Shown: positions 1 to 64,000 of the stretch, piece by piece | Position numbering within the stretch: the first letter of the stretch is position 1 | How the letters are laid out: each line of letters begins with the position of its first letter | Origin: Chloroflexota bacterium | GTDB taxonomy: Bacteria; Chloroflexota; Dehalococcoidia; Lucifugimonadales; UBA3495 | Direction: 5' to 3' | Assembly (NCBI GenBank): GCA_028873965.1 | Contig: JAPPMU010000061.1 | Coordinates: 951-64,950, forward strand | Length of the DNA stretch: 64,000 nt | Made by a program: the position numbers and the translations under genes | The notes under the pieces: generated by a model | What the model saw: only the letters and a program-made list of their open reading frames with translations | Databases searched by the model: none | Told to the model about the DNA's origin: nothing

Positions 1-137
1 CAGGGTCGCCACCTGCTCAGCGACCTCCACCGGATTCAGCAGCGGCAGCAGCAGGGATGAAGCGCCCTTCCGCGATGTGGTCCAGGGTCGCCACCTGCTC
101 AGCGACCTCCACCGGATTCAGCAGCGGCAGCAGCAGG
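1..137. repeat. 55-bp perfect direct repeat at the left edge
   Basis: Bases 1-55 recur exactly at 83-137; the next base differs between copies (56 is g, 138 is a). The offset of 82 bases is not a multiple of three, so the second copy breaks the reading frame of the gene it lies in. A repeat of exactly 55 bases at a sequence end matches a common assembler k-mer length, so an assembly-graph artefact is more likely than a biological duplication. Confidence 0.85.
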
Positions 138-364
138 ACCGAGGTGGCCAGCTTCATGTCGCCCGGCTCGGCGGCCAGCCGCGCCAGCACCGGCCAGGGC
201 TGGAAGTGCTGGAAGGGGTCGATCAGGTAGTGGTGGGCCCAGCAATAGATGTCGAACCCGGCGTCGCGGGAGGCCCGGAACTGCTCCAGGTGGTTCTGCC
301 ACTGCTGCTGATGGTCGATGCTGTCCCGCTGCACCACCTGCCCGACCTGATAACCAACTCGCAT
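1..364 (-). CDS. LLM-class (luciferase-like) flavin oxidoreductase, N-terminal part only
   Basis: The protein starts MRVGYQVGQVVQ at the ATG at 364, preceded by a GGTGAGG ribosome site. Residues about 75-103 carry the family signature around NPVEVAEQVATLDHIAEGRF, the motif where the TIM-barrel cofactor site forms in F420- or FMN-dependent luciferase-like enzymes. After that point the frame runs into the 55-bp edge repeat and gives a nonsense tail (alanines, then a stop). About two thirds of the normal 300-350 residues are missing. The family oxidises or reduces diverse organic substrates; the substrate is unknown. An upstream ATG at 463 is in frame but its extension looks non-coding. Confidence 0.75.
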
Positions 365-473
365 ATCCTCACCCCCTGACGCGGCCATGCGGTACCTGTC
401 CCTCCGGAAAGGACGGCTTGAACTTCTCCCAGATGAATAGTTGTTGGCAATCCTCATCTCCATCTTTGGCCTG

Positions 474-779
474 CTAGGAGACGATTTCTATCCCTTTGAG
501 CATCCTTCCGCTGTCTGGACACTTGAACTTGCCCTCTGAGAACAACTTAGTCCCCACCAACTGCTTGATCACATCATTGTCGGCTTGCGTCGTATCCGTA
601 TTTTTAGGGTCGCCATTCTTGCGTATCCATACATCCAGTGAGTTTGGCTTTGGGTGGTCACTGAGGGCGCAATGCCACTGGCCTTGTACGATGTACGTCC
701 TGCCGCTTCTCCTTATGTGATCTTTCAGATCATGTGCGTCAAAGCTTGCACTGGAGCGTGCATTGATCGTCGTATTCAT
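474..779 (-). CDS. Hypothetical protein, 101 aa
   Basis: The ATG at 779 follows a TTAGGA-type ribosome site. The product (MNTTINARSSASFDAHDLKD...) is hydrophilic, with no signal peptide or membrane segment. It has two cysteines: one in a WHC context near residue 37 and one in KCPDSG near the C-terminus. I do not recognise the family. It lies 11 bases downstream of the NHL-repeat gene on the same strand and may be co-transcribed. Base use is less GC-rich than in its neighbours, which hints at a later arrival. Confidence 0.55.
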   Translation of the reverse strand: MNTTINARSSASFDAHDLKDHIRRSGRTYIVQGQWHCALSDHPKPNSLDVWIRKNGDPKNTDTTQADNDVIKQLVGTKLFSEGKFKCPDSGRMLKGIEIVS

Positions 780-790
780 TACGCTGTGTC

Positions 791-1684
791 CTAACCCCCA
801 ACGTGGCGGTACTTGATCAGCCGCTGGCCGGCGAGGTTCTGGTTCACGTAGATGTCGCCGTGGGAGTCGACCCAGACGGCGTGCGCCCCGTTGCCCCACC
901 CGGCGTCCGAGGGACTGCCCCAGCAGGCCAGCACGTTGCCCTCAATGTCCAGGATGGACATGAAACCGTCCAGTTCCGGCACGTACACCGCCAGGTCGTC
1001 GTCGATGTAGATGTCGCAGGGTCGCGCCAGGTCCGACCACTGCTCCAGGAAGTTGCCCTCGGAGTCGAAGATCTGAATGCGGTTGTTCTCGCGGTCGGCG
1101 ACGAACACCCGCCCGTCGGTGTGCACCCAGACCCCGTGGGGGACGTGGAACTCGCCGGGAGCAGTCTTCCCAGGCGCGCCCCAGGAGTCCACCAACTCGC
1201 CTTCAGGGGTGAACCGGTGCACCCGGGCGTTGCCGTAGCCGTCGGAGATGTACAGCAGGCCGTCCGGTGAAATGGCGATGTCGCTGGGGCTGTTGAAAGG
1301 GCCGGCCGCTCGGACCACCGGGTCGCTGTAGTTCCCCGACCAGCCGGTATCCGAGGGCTGGTCCCACTCGCCCATGGTCATCAGCAGGTTGCCCCTGGGG
1401 TCATACTTGAGGACCACGTGGCTGTTCTTGACCGGCAGGTAGAGGTTCTCATCGCCGTCGATGAACATCCCGTGGGCGTCGGTGAGCACGCCCTCACCCC
1501 AGGAGGCCAGATAGTTGCCGTCCCGGTCAAGGACGATCAGCGGGTGTTCGCCGCGGTTGAAGAGATACACCCGATCCTCGGAGTCGGTGACGATGGCCGT
1601 CTGCCCCAACTCCCAGCCCTCGGGCAGCTTCTCCCAATTCTCGACCTGCTCATAGGTGTACTTGCCACTGCCGACGGTTGCCAT
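791..1684 (-). CDS. NHL-repeat beta-propeller protein
   Basis: The protein has 297 residues from the ATG at 1684, which has a GGGGG ribosome site. It contains repeated blade motifs of the form FxxPxGVxVxxDGxVFVADxxNxRIQxF, seen for example around HVPHGVWVHTDGRVFVADRE. NHL propellers bind proteins, RNA or small molecules, and some are peptidyl-glycine lyase-like. There is no signal peptide from this start, so it is predicted to be cytoplasmic unless a further upstream start is used. A second NHL protein lies at 18477-19502. The function cannot be narrowed further. Confidence 0.8.
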   Translation of the reverse strand: MATVGSGKYTYEQVENWEKLPEGWELGQTAIVTDSEDRVYLFNRGEHPLIVLDRDGNYLASWGEGVLTDAHGMFIDGDENLYLPVKNSHVVLKYDPRGNLLMTMGEWDQPSDTGWSGNYSDPVVRAAGPFNSPSDIAISPDGLLYISDGYGNARVHRFTPEGELVDSWGAPGKTAPGEFHVPHGVWVHTDGRVFVADRENNRIQIFDSEGNFLEQWSDLARPCDIYIDDDLAVYVPELDGFMSILDIEGNVLACWGSPSDAGWGNGAHAVWVDSHGDIYVNQNLAGQRLIKYRHVGG

Positions 1685-1716
1685 ATCGTCCCCCTGTGCT
1701 GGATGTGAGTCGGTCG

Positions 1717-2169
1717 CTAGTTGGTTTGAGGTGGCCAAACACGGGTCGCGGAAAGGTCGCTCTCGTCCAACTCGTAGATTTCAACCCCGTCAGGGATAAA
1801 GTGCCTGTAGCTTCGCACGTAATACTCTACCAATGTCTCTGGCCTACGTTTGCCAACTTTTTCTGTCCTCGGCATAAACAGCATCTTCTTGAATGGACCT
1901 GGGGCAGCGATAAAGTACAACATCGCTTCATTGGCCGTGGCAACTTTCCCGCTTGGATTGTTGCCCACCTTAGTCCAACTATAGGCTTTGCATTCAACCA
2001 ACAAGGTATCGCTACCCCAATCGAATTTGTGGGATTTCTTCAGGCGACCGTTGATGCTGACCTCGACTTCGTAGTCGGGGTTGACATCGTAACCTTGCAT
2101 TCTCAGGTATTGCCCTACTCGTTTCTCGAAGGCGCGGCCTCTCCCTGGATTTTGGCTGTTAGTGGTCAT
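1717..2169 (-). CDS. PD-(D/E)XK nuclease-like protein
   Basis: The 150-residue protein has an N-terminal helical stretch (RAFEKRVGQYLRMQGYDV), a beta strand, then FDWGSDTLLVECKAYSW. The D-x(n)-E-C-K arrangement is the metal-binding core of the PD-(D/E)XK nuclease fold found in restriction and repair enzymes. No recognition domain or adjacent methyltransferase is visible, so it may be a solitary nuclease or a mobile-element remnant. The start at 2169 is close after the duplicated UGSC tail on the same strand. The fold is moderately supported; the target is unknown. Confidence 0.6.
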   Translation of the reverse strand: MTTNSQNPGRGRAFEKRVGQYLRMQGYDVNPDYEVEVSINGRLKKSHKFDWGSDTLLVECKAYSWTKVGNNPSGKVATANEAMLYFIAAPGPFKKMLFMPRTEKVGKRRPETLVEYYVRSYRHFIPDGVEIYELDESDLSATRVWPPQTN

Positions 2170-2224
2170 GTCGTCGCCTGTTCGCTCGCGCCCGGTGACG
2201 CCGGGTAGCAGGTTGTTGGTCGCT

Positions 2225-2356
2225 CTAATACGTCGTCAGCCTATCGATAACCACCTGCTCCAACTCCCCGGCGCGGATCGAGACCTGCTCCGGCGTGAGG
2301 CCGCCCAGGGGATGGGGAATGCCCAGCGGGTGGAAGTCGCCGCGGCCATAGCTCAT
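2225..2356 (-). pseudogene. Duplicated C-terminal fragment of the UGSC selenoprotein (43 codons)
   Basis: The frame begins with ATG-AGC-TAT and encodes GRGDFHPLGIPHPLGG... through ELEQVVIDRLTTY before a TAG. This is almost the same as the C-terminus of the UGSC protein at 2674-3231. The ATG overlaps the stop of the coiled-coil gene (ATGA), so it could be translated by coupling. About ten base changes in 119 give only a few amino-acid changes, so it diverged while still under protein-level selection. It lacks the UGSC active site and is best read as a gene-tail remnant. Confidence 0.7.
2229..2347. repeat. 119-bp direct repeat, copy A (copy B at 2678-2796)
   Basis: This segment matches 2678-2796 at a constant offset of 449 bases, with about ten mismatches. 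The two copies flank the small coiled-coil gene at 2353-2631. Both copies keep the UGSC C-terminal reading frame. The layout suits unequal recombination between two UGSC paralogues, or insertion of the coiled-coil gene with duplication of the tail. Confidence 0.85.
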
Positions 2357-2631
2357 CCCTGGCCGGTCTCGTCGTTCTCATCCAGCCAGCCATACCTCTG
2401 GGCCAGTCGGACCCACAGGCGTTGCGTCTGCTGGGCGTCTCTGCGGACTTCTGCCAGCAATGCTTGGTGGCGGTCCTGCGTTTCCTGTTGGCGGTCCTGC
2501 GTTTCTTGTTGGCGTTCCAGCAATTCCTGCTGGCGCTCTCCAATCGAAAGCAACAGGTTGAGCATCGCTTCATGGGTTCTGGACGTACCTTCCAGTTGCG
2601 CCACACGTTCCTCGATTGTCGGCGTGGTCAT
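2353..2631 (-). CDS. Small coiled-coil protein, 92 aa
   Basis: The protein has heptad-like Gln/Glu/Arg repeats in the middle: ERQQELLERQQETQDRQQET, then DRHQALLAEVRRDAQQTQ. It ends in an acidic tail. There is no membrane segment. The ATG at 2631 follows AAGGAGA within a good ribosome site. It sits between the UGSC selenoprotein (43 bases upstream) and the duplicated UGSC tail, with which it shares an ATGA overlap. The C-terminal VRLAQRYGWLDENDE segment suggests a short folded cap. The role is unknown; similar small coiled-coil proteins recur at 25339, 26961 and 52147. Confidence 0.65.
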   Translation of the reverse strand: MTTPTIEERVAQLEGTSRTHEAMLNLLLSIGERQQELLERQQETQDRQQETQDRHQALLAEVRRDAQQTQRLWVRLAQRYGWLDENDETGQG

Positions 2632-2673
2632 GGATGCGGTCTCCTTTCAGAATGGCGGATCTGCCAACAGGCC

Positions 2674-3231
2674 TCAGTACGTCGTCAGCGTATCGATGAC
2701 CGCCTGCTCCAACTCGCCGGCGCGCACCGAGACCTGCTCGGGCGTCAGGCCACCCAGGGGATGGGGAATGCCCAGCGGGTGGAAGTCGCCGCGGCCGAAG
2801 GTGCGGGCGTGGCGGAAAGCCGAGTTCAAGAACGGGTCGGTGCAGAGTACCACCGTGGGGATGCCGAGGTTTTCCAGGGTCATTGCGTCGTGCACACTGC
2901 ACGCGGTGCAGGACCCTCAATCCGCAATCGCGGTGACCACGAAGTCGCACCGGTCGGAGAGCTGGTCGATGATCTCATCGGCCGCCGGCCGGGAATAGAC
3001 GAACTTGTCCACGGCGATGATGTCGCCCAGTTCCAGGTCCTTTGCCATCCGCTCCCCAATGTTCCGCAGCAGCAGATCGGCGTTGGCCTTGCGGTTGCCC
3101 AGGAAGCCGCCCACCTTGTCGTGCAGCGTGTCCAGCCGAGGGGCGGCCCGCCAGCGCGACGCCGCGTCCGGGTCAACGGGCAGGGCCAAACCGAGTTCCC
3201 GCATCCGTTCCTGGTAGTTCGTTACAGTCAT
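2674..3231 (-). CDS. UGSC-family selenoprotein, read through an in-frame UGA
   Basis: The frame from the ATG at 3231 runs 104 codons to ...FVVTAIAD, meets TGA at 2919-2917, then continues without break as GSCTACSVHDAMTLEN to a TAG at 2674. Reading the TGA as selenocysteine gives 185 residues with a U-G-S-C motif at 105-108 and a further Cys at 111. This is the hallmark of the UGSC (seleno)protein family, whose chemistry is presumed redox but is not established. A hairpin matching bacterial SECIS geometry follows the UGA (2889-2903). The ribosome site is GAGGTAA. Conventional gene calling would split this into two fragments (2917-3231 and 2674-2895). The 343-aa gene upstream is its likely partner. 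Confidence 0.85.
2889..2903 (-). promoter_or_regulatory. Candidate bacterial SECIS hairpin
   Basis: On the coding (minus) strand the sequence CGTGCA-GTG-TGCACG forms a perfect 6-bp stem with a GTG triloop. Nineteen bases separate the UGA from the loop, and the loop begins with G. Bacterial SECIS elements are small stem-loops with a guanine at the start of the apical loop, roughly 16-37 bases after the UGA, so both features fit. A competing stem (CTGCAC-CGC-GTGCAG) lies slightly nearer to the UGA. Confidence 0.65.
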
Positions 3232-3278
3232 TGTTACCTCTACTATTCGCTGAATTGTTTAGTCATTTTGACAATACA

Positions 3279-3376
3279 CCGTCGTTCCTGCGAAAGCAGG
3301 AACCCAGAAAAGCCCTGAGAGCAAAACGTTGGCTTTATTTTTACTCTCTGGATTCCCGCTTTCGCGGGAATGACGG
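3279..3376. repeat. Palindromic doublet element, family A copy 1
   Basis: The element begins CCGTCGTTCCTGCGAAAGC and ends GCTTTCGCGGGAATGACGG. Each arm is itself a hairpin and together they form a larger inverted repeat. Its left arm is identical for about 30 bases to the copy at 50454. It lies between the 343-aa gene and the UGSC gene, splitting what is probably one transcription unit. It resembles REP/MITE-type intergenic repeats. Confidence 0.85.
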
Positions 3377-3416
3377 TAGTGGGGCGGGAATGACAGGAAA
3401 TGCCAACACAATCTAA

Positions 3417-4448
3417 TCAGCGTTCGATTTTTCGCGTGACTCGGCGCGAGCCCCAGCCGGGCAGGTAGGCCGAGTGAGGGCCGCCGGCGCCGCCGGCGAC
3501 GAAAATGTTGATGCGGTCCGGGGCGCGCACCACCGGCACCATCTGGTCGTCGTCGTCAGCGTCGATGTACCTGGGCCAGAAGTGGCCGCGGCGGGAGTCG
3601 CCCTGGGGCGGACCGCCCTGGCGGAGTTTCCGCACCGGCTTGCGGGCGTGCTCGTAGAGAAACTGGCGGATGTCCCGCTTGTTCCAGCCGTCCCGGTGGA
3701 GGAACTTGGCGTGCTCCGGGCCAATGACCACCATGGTGTCGCCCATGACGTACATCTGGACGTTGCCCAGGGTGCACATAGTGTCGGCCAGCACCGTCAG
3801 GAAGTTCCGGGAGTGGGAGGCGTGGTACATGATGTTGTGCGGTGCCTCCGCCGGGAACACCGACACCGTGCTGTCGGTGGGGGCGAAGCCCAGCTCCACG
3901 TGCATCGGCTCCCAGGGGTTGGCGTCCTCGTCCTCGGCGACGCAGTAGGTGTAGGCGCCGGGATGGCCGAAGGTGGCCTTGTTGGTCTCGCCCGGTATGG
4001 CGCCGCCCAGGTTCAGCAGGATCAGCTTCACCGCGCGGCCGATGGTGGCGTTGGCCCGCCAACCGGAGCCGAAGCAGTTGTACCCGCCGTTGATGTCCAG
4101 TTCCTTGACGATGGGGCCGTTGACGATGAGCAGCGGCGTGTGGATGCCGGTGGAGCACATCACGCCCCGCAGGTTGAACCGCTCGTCCATCATCGCTTCC
4201 AGGGCGGTGATGATTACCGGCATGTGCTCCGGCAGGCAGCCGGCCATGACCGCGTTGACCGCGACGCGCTCGATGGTGGCCCGCCCGCCCAGGGGCGGCA
4301 GTTCCGCGATGAGTTCGTCACCGCCCCGGCCCGTGCTCTCCACGAACTTGCGGACTAGGGGTTCGGACGGCGGCACCACCGGCAGGCCGTCGGTCCATCC
4401 GGTCTCAAACATCAATTCGATGGCATCAGCAACGTCGGTAGCAAGCAT
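3417..4448 (-). CDS. UGSC-associated protein, 343 aa
   Basis: The N-terminus contains FETGWTDGLPVVPPSE, followed by a conserved-looking core with MAGCLPEHMPVII, CSTGIHTPLLIVNGP and NGGYNCFGSGWRANATIGRA. It ends near VAGGAGGPHSAYLPGWGS. From memory, proteins with the DGLPVVPP motif occur beside or fused to UGSC domains, and here the UGSC gene follows on the same strand. Four cysteines lie in short conserved-looking blocks, which would suit a thiol/selenol partner, but no reaction is established. No signal peptide or membrane segment is seen. The start ATG at 4448 has only a weak ribosome site. Confidence 0.7.
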   Translation of the reverse strand: MLATDVADAIELMFETGWTDGLPVVPPSEPLVRKFVESTGRGGDELIAELPPLGGRATIERVAVNAVMAGCLPEHMPVIITALEAMMDERFNLRGVMCSTGIHTPLLIVNGPIVKELDINGGYNCFGSGWRANATIGRAVKLILLNLGGAIPGETNKATFGHPGAYTYCVAEDEDANPWEPMHVELGFAPTDSTVSVFPAEAPHNIMYHASHSRNFLTVLADTMCTLGNVQMYVMGDTMVVIGPEHAKFLHRDGWNKRDIRQFLYEHARKPVRKLRQGGPPQGDSRRGHFWPRYIDADDDDQMVPVVRAPDRINIFVAGGAGGPHSAYLPGWGSRRVTRKIER

Positions 4449-4560
4449 TATCGGCCCATGAGCAGCGCTGGATTATCCGTAGATCGGCCCAAGCGAGTGT
4501 AATCCCGGCACATAACGCTGTCAAAGCGACAATCGCCCCCACGCGCACCCGGCCACTGCA

Positions 4561-6345
4561 TCACGCTGATAGGTGTCGGCCCGGACGCAGTTCGCCGGCG
4601 GCTCGCGTCAGGGCGGCCCCGTACAGGAAAATCAGGCCGGCCAGGAACGACCACATCAACAGGACCACGAAGGCGGCCACCGGCCCATAGATGACGCTCC
4701 GCTGCGTGGCCATGCCGGAGAACCAGAAAAACAGGTGCTTGCCGAACTCGAACAGGAACATCGCCACCAGGCCGCCGTAGGCGGCGTCTCTCCAGTGAAC
4801 CGGAACGTTGGGCATATGGCGGTACACGGTCGTGAACAGCAATGCGGTAATCAGCGCCGGCACCAACGTTGCCAGCGCGCCCATCAGCCATAGCAGATAT
4901 CCAGCGCCGGAGCCCAGCCAGTCGGTGAGCGCGGATTGAAATCCCAACCCTATCTGAAATAGCGCGGTGACCATCATCGACAGGGAAAACAAAACTACCA
5001 TGCTGGTGGCAACGACCACCTCTGACAAAGTTGTCCCGAGCACTCCACGAGTATTCACGCCGAATAGCCGGTTCACCGCGCGACCGGCGGCCATGAACAA
5101 ACCACTGGCGCCGATCAGGGCGGCTATCAAGGCAACCAGGCCCACGGCCAGCGTACCCTTGAACAGGTGTTGAACTGCTTCGCTCAGCAGATCGGCCGAA
5201 GCCGGGAAATACTGTGCGACGAGAGCAGAGACTCCCGCTCCCACCACCTCAGGATCTGCAAACAACGCAACCGCCATGGCCACCAACGCCATCAGCGGGA
5301 AGAAGGACATCACGGTGAAGTACGCCAATGACGCCGCCATGTCGATTCCGCCCTCCCGAATGAGCGTCCGCGCCGCCCGATAAATCGCCCGCCCCCGCCA
5401 TGCCGCCCTTCCCCGGGGCAGTTCTCTCGCCAAACGCTCGCTCAGCTGGGTGGCTTGAAAGGTCAGTTCGGGAACCGCGTGCCCTGTCGGTATCGAGAGT
5501 CTCATCAACACTGACCGGCGCGCGTGATCCCCGTGCGATTGACCCAGGTCATAGGCGGCCGCGACTGCGCCCGTCGCCGTTGCCACTACTACCTCCTCGT
5601 CCACTTCCGAGTTTTCCGCAACTTCAATGAGGGCCGCATCCACCGCATGCTCGGCCATGTTGGCAATGTCATCCGACACCGTTTCCGTGTTAGCGCCGTG
5701 AGCGATCATTGCATAGGTCGCCGCTTCCGTAGCGGCAACCACGTCGCCATCGGCAGCAGCCACTCCCGAAACCACTCCACCCACGGCGGCACGGACGGCG
5801 TCAGCCGTATCGGCGCCGGCTTCCGTCATGGCTTCTACCGCCCCCGCAACTGCCGACGCGGCGGCCCGTTCGCTGTCGATGCCCACGGATACCGCCCCTA
5901 CTATGGCGCCTTCGATTGCGCCTCGCCCGACCTCGGCGGCGTCGGACACGCTACTGCTGGAACTGTGTATCGCGCCAACCACCATATCCCTGACTGCCGG
6001 AGCGGTAATCGAAACCACCTGGTTGGTTCCTTCTATGACACCGATCATGGTGTCCCGAACCATGGAGCCGGCCTCACCCCCTACCTCTTCAATGGCTTGA
6101 ACTGCCCCGGCGACAGCATCCCTGCCCAGATGGGCTGCGCCGCCACCCACGTACCTCGCTCCGCTGACCGCGGAGCGGGCTGCCGAACGCAGCGCGAATC
6201 GGGGGATTCCGCTGCCGCGGGACCCGATCCTGCGGATCATCGTGTTCCGCACCGACCGGACCGTTCCCGACTGTTGATTGGTTTCGTGATCCATGACGCT
6301 TGCAACATGTTTTGAGCCGCGCCCTTTGTCAGCGGCGCGGCCCAT
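4561..6345 (-). CDS. YihY/BrkB-type membrane protein fused to an Ala/Gly-rich repeat domain
   Basis: Residues about 320-594 match the YihY/BrkB (UPF0761) family: RAARTLIREGGIDMAASLAY, then about six hydrophobic segments and a FLYGAALTRA end. Residues about 60-270 are Ala/Gly/Val-rich repeats of the type GAIEGAIVGAVSVG, predicted as amphipathic helix, which are not part of the standard family. The same repeat type makes up the whole of the gene just upstream (6371-7219). The start is uncertain: ATG at 6345 has GGGG five bases upstream, while ATG at 6294 lacks a clear ribosome site. The family role is unknown; it is sometimes mis-annotated as ribonuclease BN. Confidence 0.8.
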   Translation of the reverse strand: MGRAADKGRGSKHVASVMDHETNQQSGTVRSVRNTMIRRIGSRGSGIPRFALRSAARSAVSGARYVGGGAAHLGRDAVAGAVQAIEEVGGEAGSMVRDTMIGVIEGTNQVVSITAPAVRDMVVGAIHSSSSSVSDAAEVGRGAIEGAIVGAVSVGIDSERAAASAVAGAVEAMTEAGADTADAVRAAVGGVVSGVAAADGDVVAATEAATYAMIAHGANTETVSDDIANMAEHAVDAALIEVAENSEVDEEVVVATATGAVAAAYDLGQSHGDHARRSVLMRLSIPTGHAVPELTFQATQLSERLARELPRGRAAWRGRAIYRAARTLIREGGIDMAASLAYFTVMSFFPLMALVAMAVALFADPEVVGAGVSALVAQYFPASADLLSEAVQHLFKGTLAVGLVALIAALIGASGLFMAAGRAVNRLFGVNTRGVLGTTLSEVVVATSMVVLFSLSMMVTALFQIGLGFQSALTDWLGSGAGYLLWLMGALATLVPALITALLFTTVYRHMPNVPVHWRDAAYGGLVAMFLFEFGKHLFFWFSGMATQRSVIYGPVAAFVVLLMWSFLAGLIFLYGAALTRAAGELRPGRHLSA

Positions 6346-6370
6346 TCGTACCCCAAACAGGAGTCGACGG

Positions 6371-7219
6371 CTAGGTATTGTTCCGCTCGTTGTTGTTCCC
6401 CGACACGGCGGTATCGGCGACCACGCGAACGCCGTTGATTGTGCCGGTCGCCGCGTTCCGCACCGCGTCACCGGCGGCGTCGCTGACGTCGTAGGCGGCC
6501 TCAATGGCACCCCGGGCCGCGGCCGCCGCGGTTTCCTCCACGTTCTGACCCGTCGCGCGCGCCGCGTCGATGGCTCCGTTGACCGCGGACACGGCCACTT
6601 GGGCCACGTCCTCACCCGTTTGGGCCGCGTTGCTGACCAGTTGGCGAGCGGTGGCGGCAGTCGCTACAGTAACCACTTCAGCCGATCCCGACAGCGCGGT
6701 AACCACTCCGGCCACGGTATCGCGGGCTGCGTCGGTGATTGAGCCGCCGATTTCCCTGGTACCATCAATGGCGCCCCGAGTAACCTGAACGACTGAATCC
6801 TCGGTGGCAAGGCCCACAGCCGCGCTGCCGCGGATCGCGCCCTCCACGGCCTGTTGTGTGGCAGTACCCAATTCAGATCCCACGTCGCTGGAACCGCGGA
6901 TCGCCCCCACCACTACATCGTGCAACATAGTTGTGGTGGCAGTCCCAACCATGCCGACGCCTTGGATGACGCCGATAGTGGAGTCTCTGACCAGTGTCCC
7001 GGCAGCTCCGCCCACGTTGCCAGCAGCGTGAATAGTGCCTACGATGGCATCCTGGGCCAGGTGCCCGGCTTCGCCACCCACCGACCTGGCGCTGCGCAGC
7101 GTATTCACCGTGGTATCCCGAACGGTATCGATTGCAGCGTTGCCCACGCGACCGGTACCTTCAAGGGTGCCGGTCAAGGCATCGCGCATCGCGCTGCCAA
7201 TTCTTCCGAGAATCGCCAT
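6371..7219 (-). CDS. Ala/Gly-rich repeat protein, 282 aa
   Basis: The protein consists of about eight degenerate repeats of 30-37 residues, for example GNVGGAAGTLVRDSTIGVIQ and GMVGTATTTMLHDVVVGAI. They share a pattern (G-x-VG-x(n)-A-D-x(2)-VG-x-I). It has no cysteine and no signal peptide, and ends in a Gly/Asn-rich tail. The ATG at 7219 follows GGAGGAG. The downstream YihY fusion carries the same repeats, so the two are paralogous and probably act together, perhaps at the membrane surface. I do not recognise a named family; LEA-like or phasin-like amphipathic helices are structural analogies only. Confidence 0.75.
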   Translation of the reverse strand: MAILGRIGSAMRDALTGTLEGTGRVGNAAIDTVRDTTVNTLRSARSVGGEAGHLAQDAIVGTIHAAGNVGGAAGTLVRDSTIGVIQGVGMVGTATTTMLHDVVVGAIRGSSDVGSELGTATQQAVEGAIRGSAAVGLATEDSVVQVTRGAIDGTREIGGSITDAARDTVAGVVTALSGSAEVVTVATAATARQLVSNAAQTGEDVAQVAVSAVNGAIDAARATGQNVEETAAAAARGAIEAAYDVSDAAGDAVRNAATGTINGVRVVADTAVSGNNNERNNT

Positions 7220-7344
7220 ATTGACTCCTCCACTTCGACTGCGAGCAGTAGCAACCGAATATTGCGGTGATTATACACAGCGGAACCGGAACACGCGGTG
7301 ACGATCCAGTCCGAATTTCACCGAAAGCACGACAATCTTGACCG

Positions 7345-9369
7345 CTAATTAGCTTCTTCCTCAGAACGATAGGAATCCTCGCTCTTCGACGGTGATGAGG
7401 CGCGCCGCCTGGCCGTTCTCTCGGCGTGGGCAGCGAGCAAAGGGTTGGGGAAACGTCGGGAGCGGTCCGGCTCGGCTTCGGAGTTTACGTTTGTCGCAAT
7501 TACCGGGGCGTCCGTCAACGGAGAACCTTCCACATCTTCCGAAAAATGCGGAGCGGGACTTGGAGAAGTTGAAAGGAACGTGTCCCGGAAGGCCGGTTCC
7601 AGGACCCGATGCACCCGGAAACTTATGAACGCCACGGCCAGGGCAGGTGAAAACAGCAGAACCAGCGACAAAGGGATGGACAACCCGCCAATGGCCAGCA
7701 GCTGAATGATCAGCGGCAGCATGAGCAGGAACAGCAATGCCAACATCGCAGTCGCCAGGCCGTATTCGACCGTGGTCTGGACCGCGCTCCAGCTTGGTAG
7801 TCCCCTGATATTAGTCGTCGGCAGATGAGGCGCCACAGTGGCGAGGTGGGCCAGGGTTTGAAGTGAGCGCCAGATTCCGATGACGGCCGGGATGCTCAGT
7901 CCCACCACCACTCCCACCGTCACCAATGCGATTATGCCCGTGGACACCGGCAGGACGCGGGCCAGGACCCCAGGCGCGGCGAACATCACGCCGGTCCCGG
8001 CGGCGCTCAGCACCGCAACGATGCAGGCGTTGATCAGTATGCGCCGGGCCACTCCGCGAATTTCCTGACCGGCAGGTCCGGGCAGTGACAGCATCGACCA
8101 AAAGATGTCCACCGCCAGGCTGATGCCCAGCATCACGCGGCGCACCGGAGCCGGAGAACGTTGCCCAAGCCAACTCGACAGAGGCAAGGCGGCCCGTCCG
8201 GTGAGCGGAGCGAGCACGGAGGTGATGGCGGTGACGATGGACAGCACCGGCCCCAGGGTCGATGCCCCCAGGGCATCAGAGGGCGTGAGCCGGCCGATTG
8301 CCAGGGAGAACTCTCCCATTTGAGGCATGGTCATACCCACCCTCATCGCGTCGCCAGCGTTACGGCCGGCCAGGATGGAACCCACGGTGTTGGCGGCCAT
8401 CTTGCCGATCATGAAAACGGCCATCACCACCAGCGCGGGCACGATGTAGTCGTCCAGCGTCCGGTAGTCGATGAGCATTCCAATGGACAGGAAGAAGAGA
8501 GCACCGAACATATCCCGCACCGGCGCCACCATCCGGTTGACCCGTCCGGCCGCTTCCGTATCCCCGATCACGATGCCCACGAGGAATGATCCCGCCGCCG
8601 GCGACAACCCCAACAGCGTGGCGCACAGGGCCAGCAGGAAGCAGAAGCCCAGGCTGGCCAGCAGCAGCGTCTCGTCCGATTGCAGCCGGGATAACCACCC
8701 CATCACCCGCGCGGCCAGCATGGTGCCGGCCACCAGCACAACAACGCAGAAAATAGCCAGCTTGCCCGCGAGTATCCCCGCGTCGGCCAGGCTGGCCGTG
8801 CCGGTGGTGGCCAAGCCGGCCAACACCGTGAGCAGGATCACCGCCGCGAAATCTTCCACCAGCAGAATGCCGACGATGGTTTGACCCCAGCTCGAGTTCA
8901 GGTTGCCTCCGTCGCGCAGCCCTTTCAGCAAAATGGCCGAGCTGCTGATGGCCATGGCTCCGCCGAGGTAGAGGCCGTGGCTGGGGTCAATGCCGGGAAC
9001 TATGCTGGCGATCCATACGCCCAGCAGGGTGAGCAGGCTGATCTCAATGACGCCGATGATCAGTACGCGAAATCCGATGTTCTGGATCCGCCGCCAGCCC
9101 AGCTCCAGCCCGATGCCGAACAGCAGCAGGATCAGCCCCAGCTCGGCCAGCAGCCCGATGGTGTCCAGGTCGCTGATCAGCGGGGTCGGCAGGGTGAACG
9201 GCCCGATGATCATGCCGGCCACCAGGTACCCCAGCACCGGCGGCTGCCACGCCAAGCGCGCCAGGGCCAGGCCAGCGGCGGCTATCACCATGGCGACGGT
9301 GAAATCCTTGAGCAGCGTCGCGGTGCCTTCCGAGATGCCAGCGAGAAAGATTGTCAGCAATACATCCAT
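7345..9369 (-). CDS. Kef-type (CPA2) cation:proton antiporter
   Basis: The 674-residue protein starts MDVLLTIFLAGISEGTATLL and has about 12 membrane segments. Family motifs include PPVLGYLVAGMIIGP, LLFGIGLELGWRR, AMAISSSAILLKGLRD and a conserved acidic site in LLVEDFAAVILL. The first 400 residues form the Na+/H+ exchanger domain; a further hydrophobic region follows, with a Ser/Arg-rich soluble tail. No TrkA-N (RCK) domain is seen, so regulation differs from classic KefB/C. The start at 9369 is chosen because upstream sequence looks non-coding; its ribosome site is weak. It is divergent from mgtE. Confidence 0.85.
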   Translation of the reverse strand: MDVLLTIFLAGISEGTATLLKDFTVAMVIAAAGLALARLAWQPPVLGYLVAGMIIGPFTLPTPLISDLDTIGLLAELGLILLLFGIGLELGWRRIQNIGFRVLIIGVIEISLLTLLGVWIASIVPGIDPSHGLYLGGAMAISSSAILLKGLRDGGNLNSSWGQTIVGILLVEDFAAVILLTVLAGLATTGTASLADAGILAGKLAIFCVVVLVAGTMLAARVMGWLSRLQSDETLLLASLGFCFLLALCATLLGLSPAAGSFLVGIVIGDTEAAGRVNRMVAPVRDMFGALFFLSIGMLIDYRTLDDYIVPALVVMAVFMIGKMAANTVGSILAGRNAGDAMRVGMTMPQMGEFSLAIGRLTPSDALGASTLGPVLSIVTAITSVLAPLTGRAALPLSSWLGQRSPAPVRRVMLGISLAVDIFWSMLSLPGPAGQEIRGVARRILINACIVAVLSAAGTGVMFAAPGVLARVLPVSTGIIALVTVGVVVGLSIPAVIGIWRSLQTLAHLATVAPHLPTTNIRGLPSWSAVQTTVEYGLATAMLALLFLLMLPLIIQLLAIGGLSIPLSLVLLFSPALAVAFISFRVHRVLEPAFRDTFLSTSPSPAPHFSEDVEGSPLTDAPVIATNVNSEAEPDRSRRFPNPLLAAHAERTARRRASSPSKSEDSYRSEEEAN

Positions 9370-9637
9370 CAGGGCATTACCGGAGGCCAATCCCAACGTT
9401 GTTGAATTCCACGACTCCTCGACTCCGTTGCAGTGTGTCGCAGTTTCCGCCGGAGTGTAAATCAGTTTCACCCACAGTTGGCGCAATGCGACAGTGTTCG
9501 CCACATGCTAACATAACGCGGCGGAGCGGACCTGCCAGTGCCGTAGTCACGTTATTGCCCAATAAAAGATTCGAGGTGTTCATTGCCGCGACAACGATTA
9601 CGTACTACAGACGTGCCCGGCTCGCAGGAGTTTTGAG

Positions 9638-11017
9638 ATGGTGGAGCCTGAGCCGACATACCGGGAAACGATCATCACTCCCGACGAGGCCGCGGTCATC
9701 GCCCAAGAAGTCCGTCGACTGATTCGGAATGGGGACGAGAGGTCGGCTTGGGAGCAGCTGAGGCGCCTGCATCCCGCGGACATGGGAAGCATAGTCGCAG
9801 CTCTTCCCCGCAACAGCCGGGAGGCCATCGTAGCGGTGATGTCGCCCGACACGGTGGCCTGGATGTTCCGCCATATGAACCCGGTGCAGGCCGCGCGGGT
9901 CAGCGCCAGGTTGGGCACGGGCATTCTTTCCACCGCATTGGCCCAACTAAACCCGCGAACGGCACTGGACATCATGCGGCGGATACCCGGGCCCCACGCC
10001 CGCGAAGTCGCCGAAGCAATCGGGCAACCCGCAGATGATCCGGTGGTGGAAACTGACTTGTTGGATACCGCCGCCGGGTTCATGGTGACGCGGTTCCCCA
10101 TCTTGCATCCGGAAGACCGAGTGGAATCGGCCCGAGTGAATCTCCGGCAATTGACCCGCGACGATCACAACTTCACCCATGTTTTAGTGATTGACGATGA
10201 CTACCAGCTGGTCGGCCAGGTGGCCATGATCGACCTGGCAATGTCGTCTGACGACGTGCCGATTGCTGAACTGATCATGCCCAGCATGGCCCCGGTGTCC
10301 GCTGACACCCCCAGGGAGGAGTGTGCCCGGCTCCAGAGGCACTACAACCTGACCCAATTGCCCGTGGTGGACGATGGTCGTCTGATCGGAGTCATACCGT
10401 CCACATTTCTCCTCAGCGCCTCCGTTGCTCAGGACACGGAACAGATCCTTCAAGTGGCCAACGTGGCCGGAGACAGTCCCGACGGGCCGCTGCTGGGATC
10501 GATACGCACCCGACTGCCGTGGCTTACGGTCAACCTCGCCACCACCTTCCTGGCGGCCTTCACCGTTTCGCTGTTCGAGTCCACGCTGGCGCGGGTGGTG
10601 GTCCTGGCTGCCTTCCTGCCGGTGGTGGCCGGCCAGGGCGGCATCGGCGGGACTCAGACCCTGACCCTCATCATACGGGCCATGGCGCTGGGTGAGCTGG
10701 TGGGTATGCGGGCCAGGCGATTGTTGACCCGTGAATTGATCTTGGGGTTGATCCACGGCGTGTGGTTGGGCGTGCTGGTTGCGGTCATTGCCGTTTTGTG
10801 GAAACAGAACCTGGGCCTGGCTTTAGTGCTGGGAGTGGCCATGTTGGGCAACATGGCCATGGCGGGAGTGACCGGAGCCGGGGTGCCGCTGTTCCTGCGG
10901 CGCATCGGCGTGGACCCGGCGGTTGCGTCGGCGGTGGTGGTCACCACCGTCACGGACGTTTGCGGCTTTCTGCTCTTCTTGGGCATTGCCAGCGCCGCTA
11001 TTAACCTGATTGTCTAG
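9638..11017 (+). CDS. mgtE: Magnesium transporter MgtE
   Basis: The 459-residue protein has the full family layout. A helical MgtE-N domain spans about 20-130, two CBS domains about 140-265 (RFPILHPEDRVESA, DYQLVGQVAMIDL), and a plug helix follows. The C-terminal membrane domain includes PVVAGQGGIGGTQTLTLIIR and TVTDVCGFLLFLG, matching the pore signature and the conserved channel Asp. MgtE is a homodimeric Mg2+ channel of the inner membrane gated by cytosolic Mg2+ through the N and CBS domains. The ATG at 9638 follows AGGAG by eight bases. Confidence 0.93.
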   Translation: MVEPEPTYRETIITPDEAAVIAQEVRRLIRNGDERSAWEQLRRLHPADMGSIVAALPRNSREAIVAVMSPDTVAWMFRHMNPVQAARVSARLGTGILSTALAQLNPRTALDIMRRIPGPHAREVAEAIGQPADDPVVETDLLDTAAGFMVTRFPILHPEDRVESARVNLRQLTRDDHNFTHVLVIDDDYQLVGQVAMIDLAMSSDDVPIAELIMPSMAPVSADTPREECARLQRHYNLTQLPVVDDGRLIGVIPSTFLLSASVAQDTEQILQVANVAGDSPDGPLLGSIRTRLPWLTVNLATTFLAAFTVSLFESTLARVVVLAAFLPVVAGQGGIGGTQTLTLIIRAMALGELVGMRARRLLTRELILGLIHGVWLGVLVAVIAVLWKQNLGLALVLGVAMLGNMAMAGVTGAGVPLFLRRIGVDPAVASAVVVTTVTDVCGFLLFLGIASAAINLIV

Positions 11018-11317
11018 GTGAACTGGTTCCTCCGTGCCAGCCCCACGCTGACGCCGCAGGATTCCCAGCGCGTTCAGCGGCTGATAATGTGGGACGCCGT
11101 CACAGGCGGAGGCGGGCAGGCTCTGGTTAAGGCCGGCCCGCTAACCTGTACAGACTTCCATCACCTGATGCTACTGGAATACTGTATCCACTCACCGGAT
11201 TTACGGAGCCAACGGGAGCGGATAGACTGACCCCGGATTCAGCCATTGAACACGCCACAACTCGTTCGCAATAGAACGGCGCTTTCGCCCGGCTCCAAGT
11301 TCACGGAGGTTAAAGAG
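11018..11317. other. Intergenic stretch without a supported gene
   Basis: A short plus-strand frame here lacks a ribosome site and protein-like composition. The 5' leader of the GlcG/HbpS-like gene must lie here, but I see no confident promoter, terminator or structured RNA. Confidence 0.5.
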
Positions 11318-11731
11318 ATGTACAACAAAGCCATGATCAGCTTGGAACAGGCCCAGAACGCCATTACGGCCATGATCGCCGATTTCAACCAGGATCCCGA
11401 CCGGCGCAAGGTCGATATGGCCGTGGTGGACGATGCCGGCAATCTGCTGGCCTACGCCCGTATGGACCGCTGCCTGCGCCCCACATTCGCCATCCGCAAG
11501 GCGTACACGTCGGCGATGCGCTCCATGGACACCGCCGCCTTCGCCGAGCAACTCAGCAGCACCGGCCGGACCCTCGATTCTTTCGGCGACCCGCAGTTGA
11601 TTGCCATACCGGGCGGAGTCGCCGTTTTCCACGAGGGCGCGGTGGTCGGCGCCATCGGCGTGGGCGGCCTGCCCAGCGGGTTCGACGACGAAGCCATCGC
11701 CAAGGCCGGGGTGGCCGCGTTGGGAATCTGA
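11318..11731 (+). CDS. GlcG/HbpS-like heme-degrading-family protein
   Basis: The 137-residue protein shows the family landmarks: VDMAVVDDAGNLLAYARMD, then FAIRKAYTSAMRSMDT and a Gly-rich end GAIGVGGLPSGFDDEAIAKAG. Members are small alpha/beta oligomers, some binding heme (HbpS) and others encoded with glycolate or diol-use genes (GlcG, PduO C-terminal domain). Nothing nearby identifies the ligand. The ATG at 11318 is chosen because GGAGG lies eight bases upstream. It is followed by a GC-rich hairpin and then a CoA transferase gene. Confidence 0.85.
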   Translation: MYNKAMISLEQAQNAITAMIADFNQDPDRRKVDMAVVDDAGNLLAYARMDRCLRPTFAIRKAYTSAMRSMDTAAFAEQLSSTGRTLDSFGDPQLIAIPGGVAVFHEGAVVGAIGVGGLPSGFDDEAIAKAGVAALGI

Positions 11732-11752
11732 CGACGGCGCCCGCCGAAGCCC

Positions 11753-11776
11753 GGGGCGGCCACGGAGCGCCGCCCC
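11753..11776 (+). terminator. GC-rich hairpin downstream of the GlcG/HbpS-like gene
   Basis: GGGGCGGC and GCCGCCCC pair perfectly over 8 bp around an 8-base loop, 22 bases past the stop codon. There is no T-run after it, so intrinsic termination is uncertain; it may only protect the 3' end. Confidence 0.35.
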
Positions 11777-11834
11777 GCCAACCGCTCGCCTCTAGCGTGT
11801 AAAATCGGGAGACCGGCATACGAGGAGGTCGCTC

Positions 11835-13097
11835 ATGGCAACGGGACTGCTGGCGGGCGTTACGGTTCTGGATTTCACGGCGGCGTTCGTCGGGCCGTTT
11901 TGCAGCCGCATCATGGCCGACATGGGCGCGGAGGTGATCAAGATCGAGCGGCCGGCGGCGGACCAGGACGAACGCTTCACGCCCGAGTCGCTGCCCACGC
12001 GCAACGGCGTGCCGTATCTGCACCTGAACGGCGGCAAGAAGAGCCTGTGCGTTGACCTCAAGACGGAGGCTGGACTTGAGATCGTTCACGCGCTGGTGAA
12101 AAGGGCCGACGTGTTCGTGGAGAACTACACGCCCCACGTGGTGCGGAGCTACGGGCTGGACTATCCCAACCTGCGCCAGCTGAACCCGGGCATCATCATG
12201 TGTTCCATGACTGGCTACGGGCAGGATGGGTTCGCGCACAACCTCGATCACGTCTGCACCGATCCGGTGGCGCAGGCCGTCAGCGGCCTCAACTGGATCA
12301 CCGGCGAGCGGGACGGCGCGCCCTACACCATCGGCGGCGGCATCGGCGACACCGTCACCGGCATGACCGGAGCGATGGCCGTGGGATACGCGCTGTTTCA
12401 CCGTCAGCGGACGGGCGAGGGCCAGTACATCGACCTGTCCATGATCGACAGCCTGTTGTTCCTGGACTCGCTGGCGATGCCCCACGTTGCGGCCAACCAC
12501 GGAGTCCCGCTGCACTATCGCAACGGGGAGCAGAACACCTACACCTTTCCCATGGGCATCCTGAAGGCCCGGGACGGCTACATTTCGCTGCAAGCCCCAG
12601 GGCAGGGGTCCAACAGCGCGTGGGGCCGGCTGTGCCAGTGCATGGGTCGGGAAGATCTGATCGAGGATCCGCGCTACCGGACGGACGACGACCGGGTGGA
12701 GCGGCGGGACGAGATCGTGGGCATCATCGAAGAGTGGCTCCAGACGCTGCCGGACGACGAGGCGGCGCTGCTGGTGCTGGCGGAGGCGCGCATTTCGTCG
12801 GGGCCGGTGCTGTCGCAGGAGGAGATCTGGCGTCACCCGCACTACAATGCGCGCGGGGCGTTCCAGGAGATTGAGTACCCGGAGGTCGGGCCGGTGGGTG
12901 TGGTGTCGCCGCCGTACCGCTTCTCGGCGACGCCGGCGGCAGTCAGCGGCCCGGCGCCGCAGCTGGGTGAGCACAACTACGAGGTGCTGGCCGGACACCT
13001 GGAGTACTCGGCGGAGGACGTGGCGGCGCTGGTCGACGCCGGCGTGTTGTACGAGTCGCCGGGGGCGAGAAGGCGCCGGCAGGCGGGCTCCGGTTAA
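11835..13097 (+). CDS. CaiB/BaiF-family CoA transferase
   Basis: The 420-residue protein starts MATGLLAGVTVLDFTAAFVG after a GAGGAGG site. Class III CoA transferases move CoA between carboxylic acids through an aspartyl-CoA thioester. The expected regions are present: the N-terminal GPFCSRIMADMGAEVIKIE, VDLKTEAGLEIVHALVKRAD, and the catalytic-Asp segment GGGIGDTVTGMTGAMAVGYAL followed by RTGEGQYIDLSMIDS. The Arg/Gly-rich C-terminal tail (ARRRRQAGSG) is unusual. The acceptor acid cannot be told from sequence. It stands alone, tail to tail with the P450 gene. Confidence 0.9.
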   Translation: MATGLLAGVTVLDFTAAFVGPFCSRIMADMGAEVIKIERPAADQDERFTPESLPTRNGVPYLHLNGGKKSLCVDLKTEAGLEIVHALVKRADVFVENYTPHVVRSYGLDYPNLRQLNPGIIMCSMTGYGQDGFAHNLDHVCTDPVAQAVSGLNWITGERDGAPYTIGGGIGDTVTGMTGAMAVGYALFHRQRTGEGQYIDLSMIDSLLFLDSLAMPHVAANHGVPLHYRNGEQNTYTFPMGILKARDGYISLQAPGQGSNSAWGRLCQCMGREDLIEDPRYRTDDDRVERRDEIVGIIEEWLQTLPDDEAALLVLAEARISSGPVLSQEEIWRHPHYNARGAFQEIEYPEVGPVGVVSPPYRFSATPAAVSGPAPQLGEHNYEVLAGHLEYSAEDVAALVDAGVLYESPGARRRRQAGSG

Positions 13098-13193
13098 AAC
13101 CGCATCCGCGCTTCGGGATCGAAGCTGGCCCGCATTCCGGCAACCTGCGGAGAGCGCCCGTCCCGAACTTCGTCCACTCCGTTGAACCCGATC

Positions 13194-14630
13194 CTACGCT
13201 GTATGATGACCAGCCCGCCGTTCCGCCCGCAGGGCGTAAGGCCTGGGCGAGATTGCCAGGCCGAACACTTCGGCCTCGGACAGCGGCTTGCCGTCCGGCG
13301 TCTCGAAGCGGAGACGGTGCAGCATCCGGGTCAGGTGGAGCCAGACGGCGGTCTCGGCGAAGCGACGCCCCGGGCAACGGCGGTGGCCCGTACCGAAGGG
13401 TATGAAGGCGTTGCCGGTCAGCGCGGCGGAGGGCGAACCGTCAGCCTGGGGCAGGAACCGCTCCGGGATGAAATCATCGGGCGAGTCCCAGAAGCGCGGG
13501 TCATGGTGGATGGAATAGATGTTCCCCAACACCTGCGCTCCCGCCGGTACCAGGTAGCCGCCGACCTCGGTGTCTTTGGTGGCCTGGTGCGGCAGTGCCA
13601 GGGGGCCGATGGTGCGGTAGCGCATGGACTCGGCCAGGCAGGCGAAGGTGTAGGGCAGCCGCGTCCGGTCGTCCACCGTCGGCAAGGCGTCGGGGTCGAT
13701 AACCCGGTCCAACTCCTCGTGGACCTTGGCCTGAACCTCGGGGCGGTTGGCCAGCAGCAGCAACGTCCAGCTGACGGTTTGCGCCGACGTGTCGGTGCCG
13801 GCGAGCAACAGATCCATGCACAGGTCATTGATCATGTCGCTCTCTATTTCGCCAGTTTCCTCCTCGGCCAGCATCACCTCCACCAGGCAGGTGGGGGCCG
13901 ACAGGTCTAGGCCGGGGCGGTTGCGGGCGCTCTCCACCAGGGAATCCATGATGGCCGTGCCGATTTCCGACTGCCTGATGGCTTCCTTGAGGGCATTGCT
14001 GGGCAGGAACCTCATCCACGGAATATAGTCGGCCAGGTTGGTGGCGGTGGCGTTGGTGAAGATCCAGTTCACGTGTTCCAGCAGCGCGCCCCGCAGTTGC
14101 ACAAACTCTCCAGTGCTGTCTTCGTCCCGTCCAAAAACGGCGCGGAACACCATCTCGGAATTACTGCGCGCCACCATCACCGGCGGAGAAACCAACTCGC
14201 CGGCTTCTCCCATTGCGCCCATCTCGTCCACCAGCCCGTTGACTATGCCCTCGATGTAACGCTCGCGCACGTTGTCCAGATTACGCGCGCTGAGCAACTC
14301 GCGGTTGGCGAAGCGCTGCATCTGCCGCCAGCGGTCGCCATAGGGGGCCAGCACCAGGTCTTTCTGGCTGCTGAGAATATCCATGATCTCGCTCACCCAG
14401 CGGTCGGCCAGTTCAGGCCGGCCGAAAGCCTCCTGCAACAGATCCGGGTGGCTGATTATCACGGTCGGCACATTGCCGAAGCGCAGCAGGCAGATGTCGC
14501 CGTACCGACGGGCCAGCCGATCAATGGCCAGATGGGTGTCATGGCGCAGTTCCAGCAGCGAACCGAACACCGGCCACCCGCGCGGGCCCGGTGGCAACTT
14601 GTCTGGCAGGGTGGAAGTTGCGGCGCTCAT
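13194..14630 (-). CDS. Cytochrome P450
   Basis: The 478-residue protein has the proline-rich hinge (LPPGPRGWPVFG), the I-helix oxygen-binding AGTDTS, the K-helix ExxR (ESMR) and the heme-ligand loop FGTGHRRCPGRRFAE. The organisation resembles class II/CYP2-like P450s more than typical actinobacterial ones. It is soluble as written, with no N-terminal membrane anchor. The ATG at 14630 follows GAAGAGG. No ferredoxin or reductase gene is adjacent, so electrons must come from elsewhere in the cell. The substrate is unknown. Confidence 0.92.
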   Translation of the reverse strand: MSAATSTLPDKLPPGPRGWPVFGSLLELRHDTHLAIDRLARRYGDICLLRFGNVPTVIISHPDLLQEAFGRPELADRWVSEIMDILSSQKDLVLAPYGDRWRQMQRFANRELLSARNLDNVRERYIEGIVNGLVDEMGAMGEAGELVSPPVMVARSNSEMVFRAVFGRDEDSTGEFVQLRGALLEHVNWIFTNATATNLADYIPWMRFLPSNALKEAIRQSEIGTAIMDSLVESARNRPGLDLSAPTCLVEVMLAEEETGEIESDMINDLCMDLLLAGTDTSAQTVSWTLLLLANRPEVQAKVHEELDRVIDPDALPTVDDRTRLPYTFACLAESMRYRTIGPLALPHQATKDTEVGGYLVPAGAQVLGNIYSIHHDPRFWDSPDDFIPERFLPQADGSPSAALTGNAFIPFGTGHRRCPGRRFAETAVWLHLTRMLHRLRFETPDGKPLSEAEVFGLAISPRPYALRAERRAGHHTA

Positions 14631-15128
14631 TTGCACTACCTCTTCATGGCAGAGGGATGAAACCTTGAAACGACAAACCTCATCTCTCACTTTACCAGAG
14701 ACAACTGTAGGTGGGCAGGATCAATCGATTATCTGACCCGTGCCATCGTAACCGGCACGATGGCCGGACCATGAACTGCCGGGCCACGACTTCCTGCAGC
14801 CTGGAGTGTCGTTGGCGGGGAAGGTCAACCGCGGCCGGTTCGTCGCGGAAAGCGAGGGTTTGGGTGACGAACCGGGACGCTGAAATGTGCCGAACCAGGT
14901 CCGGCACATTTTGACTGCATGGAAAGGATGACCCGGTAGCTCTCTTCTTGCCACTCGCCCCCTTACACTTCCTCATATCAACTGGTTCTAGTACGAAAAG
15001 CGTCATTATGTAATCTGTATATTGTTGCAATCGTAAGATTGACAACGATAATCCACACTGCAATAATCATCCGAACTTTGAATGCCGCCAAAACTCCCGG
15101 CAAATCACCCCGAATGGAGGGAAGAACT
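14631..15128. other. Divergent intergenic region with a 10-bp stem hairpin
   Basis: Nearly 500 bases separate the P450 and the betaine-type binding protein, so both promoters should lie here. The only structure I see is an inverted repeat at 14883-14911: AAATGTGCCG and CGGCACATTT around a 9-base loop. It has no long T-run on either strand and could be an operator or an RNA stem. Frames crossing the region do not look protein-coding. Confidence 0.5.
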
Positions 15129-16316
15129 TTGTTCACCAAGTACAGGCTATTGGCGCTAACCATGGTGATGGCCATCGTAACGGTCATCGCCATCGCGGCC
15201 TGCTCGCCGGCTGAACCCCAAGTGATCACGGAGCAGGTTGAGGTCACCCGTGTCGTGACCGAAGAGGTCGTGAAGGAAGTCGAGGTCGAGAAAGAGGTCG
15301 TCAAGGAAGTCGAGGTCGAGAAAGAAGTCATCAAAGAAGTCGAGGTCGTCAAGGAAGTTGAGGTGATGGCTCCCGAGGGACCGAAAGAAGCCATCATCTT
15401 TGGTGACCTGAACTGGTCCAGCGCGTTGCTCCAGAACCGCATCGCGCAGTACATCGTCGAGAAGGGTTACGGCTATCCTACTGATGTCAAGTTCGGCGCG
15501 ACCTTGCCCCTGTTCCAGGGCCTGAAAAACGGCGACACCGACGTCACCATGGAAATCTGGCTGCCTAACCAGGACGAAGCTTGGAACGAAGCCCGCGAAG
15601 AGGGAGCGGTTCTGTCCGTGGGCCAGAGCCTGGGCAAGGACTGGCAGTCCGCCTTCGTGATCCCGGCCTACCTGCAAGAGCAGTATCCGGACCTGGATAG
15701 CGTGGACGACCTGCAAGACCAGCAGTACAAGGACCTGTTCAAGACGGCTGAGAGCGGCGACAAGGCGCGCCTCGTCTCCTGCATCATCGGCTGGGCCTGT
15801 GAGACGGTCAACGCCGCTCAGATTGAGGGCTACGGCCTCAATGATCACGTGCATATCGTCAACCCCGGCGACGGCGCCGCGCTGAACGCCGACCTCTACG
15901 GGGCCTACGAGCGCGAAGAGCCTTGGTTGGGCTACCAGTGGGGCACTAACGACCCCGCCCTGAAGCTGGACCTGGTGCGCCTGGAAGAGCCGGCCTACAG
16001 CGACGAGTGCTGGTTCACCACCAAGGCCTGCGCCTACGAGGACGCGACGATCCTGATCGCCGTGAACCCGGACCTGCCCGGCCGCGCTCCCGACGTCGTC
16101 GGGATGCTGCGCAACTGGGACTTCAACATCAACATCTACAAGGCGGTGGTGCGCTGGCAAGGCGACAACCCGGACGCCAGCGTGAACGATACGGCCCTGT
16201 GGTGGCTGAACAACAACGCCGACGTCTGGAGCGGCTGGGTCACCGACGAGGCTGCCGAGGGCATCCAGGCCGCGCTGAGCGCCGGCGAGGAAGCGGACGG
16301 CTGGCCGACCGAGTAA
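15129..16316 (+). CDS. Glycine betaine/proline-type ABC substrate-binding lipoprotein with a charged tether
   Basis: I choose the TTG at 15129 because GGAGG lies just upstream and it gives a clean lipoprotein signal, MFTKYRLLALTM...AIAAC. After the lipid-bearing Cys comes about 45 residues of E/V/K repeats (EVEVEKEVVKEV type), a rigid tether. Then an OpuAC/ProX-like domain begins at EAIIFGDLNWSSALLQNRIA. Family hallmarks include TDVTMEIWLPNQ and GWACE. Such proteins bind quaternary amines at the cell surface. No permease or ATPase gene is adjacent, so it is an orphan here. A hairpin terminator follows the gene. Confidence 0.88.
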   Translation: MFTKYRLLALTMVMAIVTVIAIAACSPAEPQVITEQVEVTRVVTEEVVKEVEVEKEVVKEVEVEKEVIKEVEVVKEVEVMAPEGPKEAIIFGDLNWSSALLQNRIAQYIVEKGYGYPTDVKFGATLPLFQGLKNGDTDVTMEIWLPNQDEAWNEAREEGAVLSVGQSLGKDWQSAFVIPAYLQEQYPDLDSVDDLQDQQYKDLFKTAESGDKARLVSCIIGWACETVNAAQIEGYGLNDHVHIVNPGDGAALNADLYGAYEREEPWLGYQWGTNDPALKLDLVRLEEPAYSDECWFTTKACAYEDATILIAVNPDLPGRAPDVVGMLRNWDFNINIYKAVVRWQGDNPDASVNDTALWWLNNNADVWSGWVTDEAAEGIQAALSAGEEADGWPTE

Positions 16317-16347
16317 CCGCACTCAGCTCATCCCACGCAATCGCGAG

Positions 16348-16378
16348 GGCGGCTTCCCACGGGGAGCCGCCTTCTTTT
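16348..16378 (+). terminator. Rho-independent terminator after the betaine-type binding protein
   Basis: GGCGGCTTCCC and GGGGAGCCGCC pair around a tight loop, followed by TTCTTTT. It lies about 30 bases past the stop codon, as expected for an intrinsic terminator. Confidence 0.85.
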
Positions 16379-16433
16379 CTGCTACAATGCAGCCGCTTTT
16401 CAGGCACGATTTTCCCGACAGGACACCGTATCC

Positions 16434-17168
16434 ATGACCACTGCCTCCGCCTCGACCGCCGTTACCGATGAAACCCTGGCCACGCTGAAAGCCATTCCCA
16501 CCCAGACATTGATCGACGGCCTGTGGGTGATGGGCTGGCCCATGAGCATGATCGAAGGCGCCAAGCCGTTGCAGCCGGGTCAGCACATGGCCGGGCGCTC
16601 GGTGACGCTGCGGTTCGTTCCGCACCGGCCCGACCTGGCGGCGGATAAGCCCAAAGGGGCAGACTCGGCCGAGTACGTGGCCTTCGAGCTGTGCGGTCCG
16701 GGCGAGGTGCTGGTGATCGACGCCATGCGCTGGCCGTACAGCAGCATCGGCGGGGACATCAAGTTCTACCGGCTGTACCAGCGCGGCGTGGGCGGACTGG
16801 TCACCGACGGCGGGGTGCGGGACACCAACACGCTCAAGGAGTACGGGTTCCCGGTGTACTCGGCAAACGCCACCGCCAAGCAGGGCCCGGCGGAGTTCTG
16901 GCCCTGGCAGGTGAACGACTGCATCCAGTGCGGCGGCGTCTTGGTTAGACCGGGCGACGCTATCGTGGGCGATGACGACGGTGTGGTGGTGGTGCCGGCA
17001 TCGGCTGCCGAAGAGGTGATCCAGATCGCCCGCCAGCGCGAGGAGGTCGAGGCGGTAATCAAGGCTCAACTGGAGATTGAACAGTGCTCGCCCGGCAAGT
17101 ACTACCCGTTCAACGACAACACTTGGAAACTTTTCGAAGAAAAGACGGGCAAGAAGCCCTATCGCTAG
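16434..17168 (+). CDS. RraA-like / HMG-CHA aldolase-family protein
   Basis: The 244-residue protein has the family core GGDIKFYRLYQRGVGGLVTD followed by GGVRDTNTLKEYGFPV. In active aldolases the Asp and Arg of this segment bind metal and substrate. Related proteins are RraA (RNase E regulator) and 4-hydroxy-4-methyl-2-oxoglutarate aldolases, which cleave pyruvate from ring-cleavage products. The longer C-terminal extension (EEKTGKKPYR end) resembles the stand-alone RraA-like enzymes of aromatic catabolism. The nearby oxidative genes make aldolase activity more likely than RNase control, but this is inference. Confidence 0.82.
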   Translation: MTTASASTAVTDETLATLKAIPTQTLIDGLWVMGWPMSMIEGAKPLQPGQHMAGRSVTLRFVPHRPDLAADKPKGADSAEYVAFELCGPGEVLVIDAMRWPYSSIGGDIKFYRLYQRGVGGLVTDGGVRDTNTLKEYGFPVYSANATAKQGPAEFWPWQVNDCIQCGGVLVRPGDAIVGDDDGVVVVPASAAEEVIQIARQREEVEAVIKAQLEIEQCSPGKYYPFNDNTWKLFEEKTGKKPYR

Positions 17169-17268
17169 ATGCCCTCGTCAGGGCCGTGGGGCGGCGACAT
17201 CGCCGGTTGCGTGTCAAAGTTTTCCGTCTATAATTCCCCGAAAGGGAACCGGCCTGGAGGTTAACGGC

Positions 17269-17667
17269 GTGGGAACTTTTTACGCAAAAGTCAGTATCGG
17301 CAACTTGGACGGCGGCGACGCCCACGAGACTATGGCGTTGGTGGATACCGGGGCGACGGACTCGGCATTCGCGGCCACACTGCTGGAACAACTGCATATC
17401 CGGTCTAACGGTGAACCTCCTATCACCTATGTAACCGCGGATGGGGGCAAGGTTGACTGCGAGCGCGGGCAAGCGATGTTGACCATTGAGATTGATGACG
17501 GCGTGTCGGTCGGCGGCGTTTGCCCGGTGGCATTCTGGCCGGATGATAGCGCGCAGTGCATCGGCGCAACTTCATTGCAGGTTTTGATGTTGGCAGTGGA
17601 CGCTCCCAATGAGCGGTTGGTCCGGGTATCCACCGCGCGCCGTGGCTGGGCAGGAGCGATTGACTGA
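17269..17667 (+). CDS. Retropepsin-like aspartyl protease-family protein
   Basis: The GTG at 17269 is chosen because GGAGG sits eight bases upstream. The 132-residue protein carries MALVDTGATDSAFAATLLEQL, the D-T-G-A active-site motif of single-domain retroviral-type aspartyl proteases, which work as homodimers. A second hydrophobic Gly motif near GATSLQVLMLAVD is where the flap-side psi loop is expected. The N-terminal MGTFYAKVSIGNLDGGD is strand-rich. It is followed by a CMD-family gene 91 bases downstream. Its targets are unknown, and many bacterial members have no proven activity. Confidence 0.75.
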   Translation: MGTFYAKVSIGNLDGGDAHETMALVDTGATDSAFAATLLEQLHIRSNGEPPITYVTADGGKVDCERGQAMLTIEIDDGVSVGGVCPVAFWPDDSAQCIGATSLQVLMLAVDAPNERLVRVSTARRGWAGAID

Positions 17668-17758
17668 ACCATCCCCACACTGCCCGGAGTTTTGGCTGAA
17701 GCTGGACCTAATTTCCAGCGCTGACCCGGTCGCCAATATCAATATAAGGAGTACTACC

Positions 17759-18325
17759 ATGGCCCGACTACCCCTGGCATCCCGTGAGACCACCCCTGCC
17801 GGCCAGGAGGCCACCTTCGACGAGATCACCCAGAACGGAACCGCCGTGCCTCCTTACGGCCCCGGCTCGGTGATGACCCACGTGCCGGAGGCCAGCAAGC
17901 ACGCCACCGGCCTGAACCAGTACCTGCGCAACCATTCCAGCCTGCCCCTGAAGGCGGCGGAACTGGCCATGCTGGTGGCGGCCCGCGAGATGGACTGCCA
18001 GCACATCTGGAACGCCCACGCGGCCTCGGCGCGGGACGCCGGCGTGCCCGCCGCCGTGGTGGACGCCATCCGGGACAAGACGGCGCTGCCGTCGCTGGCG
18101 CCCGACGAGTCGGCGGTGATCAACCTGGGGCGGGAGATCCTGCGCAACCATCAGGTGAGCCGGGGAGGCTACCAGAGTGCGCTGGAGATCTTTGGGCAGC
18201 AGGGAACCATCGAGTTGACCCTCGTGCTGGGGAACTACACCATGCTGGCGTTGGTCATCAACACCTTCGAGACCGACCTGCCTCCCAACCGCACGGAGCC
18301 GCTGCTACAGCGGGTAGCCGGTTAG
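17759..18325 (+). CDS. Carboxymuconolactone decarboxylase (CMD/AhpD-like) family protein
   Basis: The 188-residue helical protein has the CMD block LPLKAAELAMLVAAREMDCQ followed by HIWNAHAASARDAGV. The E-x(3)-C-x(3)-H pattern is typical of members with a single catalytic-type cysteine rather than the CxxC of AhpD peroxidases. The ATG at 17759 follows AAGGAG. A close paralogue lies at 27334-27894. The family includes lactone decarboxylases and alkylhydroperoxide reductase-like proteins; with one Cys, peroxidase activity would need a partner thiol. It is followed by a palindromic repeat element. Confidence 0.87.
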   Translation: MARLPLASRETTPAGQEATFDEITQNGTAVPPYGPGSVMTHVPEASKHATGLNQYLRNHSSLPLKAAELAMLVAAREMDCQHIWNAHAASARDAGVPAAVVDAIRDKTALPSLAPDESAVINLGREILRNHQVSRGGYQSALEIFGQQGTIELTLVLGNYTMLALVINTFETDLPPNRTEPLLQRVAG

Positions 18326-18354
18326 CAGCGCCCCGGGCTGCCTTTCGCCCCTAA

Positions 18355-18426
18355 CCGTCATTCCCGCGAAAGCGGGAATCCAGGAGGCTGTTGTGTTCAG
18401 GATTCCGGCGAAAGCCGGAATGACGG
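18355..18426. repeat. Palindromic doublet element, family A copy 2
   Basis: The element begins CCGTCATTCCCGCGAAAGC and ends with AAAGCCGGAATGACGG, two hairpin arms joined by a short spacer. At 72 bp it is the shortest of the four copies. It lies between convergent genes, where it could also serve as a bidirectional terminator. Confidence 0.85.
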
Positions 18427-18476
18427 ATTAACTTTGAAAAAGCACTGACAAGATAGGGGCGAATAATCACTCGCCC

Positions 18477-19502
18477 CTACGAGTTCTTGCGATAAATCTG
18501 GACGCGGTGTCGGCAGGAGTCGACGACGTAGATGCGGCCCTCGTCGTCCAGGTTGACCGCTGTGGGTCCCCAGAAGAGGGCCTCTATGCCAGCAGACGTT
18601 TCGCGGTGATGGTCGCGCCATGGGCTGACGGCCGGGGCCAAGTCGGCTTCTCGCCTGGCTCTCTGTTCGTCGGGGTTGGCGGCCAGGTAGTCATCAGCCC
18701 AGGAGGACGTGGTCGCGTCGCCGCGCAAGATGGCCGCAACCTCGCCGTCCGGCGCAAAGATCTGCACCCGTTCGTTGCCCCAGTCGGCCACGTAGATGTA
18801 GCCTTCGTCGTCCACCGCCACCGACGAGGGTCGGTTCAACTGGCCCTGTGCATCGCCGGACACGCCCCATTGGCCGACGAAGCGGCCGTCGGGAGTGAAA
18901 GCTTGCACGCGGTCGTTGCGCCAATCGGCGACGAAAACGTTGCCGTCGGCGTCGCAGGCCAGACGCCAGGGAGTGTTGAACTGGCCGGCCTGGGCGCCGT
19001 AGCCGCCCCATCCTCCCAGGTACTCGCCGTCCACGGTGAAGCGCTGGATGCGGTGGTTCATGCCGTCGCTGATCAGCAGCGAGCCGTCGGGAGCGACGAC
19101 GATGTCGGCAGGGCGATTGATCTGGCCCGGCGCGTCGCCGACTTCACCCCAATGGCGGATGAAATCGCCTTCGGGGCCGAAAACCATGATGCGCTGCAGG
19201 GCTTCGTCGGCCACGAACAGGCGGCCGTCATCCGTGCGGGCAATGGCCGACGGCCACCAGAACTGGCCGTCCTCGGTGCCCCCGGTTCCCCATTCGCCGA
19301 TGTATCCTTCGTCCGCCGTGCAGACGCAGACCCGCTTGAGGTCCAGGCGGGTCACGGACTCTGCCCCGCCGCGATTGAGCACGTACATGACGCCGTTGCC
19401 GCCCAGGGTCAGGTCAACGGGGTGGATGAAGCCGCGGCCACGGTAGGCGAGGAAGCCCACGGTGTGGCTGTAGGTGAAGGTGGCGTTAGAGGTAATGGTC
19501 AT
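18477..19502 (-). CDS. NHL-repeat beta-propeller protein
   Basis: The 341-residue protein begins MTITSNATFTYSHTVGF and has five or six NHL blades, each with a xDGxxxVADxxNxRVQxF core, such as DEGYIYVADWGNERVQIFAP. Its start overlaps the stop of the DUF1800 gene by four bases (ATGA), so translation is likely coupled. It has no signal peptide. A Cys pair (VCVC) sits in the first blade. In this operon with a DUF1800 protein and a radical-SAM-like protein, a scaffold or sensor role is plausible but not shown. Confidence 0.85.
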   Translation of the reverse strand: MTITSNATFTYSHTVGFLAYRGRGFIHPVDLTLGGNGVMYVLNRGGAESVTRLDLKRVCVCTADEGYIGEWGTGGTEDGQFWWPSAIARTDDGRLFVADEALQRIMVFGPEGDFIRHWGEVGDAPGQINRPADIVVAPDGSLLISDGMNHRIQRFTVDGEYLGGWGGYGAQAGQFNTPWRLACDADGNVFVADWRNDRVQAFTPDGRFVGQWGVSGDAQGQLNRPSSVAVDDEGYIYVADWGNERVQIFAPDGEVAAILRGDATTSSWADDYLAANPDEQRARREADLAPAVSPWRDHHRETSAGIEALFWGPTAVNLDDEGRIYVVDSCRHRVQIYRKNS

Positions 19503-20950
19503 GCCAGTTGGTACTCCCGGGACGCCACGATGAGCTGTAGCATCTCCACTACTCGCTCTTCGGCGCAGGCGACGCCGTCGGCGCGGTCGAAGCGGATTTC
19601 GCCCCAGGGGGCGGCCAGGGCCACCAGGCTGTCCATAGTGCCATCGGACACCTCGAACATGCCCATGGCGTCCAGACAGGCTTCGGCGAGCTGACGGGGC
19701 TCCAGGCGGTCGCCGGCGGAGCGCACACGGTCGATGATGGCGCGGACCCCCGGGCGGTTGGTGTCGCGCATCTCGGCGCCGGCGGCGTTGATGCGCTCGA
19801 CGAGGTTGCCGGTGTCGATCCATTCCATGCCGGTATGCCAGCCCTCCACGGTGGGCGGGTTCAGGATCTCCTGGCCCATGAAGTTCACGTCCATAGCCAG
19901 GTTGCTGATAGTCCACTCAGGGCTGCGGTGGCTGCCGGCCAGACGGGCGGTGCCTCCGACCAGCTCGGCCGGGCTCTTGACTCGGGCCAGCCGGACGGCC
20001 TCGTCGGCGAAGAAGTTAGAGCGGAACATGCAGCGCATTACGGAGCGGATGTCGCCTTCGGTGCGGGTGAACTCGTCGGCCATGATACCGATGGCTTCTT
20101 CGTCAGGCCGGTCGGAAACGAAGAAGGTGTAGAGCTTGCCCGCGATGTAGTAGGCGGTGGCCGGCTGCTTGACGATGATGTCAATGACGTCCTGGCCGCC
20201 CAGTGGACCGGTGTGCCCGAGGAAGGTCTTCTCGGTGTCGTCGTGGTCGTCCTCGCGGTAGCGGAACTGCCAGTCGATGCGTCCGTAAGGCCAGAAGGAG
20301 TCACGGCTGGCGCGGATGCTCATGTACTCGGAGTTGTCGATGGTCCAGCCGGTGAAGGCTCGGGCGGCGGCCTTCACGTCGTCCTCGGTGTAGTTTCCTA
20401 TGCCCATGGAGAACAGCTCGAGCAACTCCCGGCCGTAGTTCTCGTTGGGCGCGTCGCGGTGGTTGTCCTTGTTGTCCAGCCAGAAGATCATGGCGGGGTC
20501 ACGGGACAACTCGACCAGGATGTTGGCGAACTTGCCTAGCCCGTGGCGGCGGAAGGTGTGGGTCTGGTTGACCACCGCCTTGGCGTGGTTGAGCTTGCCG
20601 TAGGCGGTGGCAAAGAGGCCATGCCAGAAAAGGGCCATCTTCTCCTCCAGCGGACGCTGGCTGTTGATGATGCGGTACATCCAGTAGCCCTGGCTGCTCT
20701 CCAGGAGCATCAGGCTGTTCTGGTCGACGTGGTACCGGCGGATCAGGTCCTCGATTTCCAGATCAGGGCGATCTTCGGGATGCAGCAATTCATCGACGGT
20801 GGCCTCGTATCCGCGATCCACGGCGCGATCGATCTCAGCGCGGGTGGGCGTGAACCCGGCGCGGCGGAGCAGGTGCGCGGCGCGGATGGTATCGGGGTCG
20901 GCCAGCGCAATGCGGGACATTCCCAGTTGCGGGTTGCCGGTCAAAGTCAT
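19499..20950 (-). CDS. DUF1800-family protein
   Basis: The 483-residue protein has the DUF1800 landmarks: IRAAHLLRRAGFTPTRAEID, MALFWHGLFATA, NENYGRELLELFSMGIGNYT, EDDVKAAARAFTGWTID and ILNPPTVEGWHTGMEWID. DUF1800 proteins have no firmly assigned reaction. They are normally exported and encoded beside a DUF1501 protein; here there is no DUF1501 gene and no signal peptide from this start (ATG at 20950, AGAGGA ribosome site). Instead it is translationally coupled to the NHL gene and follows the radical-SAM-like gene by 51 bases. The pairing is unusual. Confidence 0.88.
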   Translation of the reverse strand: MTLTGNPQLGMSRIALADPDTIRAAHLLRRAGFTPTRAEIDRAVDRGYEATVDELLHPEDRPDLEIEDLIRRYHVDQNSLMLLESSQGYWMYRIINSQRPLEEKMALFWHGLFATAYGKLNHAKAVVNQTHTFRRHGLGKFANILVELSRDPAMIFWLDNKDNHRDAPNENYGRELLELFSMGIGNYTEDDVKAAARAFTGWTIDNSEYMSIRASRDSFWPYGRIDWQFRYREDDHDDTEKTFLGHTGPLGGQDVIDIIVKQPATAYYIAGKLYTFFVSDRPDEEAIGIMADEFTRTEGDIRSVMRCMFRSNFFADEAVRLARVKSPAELVGGTARLAGSHRSPEWTISNLAMDVNFMGQEILNPPTVEGWHTGMEWIDTGNLVERINAAGAEMRDTNRPGVRAIIDRVRSAGDRLEPRQLAEACLDAMGMFEVSDGTMDSLVALAAPWGEIRFDRADGVACAEERVVEMLQLIVASREYQLA

Positions 20951-21001
20951 CGTCGTAGTCCTCTGCGCTGATCCAAAAGGCGGAGTGCAAACAGGTGATT
21001 G

Positions 21002-22303
21002 CTACATCAGGCTCCAGCGGGGGTTGGCGTCCACTAGCTCACGGAGGTAGTCAACCAGCCAGGGGCGGACCTCCTCGGCCATATAGAAGGTGGGGGCGAT
21101 GAGCTCGCTCTCGTCCTTGATGATCCCCTCCTCGATGCAGCGGGCGGCAACGTCGGTGCCGGGCATCACGCTGACCCCGACGCGCAGGTTGGCCAATGAC
21201 GGCTTGAGGCCGCGCAGGAACTCCAGCTTGTTCTCCACGGACTCGCGCGTCTCGCCCGGCTCGCCGAACTGCTGGCTGATGGTGTAGTGGAGGTCACCGG
21301 CCTCGCACAGATCGGTGGTTTCCTTGAGTGAGGCGTAGCGGGAGGTGTCGTTGTCGCCCTCGTGGGGGTCGCCGCCGCGGGTCCCGCCCATCATCACGAG
21401 GCCGCAGCCGGCCTGCTTCATCATGCCGATGAGCTCGGCGTCGCAGGCGTAGGGGGCGAGGCAAGTGTTCCAGCGCACCTTGACCTCAGATTCCATCAGG
21501 GCGTTGCAGAGTTCCTTGGCGTGTTCCAGGGGTACGTTGAAGCAGTTGTCGACGAAGAAGATCTTCTTGAGGCCGTAGCGGGTGGTGACCTCAGCCACCT
21601 CCTCGACCACCTCGTCGATGGGTCGGATCACCCGCCACGCGCCCTCGGGGGTGCGCATGTCATCGGCGGAGGTGGGGTAGTAGAACCCGCCCAGCTTGGT
21701 GAGCACGCTGACGCCGAATCCGGCCTTGGCGTACCTGGGCATGTCCAGATCGTCCAGGCTGGGCCGGCTGCCGAAATCCGACGAGCAGCGCATACCGTTG
21801 TACACGATCTCGCCGTTCTCCCGGTAGAGGACGCCGGTCATGCCCCGGTAGTCGGGCTCGCCGATTTCGACACGGTTGGCCAGCTCGGAGAAGGTCTCGC
21901 CGGCGTCGCCGGCGATGCCGAGGTCAGGCTGCACGAAATCGAAAACCTGTTGCGGCATGATGCTGAACGCCGGGCCGCCGCAGACGATGGTGGCGTCGGA
22001 AATCGTTCGGATGCGCTCGATGACGCTCCTGGTGATGGGTAGTTGCCACTGCGGGTCCACGTAGCTGTGATTGCTGAGGTTACGGATGGAAATGCCGACC
22101 ATCTCGGGCTTGAAGTCCAGGACGGTGCGTTCGACTTCGTCGAGGTAGTTCTCGTCGGCAAACATGAGGTCCACCAACTTCACCTCGTGCCGGGAGCGGT
22201 CCAGGTGGCCGGCGACGTAGGCCAGGCCAATGGGAATGGGTTGCGCGCGCATCCGGCTCATAACCCGGTTGTGGCGGTTGGTGGCAATCAGCAGGATACG
22301 CAT
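21002..22303 (-). CDS. B12-binding/radical-SAM-like protein lacking the cluster cysteines
   Basis: The 433-residue protein starts MRILLIATNRHNRVMSRMRA after AGGGAG. Residues 1-150 resemble a cobalamin-binding-type Rossmann domain. The rest follows B12-radical-SAM proteins closely: IFFVDNCFNVPLEHAKELC, KVRWNTCLAPYACD, and later a FGEPGETRESVENKLEFL segment. Where the CxxxCxxC iron-sulfur motif should follow TK-x-G, the sequence reads TKLGGFYYPTSADDM, so all three cysteines are absent. It should not bind the usual 4Fe-4S cluster. It is probably a pseudoenzyme or a diverged binding protein rather than a sequencing error, because the frame is intact. Confidence 0.8.
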   Translation of the reverse strand: MRILLIATNRHNRVMSRMRAQPIPIGLAYVAGHLDRSRHEVKLVDLMFADENYLDEVERTVLDFKPEMVGISIRNLSNHSYVDPQWQLPITRSVIERIRTISDATIVCGGPAFSIMPQQVFDFVQPDLGIAGDAGETFSELANRVEIGEPDYRGMTGVLYRENGEIVYNGMRCSSDFGSRPSLDDLDMPRYAKAGFGVSVLTKLGGFYYPTSADDMRTPEGAWRVIRPIDEVVEEVAEVTTRYGLKKIFFVDNCFNVPLEHAKELCNALMESEVKVRWNTCLAPYACDAELIGMMKQAGCGLVMMGGTRGGDPHEGDNDTSRYASLKETTDLCEAGDLHYTISQQFGEPGETRESVENKLEFLRGLKPSLANLRVGVSVMPGTDVAARCIEEGIIKDESELIAPTFYMAEEVRPWLVDYLRELVDANPRWSLM

Positions 22304-22477
22304 CTCAAAACTCCCTGGCGGCGGCGGGACAAACGGCGGCAATTTGGCCGATTGTACACCAGCCCGCAGGAAGGCGCTATCGCGGGCGGCGCGGTTGGAG
22401 CGCGAGGCCTGGATTTGCCTGGATTGGCGAGAGGTATAGGATCTATTTGGCCTGCGGAGTCGTTGGCGCTACAGCGT

Positions 22478-23656
22478 TCAGCATCCGCTCGAATCGGAAG
22501 ACTCGGCGCTGCCAAGCGCGTCCGAGGAAGGACCGTCCAAGGCAGGATCGTCAGCAGGCTCCAGCCTTTCGGCGGCCGCGTCCCATTCCCGGACCATGTA
22601 GCTCAGCACCCGGTAGCCGGCGGCGGTAAACGGAGCGGCAACCAGGACACCCCAGAACCCGAGGAACAGGCCGAATATCGCCAGGGCGAGGATGACCGCC
22701 AACGGGTGCAAACCCAGCGCCTGGCCCTGCATTCGAGGGGCGATCAAGATGTTCTGCAAGGCCTGCAGGATCAGATACAGGGCGATGACCAGCGGGGCCT
22801 TGGTCCAGTCGGTGACCAGGGTTACGACGGCGGCGATGGCCAGCGATATGGTTGGACCGACGATGGGCACCAGCTCACCGAAGAACGCCAGCATCGCCAA
22901 TATCGGCGCCGCGGATACTCCCATGGCCCACAGTCCCAACCCGGTCGCCACCCCGATCATGGCTCCGAGGAGTAGCTGGACGCGCAGGTACACGCCGACG
23001 GACTCGCCGGAGAGCCGGGCGATTTCGCACAGGTCGTCACGCAGCGAGCGGGGCAGCAGGCTGCGCACCCCGCGACCCAACGCGTCCGGCTCGGAAAGCA
23101 GGTAGAACAGGATGATGGGCACCGTGACCAGCGAGACCACCAACCCGACACCCGTCTGCAGAATTTGGAATAGCCTGACGAGGGCCGCATTCAAACCGTC
23201 GGCCAAAGCCTGCTGCACCTCCTGCAGGCGCGGATCTATCATCTCCCTGATGTTGGGCGGGACCCTGGTCTCGTACTCCGCCAGCACCGCCTGGTAAATC
23301 TGTTGGGCTTCCGACACCAGGTCGGGGGCGCGTTCCACCAGGGCCGCCGACTGGTCGATGATCCGCAGCACACCGAACGCGACGATGATCAGGAGGCCCA
23401 GCATCACCAGCAGGAGCAGCAAGCCGGCCATCACCATGCGCGTGAGCCGGGGCCTTCGCCGTCCCCACGGCGTGCGTCGCTCGACGACGTTTACCAACGG
23501 CAGCAGCAGGTAGGCTACCAGCCCGCTGAGCAGGAAGGGCAGCAGCACCGCCAGTAGCTTCCAGATGGCCACCAGCGCCAGCACGGCCACGGCCAGCGCG
23601 GCCAGCAAACGGAAGCGGCGGGAGGCGATGGGCGAAAGTTGCGGCAGTGAGAACAT
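22478..23656 (-). CDS. AI-2E family (UPF0118/PerM) membrane transporter
   Basis: The 392-residue protein has about eight membrane segments in the family layout: two pairs near the N-terminus, a long periplasmic helical segment (APDLVSEAQQIYQAVLAEYE), and a C-terminal set including FFGELVPIVGPTISLAIAA and PRMQGQALGLHPLAVILAL. Relatives export autoinducer-2 or act as Na+/H+ antiporters; the substrate here is unknown. The ATG at 23656 has a poor ribosome site. A TTG at 23719 would add 21 residues. The tail is Ser/Asp-rich. It is divergent from the TlpA-like gene. Confidence 0.88.
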   Translation of the reverse strand: MFSLPQLSPIASRRFRLLAALAVAVLALVAIWKLLAVLLPFLLSGLVAYLLLPLVNVVERRTPWGRRRPRLTRMVMAGLLLLLVMLGLLIIVAFGVLRIIDQSAALVERAPDLVSEAQQIYQAVLAEYETRVPPNIREMIDPRLQEVQQALADGLNAALVRLFQILQTGVGLVVSLVTVPIILFYLLSEPDALGRGVRSLLPRSLRDDLCEIARLSGESVGVYLRVQLLLGAMIGVATGLGLWAMGVSAAPILAMLAFFGELVPIVGPTISLAIAAVVTLVTDWTKAPLVIALYLILQALQNILIAPRMQGQALGLHPLAVILALAIFGLFLGFWGVLVAAPFTAAGYRVLSYMVREWDAAAERLEPADDPALDGPSSDALGSAESSDSSGC

Positions 23657-23791
23657 AGGCGACCGGAACGGGGCCGAGCCGGGCGCAGGGATGATAACCC
23701 AATGGAACGCGCTTAACAAGGCAAAGTGCCTGTGCTAACCTCGTTGGCGCCGATAAGTTTTACGGATTTCTCCGAGAGGAGCATACACACC

Positions 23792-24337
23792 ATGAAGATC
23801 ATAATGCTGGCAATAATGGGCCTGGCGATGGTACTACTGGCAGGCGCCTGCTCGGGCGGCGCTGCGGATGGGGGATCCCAACCATCCGAAGCCGTGGAAA
23901 CCATCTACGATTTCAACATATCGCTCTACCAGGGCAGTGAGGTGCTCGGGTCTGAAACCGTGGCGGTTTCCGATCTGCGCGGCCAGCCGGTGGTGCTGAA
24001 CTTCTGGGCGGGTCTGTGCCCCCCCTGCCGCGCGGAGATGCCGGAGTTCCAGGACTTCGCCGACGAGTACGAAGGGCGCGCCACGCTGGTCGGGGTGGAC
24101 CTGGGGCAGTTCTTCGCCCTGGGCACCGAGGAGGACGCCGTCGCGCTGCTCCAGGAACTGGGGGTAACCTATCCTGCCGGTTCGACGGACGACGGCAACC
24201 TGGTGCGCGAACTGGGCGTGCTGGGCCTGCCGGCAACCTTCTTCGTCGCGGACGACGGCAGCCTGCATCGCAAGTGGCAGGGCGTGCTGAACGGCGACAA
24301 ACTTGCAGAGATCACAGACGAGATGCTGGCGCAGTAG
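23792..24337 (+). CDS. TlpA/ResA-like thioredoxin-fold lipoprotein
   Basis: The 181-residue protein has a lipoprotein signal, MKIIMLAIMGLAMVLLAGAC, then a thioredoxin fold with the active site FWAGLCPPCRAEMPEF (CPPC). A cis-Pro loop follows at VLGLPATFFVADDG. It should be anchored outside the cytoplasmic membrane and reduce or oxidise protein disulfides, as TlpA and ResA do for cytochrome maturation. No cytochrome genes are near. It has an AGGAG site 11 bases before the ATG. The next gene, an LLM enzyme, follows after 21 bases. Confidence 0.9.
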   Translation: MKIIMLAIMGLAMVLLAGACSGGAADGGSQPSEAVETIYDFNISLYQGSEVLGSETVAVSDLRGQPVVLNFWAGLCPPCRAEMPEFQDFADEYEGRATLVGVDLGQFFALGTEEDAVALLQELGVTYPAGSTDDGNLVRELGVLGLPATFFVADDGSLHRKWQGVLNGDKLAEITDEMLAQ

Positions 24338-24358
24338 ATCGCCACCGGGAGACATGGT

Positions 24359-25312
24359 ATGGCAGACAACACGATCACCTTCGGCTGCAACCTGAGCGTG
24401 GACAACTTCTGGGACCTGCCGGATTTCGCCCGGAGGGCCGAGGACCTGGGGTTCGACCGCGTGTCCATTGGGGAGCACGTCATGGACGGGAACCCGCCGC
24501 GTCCGACGGTAATGGGGTTGCCGGCTATGGCGGCAGCGGCCGGGGCGACCACGCGCCTGCGGGTGCTCACGGGCATCGTGATCGCGCCGCTTTACCATCC
24601 GGTGATGCTGGCCAAGCTGGTGGCGACGGTGGACCAGATTTCGGGCGGGCGCCTGGATTTCGGCATCGGCATCAGCGGCCAGCGGGATACGCGCGCGGAG
24701 TTCGACGCGCTGGAAATTCCCGTCAACACGCGGGGTCGGCGCACCGACGAAATGCTGCGGGCGATGAAGCAGCTGTGGCAGGAGGACCACGTGTCCCACC
24801 ACGGCCGGTTCTTCAATTACGACGACGTAACGCTGCTGCCCAAGCCGTACCAGCAGCCCTACCCGCCCATCTGGGTGGCGGGACGGAGCGACGCGGCGGT
24901 GCGCCGGGCGGCGATCGCCGGCGACGGGTGGTATCCCTACCTGTTCACCGTGAACCGCATCCGGCGGTCCAACACCAGCGTGCGGGAGATGGCCGAACAC
25001 GCCGGGCGCGACCTGAGCCGCTTCCACTGGGGCCTGAACCAGCCCACGGCCATTGACGAAGACCCGGACAAAGCCCTGGAAACGGCCATCGCCCACGTGG
25101 GCCAGCGGTACGTGACGCCGGAGCGAAGCGCGGAGGATATCGCGCGGGCCCTGTGCATCACCGGCAACGTCGAGGACTGCATCGGGGCGGTGCAGGAACG
25201 GGTCGACGCGGGCGTGCGCGACTTCGTGTTCGGCTTCTTGGCCGGCGAGGCGGAGGACTATTTCCGCCAGATGGAGCTGTTCTCGAACCGGGTCCTGGCG
25301 CACTTCAAGTAA
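24359..25312 (+). CDS. LLM-class F420-dependent-type oxidoreductase
   Basis: The 317-residue TIM-barrel protein has the signature VIAPLYHPVMLAKLVATVDQ followed by ISGGRLDFGIGISGQ. Its EHVMDGNPPRPTVM and KPYQQPYPPIWVAGRS segments are typical of F420-type (TIGR03619-like) members. The ATG at 24359 follows GGGAGA. Such enzymes transfer hydride to or from F420 or FMN on diverse substrates, none of which is identifiable here. It is one of five LLM genes in the window and probably shares a transcript with the TlpA-like gene. Confidence 0.9.
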   Translation: MADNTITFGCNLSVDNFWDLPDFARRAEDLGFDRVSIGEHVMDGNPPRPTVMGLPAMAAAAGATTRLRVLTGIVIAPLYHPVMLAKLVATVDQISGGRLDFGIGISGQRDTRAEFDALEIPVNTRGRRTDEMLRAMKQLWQEDHVSHHGRFFNYDDVTLLPKPYQQPYPPIWVAGRSDAAVRRAAIAGDGWYPYLFTVNRIRRSNTSVREMAEHAGRDLSRFHWGLNQPTAIDEDPDKALETAIAHVGQRYVTPERSAEDIARALCITGNVEDCIGAVQERVDAGVRDFVFGFLAGEAEDYFRQMELFSNRVLAHFK

Positions 25313-25338
25313 TGTGCCGCCGGTTGGGCGGGGGTATA

Positions 25339-25872
25339 ATGCTGCCATATTTCAGAACCCTGGTCGTGGCTCTGTGGGCTCCGGCGCTGGCCGGGGCGCT
25401 AGTTGCCGGGGGTACTTGGCTGGTGTGGTATTTCACGGCGATACCCTGCACCGCTGAGACCGCAGCTGAATTGATGTGCCGGCCAGGTCCTGTCTCAAGG
25501 TACATCTCAACGTCGGTACTTAACCATTGCTTCATCCATGGCAGCATCGTCGTAACCATCGTCGGAGGTTCTGACATCATGCTTTTCTTGCGCGAACGGC
25601 ACCGCAACAACCAAATGATGGAAATGATGAGAGCGTTCATGGAGGAAGTGACGGAACAGCGCAAGCAGGAAGTTGAGGCGCGCCGGGAGGCCGAAGAAAG
25701 GAACGCTGAAGAGCGCCGGCTGACCGAGGAACGCGCCGCCGAAGAGCGTCGGCAAGCCTCTGACGAACGCCGTCAGGCGGCGGCGCAGGCGGCCACACAG
25801 CAGGAGGCGTTTCTGGAAGCTCTGAACCGCCTCACCGATGCCATCGCCCAGAACGGCAGGGGCAGTCAGTAG
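25339..25872 (+). CDS. Membrane-anchored coiled-coil protein, 177 aa
   Basis: Residues about 5-30 form a membrane segment (LVVALWAPALAGALVAGGTW) and a second hydrophobic stretch lies near 68-90. From residue 95 onward the protein is a long charged coiled coil rich in Glu, Arg and Ala (REAEERNAEERRLTEERAA). The start ATG at 25339 follows GGGGG. It lies between two LLM genes. The same plan, membrane helix plus charged coil, recurs at 26961 and 52147. I do not recognise a named family, and any scaffold role is a guess. Confidence 0.65.
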   Translation: MLPYFRTLVVALWAPALAGALVAGGTWLVWYFTAIPCTAETAAELMCRPGPVSRYISTSVLNHCFIHGSIVVTIVGGSDIMLFLRERHRNNQMMEMMRAFMEEVTEQRKQEVEARREAEERNAEERRLTEERAAEERRQASDERRQAAAQAATQQEAFLEALNRLTDAIAQNGRGSQ

Positions 25873-25905
25873 GAGAACCATCGTTGCGTTCATGGAAGGT
25901 TGTTC

Positions 25906-26916
25906 ATGAAATTCGGCATCTACAGTTCCATCGCAGACCCGCCTGCGGGGGAGAACCTGGCGTTGCGGGTCGATGAAGTGGTAGCGGAGGCGAAGCTCGC
26001 CGAGTCGGTGGGTTTCGACTCGTGCTTTTTCGGCGAGCACCACCAGGACAGGGACGGCTTCCTGCCCTCGCCGCTGATCGTGTCCGCCGCCGTGGCCGCG
26101 CAGACCACGACGCTGAACCTGGGCACTTCCGTAATCCTGTTGCCGCTGCACCATCCGGTTCACCTGGCGGAGGATGTGATAACCCTGGACATCGTATCCA
26201 GGGGCCGGTTCATCCTGGGCGTGGGACTGGGCTACCAGCCGGTGGACTTCCGCACCTTCGACATCGCCATCGAGCAGCGGGTGAGCCGCTTCGAGGAGGA
26301 AATCGAGATCATCCGGCAGTGCTGGAGCGGCGAACGGTTCTCCTTCTCCGGCGAGCACTTCAACCTGGACGACCTCACCATCACGCCCAAGCCTTACTCG
26401 GACCCCGCGCCGCCCCTGTGGATCGGGGCGAGCCGCGCCCCCGGAGCCCGCCGGGCCGGTCGCATCGCCGACGGCTTCGTGGCCGGCCCCAGCACCGACC
26501 TGGAGAGCACCATCGCCCTGACCGGCGCCTACCAGCGAGCGGCAGAAGAGGCTGGCCGGGAGCCCGTGACCTGCCTCATGCGCGACGCCTGGGTTGCGCC
26601 AACACGTGCCGAGGCCGAGCAGGTGTACGGACCCGAGGTGATGGACGCCTACAAATACTACTGGCGCAATGGTCTCAACGAGTTTCGGAAGTACACCGAG
26701 GAGTCGCAGATCAACATCGACAACCTCGGCCCCGACCGCCTCATCCTGGGCGAGCCCCAGGAGGTGGTGGATGAGTTCCACCGCTGGAAGGAAGCCACGG
26801 GCGCCGACTACTTCCTGCTGCGGCTGCGCCACGCCCACTCGGGCGGGCCGCCCCACGAGCGCATCATGGAGGCCATCCAGCTCTTCGGTGAGGAAGTCAT
26901 TCCCCACTGCCAGTAG
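25906..26916 (+). CDS. LLM-class flavin-dependent oxidoreductase
   Basis: The 336-residue protein starts MKFGIYSSIADPPAGENLAL with GGAAGG upstream. It has EHHQDRDGFLPSPLIVSAAV, VILLPLHHPVHLAEDVITLD and ISRGRFILGVGLG-type signatures (here IVSRGRFILGVGLG), all typical of bacterial luciferase-like monooxygenases. The alkanal-monooxygenase-like N-terminus (GEHH) suggests FMN rather than F420, but this is not decisive. It has no partner flavin reductase nearby. It is followed by a small membrane protein gene 44 bases away. Confidence 0.9.
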   Translation: MKFGIYSSIADPPAGENLALRVDEVVAEAKLAESVGFDSCFFGEHHQDRDGFLPSPLIVSAAVAAQTTTLNLGTSVILLPLHHPVHLAEDVITLDIVSRGRFILGVGLGYQPVDFRTFDIAIEQRVSRFEEEIEIIRQCWSGERFSFSGEHFNLDDLTITPKPYSDPAPPLWIGASRAPGARRAGRIADGFVAGPSTDLESTIALTGAYQRAAEEAGREPVTCLMRDAWVAPTRAEAEQVYGPEVMDAYKYYWRNGLNEFRKYTEESQINIDNLGPDRLILGEPQEVVDEFHRWKEATGADYFLLRLRHAHSGGPPHERIMEAIQLFGEEVIPHCQ

Positions 26917-26960
26917 CATAAGCGGTATTGAACGCGCTAAGAAGGGTAAGAAGTATCCTG

Positions 26961-27308
26961 ATGATTGGGAACGCCGAATTGATTGCAATTGTCGGACTGG
27001 CCGCCATGCTATTCATTAGCGGTGTCGGCGCTGCCTATGCTCTGGGCAGTCTGCCCAGGCGCAGTGAATTCAGGGACGCCAACGACAAAAACGAGGCCGC
27101 ACACAAAGAACTGGCTGACAAGATTGAGGCCTCGCACAAAGAACTTTCCGACAAAATTGAGCAATCCCATGCCAACCTGATAGCCGAAATCCGGCGCAGC
27201 CACCAGCAGGTAATGCGCGCATTGATCAACCACCGCCATCTGGAACCCGACGGTGAGCCAATCTTCACCGAACCGCCCGACACCGAATTGGTCGCTGCTG
27301 ACAACTAA
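26961..27308 (+). CDS. Small membrane protein with 11-residue coiled-coil repeats
   Basis: The 115-residue protein has an N-terminal membrane helix (NAELIAIVGLAAMLFISGVG). Three near-identical repeats follow: HKELADKIEAS, HKELSDKIEQS and HANLIAEIRRS. Eleven-residue repeats form right-handed or straight coils. The C-terminus is acidic and proline-containing. The start is the ATG at 26961. It precedes the CMD-family gene by 25 bases and is probably in the same operon. No family is recognised. Confidence 0.65.
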   Translation: MIGNAELIAIVGLAAMLFISGVGAAYALGSLPRRSEFRDANDKNEAAHKELADKIEASHKELSDKIEQSHANLIAEIRRSHQQVMRALINHRHLEPDGEPIFTEPPDTELVAADN

Positions 27309-27333
27309 ACTGCAACTTTCAGGAGAAACCATC

Positions 27334-27894
27334 ATGCCTCGTTTCCCCATCGCGTCCCGTGATGCCGTGCCACCGGAACAAGTTGACGCTTTCGACGCTA
27401 TCGTATCCGCACGCGGCGGAGAAGTGCCTGAGTTCGGGCCCATCGCCGTCCAGCTCCACGTGCCTGAGATCGCTCAGCGCGGCGAGGTTTTGCGGGACTA
27501 TCTCCGCGCCGGAGGATCGACCCTGCCCAACAACATCGCGGAACTGGCCATGCTCACCACCGCCCGCGAGTTGGATTGCCAGTTCATCTGGCACGCCCAC
27601 GCTGCCGCCGGCCGGCGCCACGGTCTCAGCGACGCGCTGGTGGACGCCTTGCGTGACAAGCAGGACCTGCCCGAGCTGTCGGCCGCTGAATCGGTGGTCA
27701 TCAACTACGGCCGCGAGTTCTTCCGCACTCGCCGAGTTTCCCAGGCGACGTTCGATGCTGCCCGCGCGGAGTTCGGAGACCGCGGTCTGATCGAGTTGAC
27801 CAACCTGATGGGCTACTACTCGGTGCTGGCGTTCAACATCAACGCCTTCGAGCAGCTGCCCCCGGCGTCGGACGAGCCGTTTTTGCCGGTGTAG
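27334..27894 (+). CDS. Carboxymuconolactone decarboxylase (CMD/AhpD-like) family protein
   Basis: The 186-residue protein is a clear paralogue of the one at 17759-18325. It shares the MxRxPxASR start, the LPNNIAELAMLTTARELDCQ block, FIWHAHAAAGRRHG and the NYxxLAxxINxFE end. The single Cys lies in the E-x(3)-C-x(3)-H pattern. The ATG at 27334 follows AGGAG. Both copies sit near oxidoreductase genes, which suits a role in ring-fission or peroxide chemistry, but no substrate can be named. Confidence 0.87.
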   Translation: MPRFPIASRDAVPPEQVDAFDAIVSARGGEVPEFGPIAVQLHVPEIAQRGEVLRDYLRAGGSTLPNNIAELAMLTTARELDCQFIWHAHAAAGRRHGLSDALVDALRDKQDLPELSAAESVVINYGREFFRTRRVSQATFDAARAEFGDRGLIELTNLMGYYSVLAFNINAFEQLPPASDEPFLPV

Positions 27895-27911
27895 GCGTTC
27901 GGGGAACCGGA

Positions 27912-29057
27912 ATGGCCGAGCGAATCTATATTCGGAATGCCAACGGTGACCTGGAGCCTCTGACGGAAGAAAGATTTGAAACCGAGGAGCTGCTCCAGGA
28001 ATTGATCGGTCAGCATCCGGAGCTGCTGGCGGGCGAGCAGATTCGCCCGGACGACCCGTTGCGCTGGATCCTCATCAGGCGGGAAATGCCGATTGAAGGT
28101 TGGGCGATTGACCATCTGTTGCTTGATCAAGGCGCACAGCCTACGCTGGTTGAGGTAAAGCGCGGCGAAAGTCGCCGAATCCGGCGTACTGTTGTGGGAC
28201 AGATGCTTGATTATGCTGCCACCGCCGCAGGAGTCTGGTCGGGTGACGGGATGAGACAGGCTTTTGAGGAAGACGCCAGAAAGCGAGGCAAGGACCCGCT
28301 TGACGAGCTCAATAACCTGCTACGGCCAGACGATGAAACTGACGCCGAGGATTTGGCTGCCGAGTTTTGGGAAAGGGCTGCCACCAACTTGGCTGCAAAT
28401 CGGCTCCGGCTGCTGTTCGTCGCGGACGAGATTCCGGCTGAATTGGAGCGGGTAGTCAAGTTCCTGAACGAGCACACCAAGGACAATCTCGAGGTGTTGG
28501 CGATTGAGGTCAAGCAGTACCCTGGGCAATTCGGAGATGCTCTGGTTTCACGGGTAATCGGGCAAGTTGATGCTACGGTGGAGAAGCTTTCTAAAAGTCG
28601 GAATCCTTGGCTAACCGACGACGAGTTCCTGGCTAGATTCCGCCCGGATGTAGGCAGCGCAATCAAATCAATGATGACCGCTGCCGTTGAAATAACCGAT
28701 GACTCTGGTGACACCTTCCGTAAACGCACCGGGGGGAGGACCATCCGCGGACGCTGTTCACTGTGGGATCGCCCGATATACTTGGGATGGTTGCGCTTGC
28801 CGGATGTCAATAATGGTGATGGGAGTTTTATATTTCACGCTGCTTTGCGGTCAATGCCCTCTGCGCCCGATTATCCGCCGGCATTACGCACCGTCCTTGA
28901 AAAGTGGATTGACCAATTCGATAACGATACGTTTGGCGCCAACCACCAATCCGGCGCACGCATCGGACGAGAGCTTAATGCAGATGAATTCGTTGCACAC
29001 ACCGACCTGCTGACTGAGCGCCTGTGTAGTGTCTTATCCGAACTGTCCACACTATAG
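27912..29057 (+). CDS. NucS/DUF91-like PD-(D/E)XK nuclease-fold protein
   Basis: The 381-residue protein has a nuclease-like core at about 60-110: WAIDHLLLDQGAQPTLVEVK then RGESRRIRRTVVGQMLDYAA. The D-x(n)-E-V-K and the following Arg/Gln residues match the PD-(D/E)XK fold as seen in NucS/RecB-like nucleases. A second domain (RLRLLFVADEIPAELERVVK, LEVLAIEVKQY) and an alpha/beta C-terminus follow. This architecture is common in uncharacterised defence- or repair-linked proteins. It is 12 bases upstream of tldD, but co-function is unlikely. Confidence 0.72.
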   Translation: MAERIYIRNANGDLEPLTEERFETEELLQELIGQHPELLAGEQIRPDDPLRWILIRREMPIEGWAIDHLLLDQGAQPTLVEVKRGESRRIRRTVVGQMLDYAATAAGVWSGDGMRQAFEEDARKRGKDPLDELNNLLRPDDETDAEDLAAEFWERAATNLAANRLRLLFVADEIPAELERVVKFLNEHTKDNLEVLAIEVKQYPGQFGDALVSRVIGQVDATVEKLSKSRNPWLTDDEFLARFRPDVGSAIKSMMTAAVEITDDSGDTFRKRTGGRTIRGRCSLWDRPIYLGWLRLPDVNNGDGSFIFHAALRSMPSAPDYPPALRTVLEKWIDQFDNDTFGANHQSGARIGRELNADEFVAHTDLLTERLCSVLSELSTL

Positions 29058-29069
29058 AAGCCTCCCTCC

Positions 29070-30530
29070 ATGATGGATCCGCTCATCGCAACTGCTCTGG
29101 ATACCGCCCGTGCTCGCGGGGCGGAGTACGCAGATATCCGCCTGGTGTCCAACCGGGAGCAGCGCATCGTGGTGCGTAACGGCGTGGTGGAGACGATGAC
29201 CGCCGACGAGTCGGTGGGCTTGGGCATCCGCGCGGTGTACCGGGGGGCGTGGGGGTTCGCGTCGACGCGGGAGTTGACCAACGAGGCGGCCGACCAGGCG
29301 GCGGGCCAGGCGGTGCAGATCGCCCGGGCGTCGGCCAGCCACAATGGGTCAGGGCAGACTGCCGCTGAGTTGTTAGGCTCGGCCGTGTCCAGCCGGGGCA
29401 GCTACACCACGCCGATCAGCGTAGATCCGTTCACGGTACCGCTGGAGTACAAACTGGCCCTGCTGCTGGAGGCTGACCGGGCGATGGCAGCCGTATCCCA
29501 AGTGACGGCGCGGATGGCCAACGTGGTCTTCATCCGCGAGGAGCGCACCTTCGCCAACACCGAGGGCGCGCTGGTCACCCAAACCATCTACGAGGCTGGG
29601 GGCGGCGTGCAGGCCACGGCGGTGGGCAACGGTGAAACCCAGCGGCGTTCGTATCCGCAGTCCCACGGGCGGCAGCAGGGATGCGCCGGCTGGGAGTACG
29701 TAGTCGCCATGGATCTGCCGGGTAACGCGCGGCGGACGGCCGAAGAGGCCGCCGAACTGCTGACCGCCGAGCCGTGCCCCTTGAACATCAGCACCGACCT
29801 GATCATCGACAGCAGCCAGTTGGCGTTGCAAATCCACGAGTCCTGCGGCCACGCGGTGGAGCTTGACCGTGCGCTGGGCGACGAGGCTGCGTTCGCTGGC
29901 ACGTCTTTCCTGACGCCCGACCTGCTGCACGATTTTCGGTACGGCTCTGAGCAGGTAAACATCACCGCCGACAGCACCAGCGTCACCGGACTGGGCACCT
30001 TCGGGTGGGACGACGAGGGACTGCCGGCACAGGCCACGGACATCATCCGGAACGGCCAGTTCGTCGGCTACCTGATGAGCCGGGAGTCGGCAACCCGGCT
30101 GGGCATGCCGTCCAACGGCTGCATGCGCGCGTCCTCTTGGAATCGCATCCCGCTCATACGCATGACCAACGTGAGCCTGGAGCCGGGAGAGTGGACGCTG
30201 GACGACCTGATCGCCGACACCGACGACGGCATCTTTCTGGAGACCAACCGGTCGTGGTCGATTGACGACAGGCGGTACAACTTCCAGTTTGGCACCGAAG
30301 TGGGGCGGGAGATCAAGAACGGCAAGCTGGGTCGCCTGCTACGCAATTGCACCTACACCGGGATCACGCCGGAGTTTTGGCGTAGTTGCGACGCCGTGTG
30401 CGGACCGCAGCACTGGCAGCTGTGGGGCACGCCGCGATGCGGCAAGGGCCAGCCGGGCCAGATCGCGCACACCAGCCACGGGGCGAGTCCCTCGCGGTTC
30501 CGCAACGTGCGCGTCGGCGTGATACGCTAG
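29070..30530 (+). CDS. tldD: TldD-type metalloprotease subunit
   Basis: The 486-residue protein begins MMDPLIATALDTARARGAEY. It has the PmbA/TldD N-terminal fold (YADIRLVSNREQRIVVRNGV) and the metal-binding helix LQIHESCGHAVELDRALG. TldD and TldE form a heterodimeric zinc protease that cleaves unfolded peptides and matures ribosomal peptide products such as microcin B17. The partner gene follows at 30679. The region between holds a palindromic element. The ribosome site is weak. Confidence 0.92.
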   Translation: MMDPLIATALDTARARGAEYADIRLVSNREQRIVVRNGVVETMTADESVGLGIRAVYRGAWGFASTRELTNEAADQAAGQAVQIARASASHNGSGQTAAELLGSAVSSRGSYTTPISVDPFTVPLEYKLALLLEADRAMAAVSQVTARMANVVFIREERTFANTEGALVTQTIYEAGGGVQATAVGNGETQRRSYPQSHGRQQGCAGWEYVVAMDLPGNARRTAEEAAELLTAEPCPLNISTDLIIDSSQLALQIHESCGHAVELDRALGDEAAFAGTSFLTPDLLHDFRYGSEQVNITADSTSVTGLGTFGWDDEGLPAQATDIIRNGQFVGYLMSRESATRLGMPSNGCMRASSWNRIPLIRMTNVSLEPGEWTLDDLIADTDDGIFLETNRSWSIDDRRYNFQFGTEVGREIKNGKLGRLLRNCTYTGITPEFWRSCDAVCGPQHWQLWGTPRCGKGQPGQIAHTSHGASPSRFRNVRVGVIR

Positions 30531-30542
30531 CCACCAAAGCTG

Positions 30543-30647
30543 CCGTCATTCCGGCGAAAGCCGGAATCCACAAACCGTTAGGTGTCTGATTTCTCTACCA
30601 TAATTGTAGATTTATGCACTGGATTCCCGCTTTCGCGGGATTGACGG
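30543..30647. repeat. Palindromic doublet element, family A copy 3
   Basis: The left arm begins CCGTCATTCCGGCGAAAGCC and the right arm ends TTTCGCGGGATTGACGG, separated by an AT-rich core. Each arm is a hairpin. The element sits between tldD and its partner gene, so it probably lies inside a transcript. Confidence 0.87.
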
Positions 30648-30678
30648 TGAAATGTCAACATGACCTGGTTAAAACAGA

Positions 30679-32013
30679 ATGCTCGGTCGCGACTACATTC
30701 ACTCCTTGCTGCAAGAGGCCCTGCGCCACTGCCCTCCCGATGCGGACGGCGACATATACCTGACGGCGACCGAGCAGGCGCTGACCCGGTTCGCCAACAA
30801 CCGCATCCACCAGAACGTGGCGCACCAGGACGCCATCGCGCACGTCCGGGTCGCCATCGGCAAACGCCAGGGCCGCGCGGTCACCAACAACCTGTCGGAG
30901 GCGGGCCTGGCCGACGCGGTGCGCCAGGCTGGCGAGTATGCCCGGCTCATGCCCGAGGATCCCGAGTTTCCCGGCCTGCCCGAACCGTCGCCCGCCCAAT
31001 CGGTGACCGCCTACGACGCGTCAACGGCCGCATGCAACGCCGATCGCCGCGCCGCCATCGCCGGCATGGTCTGTCACAAGGCCGCGGATCTGTCCCTGGA
31101 TGCTGCCGGCTTTTGCCGCACCGGCGCCACTGAATTGGCGGTGGTCAGCACACGGGGCGCCGACGCCTACCACGCGGGTTCGTTCTCCGGTCTGCTCATC
31201 ACCGCGCGCAGCGACGACTCGGCGGGCTGGGCCAAGGGCGGCGGCTGGCGCATGGACGAGATCGACGGCGAGGCGCTGGCGGACGAGGCCATCGGCAAGG
31301 CGGTGCGGGGCCACAATCCCCGCGACCTGGAACCGGGAGAGTACCCGGTGGTGCTGGAGAACTACGGGGTGGACGACATGATGGAAGCGCTCAGCTTCTA
31401 CGGCATGGGCGCCCAGATGGTGCAGGATGGACGGAGCTGGATGACCGAACTGCAAGGGCAGCCGTCGATGAGCCCCTTGGTTTCCGTCTATGACGATGGA
31501 TTGAATCCGGCGGGGTGGCCGGTTCCGTTTGACGCTGAGGGAGTGCCCCGCCAGCGAGTGGACATCGTTACCGAAGGTGTCGTGCAGGGTCCGGTACACA
31601 ACACGTATACCGCCGCCAAAGCAGGAGTGGAATCCACTGGCCACCAGCGAGGAGCGACGGGCGGGCCGACGGCAACGAACCTGTTCATGCGGCCCGGCGA
31701 CCGAAGTACCGAGGAATTGATCGCGTTGGTGGACCGGGGGTTGTACATCACGCGGTTCTACTACACGCGCCTGTCGCATAACCGCGGGTGCGTGATGACC
31801 GGCATGACGCGGGACGGCACGTTCCTGATTCAGGACGGCGAGATCACCATGCCGGTGAAGAACCTCCGCTTCACCCAGAGCTATGTGGAGGCGTTGGCCG
31901 GCTGCCAGGCCCTGTCCGACACGGCGCATCTGAACCTGAACGAAGCCGGCGTGGCGATGCACGTGCCGGCGGCGCTGCTGGGAAGTTGGCGGTTTACGGG
32001 GCAGACGGTGTAA
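30679..32013 (+). CDS. pmbA: TldE/PmbA-type protease subunit
   Basis: The 444-residue protein has the family N-terminus (IYLTATEQALTRFANNRIHQ) and C-terminal strands including GATGGPTATNLFMRPGDRST and LYITRFYYTRLSHNRGCVMT. It lacks the HExxGH metal helix of TldD, as expected for TldE, the non-catalytic partner. Together with the upstream TldD-type protein it should form the cytoplasmic TldD/E protease. It is separated from tldD by a 148-base gap containing a mobile-looking repeat. Confidence 0.9.
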   Translation: MLGRDYIHSLLQEALRHCPPDADGDIYLTATEQALTRFANNRIHQNVAHQDAIAHVRVAIGKRQGRAVTNNLSEAGLADAVRQAGEYARLMPEDPEFPGLPEPSPAQSVTAYDASTAACNADRRAAIAGMVCHKAADLSLDAAGFCRTGATELAVVSTRGADAYHAGSFSGLLITARSDDSAGWAKGGGWRMDEIDGEALADEAIGKAVRGHNPRDLEPGEYPVVLENYGVDDMMEALSFYGMGAQMVQDGRSWMTELQGQPSMSPLVSVYDDGLNPAGWPVPFDAEGVPRQRVDIVTEGVVQGPVHNTYTAAKAGVESTGHQRGATGGPTATNLFMRPGDRSTEELIALVDRGLYITRFYYTRLSHNRGCVMTGMTRDGTFLIQDGEITMPVKNLRFTQSYVEALAGCQALSDTAHLNLNEAGVAMHVPAALLGSWRFTGQTV

Positions 32014-32045
32014 TCTAATGTAAATCAGGCATAGGGTTGAGCATT

Positions 32046-32312
32046 ATGCAAACGACGCTGAACATTGACGAGACCATCGTGGAACGGCTGTACGCGGAGG
32101 CCAAGCGGCGGGGCACGACAGCTTCTGCGCTGGCCGAGGCCGGCATTCTCAACATACTCAAAGAGGTCCCGACAGCAGCGACTCCCGACAAACTGGAAGA
32201 TCCGTGGCCCGAGTTGCCCAAATGGACCAGCGGCGGAGAGTTGGTTGACATCACCAACAAAGAGGAACTTTACCGGGTGATGGACGAGTACGATGGTTTC
32301 AGGTACGTATGA
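32046..32312 (+). CDS. VapB-like antitoxin
   Basis: The 88-residue protein starts MQTTLNIDETIVERLYAEAK, a ribbon-helix-helix-type DNA-binding start: a short strand followed by two helices (TTASALAEAGILNILKE). The C-terminal half is acidic and probably wraps the toxin. Its stop overlaps the PIN-domain gene by four bases (ATGA), the classic antitoxin-toxin layout. It should bind its own promoter and neutralise the toxin. Confidence 0.8.
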   Translation: MQTTLNIDETIVERLYAEAKRRGTTASALAEAGILNILKEVPTAATPDKLEDPWPELPKWTSGGELVDITNKEELYRVMDEYDGFRYV

Positions 32313-32743
32313 TGGTTTTCGATACTAACGTGCTGGTCTATGCAGGCCGGGATGATTCGGAGTTTCACGTCCCGTGTCGGGAACGGCTCGCACAGGCCAG
32401 GACAGGTTCATCACCTGTATTCCTGACTTGGAACGTCTGTTACGAATTTTTGCGCGTCATCACTCATCCCTCCATTTATCCCCAGCCTTGGAGCCTGAAT
32501 GATGGCTGTCGTTTTCTTGCGACGCTGCTAGAATCACCCAGGTTCGGCCTGTTGCGCCCTACGGAGAGGCATCTGATGATCCTGTCACAAATCGCGGCAG
32601 AACATCCTGCATTGCGAGGCAATGTGGTTCACGATATGCATACGGCCGTTCTGATGCGAGAGCATGGCATCACCCAAATCTGCACCATGGACAGCGACTT
32701 CCGACGTTTCCCGTTTATCGAAGTTATCGATCCGCGACAGTGA
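32309..32743 (+). CDS. PIN-domain ribonuclease toxin (VapC-like)
   Basis: The 144-residue protein starts MMVFDTNVLVYAGRDD, with the first PIN acidic residue at D5. WNVCYEFLRVITHP carries the second acidic position, and the C-terminal NVVHDMHTAVLMREHGITQI and CTMDSDFRRFP supply the others. PIN toxins cut tRNA or rRNA when released from the antitoxin. The frame and acidic residues look intact, unlike the second VapC-like gene at 58917. Confidence 0.87.
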   Translation: MMVFDTNVLVYAGRDDSEFHVPCRERLAQARTGSSPVFLTWNVCYEFLRVITHPSIYPQPWSLNDGCRFLATLLESPRFGLLRPTERHLMILSQIAAEHPALRGNVVHDMHTAVLMREHGITQICTMDSDFRRFPFIEVIDPRQ

Positions 32744-32756
32744 CTACGGAGTTTTC

Positions 32757-32954
32757 ATGAGCGATTTGAACAACGATGAAATCCAGGCACTGGCTAAGAC
32801 GGTGGGGCTCACCCTGAGCGAGCCGGAGTTGACCCAGGTCACACACAGCCTGAACGCGATGCTGGGGGAGATGGCTGCCATTAATCCCCCGGGTTTCAAC
32901 TTGGAAGAGTATTTGGCAGTAACCCATCCGGCCGACATGGAGGTGGCAGAATGA
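32757..32954 (+). CDS. GatC-like small protein
   Basis: The 65-residue protein (MSDLNNDEIQALAKTVGLTL...) resembles the small GatC subunit or the short helical partners encoded just upstream of some amidases (DUF4089-like). A helix near the N-terminus, SEPELTQVTHSLNAMLGEMA, is the likely clamp. It has a CGGAG ribosome site, and its stop overlaps the amidase start (ATGA). True GatC is normally about 95 residues, so this may serve a dedicated amidase rather than tRNA amidation. Confidence 0.7.
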   Translation: MSDLNNDEIQALAKTVGLTLSEPELTQVTHSLNAMLGEMAAINPPGFNLEEYLAVTHPADMEVAE

Positions 32955-34384
32955 CGCCGTCCGAAATACCTTTCCTGCCCGCATCCGAACTGGCCGCTGC
33001 CATTCGCGCCCGTGAGGTGTCGTGTCTGGAGGCGACGGATGCCTACCTGGCCCGCATCGAAGCGGTGGGCGACAAGCTGAACGCTTACATTACGGTGTGC
33101 GCCGATGAGGCTCGCGCCGACGCCAGGCGGCTGGACGATGAAGCCGCAGCCGGCAACTTCCGCGGGCCGCTGCACGGCGTACCGGTGGGAGTGAAGGACC
33201 AGATCTACGCCGCGGGAATCCGCAACAGCGACGGCTCCAAGATCCGCGCCGACTTCGTGCCCGACACCGACGCCACGGTAGTGGCCAAGCTCAAGGACGC
33301 CGGCGCGGTCATCATCGGCAAGACCAACATGAGCGAGTTCGCCATGGGCGACCCGATTAGCAGTTGGTTCGGGCCGGCGCGCAACCCATGGGACACCAAC
33401 CGGAATCCGGGAACCTCAAGTACCGGCAGCGGGTCCGCCACGGCGGGATTCCTGTGCGCCACCTCGCTGGGAGAGGACACCGGCGGCTCCATACGCGGGC
33501 CCGCGGCCAACTGCGGCCTGGTGGGCATCCGCCCAACGTGGGGGCGAGTCAGCCGTGCCGGAGTGGACGGCGCCAGCTGGTCCACCGACACTATTGGCCC
33601 CATTTCCCGCACCGTCACCGACTGCGCGCTGACGCTAGGCGTCATCGCCGGCCACGATCCCAAGGACCGCTACAGCCGGACCGAACCGGTGCCCGACTAC
33701 CTGGACGGGCTGGATGGCGGCGTGCGGGGGATGCGCATCGGCGTGGTGCAGGAGCTGATGGGCGGCCACGGGCTGTCCCTGAACGAGCAAAGCCGGCAGG
33801 CCGCCGCGGCCGCCGCCGAGGTGTTCGGTGAGCTGGGCGCAGAGGTGGTGCCGGTGAGCCTGCCCATGGCGCCGGTGACGGGCCCCATCGTGCGCACCAT
33901 CACCAGCACGGAGCGGGTCAGCCTGAACCCCGAGTGGCTGCGGGAACGGTTCGAGGACTACCACCCGAACACGCGGGTGTCCTTCGCGGTGGGCAACCTG
34001 ATCCCGGGGCAGGTGTACTACAAGGCGCTGAAGCTGCGGGCGTTGGTGCGCCGCCAGGTGATCGAGGCATTCCGCCACGTGGACCTGCTGATCCAACCGA
34101 CTTCCTCCGGGCCGGCCGGACTTTTGGCCGACGAGCCGGCGATGATCGACAACAAGGAGATGGCGGTTTCCGCACTGCGGGACGGCAGTTTCCGCGGGCT
34201 GTACAGCCTGAGCGGGTGCCCGGCATTGAGCATCCCGTGCGGCTTCACCGGCGACGGAGAGGGAGCGTTGCCGTTGGCCCTGCAGATCGGCGGGCCGCAC
34301 TTGGGCGAAGCGAATATCCTGCGGGCGGCGTATGCCTACGAGCAGGCCACGCCGTGGCATGAGAGGCGTCCGCCGGAACTGTAA
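32951..34384 (+). CDS. Amidase-signature enzyme (GatA/AtzF-like)
   Basis: The 477-residue protein carries the full Ser-cisSer-Lys triad: Lys82 in HGVPVGVKDQ, the cis-Ser at about 157 in GTSSTGSGS, and the nucleophile Ser180 in GEDTGGSIRGPAANCG. The family hydrolyses amides, including Glu-tRNA transamidation in GatA. A GatB gene is not nearby and the small partner is short, so a catabolic amidase is more likely than tRNA charging. The two genes are translationally coupled. Confidence 0.9.
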   Translation: MTPSEIPFLPASELAAAIRAREVSCLEATDAYLARIEAVGDKLNAYITVCADEARADARRLDDEAAAGNFRGPLHGVPVGVKDQIYAAGIRNSDGSKIRADFVPDTDATVVAKLKDAGAVIIGKTNMSEFAMGDPISSWFGPARNPWDTNRNPGTSSTGSGSATAGFLCATSLGEDTGGSIRGPAANCGLVGIRPTWGRVSRAGVDGASWSTDTIGPISRTVTDCALTLGVIAGHDPKDRYSRTEPVPDYLDGLDGGVRGMRIGVVQELMGGHGLSLNEQSRQAAAAAAEVFGELGAEVVPVSLPMAPVTGPIVRTITSTERVSLNPEWLRERFEDYHPNTRVSFAVGNLIPGQVYYKALKLRALVRRQVIEAFRHVDLLIQPTSSGPAGLLADEPAMIDNKEMAVSALRDGSFRGLYSLSGCPALSIPCGFTGDGEGALPLALQIGGPHLGEANILRAAYAYEQATPWHERRPPEL

Positions 34385-34511
34385 CTCACCCGGTCTTCCT
34401 CCAATGCCGGGAATTACCGGAATGCGCGGTCACGGATTCTGGGCGTCCGGAAAGTGTGGCGCGTATGCTCAGCCGGGCAAATACGAAAATCGGCATGAGC
34501 GTAGGATTGAG

Positions 34512-35756
34512 ATGAGATCAAAGTCCCTGATCGCCTTCGTGGGCATTGTTGTGGTATTGGCAATGTTGCTTGTAGGGGTGGCCTGCTCCGGTACGGGGCA
34601 GTCGGCATCGGGCGCCGGCGGGTCCGGTGAGCCGGCGTCGTTGGCGCCGGGGAAACCGGGCGATCAGGGGGTGTTCGACGACCGGGTCCTGTTCGGACAG
34701 TCCGCCGCCTTCAGCGGACCCGCCCAGCACCTGGGCCAGGACATGCGATCCGGGATCCTGGCGGCGTTCAACGAAGCGAACGAGGCCGGAGGCGTGCACG
34801 GTCGCCGCCTGGAGCTGGAATCACTGGACGACGGGTACGAATCGGACGTCGCGTTCTCCAACACGCAGCAACTGCTATACGAGCGGGAGGTTTTCGCCCT
34901 GATTGGAGCCGTAGGCACTCCAACCTCACGGGCCGCTTTCCTGTCCGCCAGCGCCGCCGGCGCTCCTTTCCTGGCTCCCTTCACCGGGGCGGAATTCCTG
35001 CGCGATCCGGAATTGGACAATATCGTGAACCTGCGGGCATCCTACTATCAAGAAACCGAGGAAATGGTGGAACGTCTCACTGAAGATCTGGGGCTCACGC
35101 GGATTGCAGTGTTCTACCAGAACGACTCCTTCGGGCAGGCCGGACTCGCCGGGACGATCCAGGCCCTGCAACGCCGGGGCCTCGAGCCGGCGGGTTCCGG
35201 ATACTACGAACGCAACACCGGAGCGGTGACGGGAGCAGTGTTCCACATCCTTGACGCCGATCCGGAGGCCATCATCATGGTCGGTGCCTACGTGCCGGTG
35301 GCGAAAACGGTTCAGGCCGTCCGCGAACAGATCGATCCGGTGTTCATGGCGATCTCGTTTGTGGGCAGCAAGGCGCTGGCGGAAGAGTTGGGACCAGACG
35401 GCGCCGGCATCTACGTGACGCAGGTGGTCCCTTCACCGGATGATGCCAGTATCGCCGTTGTTGCCAAATACCAGGCAGCCCTGGCCGACTCCGGCCTGGA
35501 GGCGACGCCGAGTTTCGTGTCGCTGGAGGGTTACCTGGCCGGGCGTCTGGCCATCGCAGGGTTGGACGGATGCGGCCGCGACCTCACGCGCGATTGCTTT
35601 CTCAATGTGATCAGAGGCAAGCAGAGCGTCGACATCGACGGATTTATGCTCCAATACGGGCCAGAAGACAACCAGGGATCCAACGCGGTGTTCGTCACCG
35701 TATTGGGGGAAGACGGAAAATACCGCCCGGTGGACAGGCTCGAGATCGGGCGCTGA
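34512..35756 (+). CDS. LivK-like (Peripla_BP_6) substrate-binding lipoprotein, copy 1
   Basis: The 414-residue protein has a lipoprotein signal (MRSKSLIAFVGIVVVLAMLL then VGVAC). A low-complexity linker follows, then a type I periplasmic binding fold starting VLFGQSAAFSGPAQHLGQDM. Conserved segments include FALIGAVGTPTSRAA and AVFYQNDSFGQAGLAGT. Such proteins bind branched amino acids, amides or aromatic acids. No LivHMGF genes are adjacent. A close tandem paralogue follows. Confidence 0.9.
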   Translation: MRSKSLIAFVGIVVVLAMLLVGVACSGTGQSASGAGGSGEPASLAPGKPGDQGVFDDRVLFGQSAAFSGPAQHLGQDMRSGILAAFNEANEAGGVHGRRLELESLDDGYESDVAFSNTQQLLYEREVFALIGAVGTPTSRAAFLSASAAGAPFLAPFTGAEFLRDPELDNIVNLRASYYQETEEMVERLTEDLGLTRIAVFYQNDSFGQAGLAGTIQALQRRGLEPAGSGYYERNTGAVTGAVFHILDADPEAIIMVGAYVPVAKTVQAVREQIDPVFMAISFVGSKALAEELGPDGAGIYVTQVVPSPDDASIAVVAKYQAALADSGLEATPSFVSLEGYLAGRLAIAGLDGCGRDLTRDCFLNVIRGKQSVDIDGFMLQYGPEDNQGSNAVFVTVLGEDGKYRPVDRLEIGR

Positions 35757-35899
35757 ACCGGCGTCGTGGACGGGCGTGGAACGCGGAGGCGCGTGGCCTG
35801 AGACCGGGCAAATTTGTATGGATAAACGGGATGGACCGGGGTGTGATGCCGTCCATACGCTTCGTCAACGAGGGCGCAACAATAGCGCATCGGACCGTA

Positions 35900-37156
35900 A
35901 TGCCGGTCCGACGCCTGGCGTCCATGGGACTGGCATTCTTGATGCTGGTCACATGCCTGGGCATCGCGTGTCAATCTGAAAGCCGGGCGGGCGCTCCGGC
36001 GGAGGGCAGCGATCCGCTGAAGATCCCGGCGACAGCAACGACGGAACCGGAAGGTGCCGGGCCTACCGGGGTATTCGACGACGAGATCATATTTGGCCAG
36101 TCCGCTGCTTTCACTGGCGCGGCGCGGTTCTTGGGCACGGGAATGCGCCTGGGCATCGAGGCCGCGTTTCTCGAGGTCAACCAGTCGGGCGGCGTTCATG
36201 GCCGCCACCTGGTGCTGGAATCGCTGGACGACGCCTACGAGCCCAACTACTCGTCGGCCAACACCAAGCTACTGATCGAAAACCGCAAGGTGTTCGCCCT
36301 GATCGGCGCGGTGGGAACGCCCACCGCGCGAACGGCGGCGCCGTTGGCTCATGAGGCTGGCGTGCCATTTATCGCTCCGTTCACCGGTGCGGAATTCCTG
36401 AGGGATCCGGAACTGGACAGTGTGCTCAACCTTCGCGCTTCGTACTACCAGGAAACGGAGGAAATGGTGGAGCGGCTCACCGAAGACTTGGGAGTGACCC
36501 GGGTCGGGGTGCTGTACCAGAACGATTCTTACGGGCAGAACGGGCTGGACGGAACGACGCTCGCCCTGGAGCGCCGCGGTCTGAAACCGGTGGTGTCCGG
36601 GCATTACGAGCGCAACACCCGCGCAGTGAAGTCGGCAGTGGACCGGATACTGGAGGCGGATCCGGAGGCTATCATCATGGTCAGCTCGTACGCGCCGGCG
36701 GCCCGAACGGTGGAACTGGCGCGGCGCGAGGCGGATCCGGTGCTTATGGCGGTCTCGTTCGTGGGCAGCCGTGCGCTGGCAAATGCCCTGGGCGCCGAGG
36801 GCGAGGGGGTATACGTCACCCAGGTTGTGCCCCATCCCGACGACGGCGGCAATCCCGTGATCGCTAGGTATCACGCCGCACTGGCGGATTACGACGCCCG
36901 AGCGGAACCCGGGTTCGTTTCCCTGGAGGGTTACCTGGCGGGACGCCTGGCCATCGCCGGCCTCGAAGCTTGCGGGCGTGAGCTGAGCCGGAACTGCTTC
37001 ATCAAGGCATTGCATACCGCCGAGCCTGTTGACATCGACGGGATGCAGCTTGAGTTCGGGCCCCGAGACAACCAGGGCTCCGACGAGGTGTTCCTGACGG
37101 TTATGGGGGCCGACGGGGAATACCGGCAGGTGGAGAGGCTGGCAGATCCGCAATAG
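35900..37156 (+). CDS. LivK-like (Peripla_BP_6) substrate-binding lipoprotein, copy 2
   Basis: The 418-residue protein is a tandem paralogue of the preceding gene, sharing long identical blocks such as APFTGAEFLRDPELD and LRASYYQETEEMVERLTEDL. The signal is MPVRRLASMGLAFLMLVTCL then GIAC. I choose the ATG at 35900 for a signal of normal length. The ATG at 35846 has a better ribosome site but would give an unusually long one. No permease or ATPase genes are present, so both copies act as orphan receptors or use a transporter elsewhere. Confidence 0.88.
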   Translation: MPVRRLASMGLAFLMLVTCLGIACQSESRAGAPAEGSDPLKIPATATTEPEGAGPTGVFDDEIIFGQSAAFTGAARFLGTGMRLGIEAAFLEVNQSGGVHGRHLVLESLDDAYEPNYSSANTKLLIENRKVFALIGAVGTPTARTAAPLAHEAGVPFIAPFTGAEFLRDPELDSVLNLRASYYQETEEMVERLTEDLGVTRVGVLYQNDSYGQNGLDGTTLALERRGLKPVVSGHYERNTRAVKSAVDRILEADPEAIIMVSSYAPAARTVELARREADPVLMAVSFVGSRALANALGAEGEGVYVTQVVPHPDDGGNPVIARYHAALADYDARAEPGFVSLEGYLAGRLAIAGLEACGRELSRNCFIKALHTAEPVDIDGMQLEFGPRDNQGSDEVFLTVMGADGEYRQVERLADPQ

Positions 37157-37191
37157 AAGCCAAGTCTCACGATTGCCTACTTCGCCTGAAC

Positions 37192-37295
37192 CGTCATTGC
37201 GACCCCGCACTTGATGCGGGGGCGGCAATCTCGTCGGGGCAAGGAACGGTGTTGATGGAACGGGATCGCCACGTCGCTGCACTCCACGCAATGGC
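37192..37295. repeat. Degenerate family B repeat
   Basis: The left part, CGTCATTGCGACCCCGCAC, leads into an inner palindrome and GGCGGCAATCTCGTC. The right part, GATCGCCACGTCGCTGCAC, then CACGCAATGGC, is a decayed inverted copy. It resembles the clearer family B element at 45010. It lies between convergent genes. Confidence 0.6.
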
Positions 37296-37337
37296 AGAAC
37301 GGGTACCTGTGAACTGGTGCGGGGTCGCGATTGCCGC

Positions 37338-38933
37338 CTACCCCTCGTAAACCGTCTTCCCGCCGACGATGGTGCGTTCCACCGTGATGTCCTTGATGCC
37401 GAAGGGGTCGATGGCGGTGGGGTCCTCGGCGAGAACCACCAAGTCGGCCAACTTGCCTACCTGGATGCTGCCCTTGAGGTGTTCCTCGAAGCCGGCGTAG
37501 GCCCCGTTCTGCGTGTATATGCGCAGGGCGTCCTCCACGGAAATGCGCTGGTTGACGCCCCACTCCCGGCCCTCGCTGTCGGTGCGGGTGACGCAGCTCT
37601 GGATGCCCATCAACGGTTCGAAGGGGCCGGGCGGGTAGTCGGTGGCTCCGGTGGACATGACGTTGTAGTCCATGAACGAGCGCTGGGCAAACATCCATTG
37701 GAGCCGCTCCTCGCCGTAGAACTGCATCTTCTCGCCGTGGTAGTACACGTAGGTGCAGAACGGCGTCGCCACCGCGCCCAGGTTGTGCATGCGGTTGAGC
37801 AGGTCCGGGTTTACCAGGGTGCAGTGTTCGATGCGATGTCGCGGGTCGGACCTGGGATGAGCCTTCTGGGCCGCTTCGTAGGCCCGGAGCACCAGGTCGA
37901 TGGTGGAGTCGCCGTTGGCGTGGATGCAGACTTGGAACCCGGCCGCGTGCATCTCCATGACGTTGACGGCGATCTCGTCCTCGGTCATGGTGAGGATGCC
38001 GTGGTCGCAGCAACTGCCGACGTAGGGCTCTGACAGATAGGCAGTGCGTGAGGCAATGGCGCCGTCGGCGACCATCTTGATGCCGCCGATGCGCAGGCGG
38101 TCGTCACCCATGCCCGCCACGATGCCGGCATCGCGCAACGCCGGGAAGTAGCGGTACCACATCAGCGCGTACACTCGCAGGGTCAGGTCGCCGTTGTCGC
38201 GGCCTTCCTGGTAGGTGCGCAGTTCGTAGTCGGTGACGCGGGCGTCGTGCACGCTGGTGAGGCCGGCGCGGTTCAACATCTCGCAGATGACTCGCAGGCC
38301 CTCGCGCCGGGTCTCTTCGTTCTCAACGGGCAGTTGGTTCTCTCGGAGATCGTCGGCGGCGCGCTCGTAGATGACGCCGTCCAACCGGCCGGTATCGGCG
38401 TAGCGTCCCAGTCGGCCGCCCGGGGGATCTTCGGTTTCATCGTTGAACCCCGCCCGCTCCAGCGCCAGCGAGTTGCCGTAGTACACGTGCCCGGCCCGGT
38501 GGGCAACCAGGATGGGGTGTTCCGTGCTCACGGCGTCCAGGTCCTCCCGACGCAGGAAACGGTTCTCCGCTGTCTTGGTGTCGTCGAACTTGAAGCCCTG
38601 GACCCATTGGCCGGCAGGGGTAACCGCAACCCGTTCGCGCAGGGCGTCCTGGATGTCGCCGATGGTGGGCAGCGAGCAGTCGGCTGCCATGACGTGGCGG
38701 GTGCCGCTGCTGAGCACGTGGATGTGGGCGTCAATAAACCCTGGCAGCACCGTCTTGCCGGGAAGCTCGACGATCCTGGTGCTCGGCCCGATGAGGGTTT
38801 CCAGGTCGGAGTCGCGGCCGACGCCGATGAACCGGCCGTCGCGCATGGCAACTGCGGTGGCCCTGGGCTGTGCCGGGTCAATGGTGATGACGTTAGCGCG
38901 ACGGATGACGGTGTCGGCGTGATAGGCGGCCAT
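37338..38933 (-). CDS. Amidohydrolase family 3 (YtcJ/NfdA-like)
   Basis: The 531-residue protein starts MAAYHADTVIRRANVITIDP after GGAG. It has the metal-binding GFIDAHIHVLSSG motif, the YtcJ-type GFKFDDTKTAENRFL region, GIKMVADGAIASRTAYLSEP and HANGDSTIDLVLRAYE. HRIEHCTLVNPDLLNRMHNL and a terminal strand with LVVLAEDPTAIDP complete the composite urease-like fold. Members hydrolyse amides, formamides or ring amides; the substrate here is unknown. It stands 9 bases upstream of nothing obvious and follows the GIY-YIG gene on the same strand. Confidence 0.9.
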   Translation of the reverse strand: MAAYHADTVIRRANVITIDPAQPRATAVAMRDGRFIGVGRDSDLETLIGPSTRIVELPGKTVLPGFIDAHIHVLSSGTRHVMAADCSLPTIGDIQDALRERVAVTPAGQWVQGFKFDDTKTAENRFLRREDLDAVSTEHPILVAHRAGHVYYGNSLALERAGFNDETEDPPGGRLGRYADTGRLDGVIYERAADDLRENQLPVENEETRREGLRVICEMLNRAGLTSVHDARVTDYELRTYQEGRDNGDLTLRVYALMWYRYFPALRDAGIVAGMGDDRLRIGGIKMVADGAIASRTAYLSEPYVGSCCDHGILTMTEDEIAVNVMEMHAAGFQVCIHANGDSTIDLVLRAYEAAQKAHPRSDPRHRIEHCTLVNPDLLNRMHNLGAVATPFCTYVYYHGEKMQFYGEERLQWMFAQRSFMDYNVMSTGATDYPPGPFEPLMGIQSCVTRTDSEGREWGVNQRISVEDALRIYTQNGAYAGFEEHLKGSIQVGKLADLVVLAEDPTAIDPFGIKDITVERTIVGGKTVYEG

Positions 38934-38942
38934 GGGAAACTC

Positions 38943-39476
38943 CTACAAGAGTGTGAGTGCCAAGAACAGTGTAGCGATGGCCATTGTTATCACAACGAGG
39001 CCGAACAATCCACATCCTCCCCGCCGATACCCCGCGTGCTGCGGCTCGTTCACCCATCCGTCATCAAAGGGGATCGGCTCCAATCCGGTGATCTCGTGAA
39101 ACCGCTCTGCTTCCTGATCTCGTAGCGATTTCATCGCGGCCTCAAACCGGGCCGCGTCGCGTCGGGAACGAAAAGGGCGCGACCGCCAAAGGAGTGTGGG
39201 TTCACCGCCGGCGGTGGACTCAACCGCGCCGGCCCGGTGGGCGCCGAGCCGGGCGCCTACGTTGGCGGTGTGCCCAACGTAGTGTCCGTATCGCGTGCCG
39301 AGAACATACACATAGAACTCGGTGCGGCCCAGCTCAGCATCGCGAGCTTCTTGCCCTTCCAAGTCTTCGGGGTCGTGCCAGTGGCTTAACCGACGACGCC
39401 GATTACAGTTATAGCACCGGGTGTAATTGCCCCGCACTCGTCGCCCGCAATCGGAGCAGGTTCCGAATCTGGCCAA
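38943..39476 (-). CDS. Zinc-ribbon / GIY-YIG-like / transmembrane protein
   Basis: The 177-residue protein has an N-terminal zinc ribbon (CSDCGRRVRGNYTRCYNC, two CxxC knuckles). A GIY-YIG-like core follows: EFYVYVLGTRYGHYVGHT, then GARLGAHRAG and the Arg/Glu positions of SRRDAARFEAAMKSLRDQEA. A C-terminal membrane helix (LFGLVVITMAIATLFLALTL) ends the protein. GIY-YIG nucleases cut DNA; joining one to a membrane anchor is unusual. I infer a TTG start at 39476, two bases after the stop of the ADH gene, with GGAAGCG upstream, implying coupling. Confidence 0.75.
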   Translation of the reverse strand: MARFGTCSDCGRRVRGNYTRCYNCNRRRRLSHWHDPEDLEGQEARDAELGRTEFYVYVLGTRYGHYVGHTANVGARLGAHRAGAVESTAGGEPTLLWRSRPFRSRRDAARFEAAMKSLRDQEAERFHEITGLEPIPFDDGWVNEPQHAGYRRGGCGLFGLVVITMAIATLFLALTLL

Positions 39477-39478
39477 GC

Positions 39479-40576
39479 CTACGCTTCCGGCACGATGGCG
39501 ACGTGGATGCTGGGCACGCCGGCCTCGCCGCTGAGTGTGGCCAGGGCCCGCTCGGCCTGCTCGATAGGGAAGCTGTGGGTATGCAGCCGCTCCATGGGGT
39601 ACTTGCGCGAGTGGATAGTGTCCACGGCGCGGCGGAAAGCGGAGTACTCGACGCCCAGGACGCCCCGCATGGTGACCTTCTTCCAGATGATGTCGTCAGG
39701 CGACAGGCCCTCGAAGGCGCGGCGCCCCTTCAGGCCGGCCAGCACCACCGTTCCGCCGGGCTTGACCATCTGTATCGCCTGGGTCACCGCCTGCACGGCG
39801 TAGGGCGTGGTGTCCACCACGCAATCCACGCCGGCGCCGTCGGTGGCTGCCATCACGCGCTCCACCGGATCCTCACCGTCCACGTTGATGGCAATGTCGG
39901 CGCCCATGTCCCGCGCCAGGGCCAGCTTGTGTTCGTCCCGTCCCAGGCCGGTGACGGCGACCATGCTCGCTCCCGTCTCCTTGGCCGCGATGGCGCAGCA
40001 GATTCCCCGCTGCCCCGAACCCAATACGGCCAGCGTCTGTCCCGGTCGCAGTCCGGTGGCGTCGACACCCCAGGCGAAACCGGCGCCCAGCGGGTTGAAC
40101 ATGACCGCCACCGCCGGGTCCAGATTGCCATCCATGGGGAATACCACTGACCCGGCCGGCAGGTACAGGTATTCTGAGTAACCTCCCCAGAGGCCGGGCG
40201 CTTTATCCAATCCGGTCTGGCCGAATCCGCCGCCGGTGGGACACGGGTCAGTTCCGCCAGCCTGACACGCCGCGCATCGCCCGCAACGGTAGCCGGAACG
40301 CACGGCCACACGGTCGCCGACGGATACGCCCCAACGCTCGGCAGCGACGGGTCCGATGGCGGCGATGCGGCCTAATGGCTCGTGGCCGAGGATGATGGGG
40401 TACGGGATGTCCAGGTCGCCGCGGAACCATTCGTAGTCAGTGCCGCAGATGCCGGTGGCTTCGATGCGGACGATGGCCTCATCCTCGCCGATTTCGGGGA
40501 TGTCCAGGCGGCGCAACTCCATCACGTTGGGCGCGGTGGCGACGGCGGCCAGGGACTGCCGGGGCAAGGTGGTCAT
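39479..40576 (-). CDS. Zinc-dependent medium-chain alcohol dehydrogenase
   Basis: The 365-residue protein has catalytic-zinc ligands Cys44 (GICGTDYEW) and His65-Glu66 (LGHEPLGR). The structural-zinc cysteines are 99, 102, 105 and 113 (CGRCAACQAGGTDPC). The coenzyme-binding motif AVLGSGQRGICCAIAAKE follows. It resembles threonine/sorbitol-dehydrogenase-like MDR enzymes using NAD(P)+. It sits directly after an SDR gene on the same strand (10-base gap), so two successive alcohol/carbonyl oxidations of one substrate are plausible. Confidence 0.92.
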   Translation of the reverse strand: MTTLPRQSLAAVATAPNVMELRRLDIPEIGEDEAIVRIEATGICGTDYEWFRGDLDIPYPIILGHEPLGRIAAIGPVAAERWGVSVGDRVAVRSGYRCGRCAACQAGGTDPCPTGGGFGQTGLDKAPGLWGGYSEYLYLPAGSVVFPMDGNLDPAVAVMFNPLGAGFAWGVDATGLRPGQTLAVLGSGQRGICCAIAAKETGASMVAVTGLGRDEHKLALARDMGADIAINVDGEDPVERVMAATDGAGVDCVVDTTPYAVQAVTQAIQMVKPGGTVVLAGLKGRRAFEGLSPDDIIWKKVTMRGVLGVEYSAFRRAVDTIHSRKYPMERLHTHSFPIEQAERALATLSGEAGVPSIHVAIVPEA

Positions 40577-40586
40577 GGATGCAACC

Positions 40587-41339
40587 TCACTTGGCGGTGT
40601 AGCCGCCGTCGATGACCAGCTCGCTGCCGGTCATGAAGGACGACTCGTCAGACGCCAGGAACAGCGCGCCGTAGGAGATGTCCTCGGTGGTGCCGACGCG
40701 GCCCAACGGTATGTTGTCAACGCGGGCCTGGATTTCCTCGTCTGTCTGGCTGCCCAGCCCCTCGCGGCGCATGTCGGTGTCAACGCTGCCCGGGTGTATC
40801 GAGTTGGCGCGGATGTTTTCCGAGGCGTACTGGATGGCCGTGGACTTGGTGAACAGGCGCACCGCTCCCTTGGTGGCGATGTAGGCCGGCGGGCCGATGG
40901 AAACCAGGCCGCTGATGGACGAGATGTTGATGATGCTGCCGCCGCCGGCGCGCCGCATGGCCGGTATCACGGCTTTGGTTCCCAGGAAAACACCCTTGGC
41001 GTTGATCTCCATGATGTTGTCCCAGTCTTCGCCGGTGGTCTCCTCGATGTCCTTGCGAAGAACGATGGCGGCGTTGTTGACCAGGACGTCCACCTTGCCG
41101 AAGCGCTGTTCGGCGGTCTCGATGGCGCGCTGCCAATCGTCGTCGCTGGTCACGTCGAGGTGCAGATAGACTGCCTCGCCGCCCAGTTCGCGGATCTCCG
41201 CCTCCACCTGCATACCCAGCTCATCGCGAATGTCTCCGATGACCACCCGGGCGCCTTCCTGGGCGAACATCCGCGCCTCGGTAGCGCCCTGCCCGCGGGC
41301 GCCGCCGGTGATGATTGCAACCTTGCCTTCCAGCCTCAT
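40587..41339 (-). CDS. Short-chain dehydrogenase/reductase
   Basis: The 250-residue protein has the classic SDR set: TGGARGQG at 11-18, NNAA at 88-91, the catalytic Ser near 140-143, and Tyr153/Lys157 in PPAYIATKG. The Asp at 36 (VVIGDIRDE) favours NAD+ over NADP+. The C-terminus ends DGGYTAK, typical of 3-oxoacyl-ACP reductase-like members. Its start overlaps the upstream membrane-protein gene by four bases. The ADH gene follows closely. Confidence 0.93.
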   Translation of the reverse strand: MRLEGKVAIITGGARGQGATEARMFAQEGARVVIGDIRDELGMQVEAEIRELGGEAVYLHLDVTSDDDWQRAIETAEQRFGKVDVLVNNAAIVLRKDIEETTGEDWDNIMEINAKGVFLGTKAVIPAMRRAGGGSIINISSISGLVSIGPPAYIATKGAVRLFTKSTAIQYASENIRANSIHPGSVDTDMRREGLGSQTDEEIQARVDNIPLGRVGTTEDISYGALFLASDESSFMTGSELVIDGGYTAK

Positions 41340-41689
41340 GGTGTAGCCTCCTGATTGGGATGATCGATCACAGCCAGAAATCGGTCATCTCGCTGGTACA
41401 AAATCCGGAAACGTGCCGATAAGCCGACGCAAAGGCCAGAAATGACTCCCAGAGTCAGCATTACCGCAATCTTGGAAAATCTGATTGGGTCGCTCGGGTC
41501 GTTGGTTTCAGCACTGTTCAGCTCATCTACGGCTGCGCTGACCCGTTCCGGAGGCAAACTAAACACCTCATCCACGGCAAAGGTGAAGGTTAGTGTGGCA
41601 ACTGCCAAGCTGACCCCCAGCCAAAATCGGCACCAGCCCAAGTTACGGTCGTAGGACCGTTTCAGTCGAGATGCCTCAGCCGAGATCAT
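41336..41689 (-). CDS. Two-helix membrane protein, 117 aa
   Basis: Two membrane segments (FWLGVSLAVATLTFTFAVDE and IAVMLTLGVISGLCVGLSAR) flank an acidic loop (residues about 45-70) that probably faces outward. The N-terminus is basic. The stop overlaps the SDR start (ATGA) and the start overlaps the preceding small membrane-protein gene by 14 bases. I do not recognise a family; the overlap with both neighbours suggests one operon. Confidence 0.65.
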   Translation of the reverse strand: MISAEASRLKRSYDRNLGWCRFWLGVSLAVATLTFTFAVDEVFSLPPERVSAAVDELNSAETNDPSDPIRFSKIAVMLTLGVISGLCVGLSARFRILYQRDDRFLAVIDHPNQEATP

Positions 41690-41897
41690 CGTTGCGGAAT
41701 GAGAGTACGAAGAAAGTGAACCCGGCCACCACAGCTATGACCAAGAAAGACACCCCGTAAATCATCAATGCGACCACAGCGTCACCTGCGTCGGATCTGT
41801 ACACCGCATTGGCAAGTTCGGTCCAGCCCCAGGTTCCCAAGATCAAGATCGCAACCAGTCCCAAAAAGAGAATGCTGACTCGCGTCACGCTCATCAT
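41676..41897 (-). CDS. Small two-helix membrane protein, 73 aa
   Basis: Starting at the first of two consecutive ATG codons (41897) with GGAAGG upstream, the protein has helices VSILFLGLVAILILGTWGWT and ALMIYGVSFLVIAVVAGFTF joined by a short acidic loop. It ends in a charged tail. It overlaps the next gene on the strand. No family is recognised; it may form a complex with the 117-residue neighbour. Confidence 0.6.
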   Translation of the reverse strand: MMSVTRVSILFLGLVAILILGTWGWTELANAVYRSDAGDAVVALMIYGVSFLVIAVVAGFTFFVLSFRNDDLG

Positions 41898-41963
41898 TGA
41901 CCTTCCAGAAACCCGATGGCACCAAACATCCAACTTGCTATCATCATACGGCAGGAGCAGAAC

Positions 41964-42899
41964 TCATGCCAATTCCGCCGCCGCCCGCTCGGCGAACTCG
42001 GGCCGCACGATGCTATCGTAGGGATGCGGCTCCCGCACGAGACCCCCTGAAATCAGCGCGTCGCGCATCCGGTCGAATCCGTGGCGACTGATGGTGGGCT
42101 CGGTTGCCCACACGCCGGCGTCCTTGTATCGCTGCACGCCTTCGGCCAGAACCTCGCGGTCGTACTCGGGAAAGACCGGGGAGATGCGGTCGGCGACGGC
42201 TTCGGCGGGGCTATCGGCGACCCAGCGCTGGGCGCGGGCGTAGCCGTTCACGAAACGCTGCACCGTGTCGGGGTTGTCGGCCAGATACGACGGCGTAACC
42301 GCGAAACTGCTGTAGCACACGTAACCGCTCTCGTTGCCCAGCGTCGCCGCAATGTGGCCCGAGCCTTCCCGCACCAGTTGCACGGCAAAGGGATTGGGCA
42401 CTTGCAGGTAGTCGGCGTCGCCGTTGCGGAACCGGCCCAGCATCTCCTCGGCAGGCAGACCGCCCATCAGGTTGACGCTGGCGGGATCAACGCCGTGCCA
42501 GCGCATGGCGGCTTGCAGCGTGGTGTACGGCACGGGGGTGAAACCGACGGGAATCAACGTTGAGCCGGCCAACTCCGCCCAGCGCCAGCGGTCGGTGGGC
42601 CGGTTTGACAGCAGGAAGAAGCCGTCGCGCTGGTTGATCTCGGCAATGTGCAACGGCGGGTCGTCACTGCCGGCGTCTAGGTCCATGAAGCTGCGGCTGA
42701 TGCCGCTCTGGGTGATGTCGATGTCCCCGGCTTTCAGCAGGTCGGTGCTGGTCTGACCGGCCGGCACGTGGGAGAAATCGACGTCGAGGCCCTGGTCGGA
42801 CAGAAACCCGCCTTCCACGGCGACGTAGATCGTCGTGTAGAACATGTTGCGGAAAGCCACCCGCAGCCGGATCCGGTCGCCATTGCTTTGCTGAGTCAT
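41964..42899 (-). CDS. NMT1/THI5-like substrate-binding protein without a signal peptide
   Basis: The 311-residue protein has the NMT1/THI5 (SsuA/TauA-like) fold: RVAFRNMFYTTIYVAVEGGF, LLKAGDIDITQSGIS and FAVTPSYLADNPDTVQRFVN. The start ATG at 42899 has AGGAG six bases before it, and no hydrophobic signal exists. It is therefore predicted to stay in the cytoplasm, unlike ABC binding proteins. Relatives without signals include THI5-type biosynthetic proteins and 4,5-dihydroxyphthalate decarboxylase-like enzymes. No ABC permease follows; the exporter downstream is unrelated. Confidence 0.8.
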   Translation of the reverse strand: MTQQSNGDRIRLRVAFRNMFYTTIYVAVEGGFLSDQGLDVDFSHVPAGQTSTDLLKAGDIDITQSGISRSFMDLDAGSDDPPLHIAEINQRDGFFLLSNRPTDRWRWAELAGSTLIPVGFTPVPYTTLQAAMRWHGVDPASVNLMGGLPAEEMLGRFRNGDADYLQVPNPFAVQLVREGSGHIAATLGNESGYVCYSSFAVTPSYLADNPDTVQRFVNGYARAQRWVADSPAEAVADRISPVFPEYDREVLAEGVQRYKDAGVWATEPTISRHGFDRMRDALISGGLVREPHPYDSIVRPEFAERAAAELA

Positions 42900-42965
42900 C
42901 ACGTTCTCCTATTGAATATCACAAGTAACCAGTTTCGATCGAGAGGGACGCTGCCTGATACCTCA

Positions 42966-42997
42966 ACGAGATTGCCGTGCTGCGCTCGCAACGACAT
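42966..42997. repeat. Solo half of a family B repeat
   Basis: The sequence ACGAGATTGCCGTGCTGCGC and the following TCGCAACGACAT closely match the right half of the element at 45010-45124. The left half is absent. Confidence 0.7.
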
Positions 42998-43043
42998 CTT
43001 TGTCAGCCTGGATAGGCGCGAGCTGGTTAAGTTGTTTGGCGCA

Positions 43044-44999
43044 TCACGCCGGCACGGGCAGGCGCAGGTTGCCACCGGCCATTACGGCTACGCCGTCCTC
43101 GCTGGTGTATTCGACCCGGCCGCCCTCGAACTGCTCGTCGTAAAGCTGGGCGTACAAGCCACCCATTGCCAGCAATTCGTAATGCGTTCCCCGCTCGACG
43201 ATCCGGCCGCGGTCAACGACGAAAATGACGTCGGCCGACATGATGGTGGAGAGACGGTGGGCGATAGCGATGGTGGTGCGGCCCTGCATCAGCGGTTCCA
43301 GGGCGGCCTGCACGTACCGCTCGCTGGTGGTGTCCAGGGACGAGGTTGCCTCGTCCAGTATGAGCAGGCGCGGGTCGTGCAGGATGACGCGGGCGATGGA
43401 CAGTCGCTGCCTCTCACCGCCGGAGAGCCGGTAGCCTCGCTCGCCGACCACGGTGTCGTAGCCGTCGGGGAACTCCATCACCCGTTCGTGGATGTACGCA
43501 GCCTTGGCGGCCTCGTGCAATTCCCGCTCCGTGGCGTCGGGGTTGCCGTAGAGCAGGTTTTCCCGGATGGAAGCGTGGAAGAGGTAGCTGTCCTGGGAGA
43601 CGTAGCCGACGATGTGGGCCAGGCTCTCCAGTCTGATCTGCCGCACGTCAACGCCATCGATGCTGACCGTGCCGGAGGTGGAGTCGTACAAGCGCGGTAT
43701 CAGGTACGAAATGGTGGTCTTGCCGGCGCCGCTGGGGCCGACCAGGGCCGCCAGCTGGCCGGGCTTCACGTCCAGGTCCACGCCGTCCAGGGCCCAGAAC
43801 ACCCGACCGTCGTCCTCGATGTCGTAGCCGTCGGCCAGCAGCGTCGCCGGGTGGTAGTTCATACGCACGTCGCGCAGTGCCACCGCGCCGGCGACCTTCT
43901 CGATGGGGAGGTCCACGGCGTCCGCCGCGTCGACGATGTCAGGGCGGATGTCCAGGTAGCCGAAGATGCGCTCGAACAACGCCAGGGACGATTGCAGTTC
44001 CACCGAGGTGCGGAGCAGCGTGCTGATGGGGAAGTACAGGCGGGTTTGCAGCGTGGTGAAGGCCACGATGGTGCCGGCCGTGATACCGGTCTGGCCGATG
44101 CCGCCGAGGAGGATGTAGCCGGCCAGCACGTACACCACCACCGGGGTCAGCGAGAAGAAGATCTGCATCCCGGCCCAAACGGCCTGACCGGTCATCTCCC
44201 GGCGAATCTCCAGGTCGGACAGGCGGACGTTCTGGTCGTGGAAACGGGACACCTCGCGGTTCTGCGCGCCGAAAAGGCGGGTGAGCATGACGCCGGACAC
44301 CGACAGGGTCTCCTGGGTGATGGCGGTCATCTCGGCGGTGGACTCCTGTACGCGGGCCGAGGCAGCGCGGCGCCGTTTGCCCACCAGGTAGCTGAACACC
44401 GCGAAGATCGGCGTGATGCCGGCCGCCACAATTGTCAGCTCCCACGACAGCACCGCCATGGCAATCAGGGTGCTGATCAGGATGACCACGTTGGACAGGA
44501 TGTTGCTGACGGTGCCGGTCACCACCACGCGGATGCCGGCCACGTCGTTGGAGACGCGGCTCTGGATCTCACCGGTCCGCTGGGAGGTGAAGAAGCCCAG
44601 CGACAGCGTTTGGAGATGCGAGTACAGGCGGTCGCGCAGGTCACGCATCACGCGCTGGCCGACCTGCTGGGTGAGCCAGGTTTGGAGCACTCCCAGGCTG
44701 CCCGTCACCACGACCACCGCCGACATAGCGGCGGCCAGGGTCCAGAGAAGGGACAGGTTGGGGCCGCCGTCCACGAAGAGGGCGGAGTCGAAGACCACCC
44801 GGATCAGAATCGGGTTGACCACGCCCAGGCCGGCGGTGACCAATATCAGCAGGCCGATGGCCAGCACGCGCGGCCAGTGGGGCTGAAACGCAGACGCAAT
44901 ACGCCGATTGAGGTGCTCCACTCGACGGGTGGGCCGGCTCCGGATGGAGTTCGCCGACCTGCGAAAGCCGTGGGGCATGTTTTCACGCACCGGACGCAT
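43044..44999 (-). CDS. ABC exporter, fused permease and ATPase (MsbA/LmrA-like)
   Basis: The 651-residue half-transporter has six membrane helices (about 35-330), with GEIQSRVSNDVAGIR in the coupling region. Its nucleotide-binding domain has Walker A GPSGAGKT, a Q-loop YVSQDSYLFHASIRENLL, the signature LSGGERQRLSIAR, Walker B LLILDEATSSLD and the switch His in IAHRLST. It works as a homodimer, or with another half, to export lipids, drugs or peptides. The ATG at 44999 follows AGGTGA. A family B repeat lies directly upstream. Confidence 0.93.
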   Translation of the reverse strand: MRPVRENMPHGFRRSANSIRSRPTRRVEHLNRRIASAFQPHWPRVLAIGLLILVTAGLGVVNPILIRVVFDSALFVDGGPNLSLLWTLAAAMSAVVVVTGSLGVLQTWLTQQVGQRVMRDLRDRLYSHLQTLSLGFFTSQRTGEIQSRVSNDVAGIRVVVTGTVSNILSNVVILISTLIAMAVLSWELTIVAAGITPIFAVFSYLVGKRRRAASARVQESTAEMTAITQETLSVSGVMLTRLFGAQNREVSRFHDQNVRLSDLEIRREMTGQAVWAGMQIFFSLTPVVVYVLAGYILLGGIGQTGITAGTIVAFTTLQTRLYFPISTLLRTSVELQSSLALFERIFGYLDIRPDIVDAADAVDLPIEKVAGAVALRDVRMNYHPATLLADGYDIEDDGRVFWALDGVDLDVKPGQLAALVGPSGAGKTTISYLIPRLYDSTSGTVSIDGVDVRQIRLESLAHIVGYVSQDSYLFHASIRENLLYGNPDATERELHEAAKAAYIHERVMEFPDGYDTVVGERGYRLSGGERQRLSIARVILHDPRLLILDEATSSLDTTSERYVQAALEPLMQGRTTIAIAHRLSTIMSADVIFVVDRGRIVERGTHYELLAMGGLYAQLYDEQFEGGRVEYTSEDGVAVMAGGNLRLPVPA

Positions 45000-45009
45000 C
45001 GCAATCACC

Positions 45010-45124
45010 TGTCATTGCGAGCGAAGCCACCTGTCATTGCAAGGAGCGCAGCGACGCGGCAATCTCGCTCCTGCTGCGACGACTGCTGCCATGACGAGAT
45101 TGCCACGCTGCGCTCGCAATGACA
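45010..45124. repeat. Family B MITE-like element with 14-bp terminal inverted repeats
   Basis: The element is bounded by TGTCATTGCGAGCG and CGCTCGCAATGACA, a perfect 14-bp terminal inverted repeat. Inside are a second CTGTCATTGCAAGG copy and two GAGATTGCC/GGCAATCTC motifs. At 115 bp with no coding capacity it resembles a miniature transposable element. It lies in the leader of the ABC exporter gene. Confidence 0.85.
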
Positions 45125-45130
45125 TAGGCA

Positions 45131-46015
45131 TTACCCCATGGCTTCCTTCAGCCGGCGGATGGCGTCGATGTGAGCATCCGGTGAAGTCGCCCCCCGCAGG
45201 CCGGCGGCCATGTGCGTCGCGCCGATCTCCTCCCAGGACTTTAGCTCGGTGAGCCAGTCCTCGGGGTTGTTGTCGGCGGTGATGGTGATGCGGCCCTCGA
45301 AACCCACTTCCGACGGGTCGCGTCCGGCGGCCTCGGCCTGCGACCGGATGCGCCCCAGGATCGCCTGACCGCCGGAGTCGGGGGCAAACATGGGGAAATA
45401 GCCGTCGGCCAGACGCCCGATGCGGCGGATGGCGGCGTTGGGGGGCGTCGGCGAAGTGCTGCGGCCGGCGCCGATCCAGATGGGGATGGGACGCTGCACC
45501 GGAAGCGGGTTGATGCCGGCGTGGGTGATGTCGTGGTACTTGCCGTGGAAGTCGATGACGTCCTCGGTCCACAGCTGGCGCAACACCTCTATCTGCTCGT
45601 CGCAGCGGCTGCCCCGGGAGGCGAAGTCCACGCCCAGCGCCTCATACTCCACCGAGTTCCAACCCACGCCGATGCCCAGTCGCACGCGTCCGCCGGAGAG
45701 CACGTCGACCTCCGCCGCCTGCTTGGCCACCAGCGCCGTCTGCCGCTGGGGCAGGATCAGGATGCCGGTGGTCAGCCCGATCTTCTTGGTAACGGCGGCC
45801 AGGTAGGCCATCAGGGTGAAGGGCTCGTGGATGTAGGATTCGTGGGAGTAGGGAAAATGCGGCACCTCCGGATGCTTCTCCGGCACCGCGCCCAGCACGT
45901 GGTCCAGGATCCGCACGTGTGCGTATCCCAGGTCCTCGGCGGCCTGGATGTAGTCTCGCAGCGCGCCGAAGTCGTCGCCAATCTCAACAATGGGAACCGA
46001 AACGCCAATCTCCAT
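45131..46015 (-). CDS. LLM-class F420-dependent-type oxidoreductase
   Basis: The 294-residue protein starts MEIGVSVPIVEIGDDFGALR after GGGAGG. It has YIQAAEDLGYAHVRILDHVL, TTGILILPQRQTALVAKQAA, EVDVLSGGRVRLGIGVGWNS and VQRPIPIWIGAGRS. The GVGWN and ILPQRQ features place it with TIGR03619-type F420-dependent enzymes common in actinobacteria and Chloroflexota. The end of the gene is close to the family B repeat. No pathway partner is evident. Confidence 0.9.
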   Translation of the reverse strand: MEIGVSVPIVEIGDDFGALRDYIQAAEDLGYAHVRILDHVLGAVPEKHPEVPHFPYSHESYIHEPFTLMAYLAAVTKKIGLTTGILILPQRQTALVAKQAAEVDVLSGGRVRLGIGVGWNSVEYEALGVDFASRGSRCDEQIEVLRQLWTEDVIDFHGKYHDITHAGINPLPVQRPIPIWIGAGRSTSPTPPNAAIRRIGRLADGYFPMFAPDSGGQAILGRIRSQAEAAGRDPSEVGFEGRITITADNNPEDWLTELKSWEEIGATHMAAGLRGATSPDAHIDAIRRLKEAMG

Positions 46016-46121
46016 GGTGAACCTCCCGTTAAATGCAACAGCCCCGCCATCAGGGCGATGGTCGGGGCCATTATAGCGGGTGGTGGGGCGGTGGGTGGGC
46101 GGGGGCTGTATCACGTCGAGC

Positions 46122-46331
46122 TTACACTCGCTCAAAATCATCTCGGGATATTCCCAAGTCGTGGAGTATCGCACCGATGGTGCCGGGCCGCAGATCACGG
46201 CTGCCCCAGTTAGGGATTGTCGTCCTGGTCCTGCTGTCGGCGTTCATCCAAATCTCATGACCGCCCCGGCCTTGCCGGTCAAAATAACAACCCAATCGGC
46301 GCAACTTACGCGTAAGTTCCCGGTAGGTCAC
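46122..46331 (-). CDS. hicA: HicA-type mRNA interferase toxin
   Basis: The 69-residue protein has the double-stranded RNA-binding-like HicA fold: YRELTRKLRRLGCYFDRQGR, then GGHEIWMNADSRTRTTIPNW, containing the catalytic His in GGHEIW. DLRPGTIGAILHDLGISRDD ends it. The GTG start overlaps the stop of the hicB gene (GTGA). HicA toxins cleave mRNA and are held by HicB. The antitoxin gene comes first here, the reverse of the more common hicA-hicB order. Confidence 0.88.
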   Translation of the reverse strand: MTYRELTRKLRRLGCYFDRQGRGGHEIWMNADSRTRTTIPNWGSRDLRPGTIGAILHDLGISRDDFERV

Positions 46332-46582
46332 GCTATCACTTGCACTTCGTCAACCTGCCCCATTATCAACGGGGCCGTCACGACCCCAGCGGGCAAGGGG
46401 TCACCGTGCTCCAAGTAAGACTGGATAAACGCTTCGGCTACGCCCTCCAGGATATGCAGCGTTTCGGCGGGGGTGTCTCCCCAGGCGCGACAACCTGGCA
46501 AAGCCGGTATTTCGGCCATGAACTTGTCCTCCGTATCCTCGCCGGGTTCATGCATAACGAAGGAGAGTTTGTAACGATTCAC
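46328..46582 (-). CDS. hicB: HicB-type antitoxin
   Basis: I choose the GTG at 46582 because AGGAGG stands seven bases upstream; longer frames to 46684 have no ribosome site. The 84-residue protein has the HicB core FMAEIPALPGCRAWGDTPAE followed by TLHILEGVAEAFIQSYLEHG. There is no obvious DNA-binding tail, so it belongs to the short HicB form. It is translationally coupled to the toxin gene. Confidence 0.85.
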   Translation of the reverse strand: MNRYKLSFVMHEPGEDTEDKFMAEIPALPGCRAWGDTPAETLHILEGVAEAFIQSYLEHGDPLPAGVVTAPLIMGQVDEVQVIA

Positions 46583-46656
46583 TGCTGCGCCTCCTGCAAA
46601 CGCAAAGACCCCGCATCGGCTACGATAGTCGGAGCGATTATAGCAGGGCAGTGAGG

Positions 46657-47169
46657 TCAGCCAGGCGGGTTTTCTAGAGACCACGAGCTCTTTGTGAGCA
46701 ACTCGTCGTATTTCAATGTGAAGCCCCGTGGTATTCGAGACGGCCCCAAATTTTTGGGCGGGTTCGTATCGTTGTAGCTTGTTTTGGTCAGCGCCGGCGT
46801 TCTGAAAGTTTCAGGCCGGTTTAGATAAAACAATTTGCCCATACCCGCAGGATCCCACCCTTCCGCTTTGGCACGGGCTCGAATTGCAGACACGCCTATT
46901 CGCCAATTGCGAAGATGCTGTTCGCTTAGCGCATCGGGCTGTGCGATTTGTTTGGCAAGAAGGTCTGCAACTTTGTATCGTACGACGTGCACGACATGGC
47001 TGATCATTGAAATGCCTGGGATAGCACACCCCTCAGTAAAGTAAGGAGCGAAATACTGGCACTCTTTGTTTCCGTGTGAATCGCTCACATACATCCAACC
47101 GTTTTCAAATATCTTTGCGTTCAAGGCATCGACATCTTGAATGCGAACCTCAATGTTCTGAACGTTCAT
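46657..47169 (-). CDS. Hypothetical protein, 170 aa, in a low-GC patch
   Basis: The product starts MNVQNIEVRIQDVDALNAKI and is soluble. A central GISMISHVVHVVRYKVADLL helix carries His residues, and the C-terminus is basic and proline-rich. I recognise no family. Base composition is clearly more AT-rich than its neighbours, and the upstream 135 bases are very AT-rich. Together with the adjoining HicAB genes this looks like a recently acquired patch. The ATG at 47169 lies beside GGGAGGTAG. Confidence 0.6.
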   Translation of the reverse strand: MNVQNIEVRIQDVDALNAKIFENGWMYVSDSHGNKECQYFAPYFTEGCAIPGISMISHVVHVVRYKVADLLAKQIAQPDALSEQHLRNWRIGVSAIRARAKAEGWDPAGMGKLFYLNRPETFRTPALTKTSYNDTNPPKNLGPSRIPRGFTLKYDELLTKSSWSLENPPG

Positions 47170-47304
47170 ACGATCTACCTCCCGTTGATGTACGATGTAT
47201 GCAATATACTATATATCAATAAATTTATCAAGCAAAGTTAGTTAATGTAAATACTCGATTATCGTTCCAATACAGTAATTCTGGAATTACATGTCGGCAT
47301 CAGA
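47170..47304. other. AT-rich intergenic region
   Basis: This stretch stands out from the GC-rich surroundings, with runs such as ATATACTATATATCAATAAA. It probably holds the promoter of the 170-residue gene, but no single -35/-10 pair can be picked with confidence. Its composition supports horizontal arrival. Confidence 0.55.
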
Positions 47305-47634
47305 TTACCCCGCTGAAACCGGCGGGCTTATCAGGTGCGGAGTCGCCTCGCAGACGTAATACTCCAACCTCTCTTCCTCGCATTCCTCCACCAGTTCCGC
47401 GATTTTAGCCTTCCCCATTTCACGCAGTTCTGCCTGACGCTCCGGGATGTCATCTCCCGGCAATGGGTACATTTGCGCCATGGCCATGGCATCGGCGATC
47501 ATTACCAGCGCCTCCTCCTGATCCTTGCCTTGGGAAATGGCGCCTGGGATGCCGGGGCAGAAGACGGCAAAGTCGTCATCCGATTCGATGAGGATGACTT
47601 CGTAAAGGTTGTTGTCAGTGATTTCGTTTGCCAT
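47305..47634 (-). CDS. HicB-like (UPF0150-type) protein without a HicA partner
   Basis: The 109-residue protein starts MANEITDNNLYEVILIESDD after GGAGG. It contains FAVFCPGIPGAISQGKDQEE followed by ALVMIADAMAMAQ, the strand-helix layout of HicB/UPF0150 proteins. A long acidic helix (REMGKAKIAELVEECEEERL) follows. No HicA gene is adjacent. It may be an orphan antitoxin left after toxin loss, or act in trans. Confidence 0.75.
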   Translation of the reverse strand: MANEITDNNLYEVILIESDDDFAVFCPGIPGAISQGKDQEEALVMIADAMAMAQMYPLPGDDIPERQAELREMGKAKIAELVEECEEERLEYYVCEATPHLISPPVSAG

Positions 47635-47676
47635 ACAGCACCTCCATTCAGCGACGTGCGCCACCGCATGATGGCA

Positions 47677-48486
47677 TCAGATCATAAAGTTCATCTCCCC
47701 CACGATGCGCTCACCCAGCGCGCGGTCGCCTTCGATGGCCACGGAGCCGTTGGACAGGGCGTGCTCGGCGGACCAGCGGCCGGTGCCCAGGGCGTTGAAG
47801 GGTTCGAGGCCCATGGTCAGCTTGACTGTGGGCGATACGGGGGCGGCGTCCATGCGGTGGGCGCGGCCGCTGTCCATGTTCAGCGCGATTCTGCCGCCCA
47901 CCTCGCCGATGATCTCGAACAACACGGTTGTCCCATCGTCGGGCCTGACCTTGCGGCCCACCACGAAGGGCATGGCCATCTCGGTGCGGCTATAGGCGTG
48001 CTGGGCCACGGGGCCGCTCAGGTGGCCGGGAATGCCCAGGGTGCGCCGCATGTCCTGCTCGTGGACCCAGGCGTCGTAGATGCGGATAGCCAGCAGGTCG
48101 GTGTAGGGGCCGCTGCCCAGTGGGTTGGGAGTTTCGGCGGCGAAGTCGGCTTCGGTCATGGCCCTCAGCACGCCCAGCCGTTCGGCGGTGATCTCGCGGA
48201 ACTCGGCCAACACCTCGGCGCCGCTGAACTGGCGGCGATAGTCCACCAGCACCTCGTTGCCCCGGCCGACCTCGTTGCGCACGTTGGAGGTGTCCGCCGG
48301 CTCGTGCTCCGGCGCCGGCCGGCCCAGCAGACGGCATTCGCTGCCCACCAGGTGCGAAACCTGATCCTGCACCGACCAGCCAGGGCACTCCGTGGGCAAC
48401 GACCACTGCTCCTGGGTCAGGCCGCCGCACAGTCCGTCAATGGACTTCCACACCGCTTCCATCAGGTCAACCATCTGCTGGGACAT
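47677..48486 (-). CDS. Maleylpyruvate isomerase/mycothiol-dependent-type (DinB-like) protein
   Basis: The 269-residue protein has an N-terminal four-helix DinB-like domain with TECPGWSVQDQVSHLVGSEC, whose His is a usual metal ligand, and RIYDAWVHEQDMRRTLGIPG, which supplies another His. A C-terminal alpha/beta SCP-like domain follows. This matches the TIGR03083/MDMPI family, whose founder isomerises maleylpyruvate with mycothiol. A mycothiol role outside actinobacteria is uncertain. The ATG at 48486 follows TGGAG. Confidence 0.85.
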   Translation of the reverse strand: MSQQMVDLMEAVWKSIDGLCGGLTQEQWSLPTECPGWSVQDQVSHLVGSECRLLGRPAPEHEPADTSNVRNEVGRGNEVLVDYRRQFSGAEVLAEFREITAERLGVLRAMTEADFAAETPNPLGSGPYTDLLAIRIYDAWVHEQDMRRTLGIPGHLSGPVAQHAYSRTEMAMPFVVGRKVRPDDGTTVLFEIIGEVGGRIALNMDSGRAHRMDAAPVSPTVKLTMGLEPFNALGTGRWSAEHALSNGSVAIEGDRALGERIVGEMNFMI

Positions 48487-48574
48487 GTCATTACTCCACA
48501 ATTGAAATTCGCGCCGATGGCGCGCTTGTTTGATTGATGCTGGTGAGCATTGGCCACCGCCGGCGGCCCTGGGG

Positions 48575-48793
48575 TCATCGCACCCAGCGGCACTCCGGCA
48601 GGTGGCCTCTGTAACCGCGGTCGGGGCAGGTGCAACCGATGTCCTCGCGTCGTTGGTAACCCAGCGATTCCAGCCACCCGTCGAATCCCGGGTAGAACCC
48701 GTCGCCCTCGTCGATGGATCGGTATCCGGCGCGGAGGGCGGCCAGAATCTCGTCCGCCTCGGGGACTTGCAGGACTGCGTTCGTGTTGGTCAT
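48575..48793 (-). CDS. Small protein with Cys/His cluster, 72 aa
   Basis: The protein starts MTNTNAVLQVPEADEILAAL. Its C-terminus, GCTCPDRGYRGHLPECRWVR, holds three Cys and one His that could bind zinc. It follows the 67-residue gene after five bases and has no strong ribosome site of its own, suggesting coupled translation. The family is not recognised. Confidence 0.55.
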   Translation of the reverse strand: MTNTNAVLQVPEADEILAALRAGYRSIDEGDGFYPGFDGWLESLGYQRREDIGCTCPDRGYRGHLPECRWVR

Positions 48794-48798
48794 TGCGG

Positions 48799-49002
48799 TT
48801 AGTCGGCCAGCAGTTCCAGCACGTCCTGGGCGAAGACCATGTCTTCCTCGCCCACCTGGTTGGGGTCGTCGGGGCTGGTCAGGTAGCGCACGAACAGCCA
48901 CACGCCGTCGCGCGGGTTGGAGACCACCTCGGCGGTGGCGCCGCTGTATAGCCCGACCTTCTGGCCCGGCTCAACTTCGAACAGGTTTACTATGTCTGCC
49001 AT
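48799..49002 (-). CDS. Small beta-rich protein, 67 aa
   Basis: The protein starts MADIVNLFEVEPGQKVGLYS after AGGA. Its strand-rich body (AEVVSNPRDGVWLFVRYLTS) resembles small SH3-like barrels, followed by an acidic helix FAQDVLELLAD. It lies between the MNT-HEPN gene (19 bases) and the 72-residue Cys/His gene (5 bases). No family is recognised. Confidence 0.6.
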   Translation of the reverse strand: MADIVNLFEVEPGQKVGLYSGATAEVVSNPRDGVWLFVRYLTSPDDPNQVGEEDMVFAQDVLELLAD

Positions 49003-49021
49003 GGATCTGCGTCCTGATACG

Positions 49022-49852
49022 TTACGGTTGGTCGCGTTGCGGGATGTGTCCAATTATATCGGCCACAGCGGCGGATATTTCGGTGTGCAACCGCTGCATG
49101 TCGCCCAAAGGCGGCTGGTCATCTGCATACCGTCCGGACCCGGCGTAAGCGGTGAGGCTTTGCCAGTTCATCCCGGGGACTTGGAAGTCCTGGCCCAACA
49201 CCTCCTGGATTCGGCCGATCAGTATCCGCAGGTTGTGGCCATCGCGTCCACCGGTGGGATAGACCTCGCCGTGGGCGGCGATGAGGGCCTTGTAGGCGTG
49301 TTCCAATGCTTGCTGGGCGGCGTATCCCAGCATTCTTTCCGGTGACCTTCCGCTGCCAGCTAATATTTCCAAGCTTAACACCGCTTCTTGCGCACTTTTC
49401 ACCCTGGCATCGACGTCATCCCAATTAACAGGTTCTTCCTCAAATGCGGCATCCCGGCCGGCAGCATCGCCGTTCATTATGAGCTTTCCTTCCTTGGCGA
49501 CGGAGTTGGCCAGCGTGTTCTTCTTCACTCTTCCCGCCAGGAACTCCGTCACGGTCAGGAAGGACACATCCGTGGAGGGCGCACTGGGGTGTAGGGTCGT
49601 CGCCGCCTGCTCGGCGATGCGGTCGATAGTTAGCCGGAGGTACTCTGGAACGGGCTTTGCGGTGATGATGGCGAGGTCAATGTCGGAGTGATTATCGTAA
49701 TTGCCCCGGGCTCGGGAGCCGAACAAGTACGCCTGCAATGGCCGTACCCGCTCATACACCGACCACGCTACCGCTACCGCATCGGGGTCCGGTTCCCCGG
49801 GCAACATCCGTTGATTGCCGCGTATTACGCCGGTTTGCGTCGCAAGTGTCAT
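49022..49852 (-). CDS. MNT nucleotidyltransferase fused to a HEPN domain
   Basis: The 276-residue protein has a minimal nucleotidyltransferase domain with AYLFGSRARGNYDNHSDIDL, the GS-x(n)-DxD active site. A helical HEPN-like domain follows from about residue 145 (SAQEAVLSLEILAGSGRSPE, then AAQQALEHAYKALIAAHGEV and GGRDGHNLRILIGRI). In MNT-HEPN toxin-antitoxin pairs these are separate proteins and the MNT AMPylates the HEPN toxin. Here they are one chain. The catalytic RxxxxxH of RNase HEPNs is not obvious, so toxicity is uncertain. Confidence 0.85.
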   Translation of the reverse strand: MTLATQTGVIRGNQRMLPGEPDPDAVAVAWSVYERVRPLQAYLFGSRARGNYDNHSDIDLAIITAKPVPEYLRLTIDRIAEQAATTLHPSAPSTDVSFLTVTEFLAGRVKKNTLANSVAKEGKLIMNGDAAGRDAAFEEEPVNWDDVDARVKSAQEAVLSLEILAGSGRSPERMLGYAAQQALEHAYKALIAAHGEVYPTGGRDGHNLRILIGRIQEVLGQDFQVPGMNWQSLTAYAGSGRYADDQPPLGDMQRLHTEISAAVADIIGHIPQRDQP

Positions 49853-49888
49853 GGCTTGACCTTCGCTGACCGGAGCAGGGCAGCCGGA

Positions 49889-50434
49889 TTAGAAGAAGAA
49901 CGTGAGGTTTTTCGCCAGCAGTACGTTCTGATCCAAGAAGACCTGCCGCTGCGCGATACGCCACTCTCCATCGACCCGGCGCAGTCGGTCTTCCCGGCGG
50001 CCCACCAGGATATCGGTTTCCGTGGCGACGCGGTTACGATAGATGATGAAACGGCAACGCAGGGATACCTCTTCGGCGTCAGCGGCGCCGGGCGACGCCT
50101 CGGTGATTTCCACGTTGGTCACCAGGTGGGAGAGGCGCGACAGCGGCTCCTCGGCCCAGTGGACGCCGGTGAGGATCTGCCGGACCCGTTGGGTCAGCGT
50201 CGTCTTGCCCTCGTCGAACCAGTTGATGTCCTGGCCCTCCCGGGTGAACTCTCGCTCCAGTTCGCCGAACTTGACGTTGCGGCGCATGGGCACCCAGTAG
50301 CGCACGTCATCCGTGAGCAGGTCCAGCCATTCCTCGTACCGGCGGTCGTCCAGCAGGTTGGCCTCGTGGTACAGGAACGCCTCGACGTCCTGCTTGAGCA
50401 GGAGCATCGCCAGCGGGTCGTTGGCAACAACCAT
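49889..50434 (-). CDS. Aromatic-ring-hydroxylating dioxygenase, small (beta) subunit
   Basis: The 181-residue SnoaL/cystatin-like protein contains FLYHEANLLDDRRYEEWLDL, LTDDVRYWVPMRRN, SRLSHLVTNVEI and RREDRLRRVDGEWRIAQRQV, all standard for ring-hydroxylating dioxygenase beta subunits. It supports the hexameric oxygenase made with the alpha subunit at 50569-51945. The ATG at 50434 follows CGGAGA. A palindromic element sits between the two genes. No ferredoxin or reductase genes are adjacent. Confidence 0.93.
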   Translation of the reverse strand: MVVANDPLAMLLLKQDVEAFLYHEANLLDDRRYEEWLDLLTDDVRYWVPMRRNVKFGELEREFTREGQDINWFDEGKTTLTQRVRQILTGVHWAEEPLSRLSHLVTNVEITEASPGAADAEEVSLRCRFIIYRNRVATETDILVGRREDRLRRVDGEWRIAQRQVFLDQNVLLAKNLTFFF

Positions 50435-50453
50435 AACGTCTCCGACAATTACA

Positions 50454-50552
50454 CCGTCGTTCCTGCGAAAGCAGGAACCCAGAAACATCGCTGCGCTAGG
50501 AACGTTGAACGGATTTGTGCCCACTGGATTTCCGCGAAAGCGGGAATGACGG
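50454..50552. repeat. Palindromic doublet element, family A copy 4
   Basis: The left arm CCGTCGTTCCTGCGAAAGC, and about ten bases after it, are identical to the copy at 3279; the right arm ends AAAGCGGGAATGACGG. It lies inside the dioxygenase operon, between the alpha and beta subunit genes. Confidence 0.87.
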
Positions 50553-50568
50553 CATCTGTCAACATTTT

Positions 50569-51945
50569 CTAGCAGGCCGAGCCGTTATTGCGCCAGGTGG
50601 CCAGCTCGTCCCAGTCTCGCGCCGCCATGAACTCGCGCCAGCGGTTGTAGAAGCCACGCTGGTTCTGTTCGCCGGCCCGGGCCTTGGTGGTGTCGAGCAC
50701 GGTGCCCTCGAGCTTGAGCCCGCCGTCCTCGAAATCGGTGACCGCGTAGCCCATGCCCATCTGGTAGTTGTAGTGGTGCCTACGGGCCATGGCGCCCCGA
50801 CTGGCGGAGTGGGCGTAGTTCCAGTTCTCCATGTCGTCCTGCTCGGTCAGCCCGGCGGGGCCGGAGTACCGGATGTAGTACTGGCGCAGGAACTCCTTGA
50901 CTTCGGGCGGCGCGGAGGCGTCCACCAGGAACCACCGCCACACCTCCGTCTGATCGGGGCCGCGCGGATGCCACACCGCGATGCTGCGCGGCTGGCGGGG
51001 CAGGTACGACATGTTGGGGAAGATCGTCCCCGGACCGGCCAGAATGCGCCACAGCTGACCCTGACGCTCCTTGCGCGCGATCTCGCACTGGTAGAAGTAC
51101 TCCGACACGATGGGGTCGTTCTGGTAGGACGGAACGGGCTGGGCGTCTTCGGGGCGCAGGAACATGACGGTTCCGTGGCCTCGCTCGGGGAAGGACACGT
51201 CCAGGGACTTGGCTCCCTCCCGCTCGCTGTTGTCGCGTCGACCCTGACCGGAAGGCCCGATGCCGACCAGGTCAACGGAGCGGTGGCTGATGTTGTGGTA
51301 ACGGTCGCCGATGAAGTTTTCGGCGGGGAACTTCCAGTTGCTGGGCACCATCCACTTTTCGATGCCGCCGATGATCTCGGTACCACCTTCGGTGCCGTCC
51401 CATCCGTCGAAGAGGATGTCCAGGTAGGTGCGGAAACCGCCGATGTACTCCAGGAAGTCGGGCGCGTTGGCGTCCCAAGTCGCCCAGATGCCGCCCTTGT
51501 AGTTGATCATACGGGGCACGCGGATCAGGCCCCACTGGGACTTGTCCAGTTCCTCGTGATAGGCGTCCTTGTAGAAGGGCACGCCGACTAGGGCGCCGTC
51601 GGTGGCGAAGCTCCAGCCGTGGTAGGGGCAGGTGAAGATTGGCGTGTTGCCCTCGTCGTAGCGGCACACCTTCATGCCCCGGTGCATGCACGAGTTCAGG
51701 AACACGTGGATCTCGCCCTGCCGGTCCCGGCACAGGATGACCGACTCCTCGCCCATGGAGGACACGAAAAAGTCGCCCGGTTTGGCCACCTGGCTCTCGT
51801 GGCCGACGAACAGCCAGGCGCGGGTGAAGATCCGGTCCTGCTCCTCGGCGTAGATGTCGGGATTTACGAAGATCTCCCGGCTGACCATGCCGTTGTCCTG
51901 GTCAACCAGACCGCTGTAACTGCTGGGCTGGAACGTAATCGCCAT
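50569..51945 (-). CDS. Rieske non-heme iron dioxygenase, large (alpha) subunit
   Basis: The 458-residue protein has the Rieske cluster motif C86-x-H88 to C106-x2-H109 (CMHRGMKVC, CPYHGW). The catalytic iron site follows, with the bridging Asp214 and His217/His221 in NFIGDRYHNISHRSVDL. This is the full ring-hydroxylating alpha-subunit layout, inserting both atoms of O2 into an aromatic ring. The ATG at 51945 follows GGAGGAACAAC. The substrate cannot be read from sequence. The beta subunit follows after a repeat element. Confidence 0.95.
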   Translation of the reverse strand: MAITFQPSSYSGLVDQDNGMVSREIFVNPDIYAEEQDRIFTRAWLFVGHESQVAKPGDFFVSSMGEESVILCRDRQGEIHVFLNSCMHRGMKVCRYDEGNTPIFTCPYHGWSFATDGALVGVPFYKDAYHEELDKSQWGLIRVPRMINYKGGIWATWDANAPDFLEYIGGFRTYLDILFDGWDGTEGGTEIIGGIEKWMVPSNWKFPAENFIGDRYHNISHRSVDLVGIGPSGQGRRDNSEREGAKSLDVSFPERGHGTVMFLRPEDAQPVPSYQNDPIVSEYFYQCEIARKERQGQLWRILAGPGTIFPNMSYLPRQPRSIAVWHPRGPDQTEVWRWFLVDASAPPEVKEFLRQYYIRYSGPAGLTEQDDMENWNYAHSASRGAMARRHHYNYQMGMGYAVTDFEDGGLKLEGTVLDTTKARAGEQNQRGFYNRWREFMAARDWDELATWRNNGSAC

Positions 51946-52146
51946 GTTGTTCCTCCGGGCGCGACTCGCCTGGTCGAATGGTATCACACTGCCGCAGGCA
52001 GGTGTTGTCCTGCTCGCGTTTCGCCGATGCGCCGGCAAGGTTCAGTCCGTCACCTCAAAATCTGCAATAACCGTCCCATTCCCCGACAGCCTGCCGGCTC
52101 CGGTTACTGCTACGCTGCGATAGAAGGAATTTGTCGGGCTGGTACA

Positions 52147-52575
52147 ATGGGAACGAATGAGAGCAATCGGTCATCGTGGAGATTCGTCGACGGCTCGCTG
52201 TCCATAACGGCCAGTATGGCTGTTGCGGTGGCAATCAGCTACTGCCAAGCTTGCGCCGGACTGTGGGGCATCGGGTTCTTCAAGAGCGTGACAGAAAAGG
52301 ACGATGGCGTAATAATACTGGGGACGCTGCTGCTGTTCCCCACCACCGTCGCGCTGTATGGAGTTTTGAAGATGTGGTTCGCTGCCAAAGAAGCCGTTGA
52401 AAAAAAGGCCGCCGAGCGAGGTCGCCGGGAAGGGATCCAGGAGGGACGCCAAGAGGGACGCCAGGAGGAGCGCGAACGCATCAAGCGGGTGCTCGCCAGT
52501 CGCGGGATAACGCCTCCCCCTGAAATTGACAGCCCGCCGGCCGACGGAACTGACACGGATCGGCCGCGGCAGTAA
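52147..52575 (+). CDS. Membrane protein with a charged coiled-coil tail, 142 aa
   Basis: Two membrane segments (SITASMAVAVAISYCQACAG and IILGTLLLFPTTVALYGVLK) precede a Glu/Arg-rich coil with short repeats (EGIQEGRQEGRQEERERIKR). The protein ends in an acidic proline-containing tail. The ATG at 52147 has no strong ribosome site. The coil segment beginning MWFAAKEAVEKKA is duplicated immediately downstream (52622). No family is recognised. Confidence 0.6.
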   Translation: MGTNESNRSSWRFVDGSLSITASMAVAVAISYCQACAGLWGIGFFKSVTEKDDGVIILGTLLLFPTTVALYGVLKMWFAAKEAVEKKAAERGRREGIQEGRQEGRQEERERIKRVLASRGITPPPEIDSPPADGTDTDRPRQ

Positions 52576-52621
52576 CGGTTCGCGCGCCTCTCTGAATCCG
52601 CACCTCGCGAGAGACGTGCCA

Positions 52622-52789
52622 ATGTGGTTTGCCGCCAAAGAAGCCGTCGAAAAACGGGCCATAGAGAAGGGACGTCGCCAAGAGCGAGAGCGCATCAAGC
52701 GAGTGTTGGCCAGCCGCGGGATAACGCTTCCAACGGAAATCATCAGCATTATTTTTGACGAACCTGACGCCGAAGGGACGCCGCGATAG
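52622..52789 (+). pseudogene. Duplicated 3' fragment of the preceding gene, 55 codons
   Basis: The frame starts MWFAAKEAVEKRAIEKGRRQ and continues ERERIKRVLASRGI, nearly the same as the coil of the gene at 52147-52575 but without its membrane part and missing a 10-residue repeat. It ends with its own C-terminus. The ATG lacks a clear ribosome site. It is probably a remnant of tandem duplication, although it remains an open frame and could be translated. Confidence 0.6.
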
Positions 52790-52795
52790 CGAGCG

Positions 52796-53689
52796 TTAGG
52801 CTGGACGCAGTTCTACGCCCGCCGTTGCTTCCAATATCCGCGCCACTATCGGGTAGCCTTCGTCTCCCCAGCCCTGAGCCTGGGCCTGCTTGTACAGGGC
52901 ATCAGCTACCGAGCCGGTGCCGGCCGGCGCCTCCAGACGCTCCGCTAGGGCGCACGCTAGGGCCACGTCCTTGGCCACGATGTCCAGCGTTCCGCCGGCC
53001 GCGAAGCTGCGGTCCAGGATGCTGTTGGGTATGGCGTTGAATGCGCGGCTGGCTCCGGCGCTCACCGGCACGATCTCGGCGAGCACCGCCGGGTCGACGC
53101 CGCCCCTGCGGGCGATGAGCATTCCTTCGATGGCGGCGATCAGGTTGGTGTAGCCCATGTATTGCGTGGCCAGCTTGGCGACGCAGCCCGCGCCGGCCGG
53201 GCCGACGTAGAACACCTGGGCAGCGACCGCATCCAGCGAGTCCCGCACGCGCTCGAACACGTCCCGCTCGCCGCCGATCATCATGGTCATGGTGGGCGGG
53301 CGTCCGCTGACCGGCGCGTCCAGCATGGACAGACCGCGCTCGGAGCAGGCGGTTGACACCCGCCGCGCCACGTCGGGATCGTTGGTGGTGGTATCCACCA
53401 GCGTTGCCCCGGCGGCCATCGCCGACAGCACGCCGGCCTCATCACCCAGCAACACCGATTCTACCTGGGTCGGGCCGGGCAGCGATGTCCAGACGATTTC
53501 GCACCCAGCGACCGCAGCCTCGGCGCCGTCCGCCCACCTGGCCCCTCGCTGGACAAGCGGTTCCGCCGCATCGCGCCTGATGTCATACACGGCCAGATCG
53601 ACGCCGGTGTCCAGGAGACAACCCGCCATGAGGCTGCCCATGGTGCCGACGCCGATGAATGCTTGCTTGTTGGGCAGTGCGGCGCTCAT
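52796..53689 (-). CDS. 3-hydroxyisobutyrate dehydrogenase-family protein
   Basis: The 297-residue protein has the N-terminal Rossmann motif FIGVGTMGSLMAGCLLDTG, the substrate motif MLDAPVSGRPPTMTMMIGGE, and the helical C-terminus with KLATQYMGYTNLIAAIEGML. The last contains the catalytic-Lys position (GAGCVAKL). The family oxidises beta-hydroxyacids with NAD(P)+. The ATG at 53689 follows GAGG. It is the last gene of a three-gene unit after an LLM enzyme and a DUF3574 lipoprotein. Confidence 0.92.
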   Translation of the reverse strand: MSAALPNKQAFIGVGTMGSLMAGCLLDTGVDLAVYDIRRDAAEPLVQRGARWADGAEAAVAGCEIVWTSLPGPTQVESVLLGDEAGVLSAMAAGATLVDTTTNDPDVARRVSTACSERGLSMLDAPVSGRPPTMTMMIGGERDVFERVRDSLDAVAAQVFYVGPAGAGCVAKLATQYMGYTNLIAAIEGMLIARRGGVDPAVLAEIVPVSAGASRAFNAIPNSILDRSFAAGGTLDIVAKDVALACALAERLEAPAGTGSVADALYKQAQAQGWGDEGYPIVARILEATAGVELRPA

Positions 53690-53704
53690 GTTCACCTCAT
53701 CAAT

Positions 53705-54136
53705 TCAATACACCGCTGCGCAGGCCGGCAGCGACGTGTAAAAGACGGCCTGCTGCTCAAATCGCTGCTTGTAGACATCCGAAATGGTGCGGACGGCGTC
53801 GACGCCAGGGTCCGCGGCGTCGGCCGGTACCAGCACGTTGAGCAGCTTGGTCGACTCCCTGTAGAGGCGTCCTGCGCCGGTGTCAAACCATTGGCCCCGG
53901 GCGTCCAGGGCCGTCAACCCGTCGGGAAAGTGCGACGTTACCGTGTCCGCCAGGAATGACTGCCACTCCTCTTCGCTGACTGTCCCTCCGCTGCCCTTCT
54001 CAAGTCCAAAGTACACGTTAAGTTCCGTGAAGGAATCCATTCCATCCGGACAAACGGCATCGCCGCCGCCCGCGCAACCTGCCGCAATGAGCAGACACGC
54101 CACGGCGGCGGCGATGCACGTCGCCCGAGATCGCAT
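53705..54136 (-). CDS. DUF3574-like lipoprotein
   Basis: The 143-residue protein has a lipoprotein signal, RATCIAAAVACLLIAAGC. A small domain follows with FTELNVYFGLEKGSGGTVSE, EEWQSFLADTVTSHFPDGLT, ARGQWFDTGAGRLYRESTKL and a final YKQRFEQQAVFY, all matching DUF3574. The function is unknown. It lies five bases after the LLM gene and 15 before the dehydrogenase gene, so it is probably in one operon. Confidence 0.85.
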   Translation of the reverse strand: MRSRATCIAAAVACLLIAAGCAGGGDAVCPDGMDSFTELNVYFGLEKGSGGTVSEEEWQSFLADTVTSHFPDGLTALDARGQWFDTGAGRLYRESTKLLNVLVPADAADPGVDAVRTISDVYKQRFEQQAVFYTSLPACAAVY

Positions 54137-54141
54137 GGGGG

Positions 54142-55308
54142 CTAGTAGTGGTCCACCAGCGGGATCTCATGGAGGGCGGGAATGACCTCCCGGCCGATCA
54201 ACTCGATGGAGCGCATCACGTCCTCGTGGGCCATGGCGCCCTCGTTGCCGTAGATGTGCAGGTAGCCGGGGTTGAGGCGATCTACGATCATGGAGAGTTT
54301 TTCCCGCACGGTGTCGGGGCTGCCCACGATGATGTTGTTGGCCTCCTGCAGCTCCTCGTAGGTCATCATCCGGCCGAACCCGCCGGCGCCCGGCAGTGTC
54401 CGCTGGATGTTGACCGCCTCGCGGGACTGGTACCCGGGCGGGTCGTTGTGCTCTCGGGGGCCGCGGTTGCGATGCTCCTGGGTCCAGAGGAACTCGCGGC
54501 CGATCTCTTGAGCCTTCTCATCGGTGTCGGCGCAGAAGATACGCAGCAGGTAGCCGAAGTGCTCCGGCCCGGGCTCGAACCCCGTCTCTCGCGCCGTGTC
54601 GATGTACACGTCGCGCAGCCGGTGCGTGTGTTCCAGCAGCGACCCCAGGTTCATGTAGGGGTGCTCATGGCGCGCCGCCCACACGACGCTCTCCGGGCTG
54701 CTGAACCCGGGGAACCAGATGGGCGGATGGGGCTTCTGCATGGGCAGCACCCAGGGGTTCACCTTCCGGTAGTGGTAGTACTCGCCCTCGTAGCGGAAGG
54801 GGCCCGGCTCGGTCCAGCACTTGATGATCAGGTCGTGGGCTTCCTCGAAGCGGTCGCGGTTCTGCGGAGGGGCGATGCCGCCCTGCAGGGTCTCAACCGC
54901 CGTGCCGCGCACGAAACCGGAGATGATGCGACCGCCGGAGATACAGTCCAGCATGGCGATCTCTTCGGCCATGCGAATGGGATCGTTCACCGCGATCACG
55001 TTGCCCAGGATGGCGATCTTGGCGTTGCGCGTGACCTTGGCGATGACCGCGGCGTCGATGTTGACCGCCGGCTTCATGCACCAGTACGAGGCGTGGTGCT
55101 CGTTGGACATGATGCCGTCGAACCCGTTCTGGTCGGCCCAGGTGTACTGCTCGTGGTACTGGTTATAGAGGATGTGCGCCTTCTCGGGGTCAAAGTGCGA
55201 GTTGGAGAAATCCAGCCGCCCCGACTCGTACTGTGACACATCGTCGTCGGTAACGTGTCCATAGGGTTGTTCGGAAAACCAGAAAACTTCCACATGGTCT
55301 TTGGGCAT
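54142..55308 (-). CDS. LLM-class flavin-dependent oxidoreductase (alkanesulfonate monooxygenase-like)
   Basis: The 388-residue protein starts MPKDHVEVFWFSEQPYGHVT. It contains NGFDGIMSNEHHASYWCMKP, AILGNVIAVNDPIRMAEEIA, MLDCISGGRIISGFVRG, PQNRDRFEEAHDLIIKCWTE and KPHPPIWFPGFSSPESVVWA. The length and NEHH motif suit FMN-dependent monooxygenases of the SsuD/luciferase type. It is the first gene of a three-gene unit. The ribosome site is GAGGAGG. Confidence 0.9.
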   Translation of the reverse strand: MPKDHVEVFWFSEQPYGHVTDDDVSQYESGRLDFSNSHFDPEKAHILYNQYHEQYTWADQNGFDGIMSNEHHASYWCMKPAVNIDAAVIAKVTRNAKIAILGNVIAVNDPIRMAEEIAMLDCISGGRIISGFVRGTAVETLQGGIAPPQNRDRFEEAHDLIIKCWTEPGPFRYEGEYYHYRKVNPWVLPMQKPHPPIWFPGFSSPESVVWAARHEHPYMNLGSLLEHTHRLRDVYIDTARETGFEPGPEHFGYLLRIFCADTDEKAQEIGREFLWTQEHRNRGPREHNDPPGYQSREAVNIQRTLPGAGGFGRMMTYEELQEANNIIVGSPDTVREKLSMIVDRLNPGYLHIYGNEGAMAHEDVMRSIELIGREVIPALHEIPLVDHY

Positions 55309-55472
55309 CAGGAGCCTCCTCGCTGTGGGCCGCCGGAACCGGTCCGGATCGCTGGGTCTGGTGGTCGATGGCCGCAGTATAGGGACGGGTGGGAGTGGGG
55401 ACAAGAGGCGCGCAAGCAAAATGATACTCATAGCCCGTAGCGTTCCCGCCACCAACTAGTGATATTTGGATT

Positions 55473-55688
55473 ATGGATGACGATGTTCTTATGAGATTTG
55501 GCGAGCGAGTGAGGGAACTGCGGGTAGATCGCGGTTACTCGCAGGAATCATTTGCGGCGCATTGCCGGCTCGACCGCAGTTATTACAGCGGTGTCGAGCG
55601 TGGGGAACGTAACATCGCGTTGCGGAACATACAGATCATTGCTGCTGGTCTGGGGATGTCGATTGCAGAGTTAATGGCAGGAGTGTGA
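55473..55688 (+). CDS. XRE-family controller-type HTH protein
   Basis: The 71-residue protein is a single helix-turn-helix domain: [40 protein letters not shown] and [20 protein letters not shown]. It matches the size and sequence style of C (controller) proteins of type II restriction-modification systems. Its stop overlaps the GTG start of the endonuclease-like gene (GTGA), so it would set timing of endonuclease expression. I did not find a clear C-box in the short leader. Confidence 0.88.
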
Positions 55689-56563
55689 CGAGTCCAATGT
55701 TGGACCGAGATCAGTTGCGCAGATCCTATGATGCTGTCAGGCGGGCTTGTCGGGCCGACTGGCGTTCTGATGATGCAGGACAGGCCATCATAGACTTGGC
55801 CGTTATCGCGTTGCAGTTCCTGGATACGGACTGCGACCGGGTCGGCCTGACTTCCCTGGCTCACGGCAAAGAGTACGTTTCATTTGAGCGGAACGGTGTC
55901 GTCGCCCGACCTGTCAACCGAGCGTATTTTACCGATGATTGGGAGGTTATCGCACAAGATTGGCGGCGATTCGCCATCGGCAACTTGAACGCCGGTCAGA
56001 TAGAGCGGATGATGTACACAGTAGCGCTTGCCCCTTGCTTGGCTATTGAACTATTCAACCGCAACGATAAGAAAAGCCCGGCAACCTACTTCGAGTGCAT
56101 GGTCGGGCACCTTTTTGCGAAATCGTTGGGCATAGAACCGACACGAAGCGCCAGTCTGCCAGTCGCAGGCCGTAGAGTGCGTATGACTATGGATTTCCTC
56201 TTTGAAACCGCTGAGGATTTGCCAAATATCCATCTCCCGGTCAAGATGTCAACCAGAGAGCGAGTCGTGCAGGCTTGGTCCCACCAGCGATTGCTGGACT
56301 CGGCCTATGGCAGCGGCAGCTATCAAGGCACTCTGGTGGCGTTCTCAGAGACCAAATTGGACGCGCGCAAAGGCGAGGTTGTGGAAATTTGTGTCCCCGA
56401 CCAGTGGCTTGCCTATCAAACTCTTTTGGCAAGAATGGAACGTATTTACTATTTTGACACCCCGGTGCGTTATCAGGAACTTACGAATAATTTTGGAGAG
56501 CTCATTGACATAAAGCCGTTCCATACATTCTTTACTGAAATAGCGCCCGTTGCGGGCCAGTAA
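55685..56563 (+). CDS. Putative type II restriction endonuclease
   Basis: The 292-residue protein is coupled to the controller gene and converges on two methyltransferase genes. No canonical motif is certain. The segment [20 protein letters not shown], then [20 protein letters not shown], could hold a D-x(n)-(V)K PD-(D/E)XK-like core, with [17 protein letters not shown] as the preceding helix. The GTG start at 55685 gives [15 protein letters not shown]. The last 32 bases overlap the end of the facing methyltransferase gene. Context is the main support for the call. Confidence 0.72.
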
Positions 56564-57284
56564 CGTCGTCGCATCGCTGTTCATCTCCATCGGCGCCAAT
56601 CTCGAAGCGATTATCCAAGCCCGTCCAGCGCTTCTTCCCATCCGGTTTCAGGAATACCAAGAAGTAAGAATGGTTTTTGCGAGCGTGGGCCTGCCGTAGC
56701 ATCCTGCTCACGCCTGGCTTGCCTTTGCGTACAACGACGAACAAGTCCTCGGCTACAAAACCGTAGGCTGATAATTCATTGATGATTTCGACGTGAGTGA
56801 ACCGTTGTATGTTGGCGCATACTTCGTCCTGGCATTTGACGATGTAGATGCCTCCCTTGCGCAGGACGCGCCAAGCCTCCCGGGCCGCGGTGAAGTACAG
56901 ATCGAGGACTGCTTCGTGGTATTTTTTATCCGAGCTCGACCGGTTGTTTTGATAGTAACCTTCATAGTTTTGATGATTGACATGGGCGGTACCGCCGGGC
57001 GTGTGCATATAGGGCGGGTCAAACACCACACAATCGATGGAGCCATCGCCGTACGGGAGACTGCGGCAGTCGGTACCGGTAGCAATGTCCGTAGGCAGAA
57101 GCCGGTAGCTGCCGTCAGGAACGTTGCGCCAGAAAACTCCCCGGCCATAAGTGACGTCGGCAATGACACTGCCCGGAGCGACGTACAACGATAGGACCCC
57201 GGGGAAAACCTCGTCGTTGGTGGCAGTGTGGGCGCTGAACACCAGGTCGTTGGTGGCTACGCCGTCGGGGGATTTTCGGGGCAT
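56532..57284 (-). CDS. DNA methyltransferase (DPPY-type), R-M associated
   Basis: The 250-residue protein has the SAM-binding-like region [15 protein letters not shown] and the catalytic motif [10 protein letters not shown], typical of N6-adenine or N4-cytosine methyltransferases. [15 protein letters not shown] follows as a later strand of the fold. The ATG at 57284 follows GAGGAGA. It lies downstream of the TSPPY-type enzyme and a 51-residue gene on the same strand, and its 3' end overlaps the convergent endonuclease gene. Confidence 0.88.
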
Positions 57285-57412
57285 TGTCGTCTCCTCAGAT
57301 GGGTTCGAGTTTGGCCTTCGATGTACAGGCGATAGTTGTAACCCTGAAACAAAGCGGCGACGATCTGCCGAACTCCCTCGGCGGAGTTCAGGTCATAGAG
57401 ATTCGGCGTCAT
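57257..57412 (-). CDS. Small R-M-linked protein, 51 aa
   Basis: The ATG at 57412 has GGAG nine bases upstream and encodes [20 protein letters not shown] followed by [20 protein letters not shown]. It overlaps the end of one methyltransferase gene by 20 bases and the start of the other by 28. The protein-like composition and two-sided overlap support a real gene. I recall similar LY-DLN...GYNYRL segments at starts of larger R-M proteins but cannot name a family. Confidence 0.5.
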
Positions 57413-58559
57413 CGTCAGCGCTCCAATAGTACTGGAGGTCGTCAAAGTCCACGCCGGCGGCGAATCCCGGTTGGCTCAACTCTTGTCGCATCGTCTCGAA
57501 ATAGTCGATGCGCTTCTCAATCAGCACGAATCGCCGGCCCATGGCAGTGGCCACCCGGCCCACCGTGCCGGTCCCGGCGAAGGGATCAAGCACGCTGTCC
57601 CCCTCAAACGAGTAGTACCGGATCACTTTGCTTACCAGTTCGTCCGGGAAAATCGCCGGGTGCGCTTTGTGGTTGGACGGCGTCACATCCCAGACGTTGG
57701 TCTTGTCATATTCGCCCAATATGAGTGATCGTTCCACCGCCGCGGGATCCGGGTGGTAGCGCAGGTTCCAGTCAATCAGCCGGTCGGTTTTCTTGCGATA
57801 GACCAGCACGTACTCGGTCACGGTAACGGGTTTGTACTGGAGCGGCTGACGGTCGGCCGCAAACCGGCGGCCCCGACCCAGATGCCAGCCGGCGCCCTCC
57901 GGCTTCCGCCAGATTACGTCGTCAATGAACTCGTACCCGATACGGTCGAGGATCGGATGCAGATCAAAAGGAATGGGCAAGCGTTTGCTGGCGGTATTGC
58001 GAGAGGTGCGTCGCACCAGCACCGGCGACACATTGACCACGAGGAAGCGCCCTTCGGCCAATATGCTGTGACAGGCCGCAAATACCTCACCGAGAAACTC
58101 CAGATATGAGGGATAATCCACGTACTCAGCGCACTCCGGCTTGGCATTGAAATAAGGGGGCGAGGTGAATATCAACTGCACGCTGTTCGGAGGGAATTCG
58201 GGAAGCGCCATGCGACTGTCGCCGAGGATCACTTTGTTGGGAACGGGCGGGAAGGCAATTCTCGCGTTGCCGGAACGATTGCGCGGCTCGGGGCATTTGC
58301 CAAGCTCACGCAATCTGGTCCCAACCATAGCCGGGGAAGGAGCGCGGTTGATCACACCGTCCGGGTCAATCTGGATCTCACCTAAGGGGCGAGAAGGATC
58401 GGCGCTGGGTACCAATGCGACCCGCCAGACGGTCAAGCGGTCATCCCACTCCGGCAAGCCCAGGGACAGCTGATCCCTCACCTCTGCGGGCATCCATTCC
58501 CGCAGCCAGTTCTCAGCCAGTTGCCGGGCGTCGTCGGTCAGCAGTTTGGAGACAACCAT
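57393..58559 (-). CDS. DNA methyltransferase (TSPPY-type, beta class), R-M associated
   Basis: The 388-residue protein has the catalytic motif IFTSPPYFNAKPE at about residue 135 and the SAM-binding motif VLDPFAGTGTVGRVATAMGR near residue 345. This catalytic-before-SAM order defines the beta class; TSPPY suits N4-cytosine as well as some N6-adenine enzymes. The ATG at 58559 has a weak ribosome site. With the DPPY-type enzyme at 56532 the island has two methyltransferases, as seen in systems with asymmetric recognition sites. Confidence 0.9.
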   Translation of the reverse strand: MVVSKLLTDDARQLAENWLREWMPAEVRDQLSLGLPEWDDRLTVWRVALVPSADPSRPLGEIQIDPDGVINRAPSPAMVGTRLRELGKCPEPRNRSGNARIAFPPVPNKVILGDSRMALPEFPPNSVQLIFTSPPYFNAKPECAEYVDYPSYLEFLGEVFAACHSILAEGRFLVVNVSPVLVRRTSRNTASKRLPIPFDLHPILDRIGYEFIDDVIWRKPEGAGWHLGRGRRFAADRQPLQYKPVTVTEYVLVYRKKTDRLIDWNLRYHPDPAAVERSLILGEYDKTNVWDVTPSNHKAHPAIFPDELVSKVIRYYSFEGDSVLDPFAGTGTVGRVATAMGRRFVLIEKRIDYFETMRQELSQPGFAAGVDFDDLQYYWSADDDAESL

Positions 58560-58701
58560 GGCGAGATTGTCGCAGGTATCCCGCCAGCCACGCAAGCGGC
58601 AGATGTCATCACGTCACGACGGTTGCTTCAAGTTTGGCCCCCCACGCCGGACGGCATCCGGTAAGATTGTGGTGCGCCGCAATCCCCCGGAGGTGTCCGA
58701 T

Positions 58702-58917
58702 ATGACTATCACAAACATCCAATCGGCTGATGTTCATCCCGGTCCGGACGCTGAATCCGACGCCGAATCCGACGCCAAATCTCTCACTGACGAGGAACGG
58801 GAGCACATACGTGAGTACTACCGCTCCCTCAATTTCAAGGAATTTCTGGCTGGTTGCCCAATTGAGGGCGTTGAATTGGCACGGGAACTCACATATCCGC
58901 GTGAGGTGGAACTCTGA
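58702..58917 (+). CDS. Antitoxin-like protein, 71 aa
   Basis: The ATG at 58702 follows GGAGG. The product is acidic, with a DAESDAESDAKS repeat near residues 16-30 and a helix (LTDEEREHIREYYRSLNFKE). Its stop overlaps the ATG of the PIN-domain gene (TGATG), the layout of a toxin-antitoxin pair. No DNA-binding motif is clear. It looks intact although the toxin frame is broken. Confidence 0.65.
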   Translation: MTITNIQSADVHPGPDAESDAESDAKSLTDEEREHIREYYRSLNFKEFLAGCPIEGVELARELTYPREVEL

Positions 58918-59329
58918 TGTTCCCACTCGACACCAATGTAGTCTCCGAGCTGCGTCAGGGAGGGCGCGGCAGCGCCGGCGTATCTGACTGGTACGACGGG
59001 TGCCAGATCAAGACCTGTTCACCAGCGCGCTGGTCATTGGCGAAATTCGCAAGGGAATTGCGAGATTGCGCCGGCGCCAAGACCATCGGCAAGCGGAAGT
59101 TCTGGAAATATGGCTGGAAGTATCACAGGATTTTTTCGCTGGGCGTATCCTCCCGGTTGACGCCGCCGTTGCCGATGTTTGGGGCCAAATGTATGCCATC
59201 CGCAACGTGTCCATCGTTGACGGTCTCATAACCGCCACCGCCAAAGTTAACAACTTCACTTTGGTGACGCGCAATGTCGAGGATGTTCAAGGGTTGGGCG
59301 TAGCTCTGCTCAATCCGTTCACCGGCTGA
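58917..59329 (+). pseudogene. PIN-domain VapC-like toxin broken by a frameshift
   Basis: The first frame from 58917 gives MFPLDTNVVSELRQGGRG and then WYDGC, after which it goes out of phase. The second frame resumes as PDQDLFTSALVIGEIRKGIA and runs to ...TRNVEDVQGLGVALLNPF at 59329. Joined, they make a normal VapC with PIN acidic residues in LDTN, GEIRKGI, VDGLITATA and TRN. The break is near 58998 and fits loss of one base in GACGGGTGCC. It may be a real inactivation or a sequencing error. Confidence 0.85.
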
Positions 59330-59530
59330 ACGAAATGGACAGAAGACGGCGACGGCGGGGGCGGCACGGCTGAAGCATGTCGTGGAGGTTAGCCTGCCCC
59401 CGTGGCCCATCGAACCACAGGGCGCCGCGTTTGACGCCCCTCGCCGCCCCGTGATACGCTTTGCTCACTATGGGTAGATGGGGATTCCTGTGGGAATCCT
59501 CGCCGACTGCGCTATTCAGGAGCGAACACG

Positions 59531-59902
59531 ATGAACGTTACCCCTATGGCCATCGAGAAACTTAAGGAAGTGATGACCGCCGAGGACGAGGCCGGTTCCG
59601 CGCTGCGTGTAGTGGCCATGCCCGCCGGCCACGGCCTGCAGTACATGCTGACCATGGAGAAGGAGCATCAGCCTGACGACACCGTGCTCCGCATGGACGG
59701 TATGGAGTTCCTCATGGACTCCGACAGCGCGCCGTTCCTGGAAGAAGCCACCATCGACTACGTGGAAGAGTTCGGCGGCCGGGTCGGGTTCGTCATCAAC
59801 AACCCTATGTACGCCGGCGGCGGCTGTGGCAGCGGTGGTTGCGGCTGCGGCGGTGGCGGATGTGGCTGCGGCGGCGGTGGTTGCGGCTGCGGCGGACACT
59901 AG
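59531..59902 (+). CDS. IscA/HesB-like protein with a Gly/Cys-rich tail
   Basis: The 123-residue protein starts MNVTPMAIEKLKEVMTAEDE and follows the A-type iron-sulfur carrier fold: LRVVAMPAGHGLQYMLTM, LMDSDSAPFLEEATIDYVEE and GRVGFVINNP. The usual first Cys after LRV is missing. The usual C-terminal CGCG is expanded into a tail of repeated GGCGCGG units with seven cysteines and a final His. It has an AGGAGCG ribosome site. The tail could hold metal in a different way. A hairpin follows the gene. Confidence 0.82.
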   Translation: MNVTPMAIEKLKEVMTAEDEAGSALRVVAMPAGHGLQYMLTMEKEHQPDDTVLRMDGMEFLMDSDSAPFLEEATIDYVEEFGGRVGFVINNPMYAGGGCGSGGCGCGGGGCGCGGGGCGCGGH

Positions 59903-59961
59903 ACCGCGATCTCCGGCAGTCCTCGGCGACGCCCGGGGGTTGCCGACAATACTAGTCAATT

Positions 59962-59990
59962 GCCCCGGCGCTACCGGCTGCCGGGGCTTT
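59962..59990 (+). terminator. Probable terminator after the IscA-like gene
   Basis: GCCCCGGC and GCCGGGGC form a perfect 8-bp stem around a 10-base loop, followed by only TTT. It lies 60 bases after the stop, so it may terminate weakly. Confidence 0.5.
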
Positions 59991-60108
59991 CGCATACGAG
60001 CCCGGGCAAATGAAAGCCCGTCAAAGGCCCATAACGGCGGCGGCGGCTGTTGAATAATCCAAGCGAACATTGCCATCATGGGATAATCATTCAACCGGGA
60101 GACCCGTC

Positions 60109-60924
60109 ATGAAAATCTGGCCCACCGTCTCGAAAGAGCAATGCTTAAGCCGACTGCGCAAGGACGTGTCGGCCTGGAACGATCTGCGGACCAGCGCCGA
60201 CCTCACGGGCACGTCCTTTGCCAACGCGCGGTTGCATGGAGCCGATCTGTCGTGGGCCAACCTGACTCATCTGGACTTCAGCGGCTCCGACCTTGGCGAC
60301 GCCGACCTGCGCGGCGCCGACCTGCATTTCTGCAACCTGAGCGGGGCCAATCTGCAGAGCGCGGACCTGCGCGGCGCGAGCCTGCAGGGCGCCACCCTGC
60401 GGGAAGCAAACCTGTCCTTCTCCCAACTGCAGGGTGCGAACTTCGCACGGGCCGACCTGAGCCAGATCACCCTGCGGGGCGCCGACCTGAGTTATGCGGT
60501 GCTGCGGGGAACCTATTGCAGCTTCTCCGACTTTTCCGAAGCGGACCTGACCTGGGCCGACATGAATTCCGCGAACCTGTCCAACTCCACCTTCTACAAA
60601 ACGGTTTTCACGGACGCGACCCTGGCTCAGGCAAACCTGGCCCACGCCAACTTCAACCTGGCGTTGCTGGATAACACGGACTTGGACGAAGCGTTTCTGC
60701 ACGACACGATCTTTGCCGCGCTGGACTTGTGCGGAGCGAAGAACCTGGGAACGGTGCAGCACGATCCCTCTTCCATCCTCAGCATCGGCACGGACACACT
60801 GCTCAACACCCTGCGCAGTTCCGGCGGCATGTATTCGCCCGAACTGGAGGTCTTCTTCTCCAGGGGCGGCGTGTCCATCGACATGCTGGCATCGATCCGA
60901 CCGGTCAGCGCAGCGGCATCCTGA
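60109..60924 (+). CDS. Pentapeptide-repeat protein
   Basis: The 271-residue protein holds roughly thirty A(D/N)LxX repeats from about residue 30 to 210 (for example ADLRGADLHFCNLSGANLQS), which build a right-handed quadrilateral beta helix. The ends are non-repeat helices. Family members include DNA-mimic gyrase protectors, but most have no known role. The ATG at 60109 follows GGGAGA. There is no signal peptide. The C-terminal EVFFSRGGVSIDMLASIRPV is a short capping domain. Confidence 0.9.
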   Translation: MKIWPTVSKEQCLSRLRKDVSAWNDLRTSADLTGTSFANARLHGADLSWANLTHLDFSGSDLGDADLRGADLHFCNLSGANLQSADLRGASLQGATLREANLSFSQLQGANFARADLSQITLRGADLSYAVLRGTYCSFSDFSEADLTWADMNSANLSNSTFYKTVFTDATLAQANLAHANFNLALLDNTDLDEAFLHDTIFAALDLCGAKNLGTVQHDPSSILSIGTDTLLNTLRSSGGMYSPELEVFFSRGGVSIDMLASIRPVSAAAS

Positions 60925-61014
60925 CGCCGTTGCCGCGTCGCCCGGGCCTGACCGGTTGGGCAAACACGGCGGCGTTGACCAACCCGCAACCCAAACACAA
61001 GGAGCGTCGCCCTG

Positions 61015-62757
61015 ATGTCAGCCACACCCCACGGCATCCGTTACTCGGCCCATCGACCGGTGGTCATGGGGCGCAACGGCATGGTTTGCGCCGGCCATCC
61101 GCTGGCGGCCCAGGCTGGCATATCCGTCCTGCAAAAGGGCGGCAACGCTTTCGACGCCGCCATCGCCACCGCCGCGGTTCTCAACGTCGTCGAACCGCTG
61201 ATGTCCGGCATCGGCGGCGACGGGTTCATCATGGCCTACCGGGCGGAGGACGACTCCCTGCGGGTGTCCAACGGGACCGGAGCCGCGCCCTACGCCGCAA
61301 CCCTGGAGCGGTATCGCGACGGCATTCCCATGAAGGGCATCCTGAGCGTGTCGGTGCCGGGTCTACTCAATGCGTGGTTGGACGTTCATTCGGAATATGG
61401 ATCGCTGCCGCTGACAGAGGTGTTTGCCCCGGCCATCGCCCTGGCCGACGACGGGTTTCCGGTTACGCACTACCTGGCGTCGGCTATCGCCGGCGACGCG
61501 CTGCTGTGCGAGTTTCCCACCAGCCGGGCGATCTTCACGCGGGACGGATCGGGAGAGCCGCTGCGCGCCGGCGACATTCTCCGGCAGGCCAACTTGGCGC
61601 GGACGCTGTCGGCCATCGCGGAGGGGGGTCGAGATGCCTTCTACCGCGGAGCGATCGGCGAGGCCATCGTCCGCTTCAGCGAGGAGCAGGGCGGCCTTCT
61701 CACCATGGCCGACCTCAACGATAGCTCGGCGCGCTGGCAGGACCCGATCTCCACTGAATATGGCGATTACACGGTGTACGAGGCGCCACCCAACTCCAGC
61801 GGCCACATCCTGTTGCAGGAGCTCAACGTCATCCGGCAGCACGACATGGCGAGTCTGGGTTTCGGTTCCGCGGCGTCGATCCACCTGATGGTGGAAGCGA
61901 AGAAGATGGCTTTCGCCGACCGTGAGGCCTACGTGGCCGATCCCGATTACATCGACGTGCCCGTCGCCGGCATGTTGTCCGCCGAATACGCTCGGGAGCG
62001 AGCCGCAACCATCGACCCGGAGCGGGCCCGCGAGAACGTTGACGCCGGAGATCCCTGGCCGCACCAACCGGCAGGACAACGCCGGTCGCCGGCCGGCGTC
62101 GGCGCACGTCGCCGAGGCCCGCGCACCGAGCAGGAAGACACCACGTGTTTCGTGGTCGCGGACCGGGCCGGCAACGCGGTGTGCCAGTTGCAGAGCATTC
62201 AGAGCGGTTGGGGCTCGTCACTGGTGGCCGGGGATACCGGCATCCTGCTGAACAACCGCATGACCTACTGGCACCTGGACCCGGACCACGTTGACTGCCT
62301 GCAGCCGGGAAAGCGGGTGCGCCACACCATGAACCCGGTGATGGTGTTCCGCCGGCCGGAATCAGGCAACGGCAGTTCCGCGAGTGGACGCCGCTTGACC
62401 TACGTGCTGGGCACGCCGGGGGCGGACTGCCAGGTGCAGAGCAACATGCAGGTTATCACCAACCTGGTGGACTACGGGATGACGGTGCAGGAAGCCGTAG
62501 AAGCCCCGCGCTGGAAGCACGTGGGCGACGGCACCGAATCCACGGTTCCCCACACCGCCGTGGACAGTCTGCTCATCGAAAATCGATTTGACGCAGACAC
62601 GCTGCGCCGGTTACGCGCCATGGGCCACCCGGTGCACGAGCTGGGCGCGTGGGACGGCGTGACCGGACGCGAGATGGCCCTGTACATCGACCCCAATACC
62701 GAAGCGCTGCACGGCGCCGCCGATCCCCGCTACGACGGGTACGCCGTGGGGTACTGA
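61015..62757 (+). CDS. Gamma-glutamyltransferase-family Ntn hydrolase
   Basis: The 580-residue protein shows the family pattern: GMVCAGHPLAAQAGISVLQK, GGNAFDAAIATAAVLNVVEP, SGIGGDGFIMAY, and the autocleavage site before Thr376 in EQEDTTCFVVADRAG. GWGSSLVAGDTGILLNNRMT forms the small subunit pocket. Cleavage yields the N-terminal Thr nucleophile. There is no signal peptide, so it should be cytoplasmic. The linker at about 350-372 (QRRSPAGVGARRRGPR) is unusually basic and may reflect a local compensated frameshift. The ribosome site is AAGGAG. Confidence 0.9.
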   Translation: MSATPHGIRYSAHRPVVMGRNGMVCAGHPLAAQAGISVLQKGGNAFDAAIATAAVLNVVEPLMSGIGGDGFIMAYRAEDDSLRVSNGTGAAPYAATLERYRDGIPMKGILSVSVPGLLNAWLDVHSEYGSLPLTEVFAPAIALADDGFPVTHYLASAIAGDALLCEFPTSRAIFTRDGSGEPLRAGDILRQANLARTLSAIAEGGRDAFYRGAIGEAIVRFSEEQGGLLTMADLNDSSARWQDPISTEYGDYTVYEAPPNSSGHILLQELNVIRQHDMASLGFGSAASIHLMVEAKKMAFADREAYVADPDYIDVPVAGMLSAEYARERAATIDPERARENVDAGDPWPHQPAGQRRSPAGVGARRRGPRTEQEDTTCFVVADRAGNAVCQLQSIQSGWGSSLVAGDTGILLNNRMTYWHLDPDHVDCLQPGKRVRHTMNPVMVFRRPESGNGSSASGRRLTYVLGTPGADCQVQSNMQVITNLVDYGMTVQEAVEAPRWKHVGDGTESTVPHTAVDSLLIENRFDADTLRRLRAMGHPVHELGAWDGVTGREMALYIDPNTEALHGAADPRYDGYAVGY

Positions 62758-62802
62758 TCGCGCCTTATCAATCAAGCTCCCGCCACGTCGAGGATAACCA
62801 TC

Positions 62803-63291
62803 ATGCGAATGCCAGGGCAACGCCGCAGCCAGGAACCCGACGAGGTGGGGCAGCGCGCCGGCCTTTTCGCTGAATCGATCCGAGACGGGGACATGGACCT
62901 GGCCTGGTCGATGTTGTCCAAGGAGACCCGGGGAATGCGCATGGGCGTGTGGGCTACCCGGCTCAACATAGACATGCAGGTGGCCTACCGCGCCGCGTAC
63001 GATCCCGACCACCCCATGCGGGATTCGATGATGGACGACTTCCGCACCACCGTCCTGCGCCTGTGGCCGCTGGAAGATCTGACCGAGTTGGCCGCGGCTC
63101 CCACCCGCTACGTGGACGACCAGCACGCGTTCGTGTTCCTGCCCTTCGGCGTGACCGATGAGACCGTGGTGCAGCACAGCCGCCTGATGTCGGGCCTGAT
63201 GATCCCGATGCTGCTGGAAGACTCCCAGTGGCAGGTCGATCTTCCCGGCTGGCGGTTCCTGGACACCTCGGGCCAGGGCAGCAATGGCTAG
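62803..63291 (+). CDS. Hypothetical protein, 162 aa
   Basis: The protein starts MRMPGQRRSQEPDEVGQRAG and seems a soluble SnoaL-like/NTF2-like alpha-beta domain: AESIRDGDMDLAWSMLSKET near the start and a strand-rich end with YVDDQHAFVFLPFGV. The resemblance is weak. It lies 45 bases after the gamma-glutamyltransferase gene and its stop overlaps the HNH gene start by eight bases, so it is probably in the same transcript. Confidence 0.55.
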   Translation: MRMPGQRRSQEPDEVGQRAGLFAESIRDGDMDLAWSMLSKETRGMRMGVWATRLNIDMQVAYRAAYDPDHPMRDSMMDDFRTTVLRLWPLEDLTELAAAPTRYVDDQHAFVFLPFGVTDETVVQHSRLMSGLMIPMLLEDSQWQVDLPGWRFLDTSGQGSNG

Positions 63292-63685
63292 ACGGCCCTC
63301 GCGCACTCGTTCTCGCGGCGCGCGGAAAGAGCAAGCCGCCGCATCTCCGGCTCCGGAAAACACACTCGAAGACGGGGCAATGGTCCGGCCCCGACGCACC
63401 AGGGGAGACCGTGACTCCTGCGAGTTGTGCGAACGGTCTGTCGAGCGGTTCACCGTCCATCACCTGATACCACGGGCTCGAGGCGGCAACCACGGTCCGA
63501 CGGCGCTGCTCTGCCCCACGTGTCACCGGCAGGTCCACGCCATGTTTTCGGTCACCACGCTGGCCGAGGAGATGTACAGCGTGGACCTGCTCCGTTCTAA
63601 TCCCAGGGTCGCCGACTTTCTCCGCTGGATGCGAAAACAGCGCGGCGCCAGCTTCCGGGTGCGCCGGTCGCGGGAACGCGGGTAG
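63284..63685 (+). CDS. HNH endonuclease
   Basis: The 133-residue protein has CELCERSVERFTVHHLIPRA, GGNHGPTALLCPTCHRQVHA, giving the two CxxC zinc pairs and the HH...N...H catalytic motif of HNH nucleases. The first 40 residues are basic and disordered-looking. It overlaps the preceding gene by eight bases. There is no adjacent terminase or methylase, so it may be a stand-alone or defence nuclease. Confidence 0.9.
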   Translation: MARRPSRTRSRGARKEQAAASPAPENTLEDGAMVRPRRTRGDRDSCELCERSVERFTVHHLIPRARGGNHGPTALLCPTCHRQVHAMFSVTTLAEEMYSVDLLRSNPRVADFLRWMRKQRGASFRVRRSRERG

Positions 63686-63740
63686 ATAAGATGCACCGGT
63701 GCCGTGTTATGATTCGACTCGAGGACCACAGGATAGAGAC

Positions 63741-64000
63741 ATGGCGGAATCACCAAACCTTTCTCCGCGGCAAGTGAGCGATGCGATTCGGGTCGGCTTG
63801 TCCAACCGGCGGGATGTTGACTTGCCCGACTCTGAAGCGGCGGAGGCGTCAGTAACCTATCGAGACAATTTGATCCATTACCGGGAACACGTCCTCAAAA
63901 GCCTGGACGCAGGAGACTATCGGCAGGTCGCTGAGAAATCGTGGGGGGCGTACTCCCAGACTGTCAAAGCAATTGCCGCCGACCGCAGCCTGCGGGTCCG
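63741..64000 (+). CDS. PaREP1/HEPN-like protein, truncated by the window edge
   Basis: The ATG at 63741 follows AGGATAGAG. The visible 86 codons begin MAESPNLSPRQVSDAIRVGL and continue into SEAAEASVTYRDNLIHYREH, then VLKSLDAGDYRQVAEKSWGA and YSQTVKAIAADRSL. The helix pattern resembles PaREP1/HEPN-like proteins (a two-helix hairpin with a WGA-x(5)-KA-x-A motif). The C-terminus is outside the window. These proteins are often paired with nucleotidyltransferases, which cannot be checked here. Confidence 0.7.
   Translation, partial: MAESPNLSPRQVSDAIRVGLSNRRDVDLPDSEAAEASVTYRDNLIHYREHVLKSLDAGDYRQVAEKSWGAYSQTVKAIAADRSLRV

Follow-up and report, generated by a model that had tools for sequence, protein, structure and literature searches.

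Does the TGA inside the minus-strand frame at positions 2674-3231 encode selenocysteine, and what might the protein do? The window, by which we mean the whole 64,000-nucleotide stretch of the Chloroflexota contig JAPPMU010000061.1 that was analysed, had received a first-pass annotation proposing a selenoprotein of the UGSC family at this locus. UGSC is among the larger selenoprotein families of aquatic metagenomes (255 genes, table 2 in the accessible part of PMC2398784), and the accessible part of PMC13188914 counts it among the families with functions largely uncharacterised. We analysed the frame and its relatives, the selenocysteine machinery of the source genome, the RNA hairpin after the TGA, a conserved adjacent gene and the similarity of UGSC to glycine reductase proteins (Table 1).

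Family assignment of the interrupted frame

The frame opens with ATG at 3231, reaches TGA at codon 105 and continues for 80 further codons, exactly where the first-pass annotation had placed it. The context of codon 105 is ...VTAIAD-U-GSCTACSVHDAM..., and the UGSC motif that had been read after VTAIAD-UGA in the minus-strand frame is present. The terminal stop had been given as TAG; positions 2674-2676 read TGA, so the same codon would be used as both sense and stop within one gene. U105-G-S-C108 is the UGSC motif in its selenocysteine form, the family criterion being Sec or Cys at this position.

The full frame, read through the UGA, scored 151 bits against Pfam PF24696 (gathering score 25) and 129 bits against NCBIfam NF041046 (curated equivalog cut-off 125), and this comparison with the UGSC family models, which had been proposed as a check, gave similarity on both sides of the TGA. 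The halves on either side of the codon, scanned separately against PF24696, scored 49.7 and 80.3 bits (cut-off 25 bits). Because each half alone passes the cut-off, and both jointly reach 151 bits, the frame is more than a chance opening. Ordinary gene calling would split the gene at the UGA, as had been expected, but the pieces would not be two unrelated hypotheticals, since each of them alone matches PF24696. With scores above both cut-offs, a Sec-type UGSC motif and a stand-alone length of 185 residues, the gene shows no difference that would place it outside the family. Judged from its sequence, the product of this gene is very probably a UGSC-family selenoprotein; the family is already known and this gene adds a member to it.

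Table 1. Coordinates of the features discussed; positions refer to the window unless a locus is named.
Feature	Position	Strand	Description
Candidate UGSC-family selenoprotein gene	2674-3231	(-)	185 residues, terminal stop TGA
In-frame TGA, predicted selenocysteine (codon 105)	2917..2919	(-)	Kept in 15/15 related loci (L075 frame-broken just after) and in 7 own-genome copies
Putative bacterial SECIS hairpin	2872..2919	(-)	GUG loop closed by an upper stem of 6 bp, 19 nt downstream of UGA
Partner gene	3417..4448	(-)	343 residues, without Pfam or NCBIfam family; paralogue near all seven UGSC genes
NHL-repeat beta-propeller gene	791..1738	(-)	Downstream, in conserved block; putative member of module
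FlK-type gene, examples	L077:8776-9171; L163:8486-8893

Conservation of the TGA codon

Fifteen related loci from named genomes, titled Dehalococcoidia, Chloroflexi or Chloroflexota (one of them SAR202 cluster bacterium bin87), showed best-segment identities of 59-95%. In 14/15 the TGA is retained and the frame is open before and after it. Loss of coding similarity past the UGA in close relatives had been named as a result that would speak against a selenoprotein; the similarity continues past this codon, with an alignment covering 12 of these 15 loci. There are seven UGSC genes in the source genome, and exactly one in-frame TGA interrupts each of them. UGSC was found in 47 of 60 genomes searched (source genome included), with one TGA in each among the matches listed, and 2 to 13 UGSC matches were detected per genome in the 36 same-family genomes searched.

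In a census of the phylum, UGSC was detected in 32/301 genomes (source genome included), and 72 of the 75 matches carried a single TGA. The exceptions are two long matches without TGA (in genomes G338 and G337) and one fragment too short to reach the TGA site. The columns of Sec and Cys108 were invariant in 51/51 aligned UGSC proteins, with Sec written as C.

These data bear on the possibility of a genuine stop at the TGA, with the gene being a decaying pseudogene or the product of a sequencing error. Two observations fit such an explanation: in the ortholog L075 the TGA is kept and about 20 bases are absent just 3' of it, which breaks the frame, and the window holds a partial duplicate of the UGSC 3' end. 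It is contradicted already by the conserved frame 3' of the TGA, by the retention of codon and frame in the 14 related loci, the seven genes of the source genome and the 72 census matches, and by a complete set of selenocysteine machinery (below). We consider it very improbable.

Selenocysteine machinery and TGA usage in the source genome

The source genome, from a SAR202-type Chloroflexota bacterium, comprises 3.88 Mb in 70 contigs. Its completeness is 96.9%; given a contamination of 7.3%, it may include some contigs of foreign origin. A complete genome devoid of selenocysteine machinery had been named as the second result that would speak against a selenoprotein. A genome search for selA, selB, selD and tRNA-Sec, proposed at the first pass, found all four, each with one match over its cut-off: tRNA-Sec (66.4 bits vs 47; called by ARAGORN as tRNA-SeC, anticodon TCA), selB (356.9 vs 242.25), selA (542.2 vs 267.9) and selD (377.6 vs 125). 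In 14 control genomes, the tRNA-Sec, selB, selA and selD searches gave matches in 14, 14, 4 and 14 genomes, and matches above cut-off in 5, 2, 1 and 2, respectively; sub-cut-off matches, which the source genome gave as well, are interpreted as tRNAs of other kinds and as enzymes related to those sought. The selD gene has its own in-frame TGA in the context CAG-U-AAK, a position where a catalytic Sec or Cys is known.

Might TGA instead be translated as one of the standard amino acids (Trp or Gly) genome-wide? No supporting point was found for such recoding. Both the UGSC gene and the partner gene terminate in TGA, in line with the first-pass remark that the codon is not reassigned genome-wide, and the presence of selA, selB, selD and a tRNA-Sec with anticodon TCA likewise argues against it; we give this explanation next to no probability. 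The preferred reading is that SelB and selenocysteyl-tRNA would decode the UGA at codon 105 as selenocysteine because a SECIS hairpin comes after it.

SECIS hairpin and covariation of its stem

For the 48-nt hairpin that begins with the UGA, the folding energy is -20.7 kcal/mol (z -2.36), a value equalled by 5 of 200 shuffles, and its excess of stability over the shuffles is only moderate. Lower contrast was obtained for other stretches, with z -1.33 for 67 nt around this hairpin and z -0.67 for 55 nt beginning after the UGA. The bacterial SECIS model, as given in the accessible part of PMC13188914, specifies a loop of 3-9 nt with a G among its first two positions, an upper stem of 4-16 bp, a distance of 16-37 nt from the UGA and an energy of -7.5 kcal/mol or lower. 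The window hairpin agrees with this model as accessible there, by its GUG loop, 6 bp, 19 nt and -20.7 kcal/mol.

Twenty alignment columns spanning the stem, synonymous sites included, were invariant in 15 DNA sequences (the window and 14 loci, L075 excluded). Synonymous conservation of codons 107-118 was compared by resampling with codons for the same residues in other parts of the gene, and was the higher in all except 20 of 20,000 draws. Among stretches of ten codons 109-118 ranked best, and codons 71-80 were nearly as high; because they come so close, the synonymous-conservation test is supportive, not decisive.

Stem covariation was analysed in 69 distinct sequences, drawn from 123 segments of which many represent one locus fetched twice. 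The six upper-stem pairs were paired in 410/414 cells, with compensatory changes, while a seventh pair lower down (16-32) was paired in just 28/69 and lies outside the stem. With the seventh pair counted, the paired fraction was 0.91, against 0.11-0.70 when the partners were slid by 1 to 3 bases; the highest slid value, 0.70 at a slide of -2, is suspected to be due to palindromic sequence. The Cys111 codon was altered in 14/69 sequences. In five of these 14, Cys111 and His114 were both replaced by Ala, and two adjacent pairs had changed on both sides and were still paired; in seven, Cys111 was replaced by Trp and the opposite base had changed along with it. We infer that Cys111 and His114 probably owe their conservation, at least partly, to a constraint on the RNA. 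The covariation is also a warning that the hairpin, and not a catalytic role, may be part of the reason why these residues persist.

When hairpin energy was ranked against other stretches within the same genes, the median rank was 0.27 (51 genes) and the hairpin was in the best tenth in 8/51. This gene-by-gene ranking is weak, and the stem covariation is the better evidence for a SECIS element.

A near-constant partner gene

The gene adjacent to UGSC in the window lies on the same strand and within 1 kb. Its paralogues (33-43% identity) are located, also on the same strand, less than 1 kb from the other six UGSC genes of the source genome. At C39:103563-105209 the two are joined in a single open frame; the other six copies have a separate partner gene. 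The phylum census detected the partner in 32 of the 301 genomes, UGSC in 32 and both in 31, with one genome (G241) having the partner only and one (G404) UGSC only. The Fisher p-value for this co-occurrence is 6e-40, with kinship not corrected for; judging by the handles listed, both censuses cover the same 301 genomes.

A same-strand partner was found within 3 kb of 67 of the 75 UGSC matches in the census. The eight matches without partner comprise seven in G300 and G089, two genomes in which the partner search scored the best 7 candidates, and one located 323 bases from a contig start. We additionally analysed 47 larger loci (seven of the source genome and forty chosen from the UGSC genome searches), where the partner was on the same strand within 3 kb for 46 of 48 UGSC genes and missing in L163 and L170. 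The pairing is near-constant, not absolute, and suggests that UGSC and its partner are likely to be functionally paired.

Pfam and NCBIfam offered no family for the partner: 29 members scanned at E up to 1 gave scattered weak matches in at most 3/29 (best E 0.002). A scan of viral contigs for the partner found nothing. The predicted partner model (pLDDT 58.6; best Foldseek E 0.62) is too poor for use. We also considered the partner as a relative of GrdE or GrdB and found no support for this, the profile probability being 0.1-0.2%, which is no match.

Zhang and Gladyshev (2008) described UGSC fused to one conserved domain, Unknown_1, in the accessible part of PMC2398784. The joined frame in the source genome is like this fusion, as far as it is described there, in that UGSC is fused with one domain; the difference is that the partner is a separate nearby gene in six of the seven source-genome copies. 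Because UGSC and partner share one frame at that copy, the partner may be Unknown_1, by analogy with the described fusion.

In the window, a palindromic repeat, CGTCGTTCCTGCGAAAGCAGG ... CCCGCTTTCGCGGGAATGACGG, is located between partner and UGSC at 3276-3376, and related copies of it occur elsewhere in L072 and L075. Two neighbouring ORFs occupy 4561-7219 on the minus strand, one for a BrkB-family membrane protein whose N-terminal part is long and one for a 282-residue protein; by our reading of their sequences, the two appear to share many VRDTxxGVIxG-type repeats.

Gene neighbourhood

In all 15 orthologous loci DNA similarity extends to the partner; it takes in the NHL propeller in 14 of them and a luciferase-like gene in 11, with L062 and L065 ending early. 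In the 47 larger loci, a short-chain-dehydrogenase cluster was found in 19, an NHL-propeller cluster in 11 and, closely 3' of UGSC, a gene of the FlK type (fluoroacetyl-CoA thioesterase family) in 4; the Pfam assignments were checked on two, three and two members, respectively. These counts come from loci with UGSC and are leads. The neighbour genes suggest catabolism of small organic compounds.

The partial copy of the UGSC 3' end lies downstream of the gene at 2229-2347 on the minus strand (92% over 119 bases), and a 92-residue ORF (2353-2631) is located between the two. In five loci (L064, L068, L069, L072 and L076) similarity to the NHL gene starts about 50 bases past UGSC, so the stretch of the window with the partial copy looks like an insertion. 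PADLOC found nothing at E 0.1 for the two small ORFs beside the UGSC gene.

At the edge of the window, the luciferase-like gene (1-463, minus strand) stops early at position 17. In several relatives, window positions 55-374 align as one piece and positions 1-55 align to a spot inside that piece; a tandem repeat, or else an error of the assembly, may lie behind this.

Similarity to GrdB and a possible chemistry

UGSC matched the NCBIfam models of GrdF (sarcosine reductase, E 1.9e-4) and GrdB (glycine reductase, E 3.3e-4), both far below cut-off. Ten GrdB-type loci were fetched from other genomes of the class and eight were used, four full-length GrdB and four stand-alone; all eight carried TGA in one shared alignment column. 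Profile comparison by hhalign of 51 UGSC rows with these GrdB-type rows gave 93.8% (E 1.8e-7) with Sec on Sec, the template being small (8 rows). Taken separately, the full-length GrdB gave 87.0% and the stand-alone proteins 68.9%, and the Sec columns coincide. One reversed and three column-shuffled templates served as controls and gave 0.1-0.5%.

The aligned region of GrdB (PF07355) is its C-terminal, selenocysteine half only. What the two families have in common is thus the Sec-bearing C-terminal half with coincident Sec columns; unlike GrdB, UGSC lacks the GrdB N-terminal domain, and neither GrdE nor GrdA was found in the source genome. Each of these searches gave 0 matches in this genome (97% complete), and the same searches found both genes in 4/4 other genomes. 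The absence of GrdE and GrdA matches makes a classical glycine reductase cycle unlikely. We therefore rejected the UGSC system as a glycine reductase, given the lack of matches to these genes and a partner that is not a detectable GrdE or GrdB relative; at most, the system works like the selenol half of that enzyme. No statement of a link between UGSC and GrdB was found in the accessible part of the literature searched, and one may still exist in print.

The stand-alone GrdB C-terminal proteins (L102-L105), which by our reading are PrdB-like, share with UGSC the stand-alone form and the Sec in the aligned column, but have UPxC or USGC in place of UGSC and a profile match weaker than that of GrdB. 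A further stand-alone gene of this kind is located in the source genome at C8:9715-10128 (L174:716-1129). Directly after its match the frame stays open through TGA and PLC, the search model stopping where the Sec codon would come next. Because TGA-PLC continues the match in an open frame, this gene is probably an additional selenoprotein of a second kind.

The role of the UGSC selenocysteine has been discussed differently in the literature, where the accessible part of PMC13188914 lists UGSC among Trx-like-fold proteins and that of PMC2398784 also suggests a Trx-like protein. Accordingly, UGSC could be a selenoprotein with a thioredoxin-like redox role, its UxxC acting as a selenenylsulfide/disulfide switch, and the invariance of the Sec and Cys108 columns in 51/51 rows is consistent with that. 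The profile match to GrdB, in which the Sec columns line up, speaks against it, and so, within the limits of a medium-confidence model, does the lack of a thioredoxin among the Foldseek matches listed. The AlphaFold UGSC model, built from 13 rows, is of medium confidence (pLDDT 68.4, pTM 0.67); helices alternate with strands, and Sec stands immediately before helix 106-121. Foldseek gave no match at E 1e-3 or better for this medium-confidence model, and there was no thioredoxin among the 50 listed of 1378 weak matches; going by their titles, Rossmann- and flavodoxin-like folds seem to occur among those 50. We consider a thioredoxin-like role possible, on the unlikely side. Solved-structure searches with partner, UGSC and GrdB returned as their best match a designed protein (E 0.0016 over 48 residues), which was taken as chance.

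GrdB is thought to attack the activated carbon of glycine. By comparison, the selenol of Sec105, with Cys108, would be the nucleophile of a GrdB-like domain in UGSC, and this domain and the product of the adjacent gene would form a two-part enzyme. In this reading the selenol would most likely attack the activated carbon of some small organic compound, and disulfide exchange of the thioredoxin type would be the less likely chemistry; we put GrdB-like chemistry of the selenol forward tentatively.

Implications

We infer that UGSC and its partner form a two-part, GrdB-like selenol enzyme. A broader and rather doubtful extension would be a widespread two-part selenoenzyme built on the Sec half of GrdB, which works without GrdA and GrdE and has multiplied in SAR202-type bacteria to act on a variety of organic compounds, cleavage of bonds beside a carbonyl being one example. 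The near-constant partner and the profile link to GrdB supply two defined proteins for expression and a class of reaction to assay, and the company of the partner may help to reveal the function of the UGSC family.
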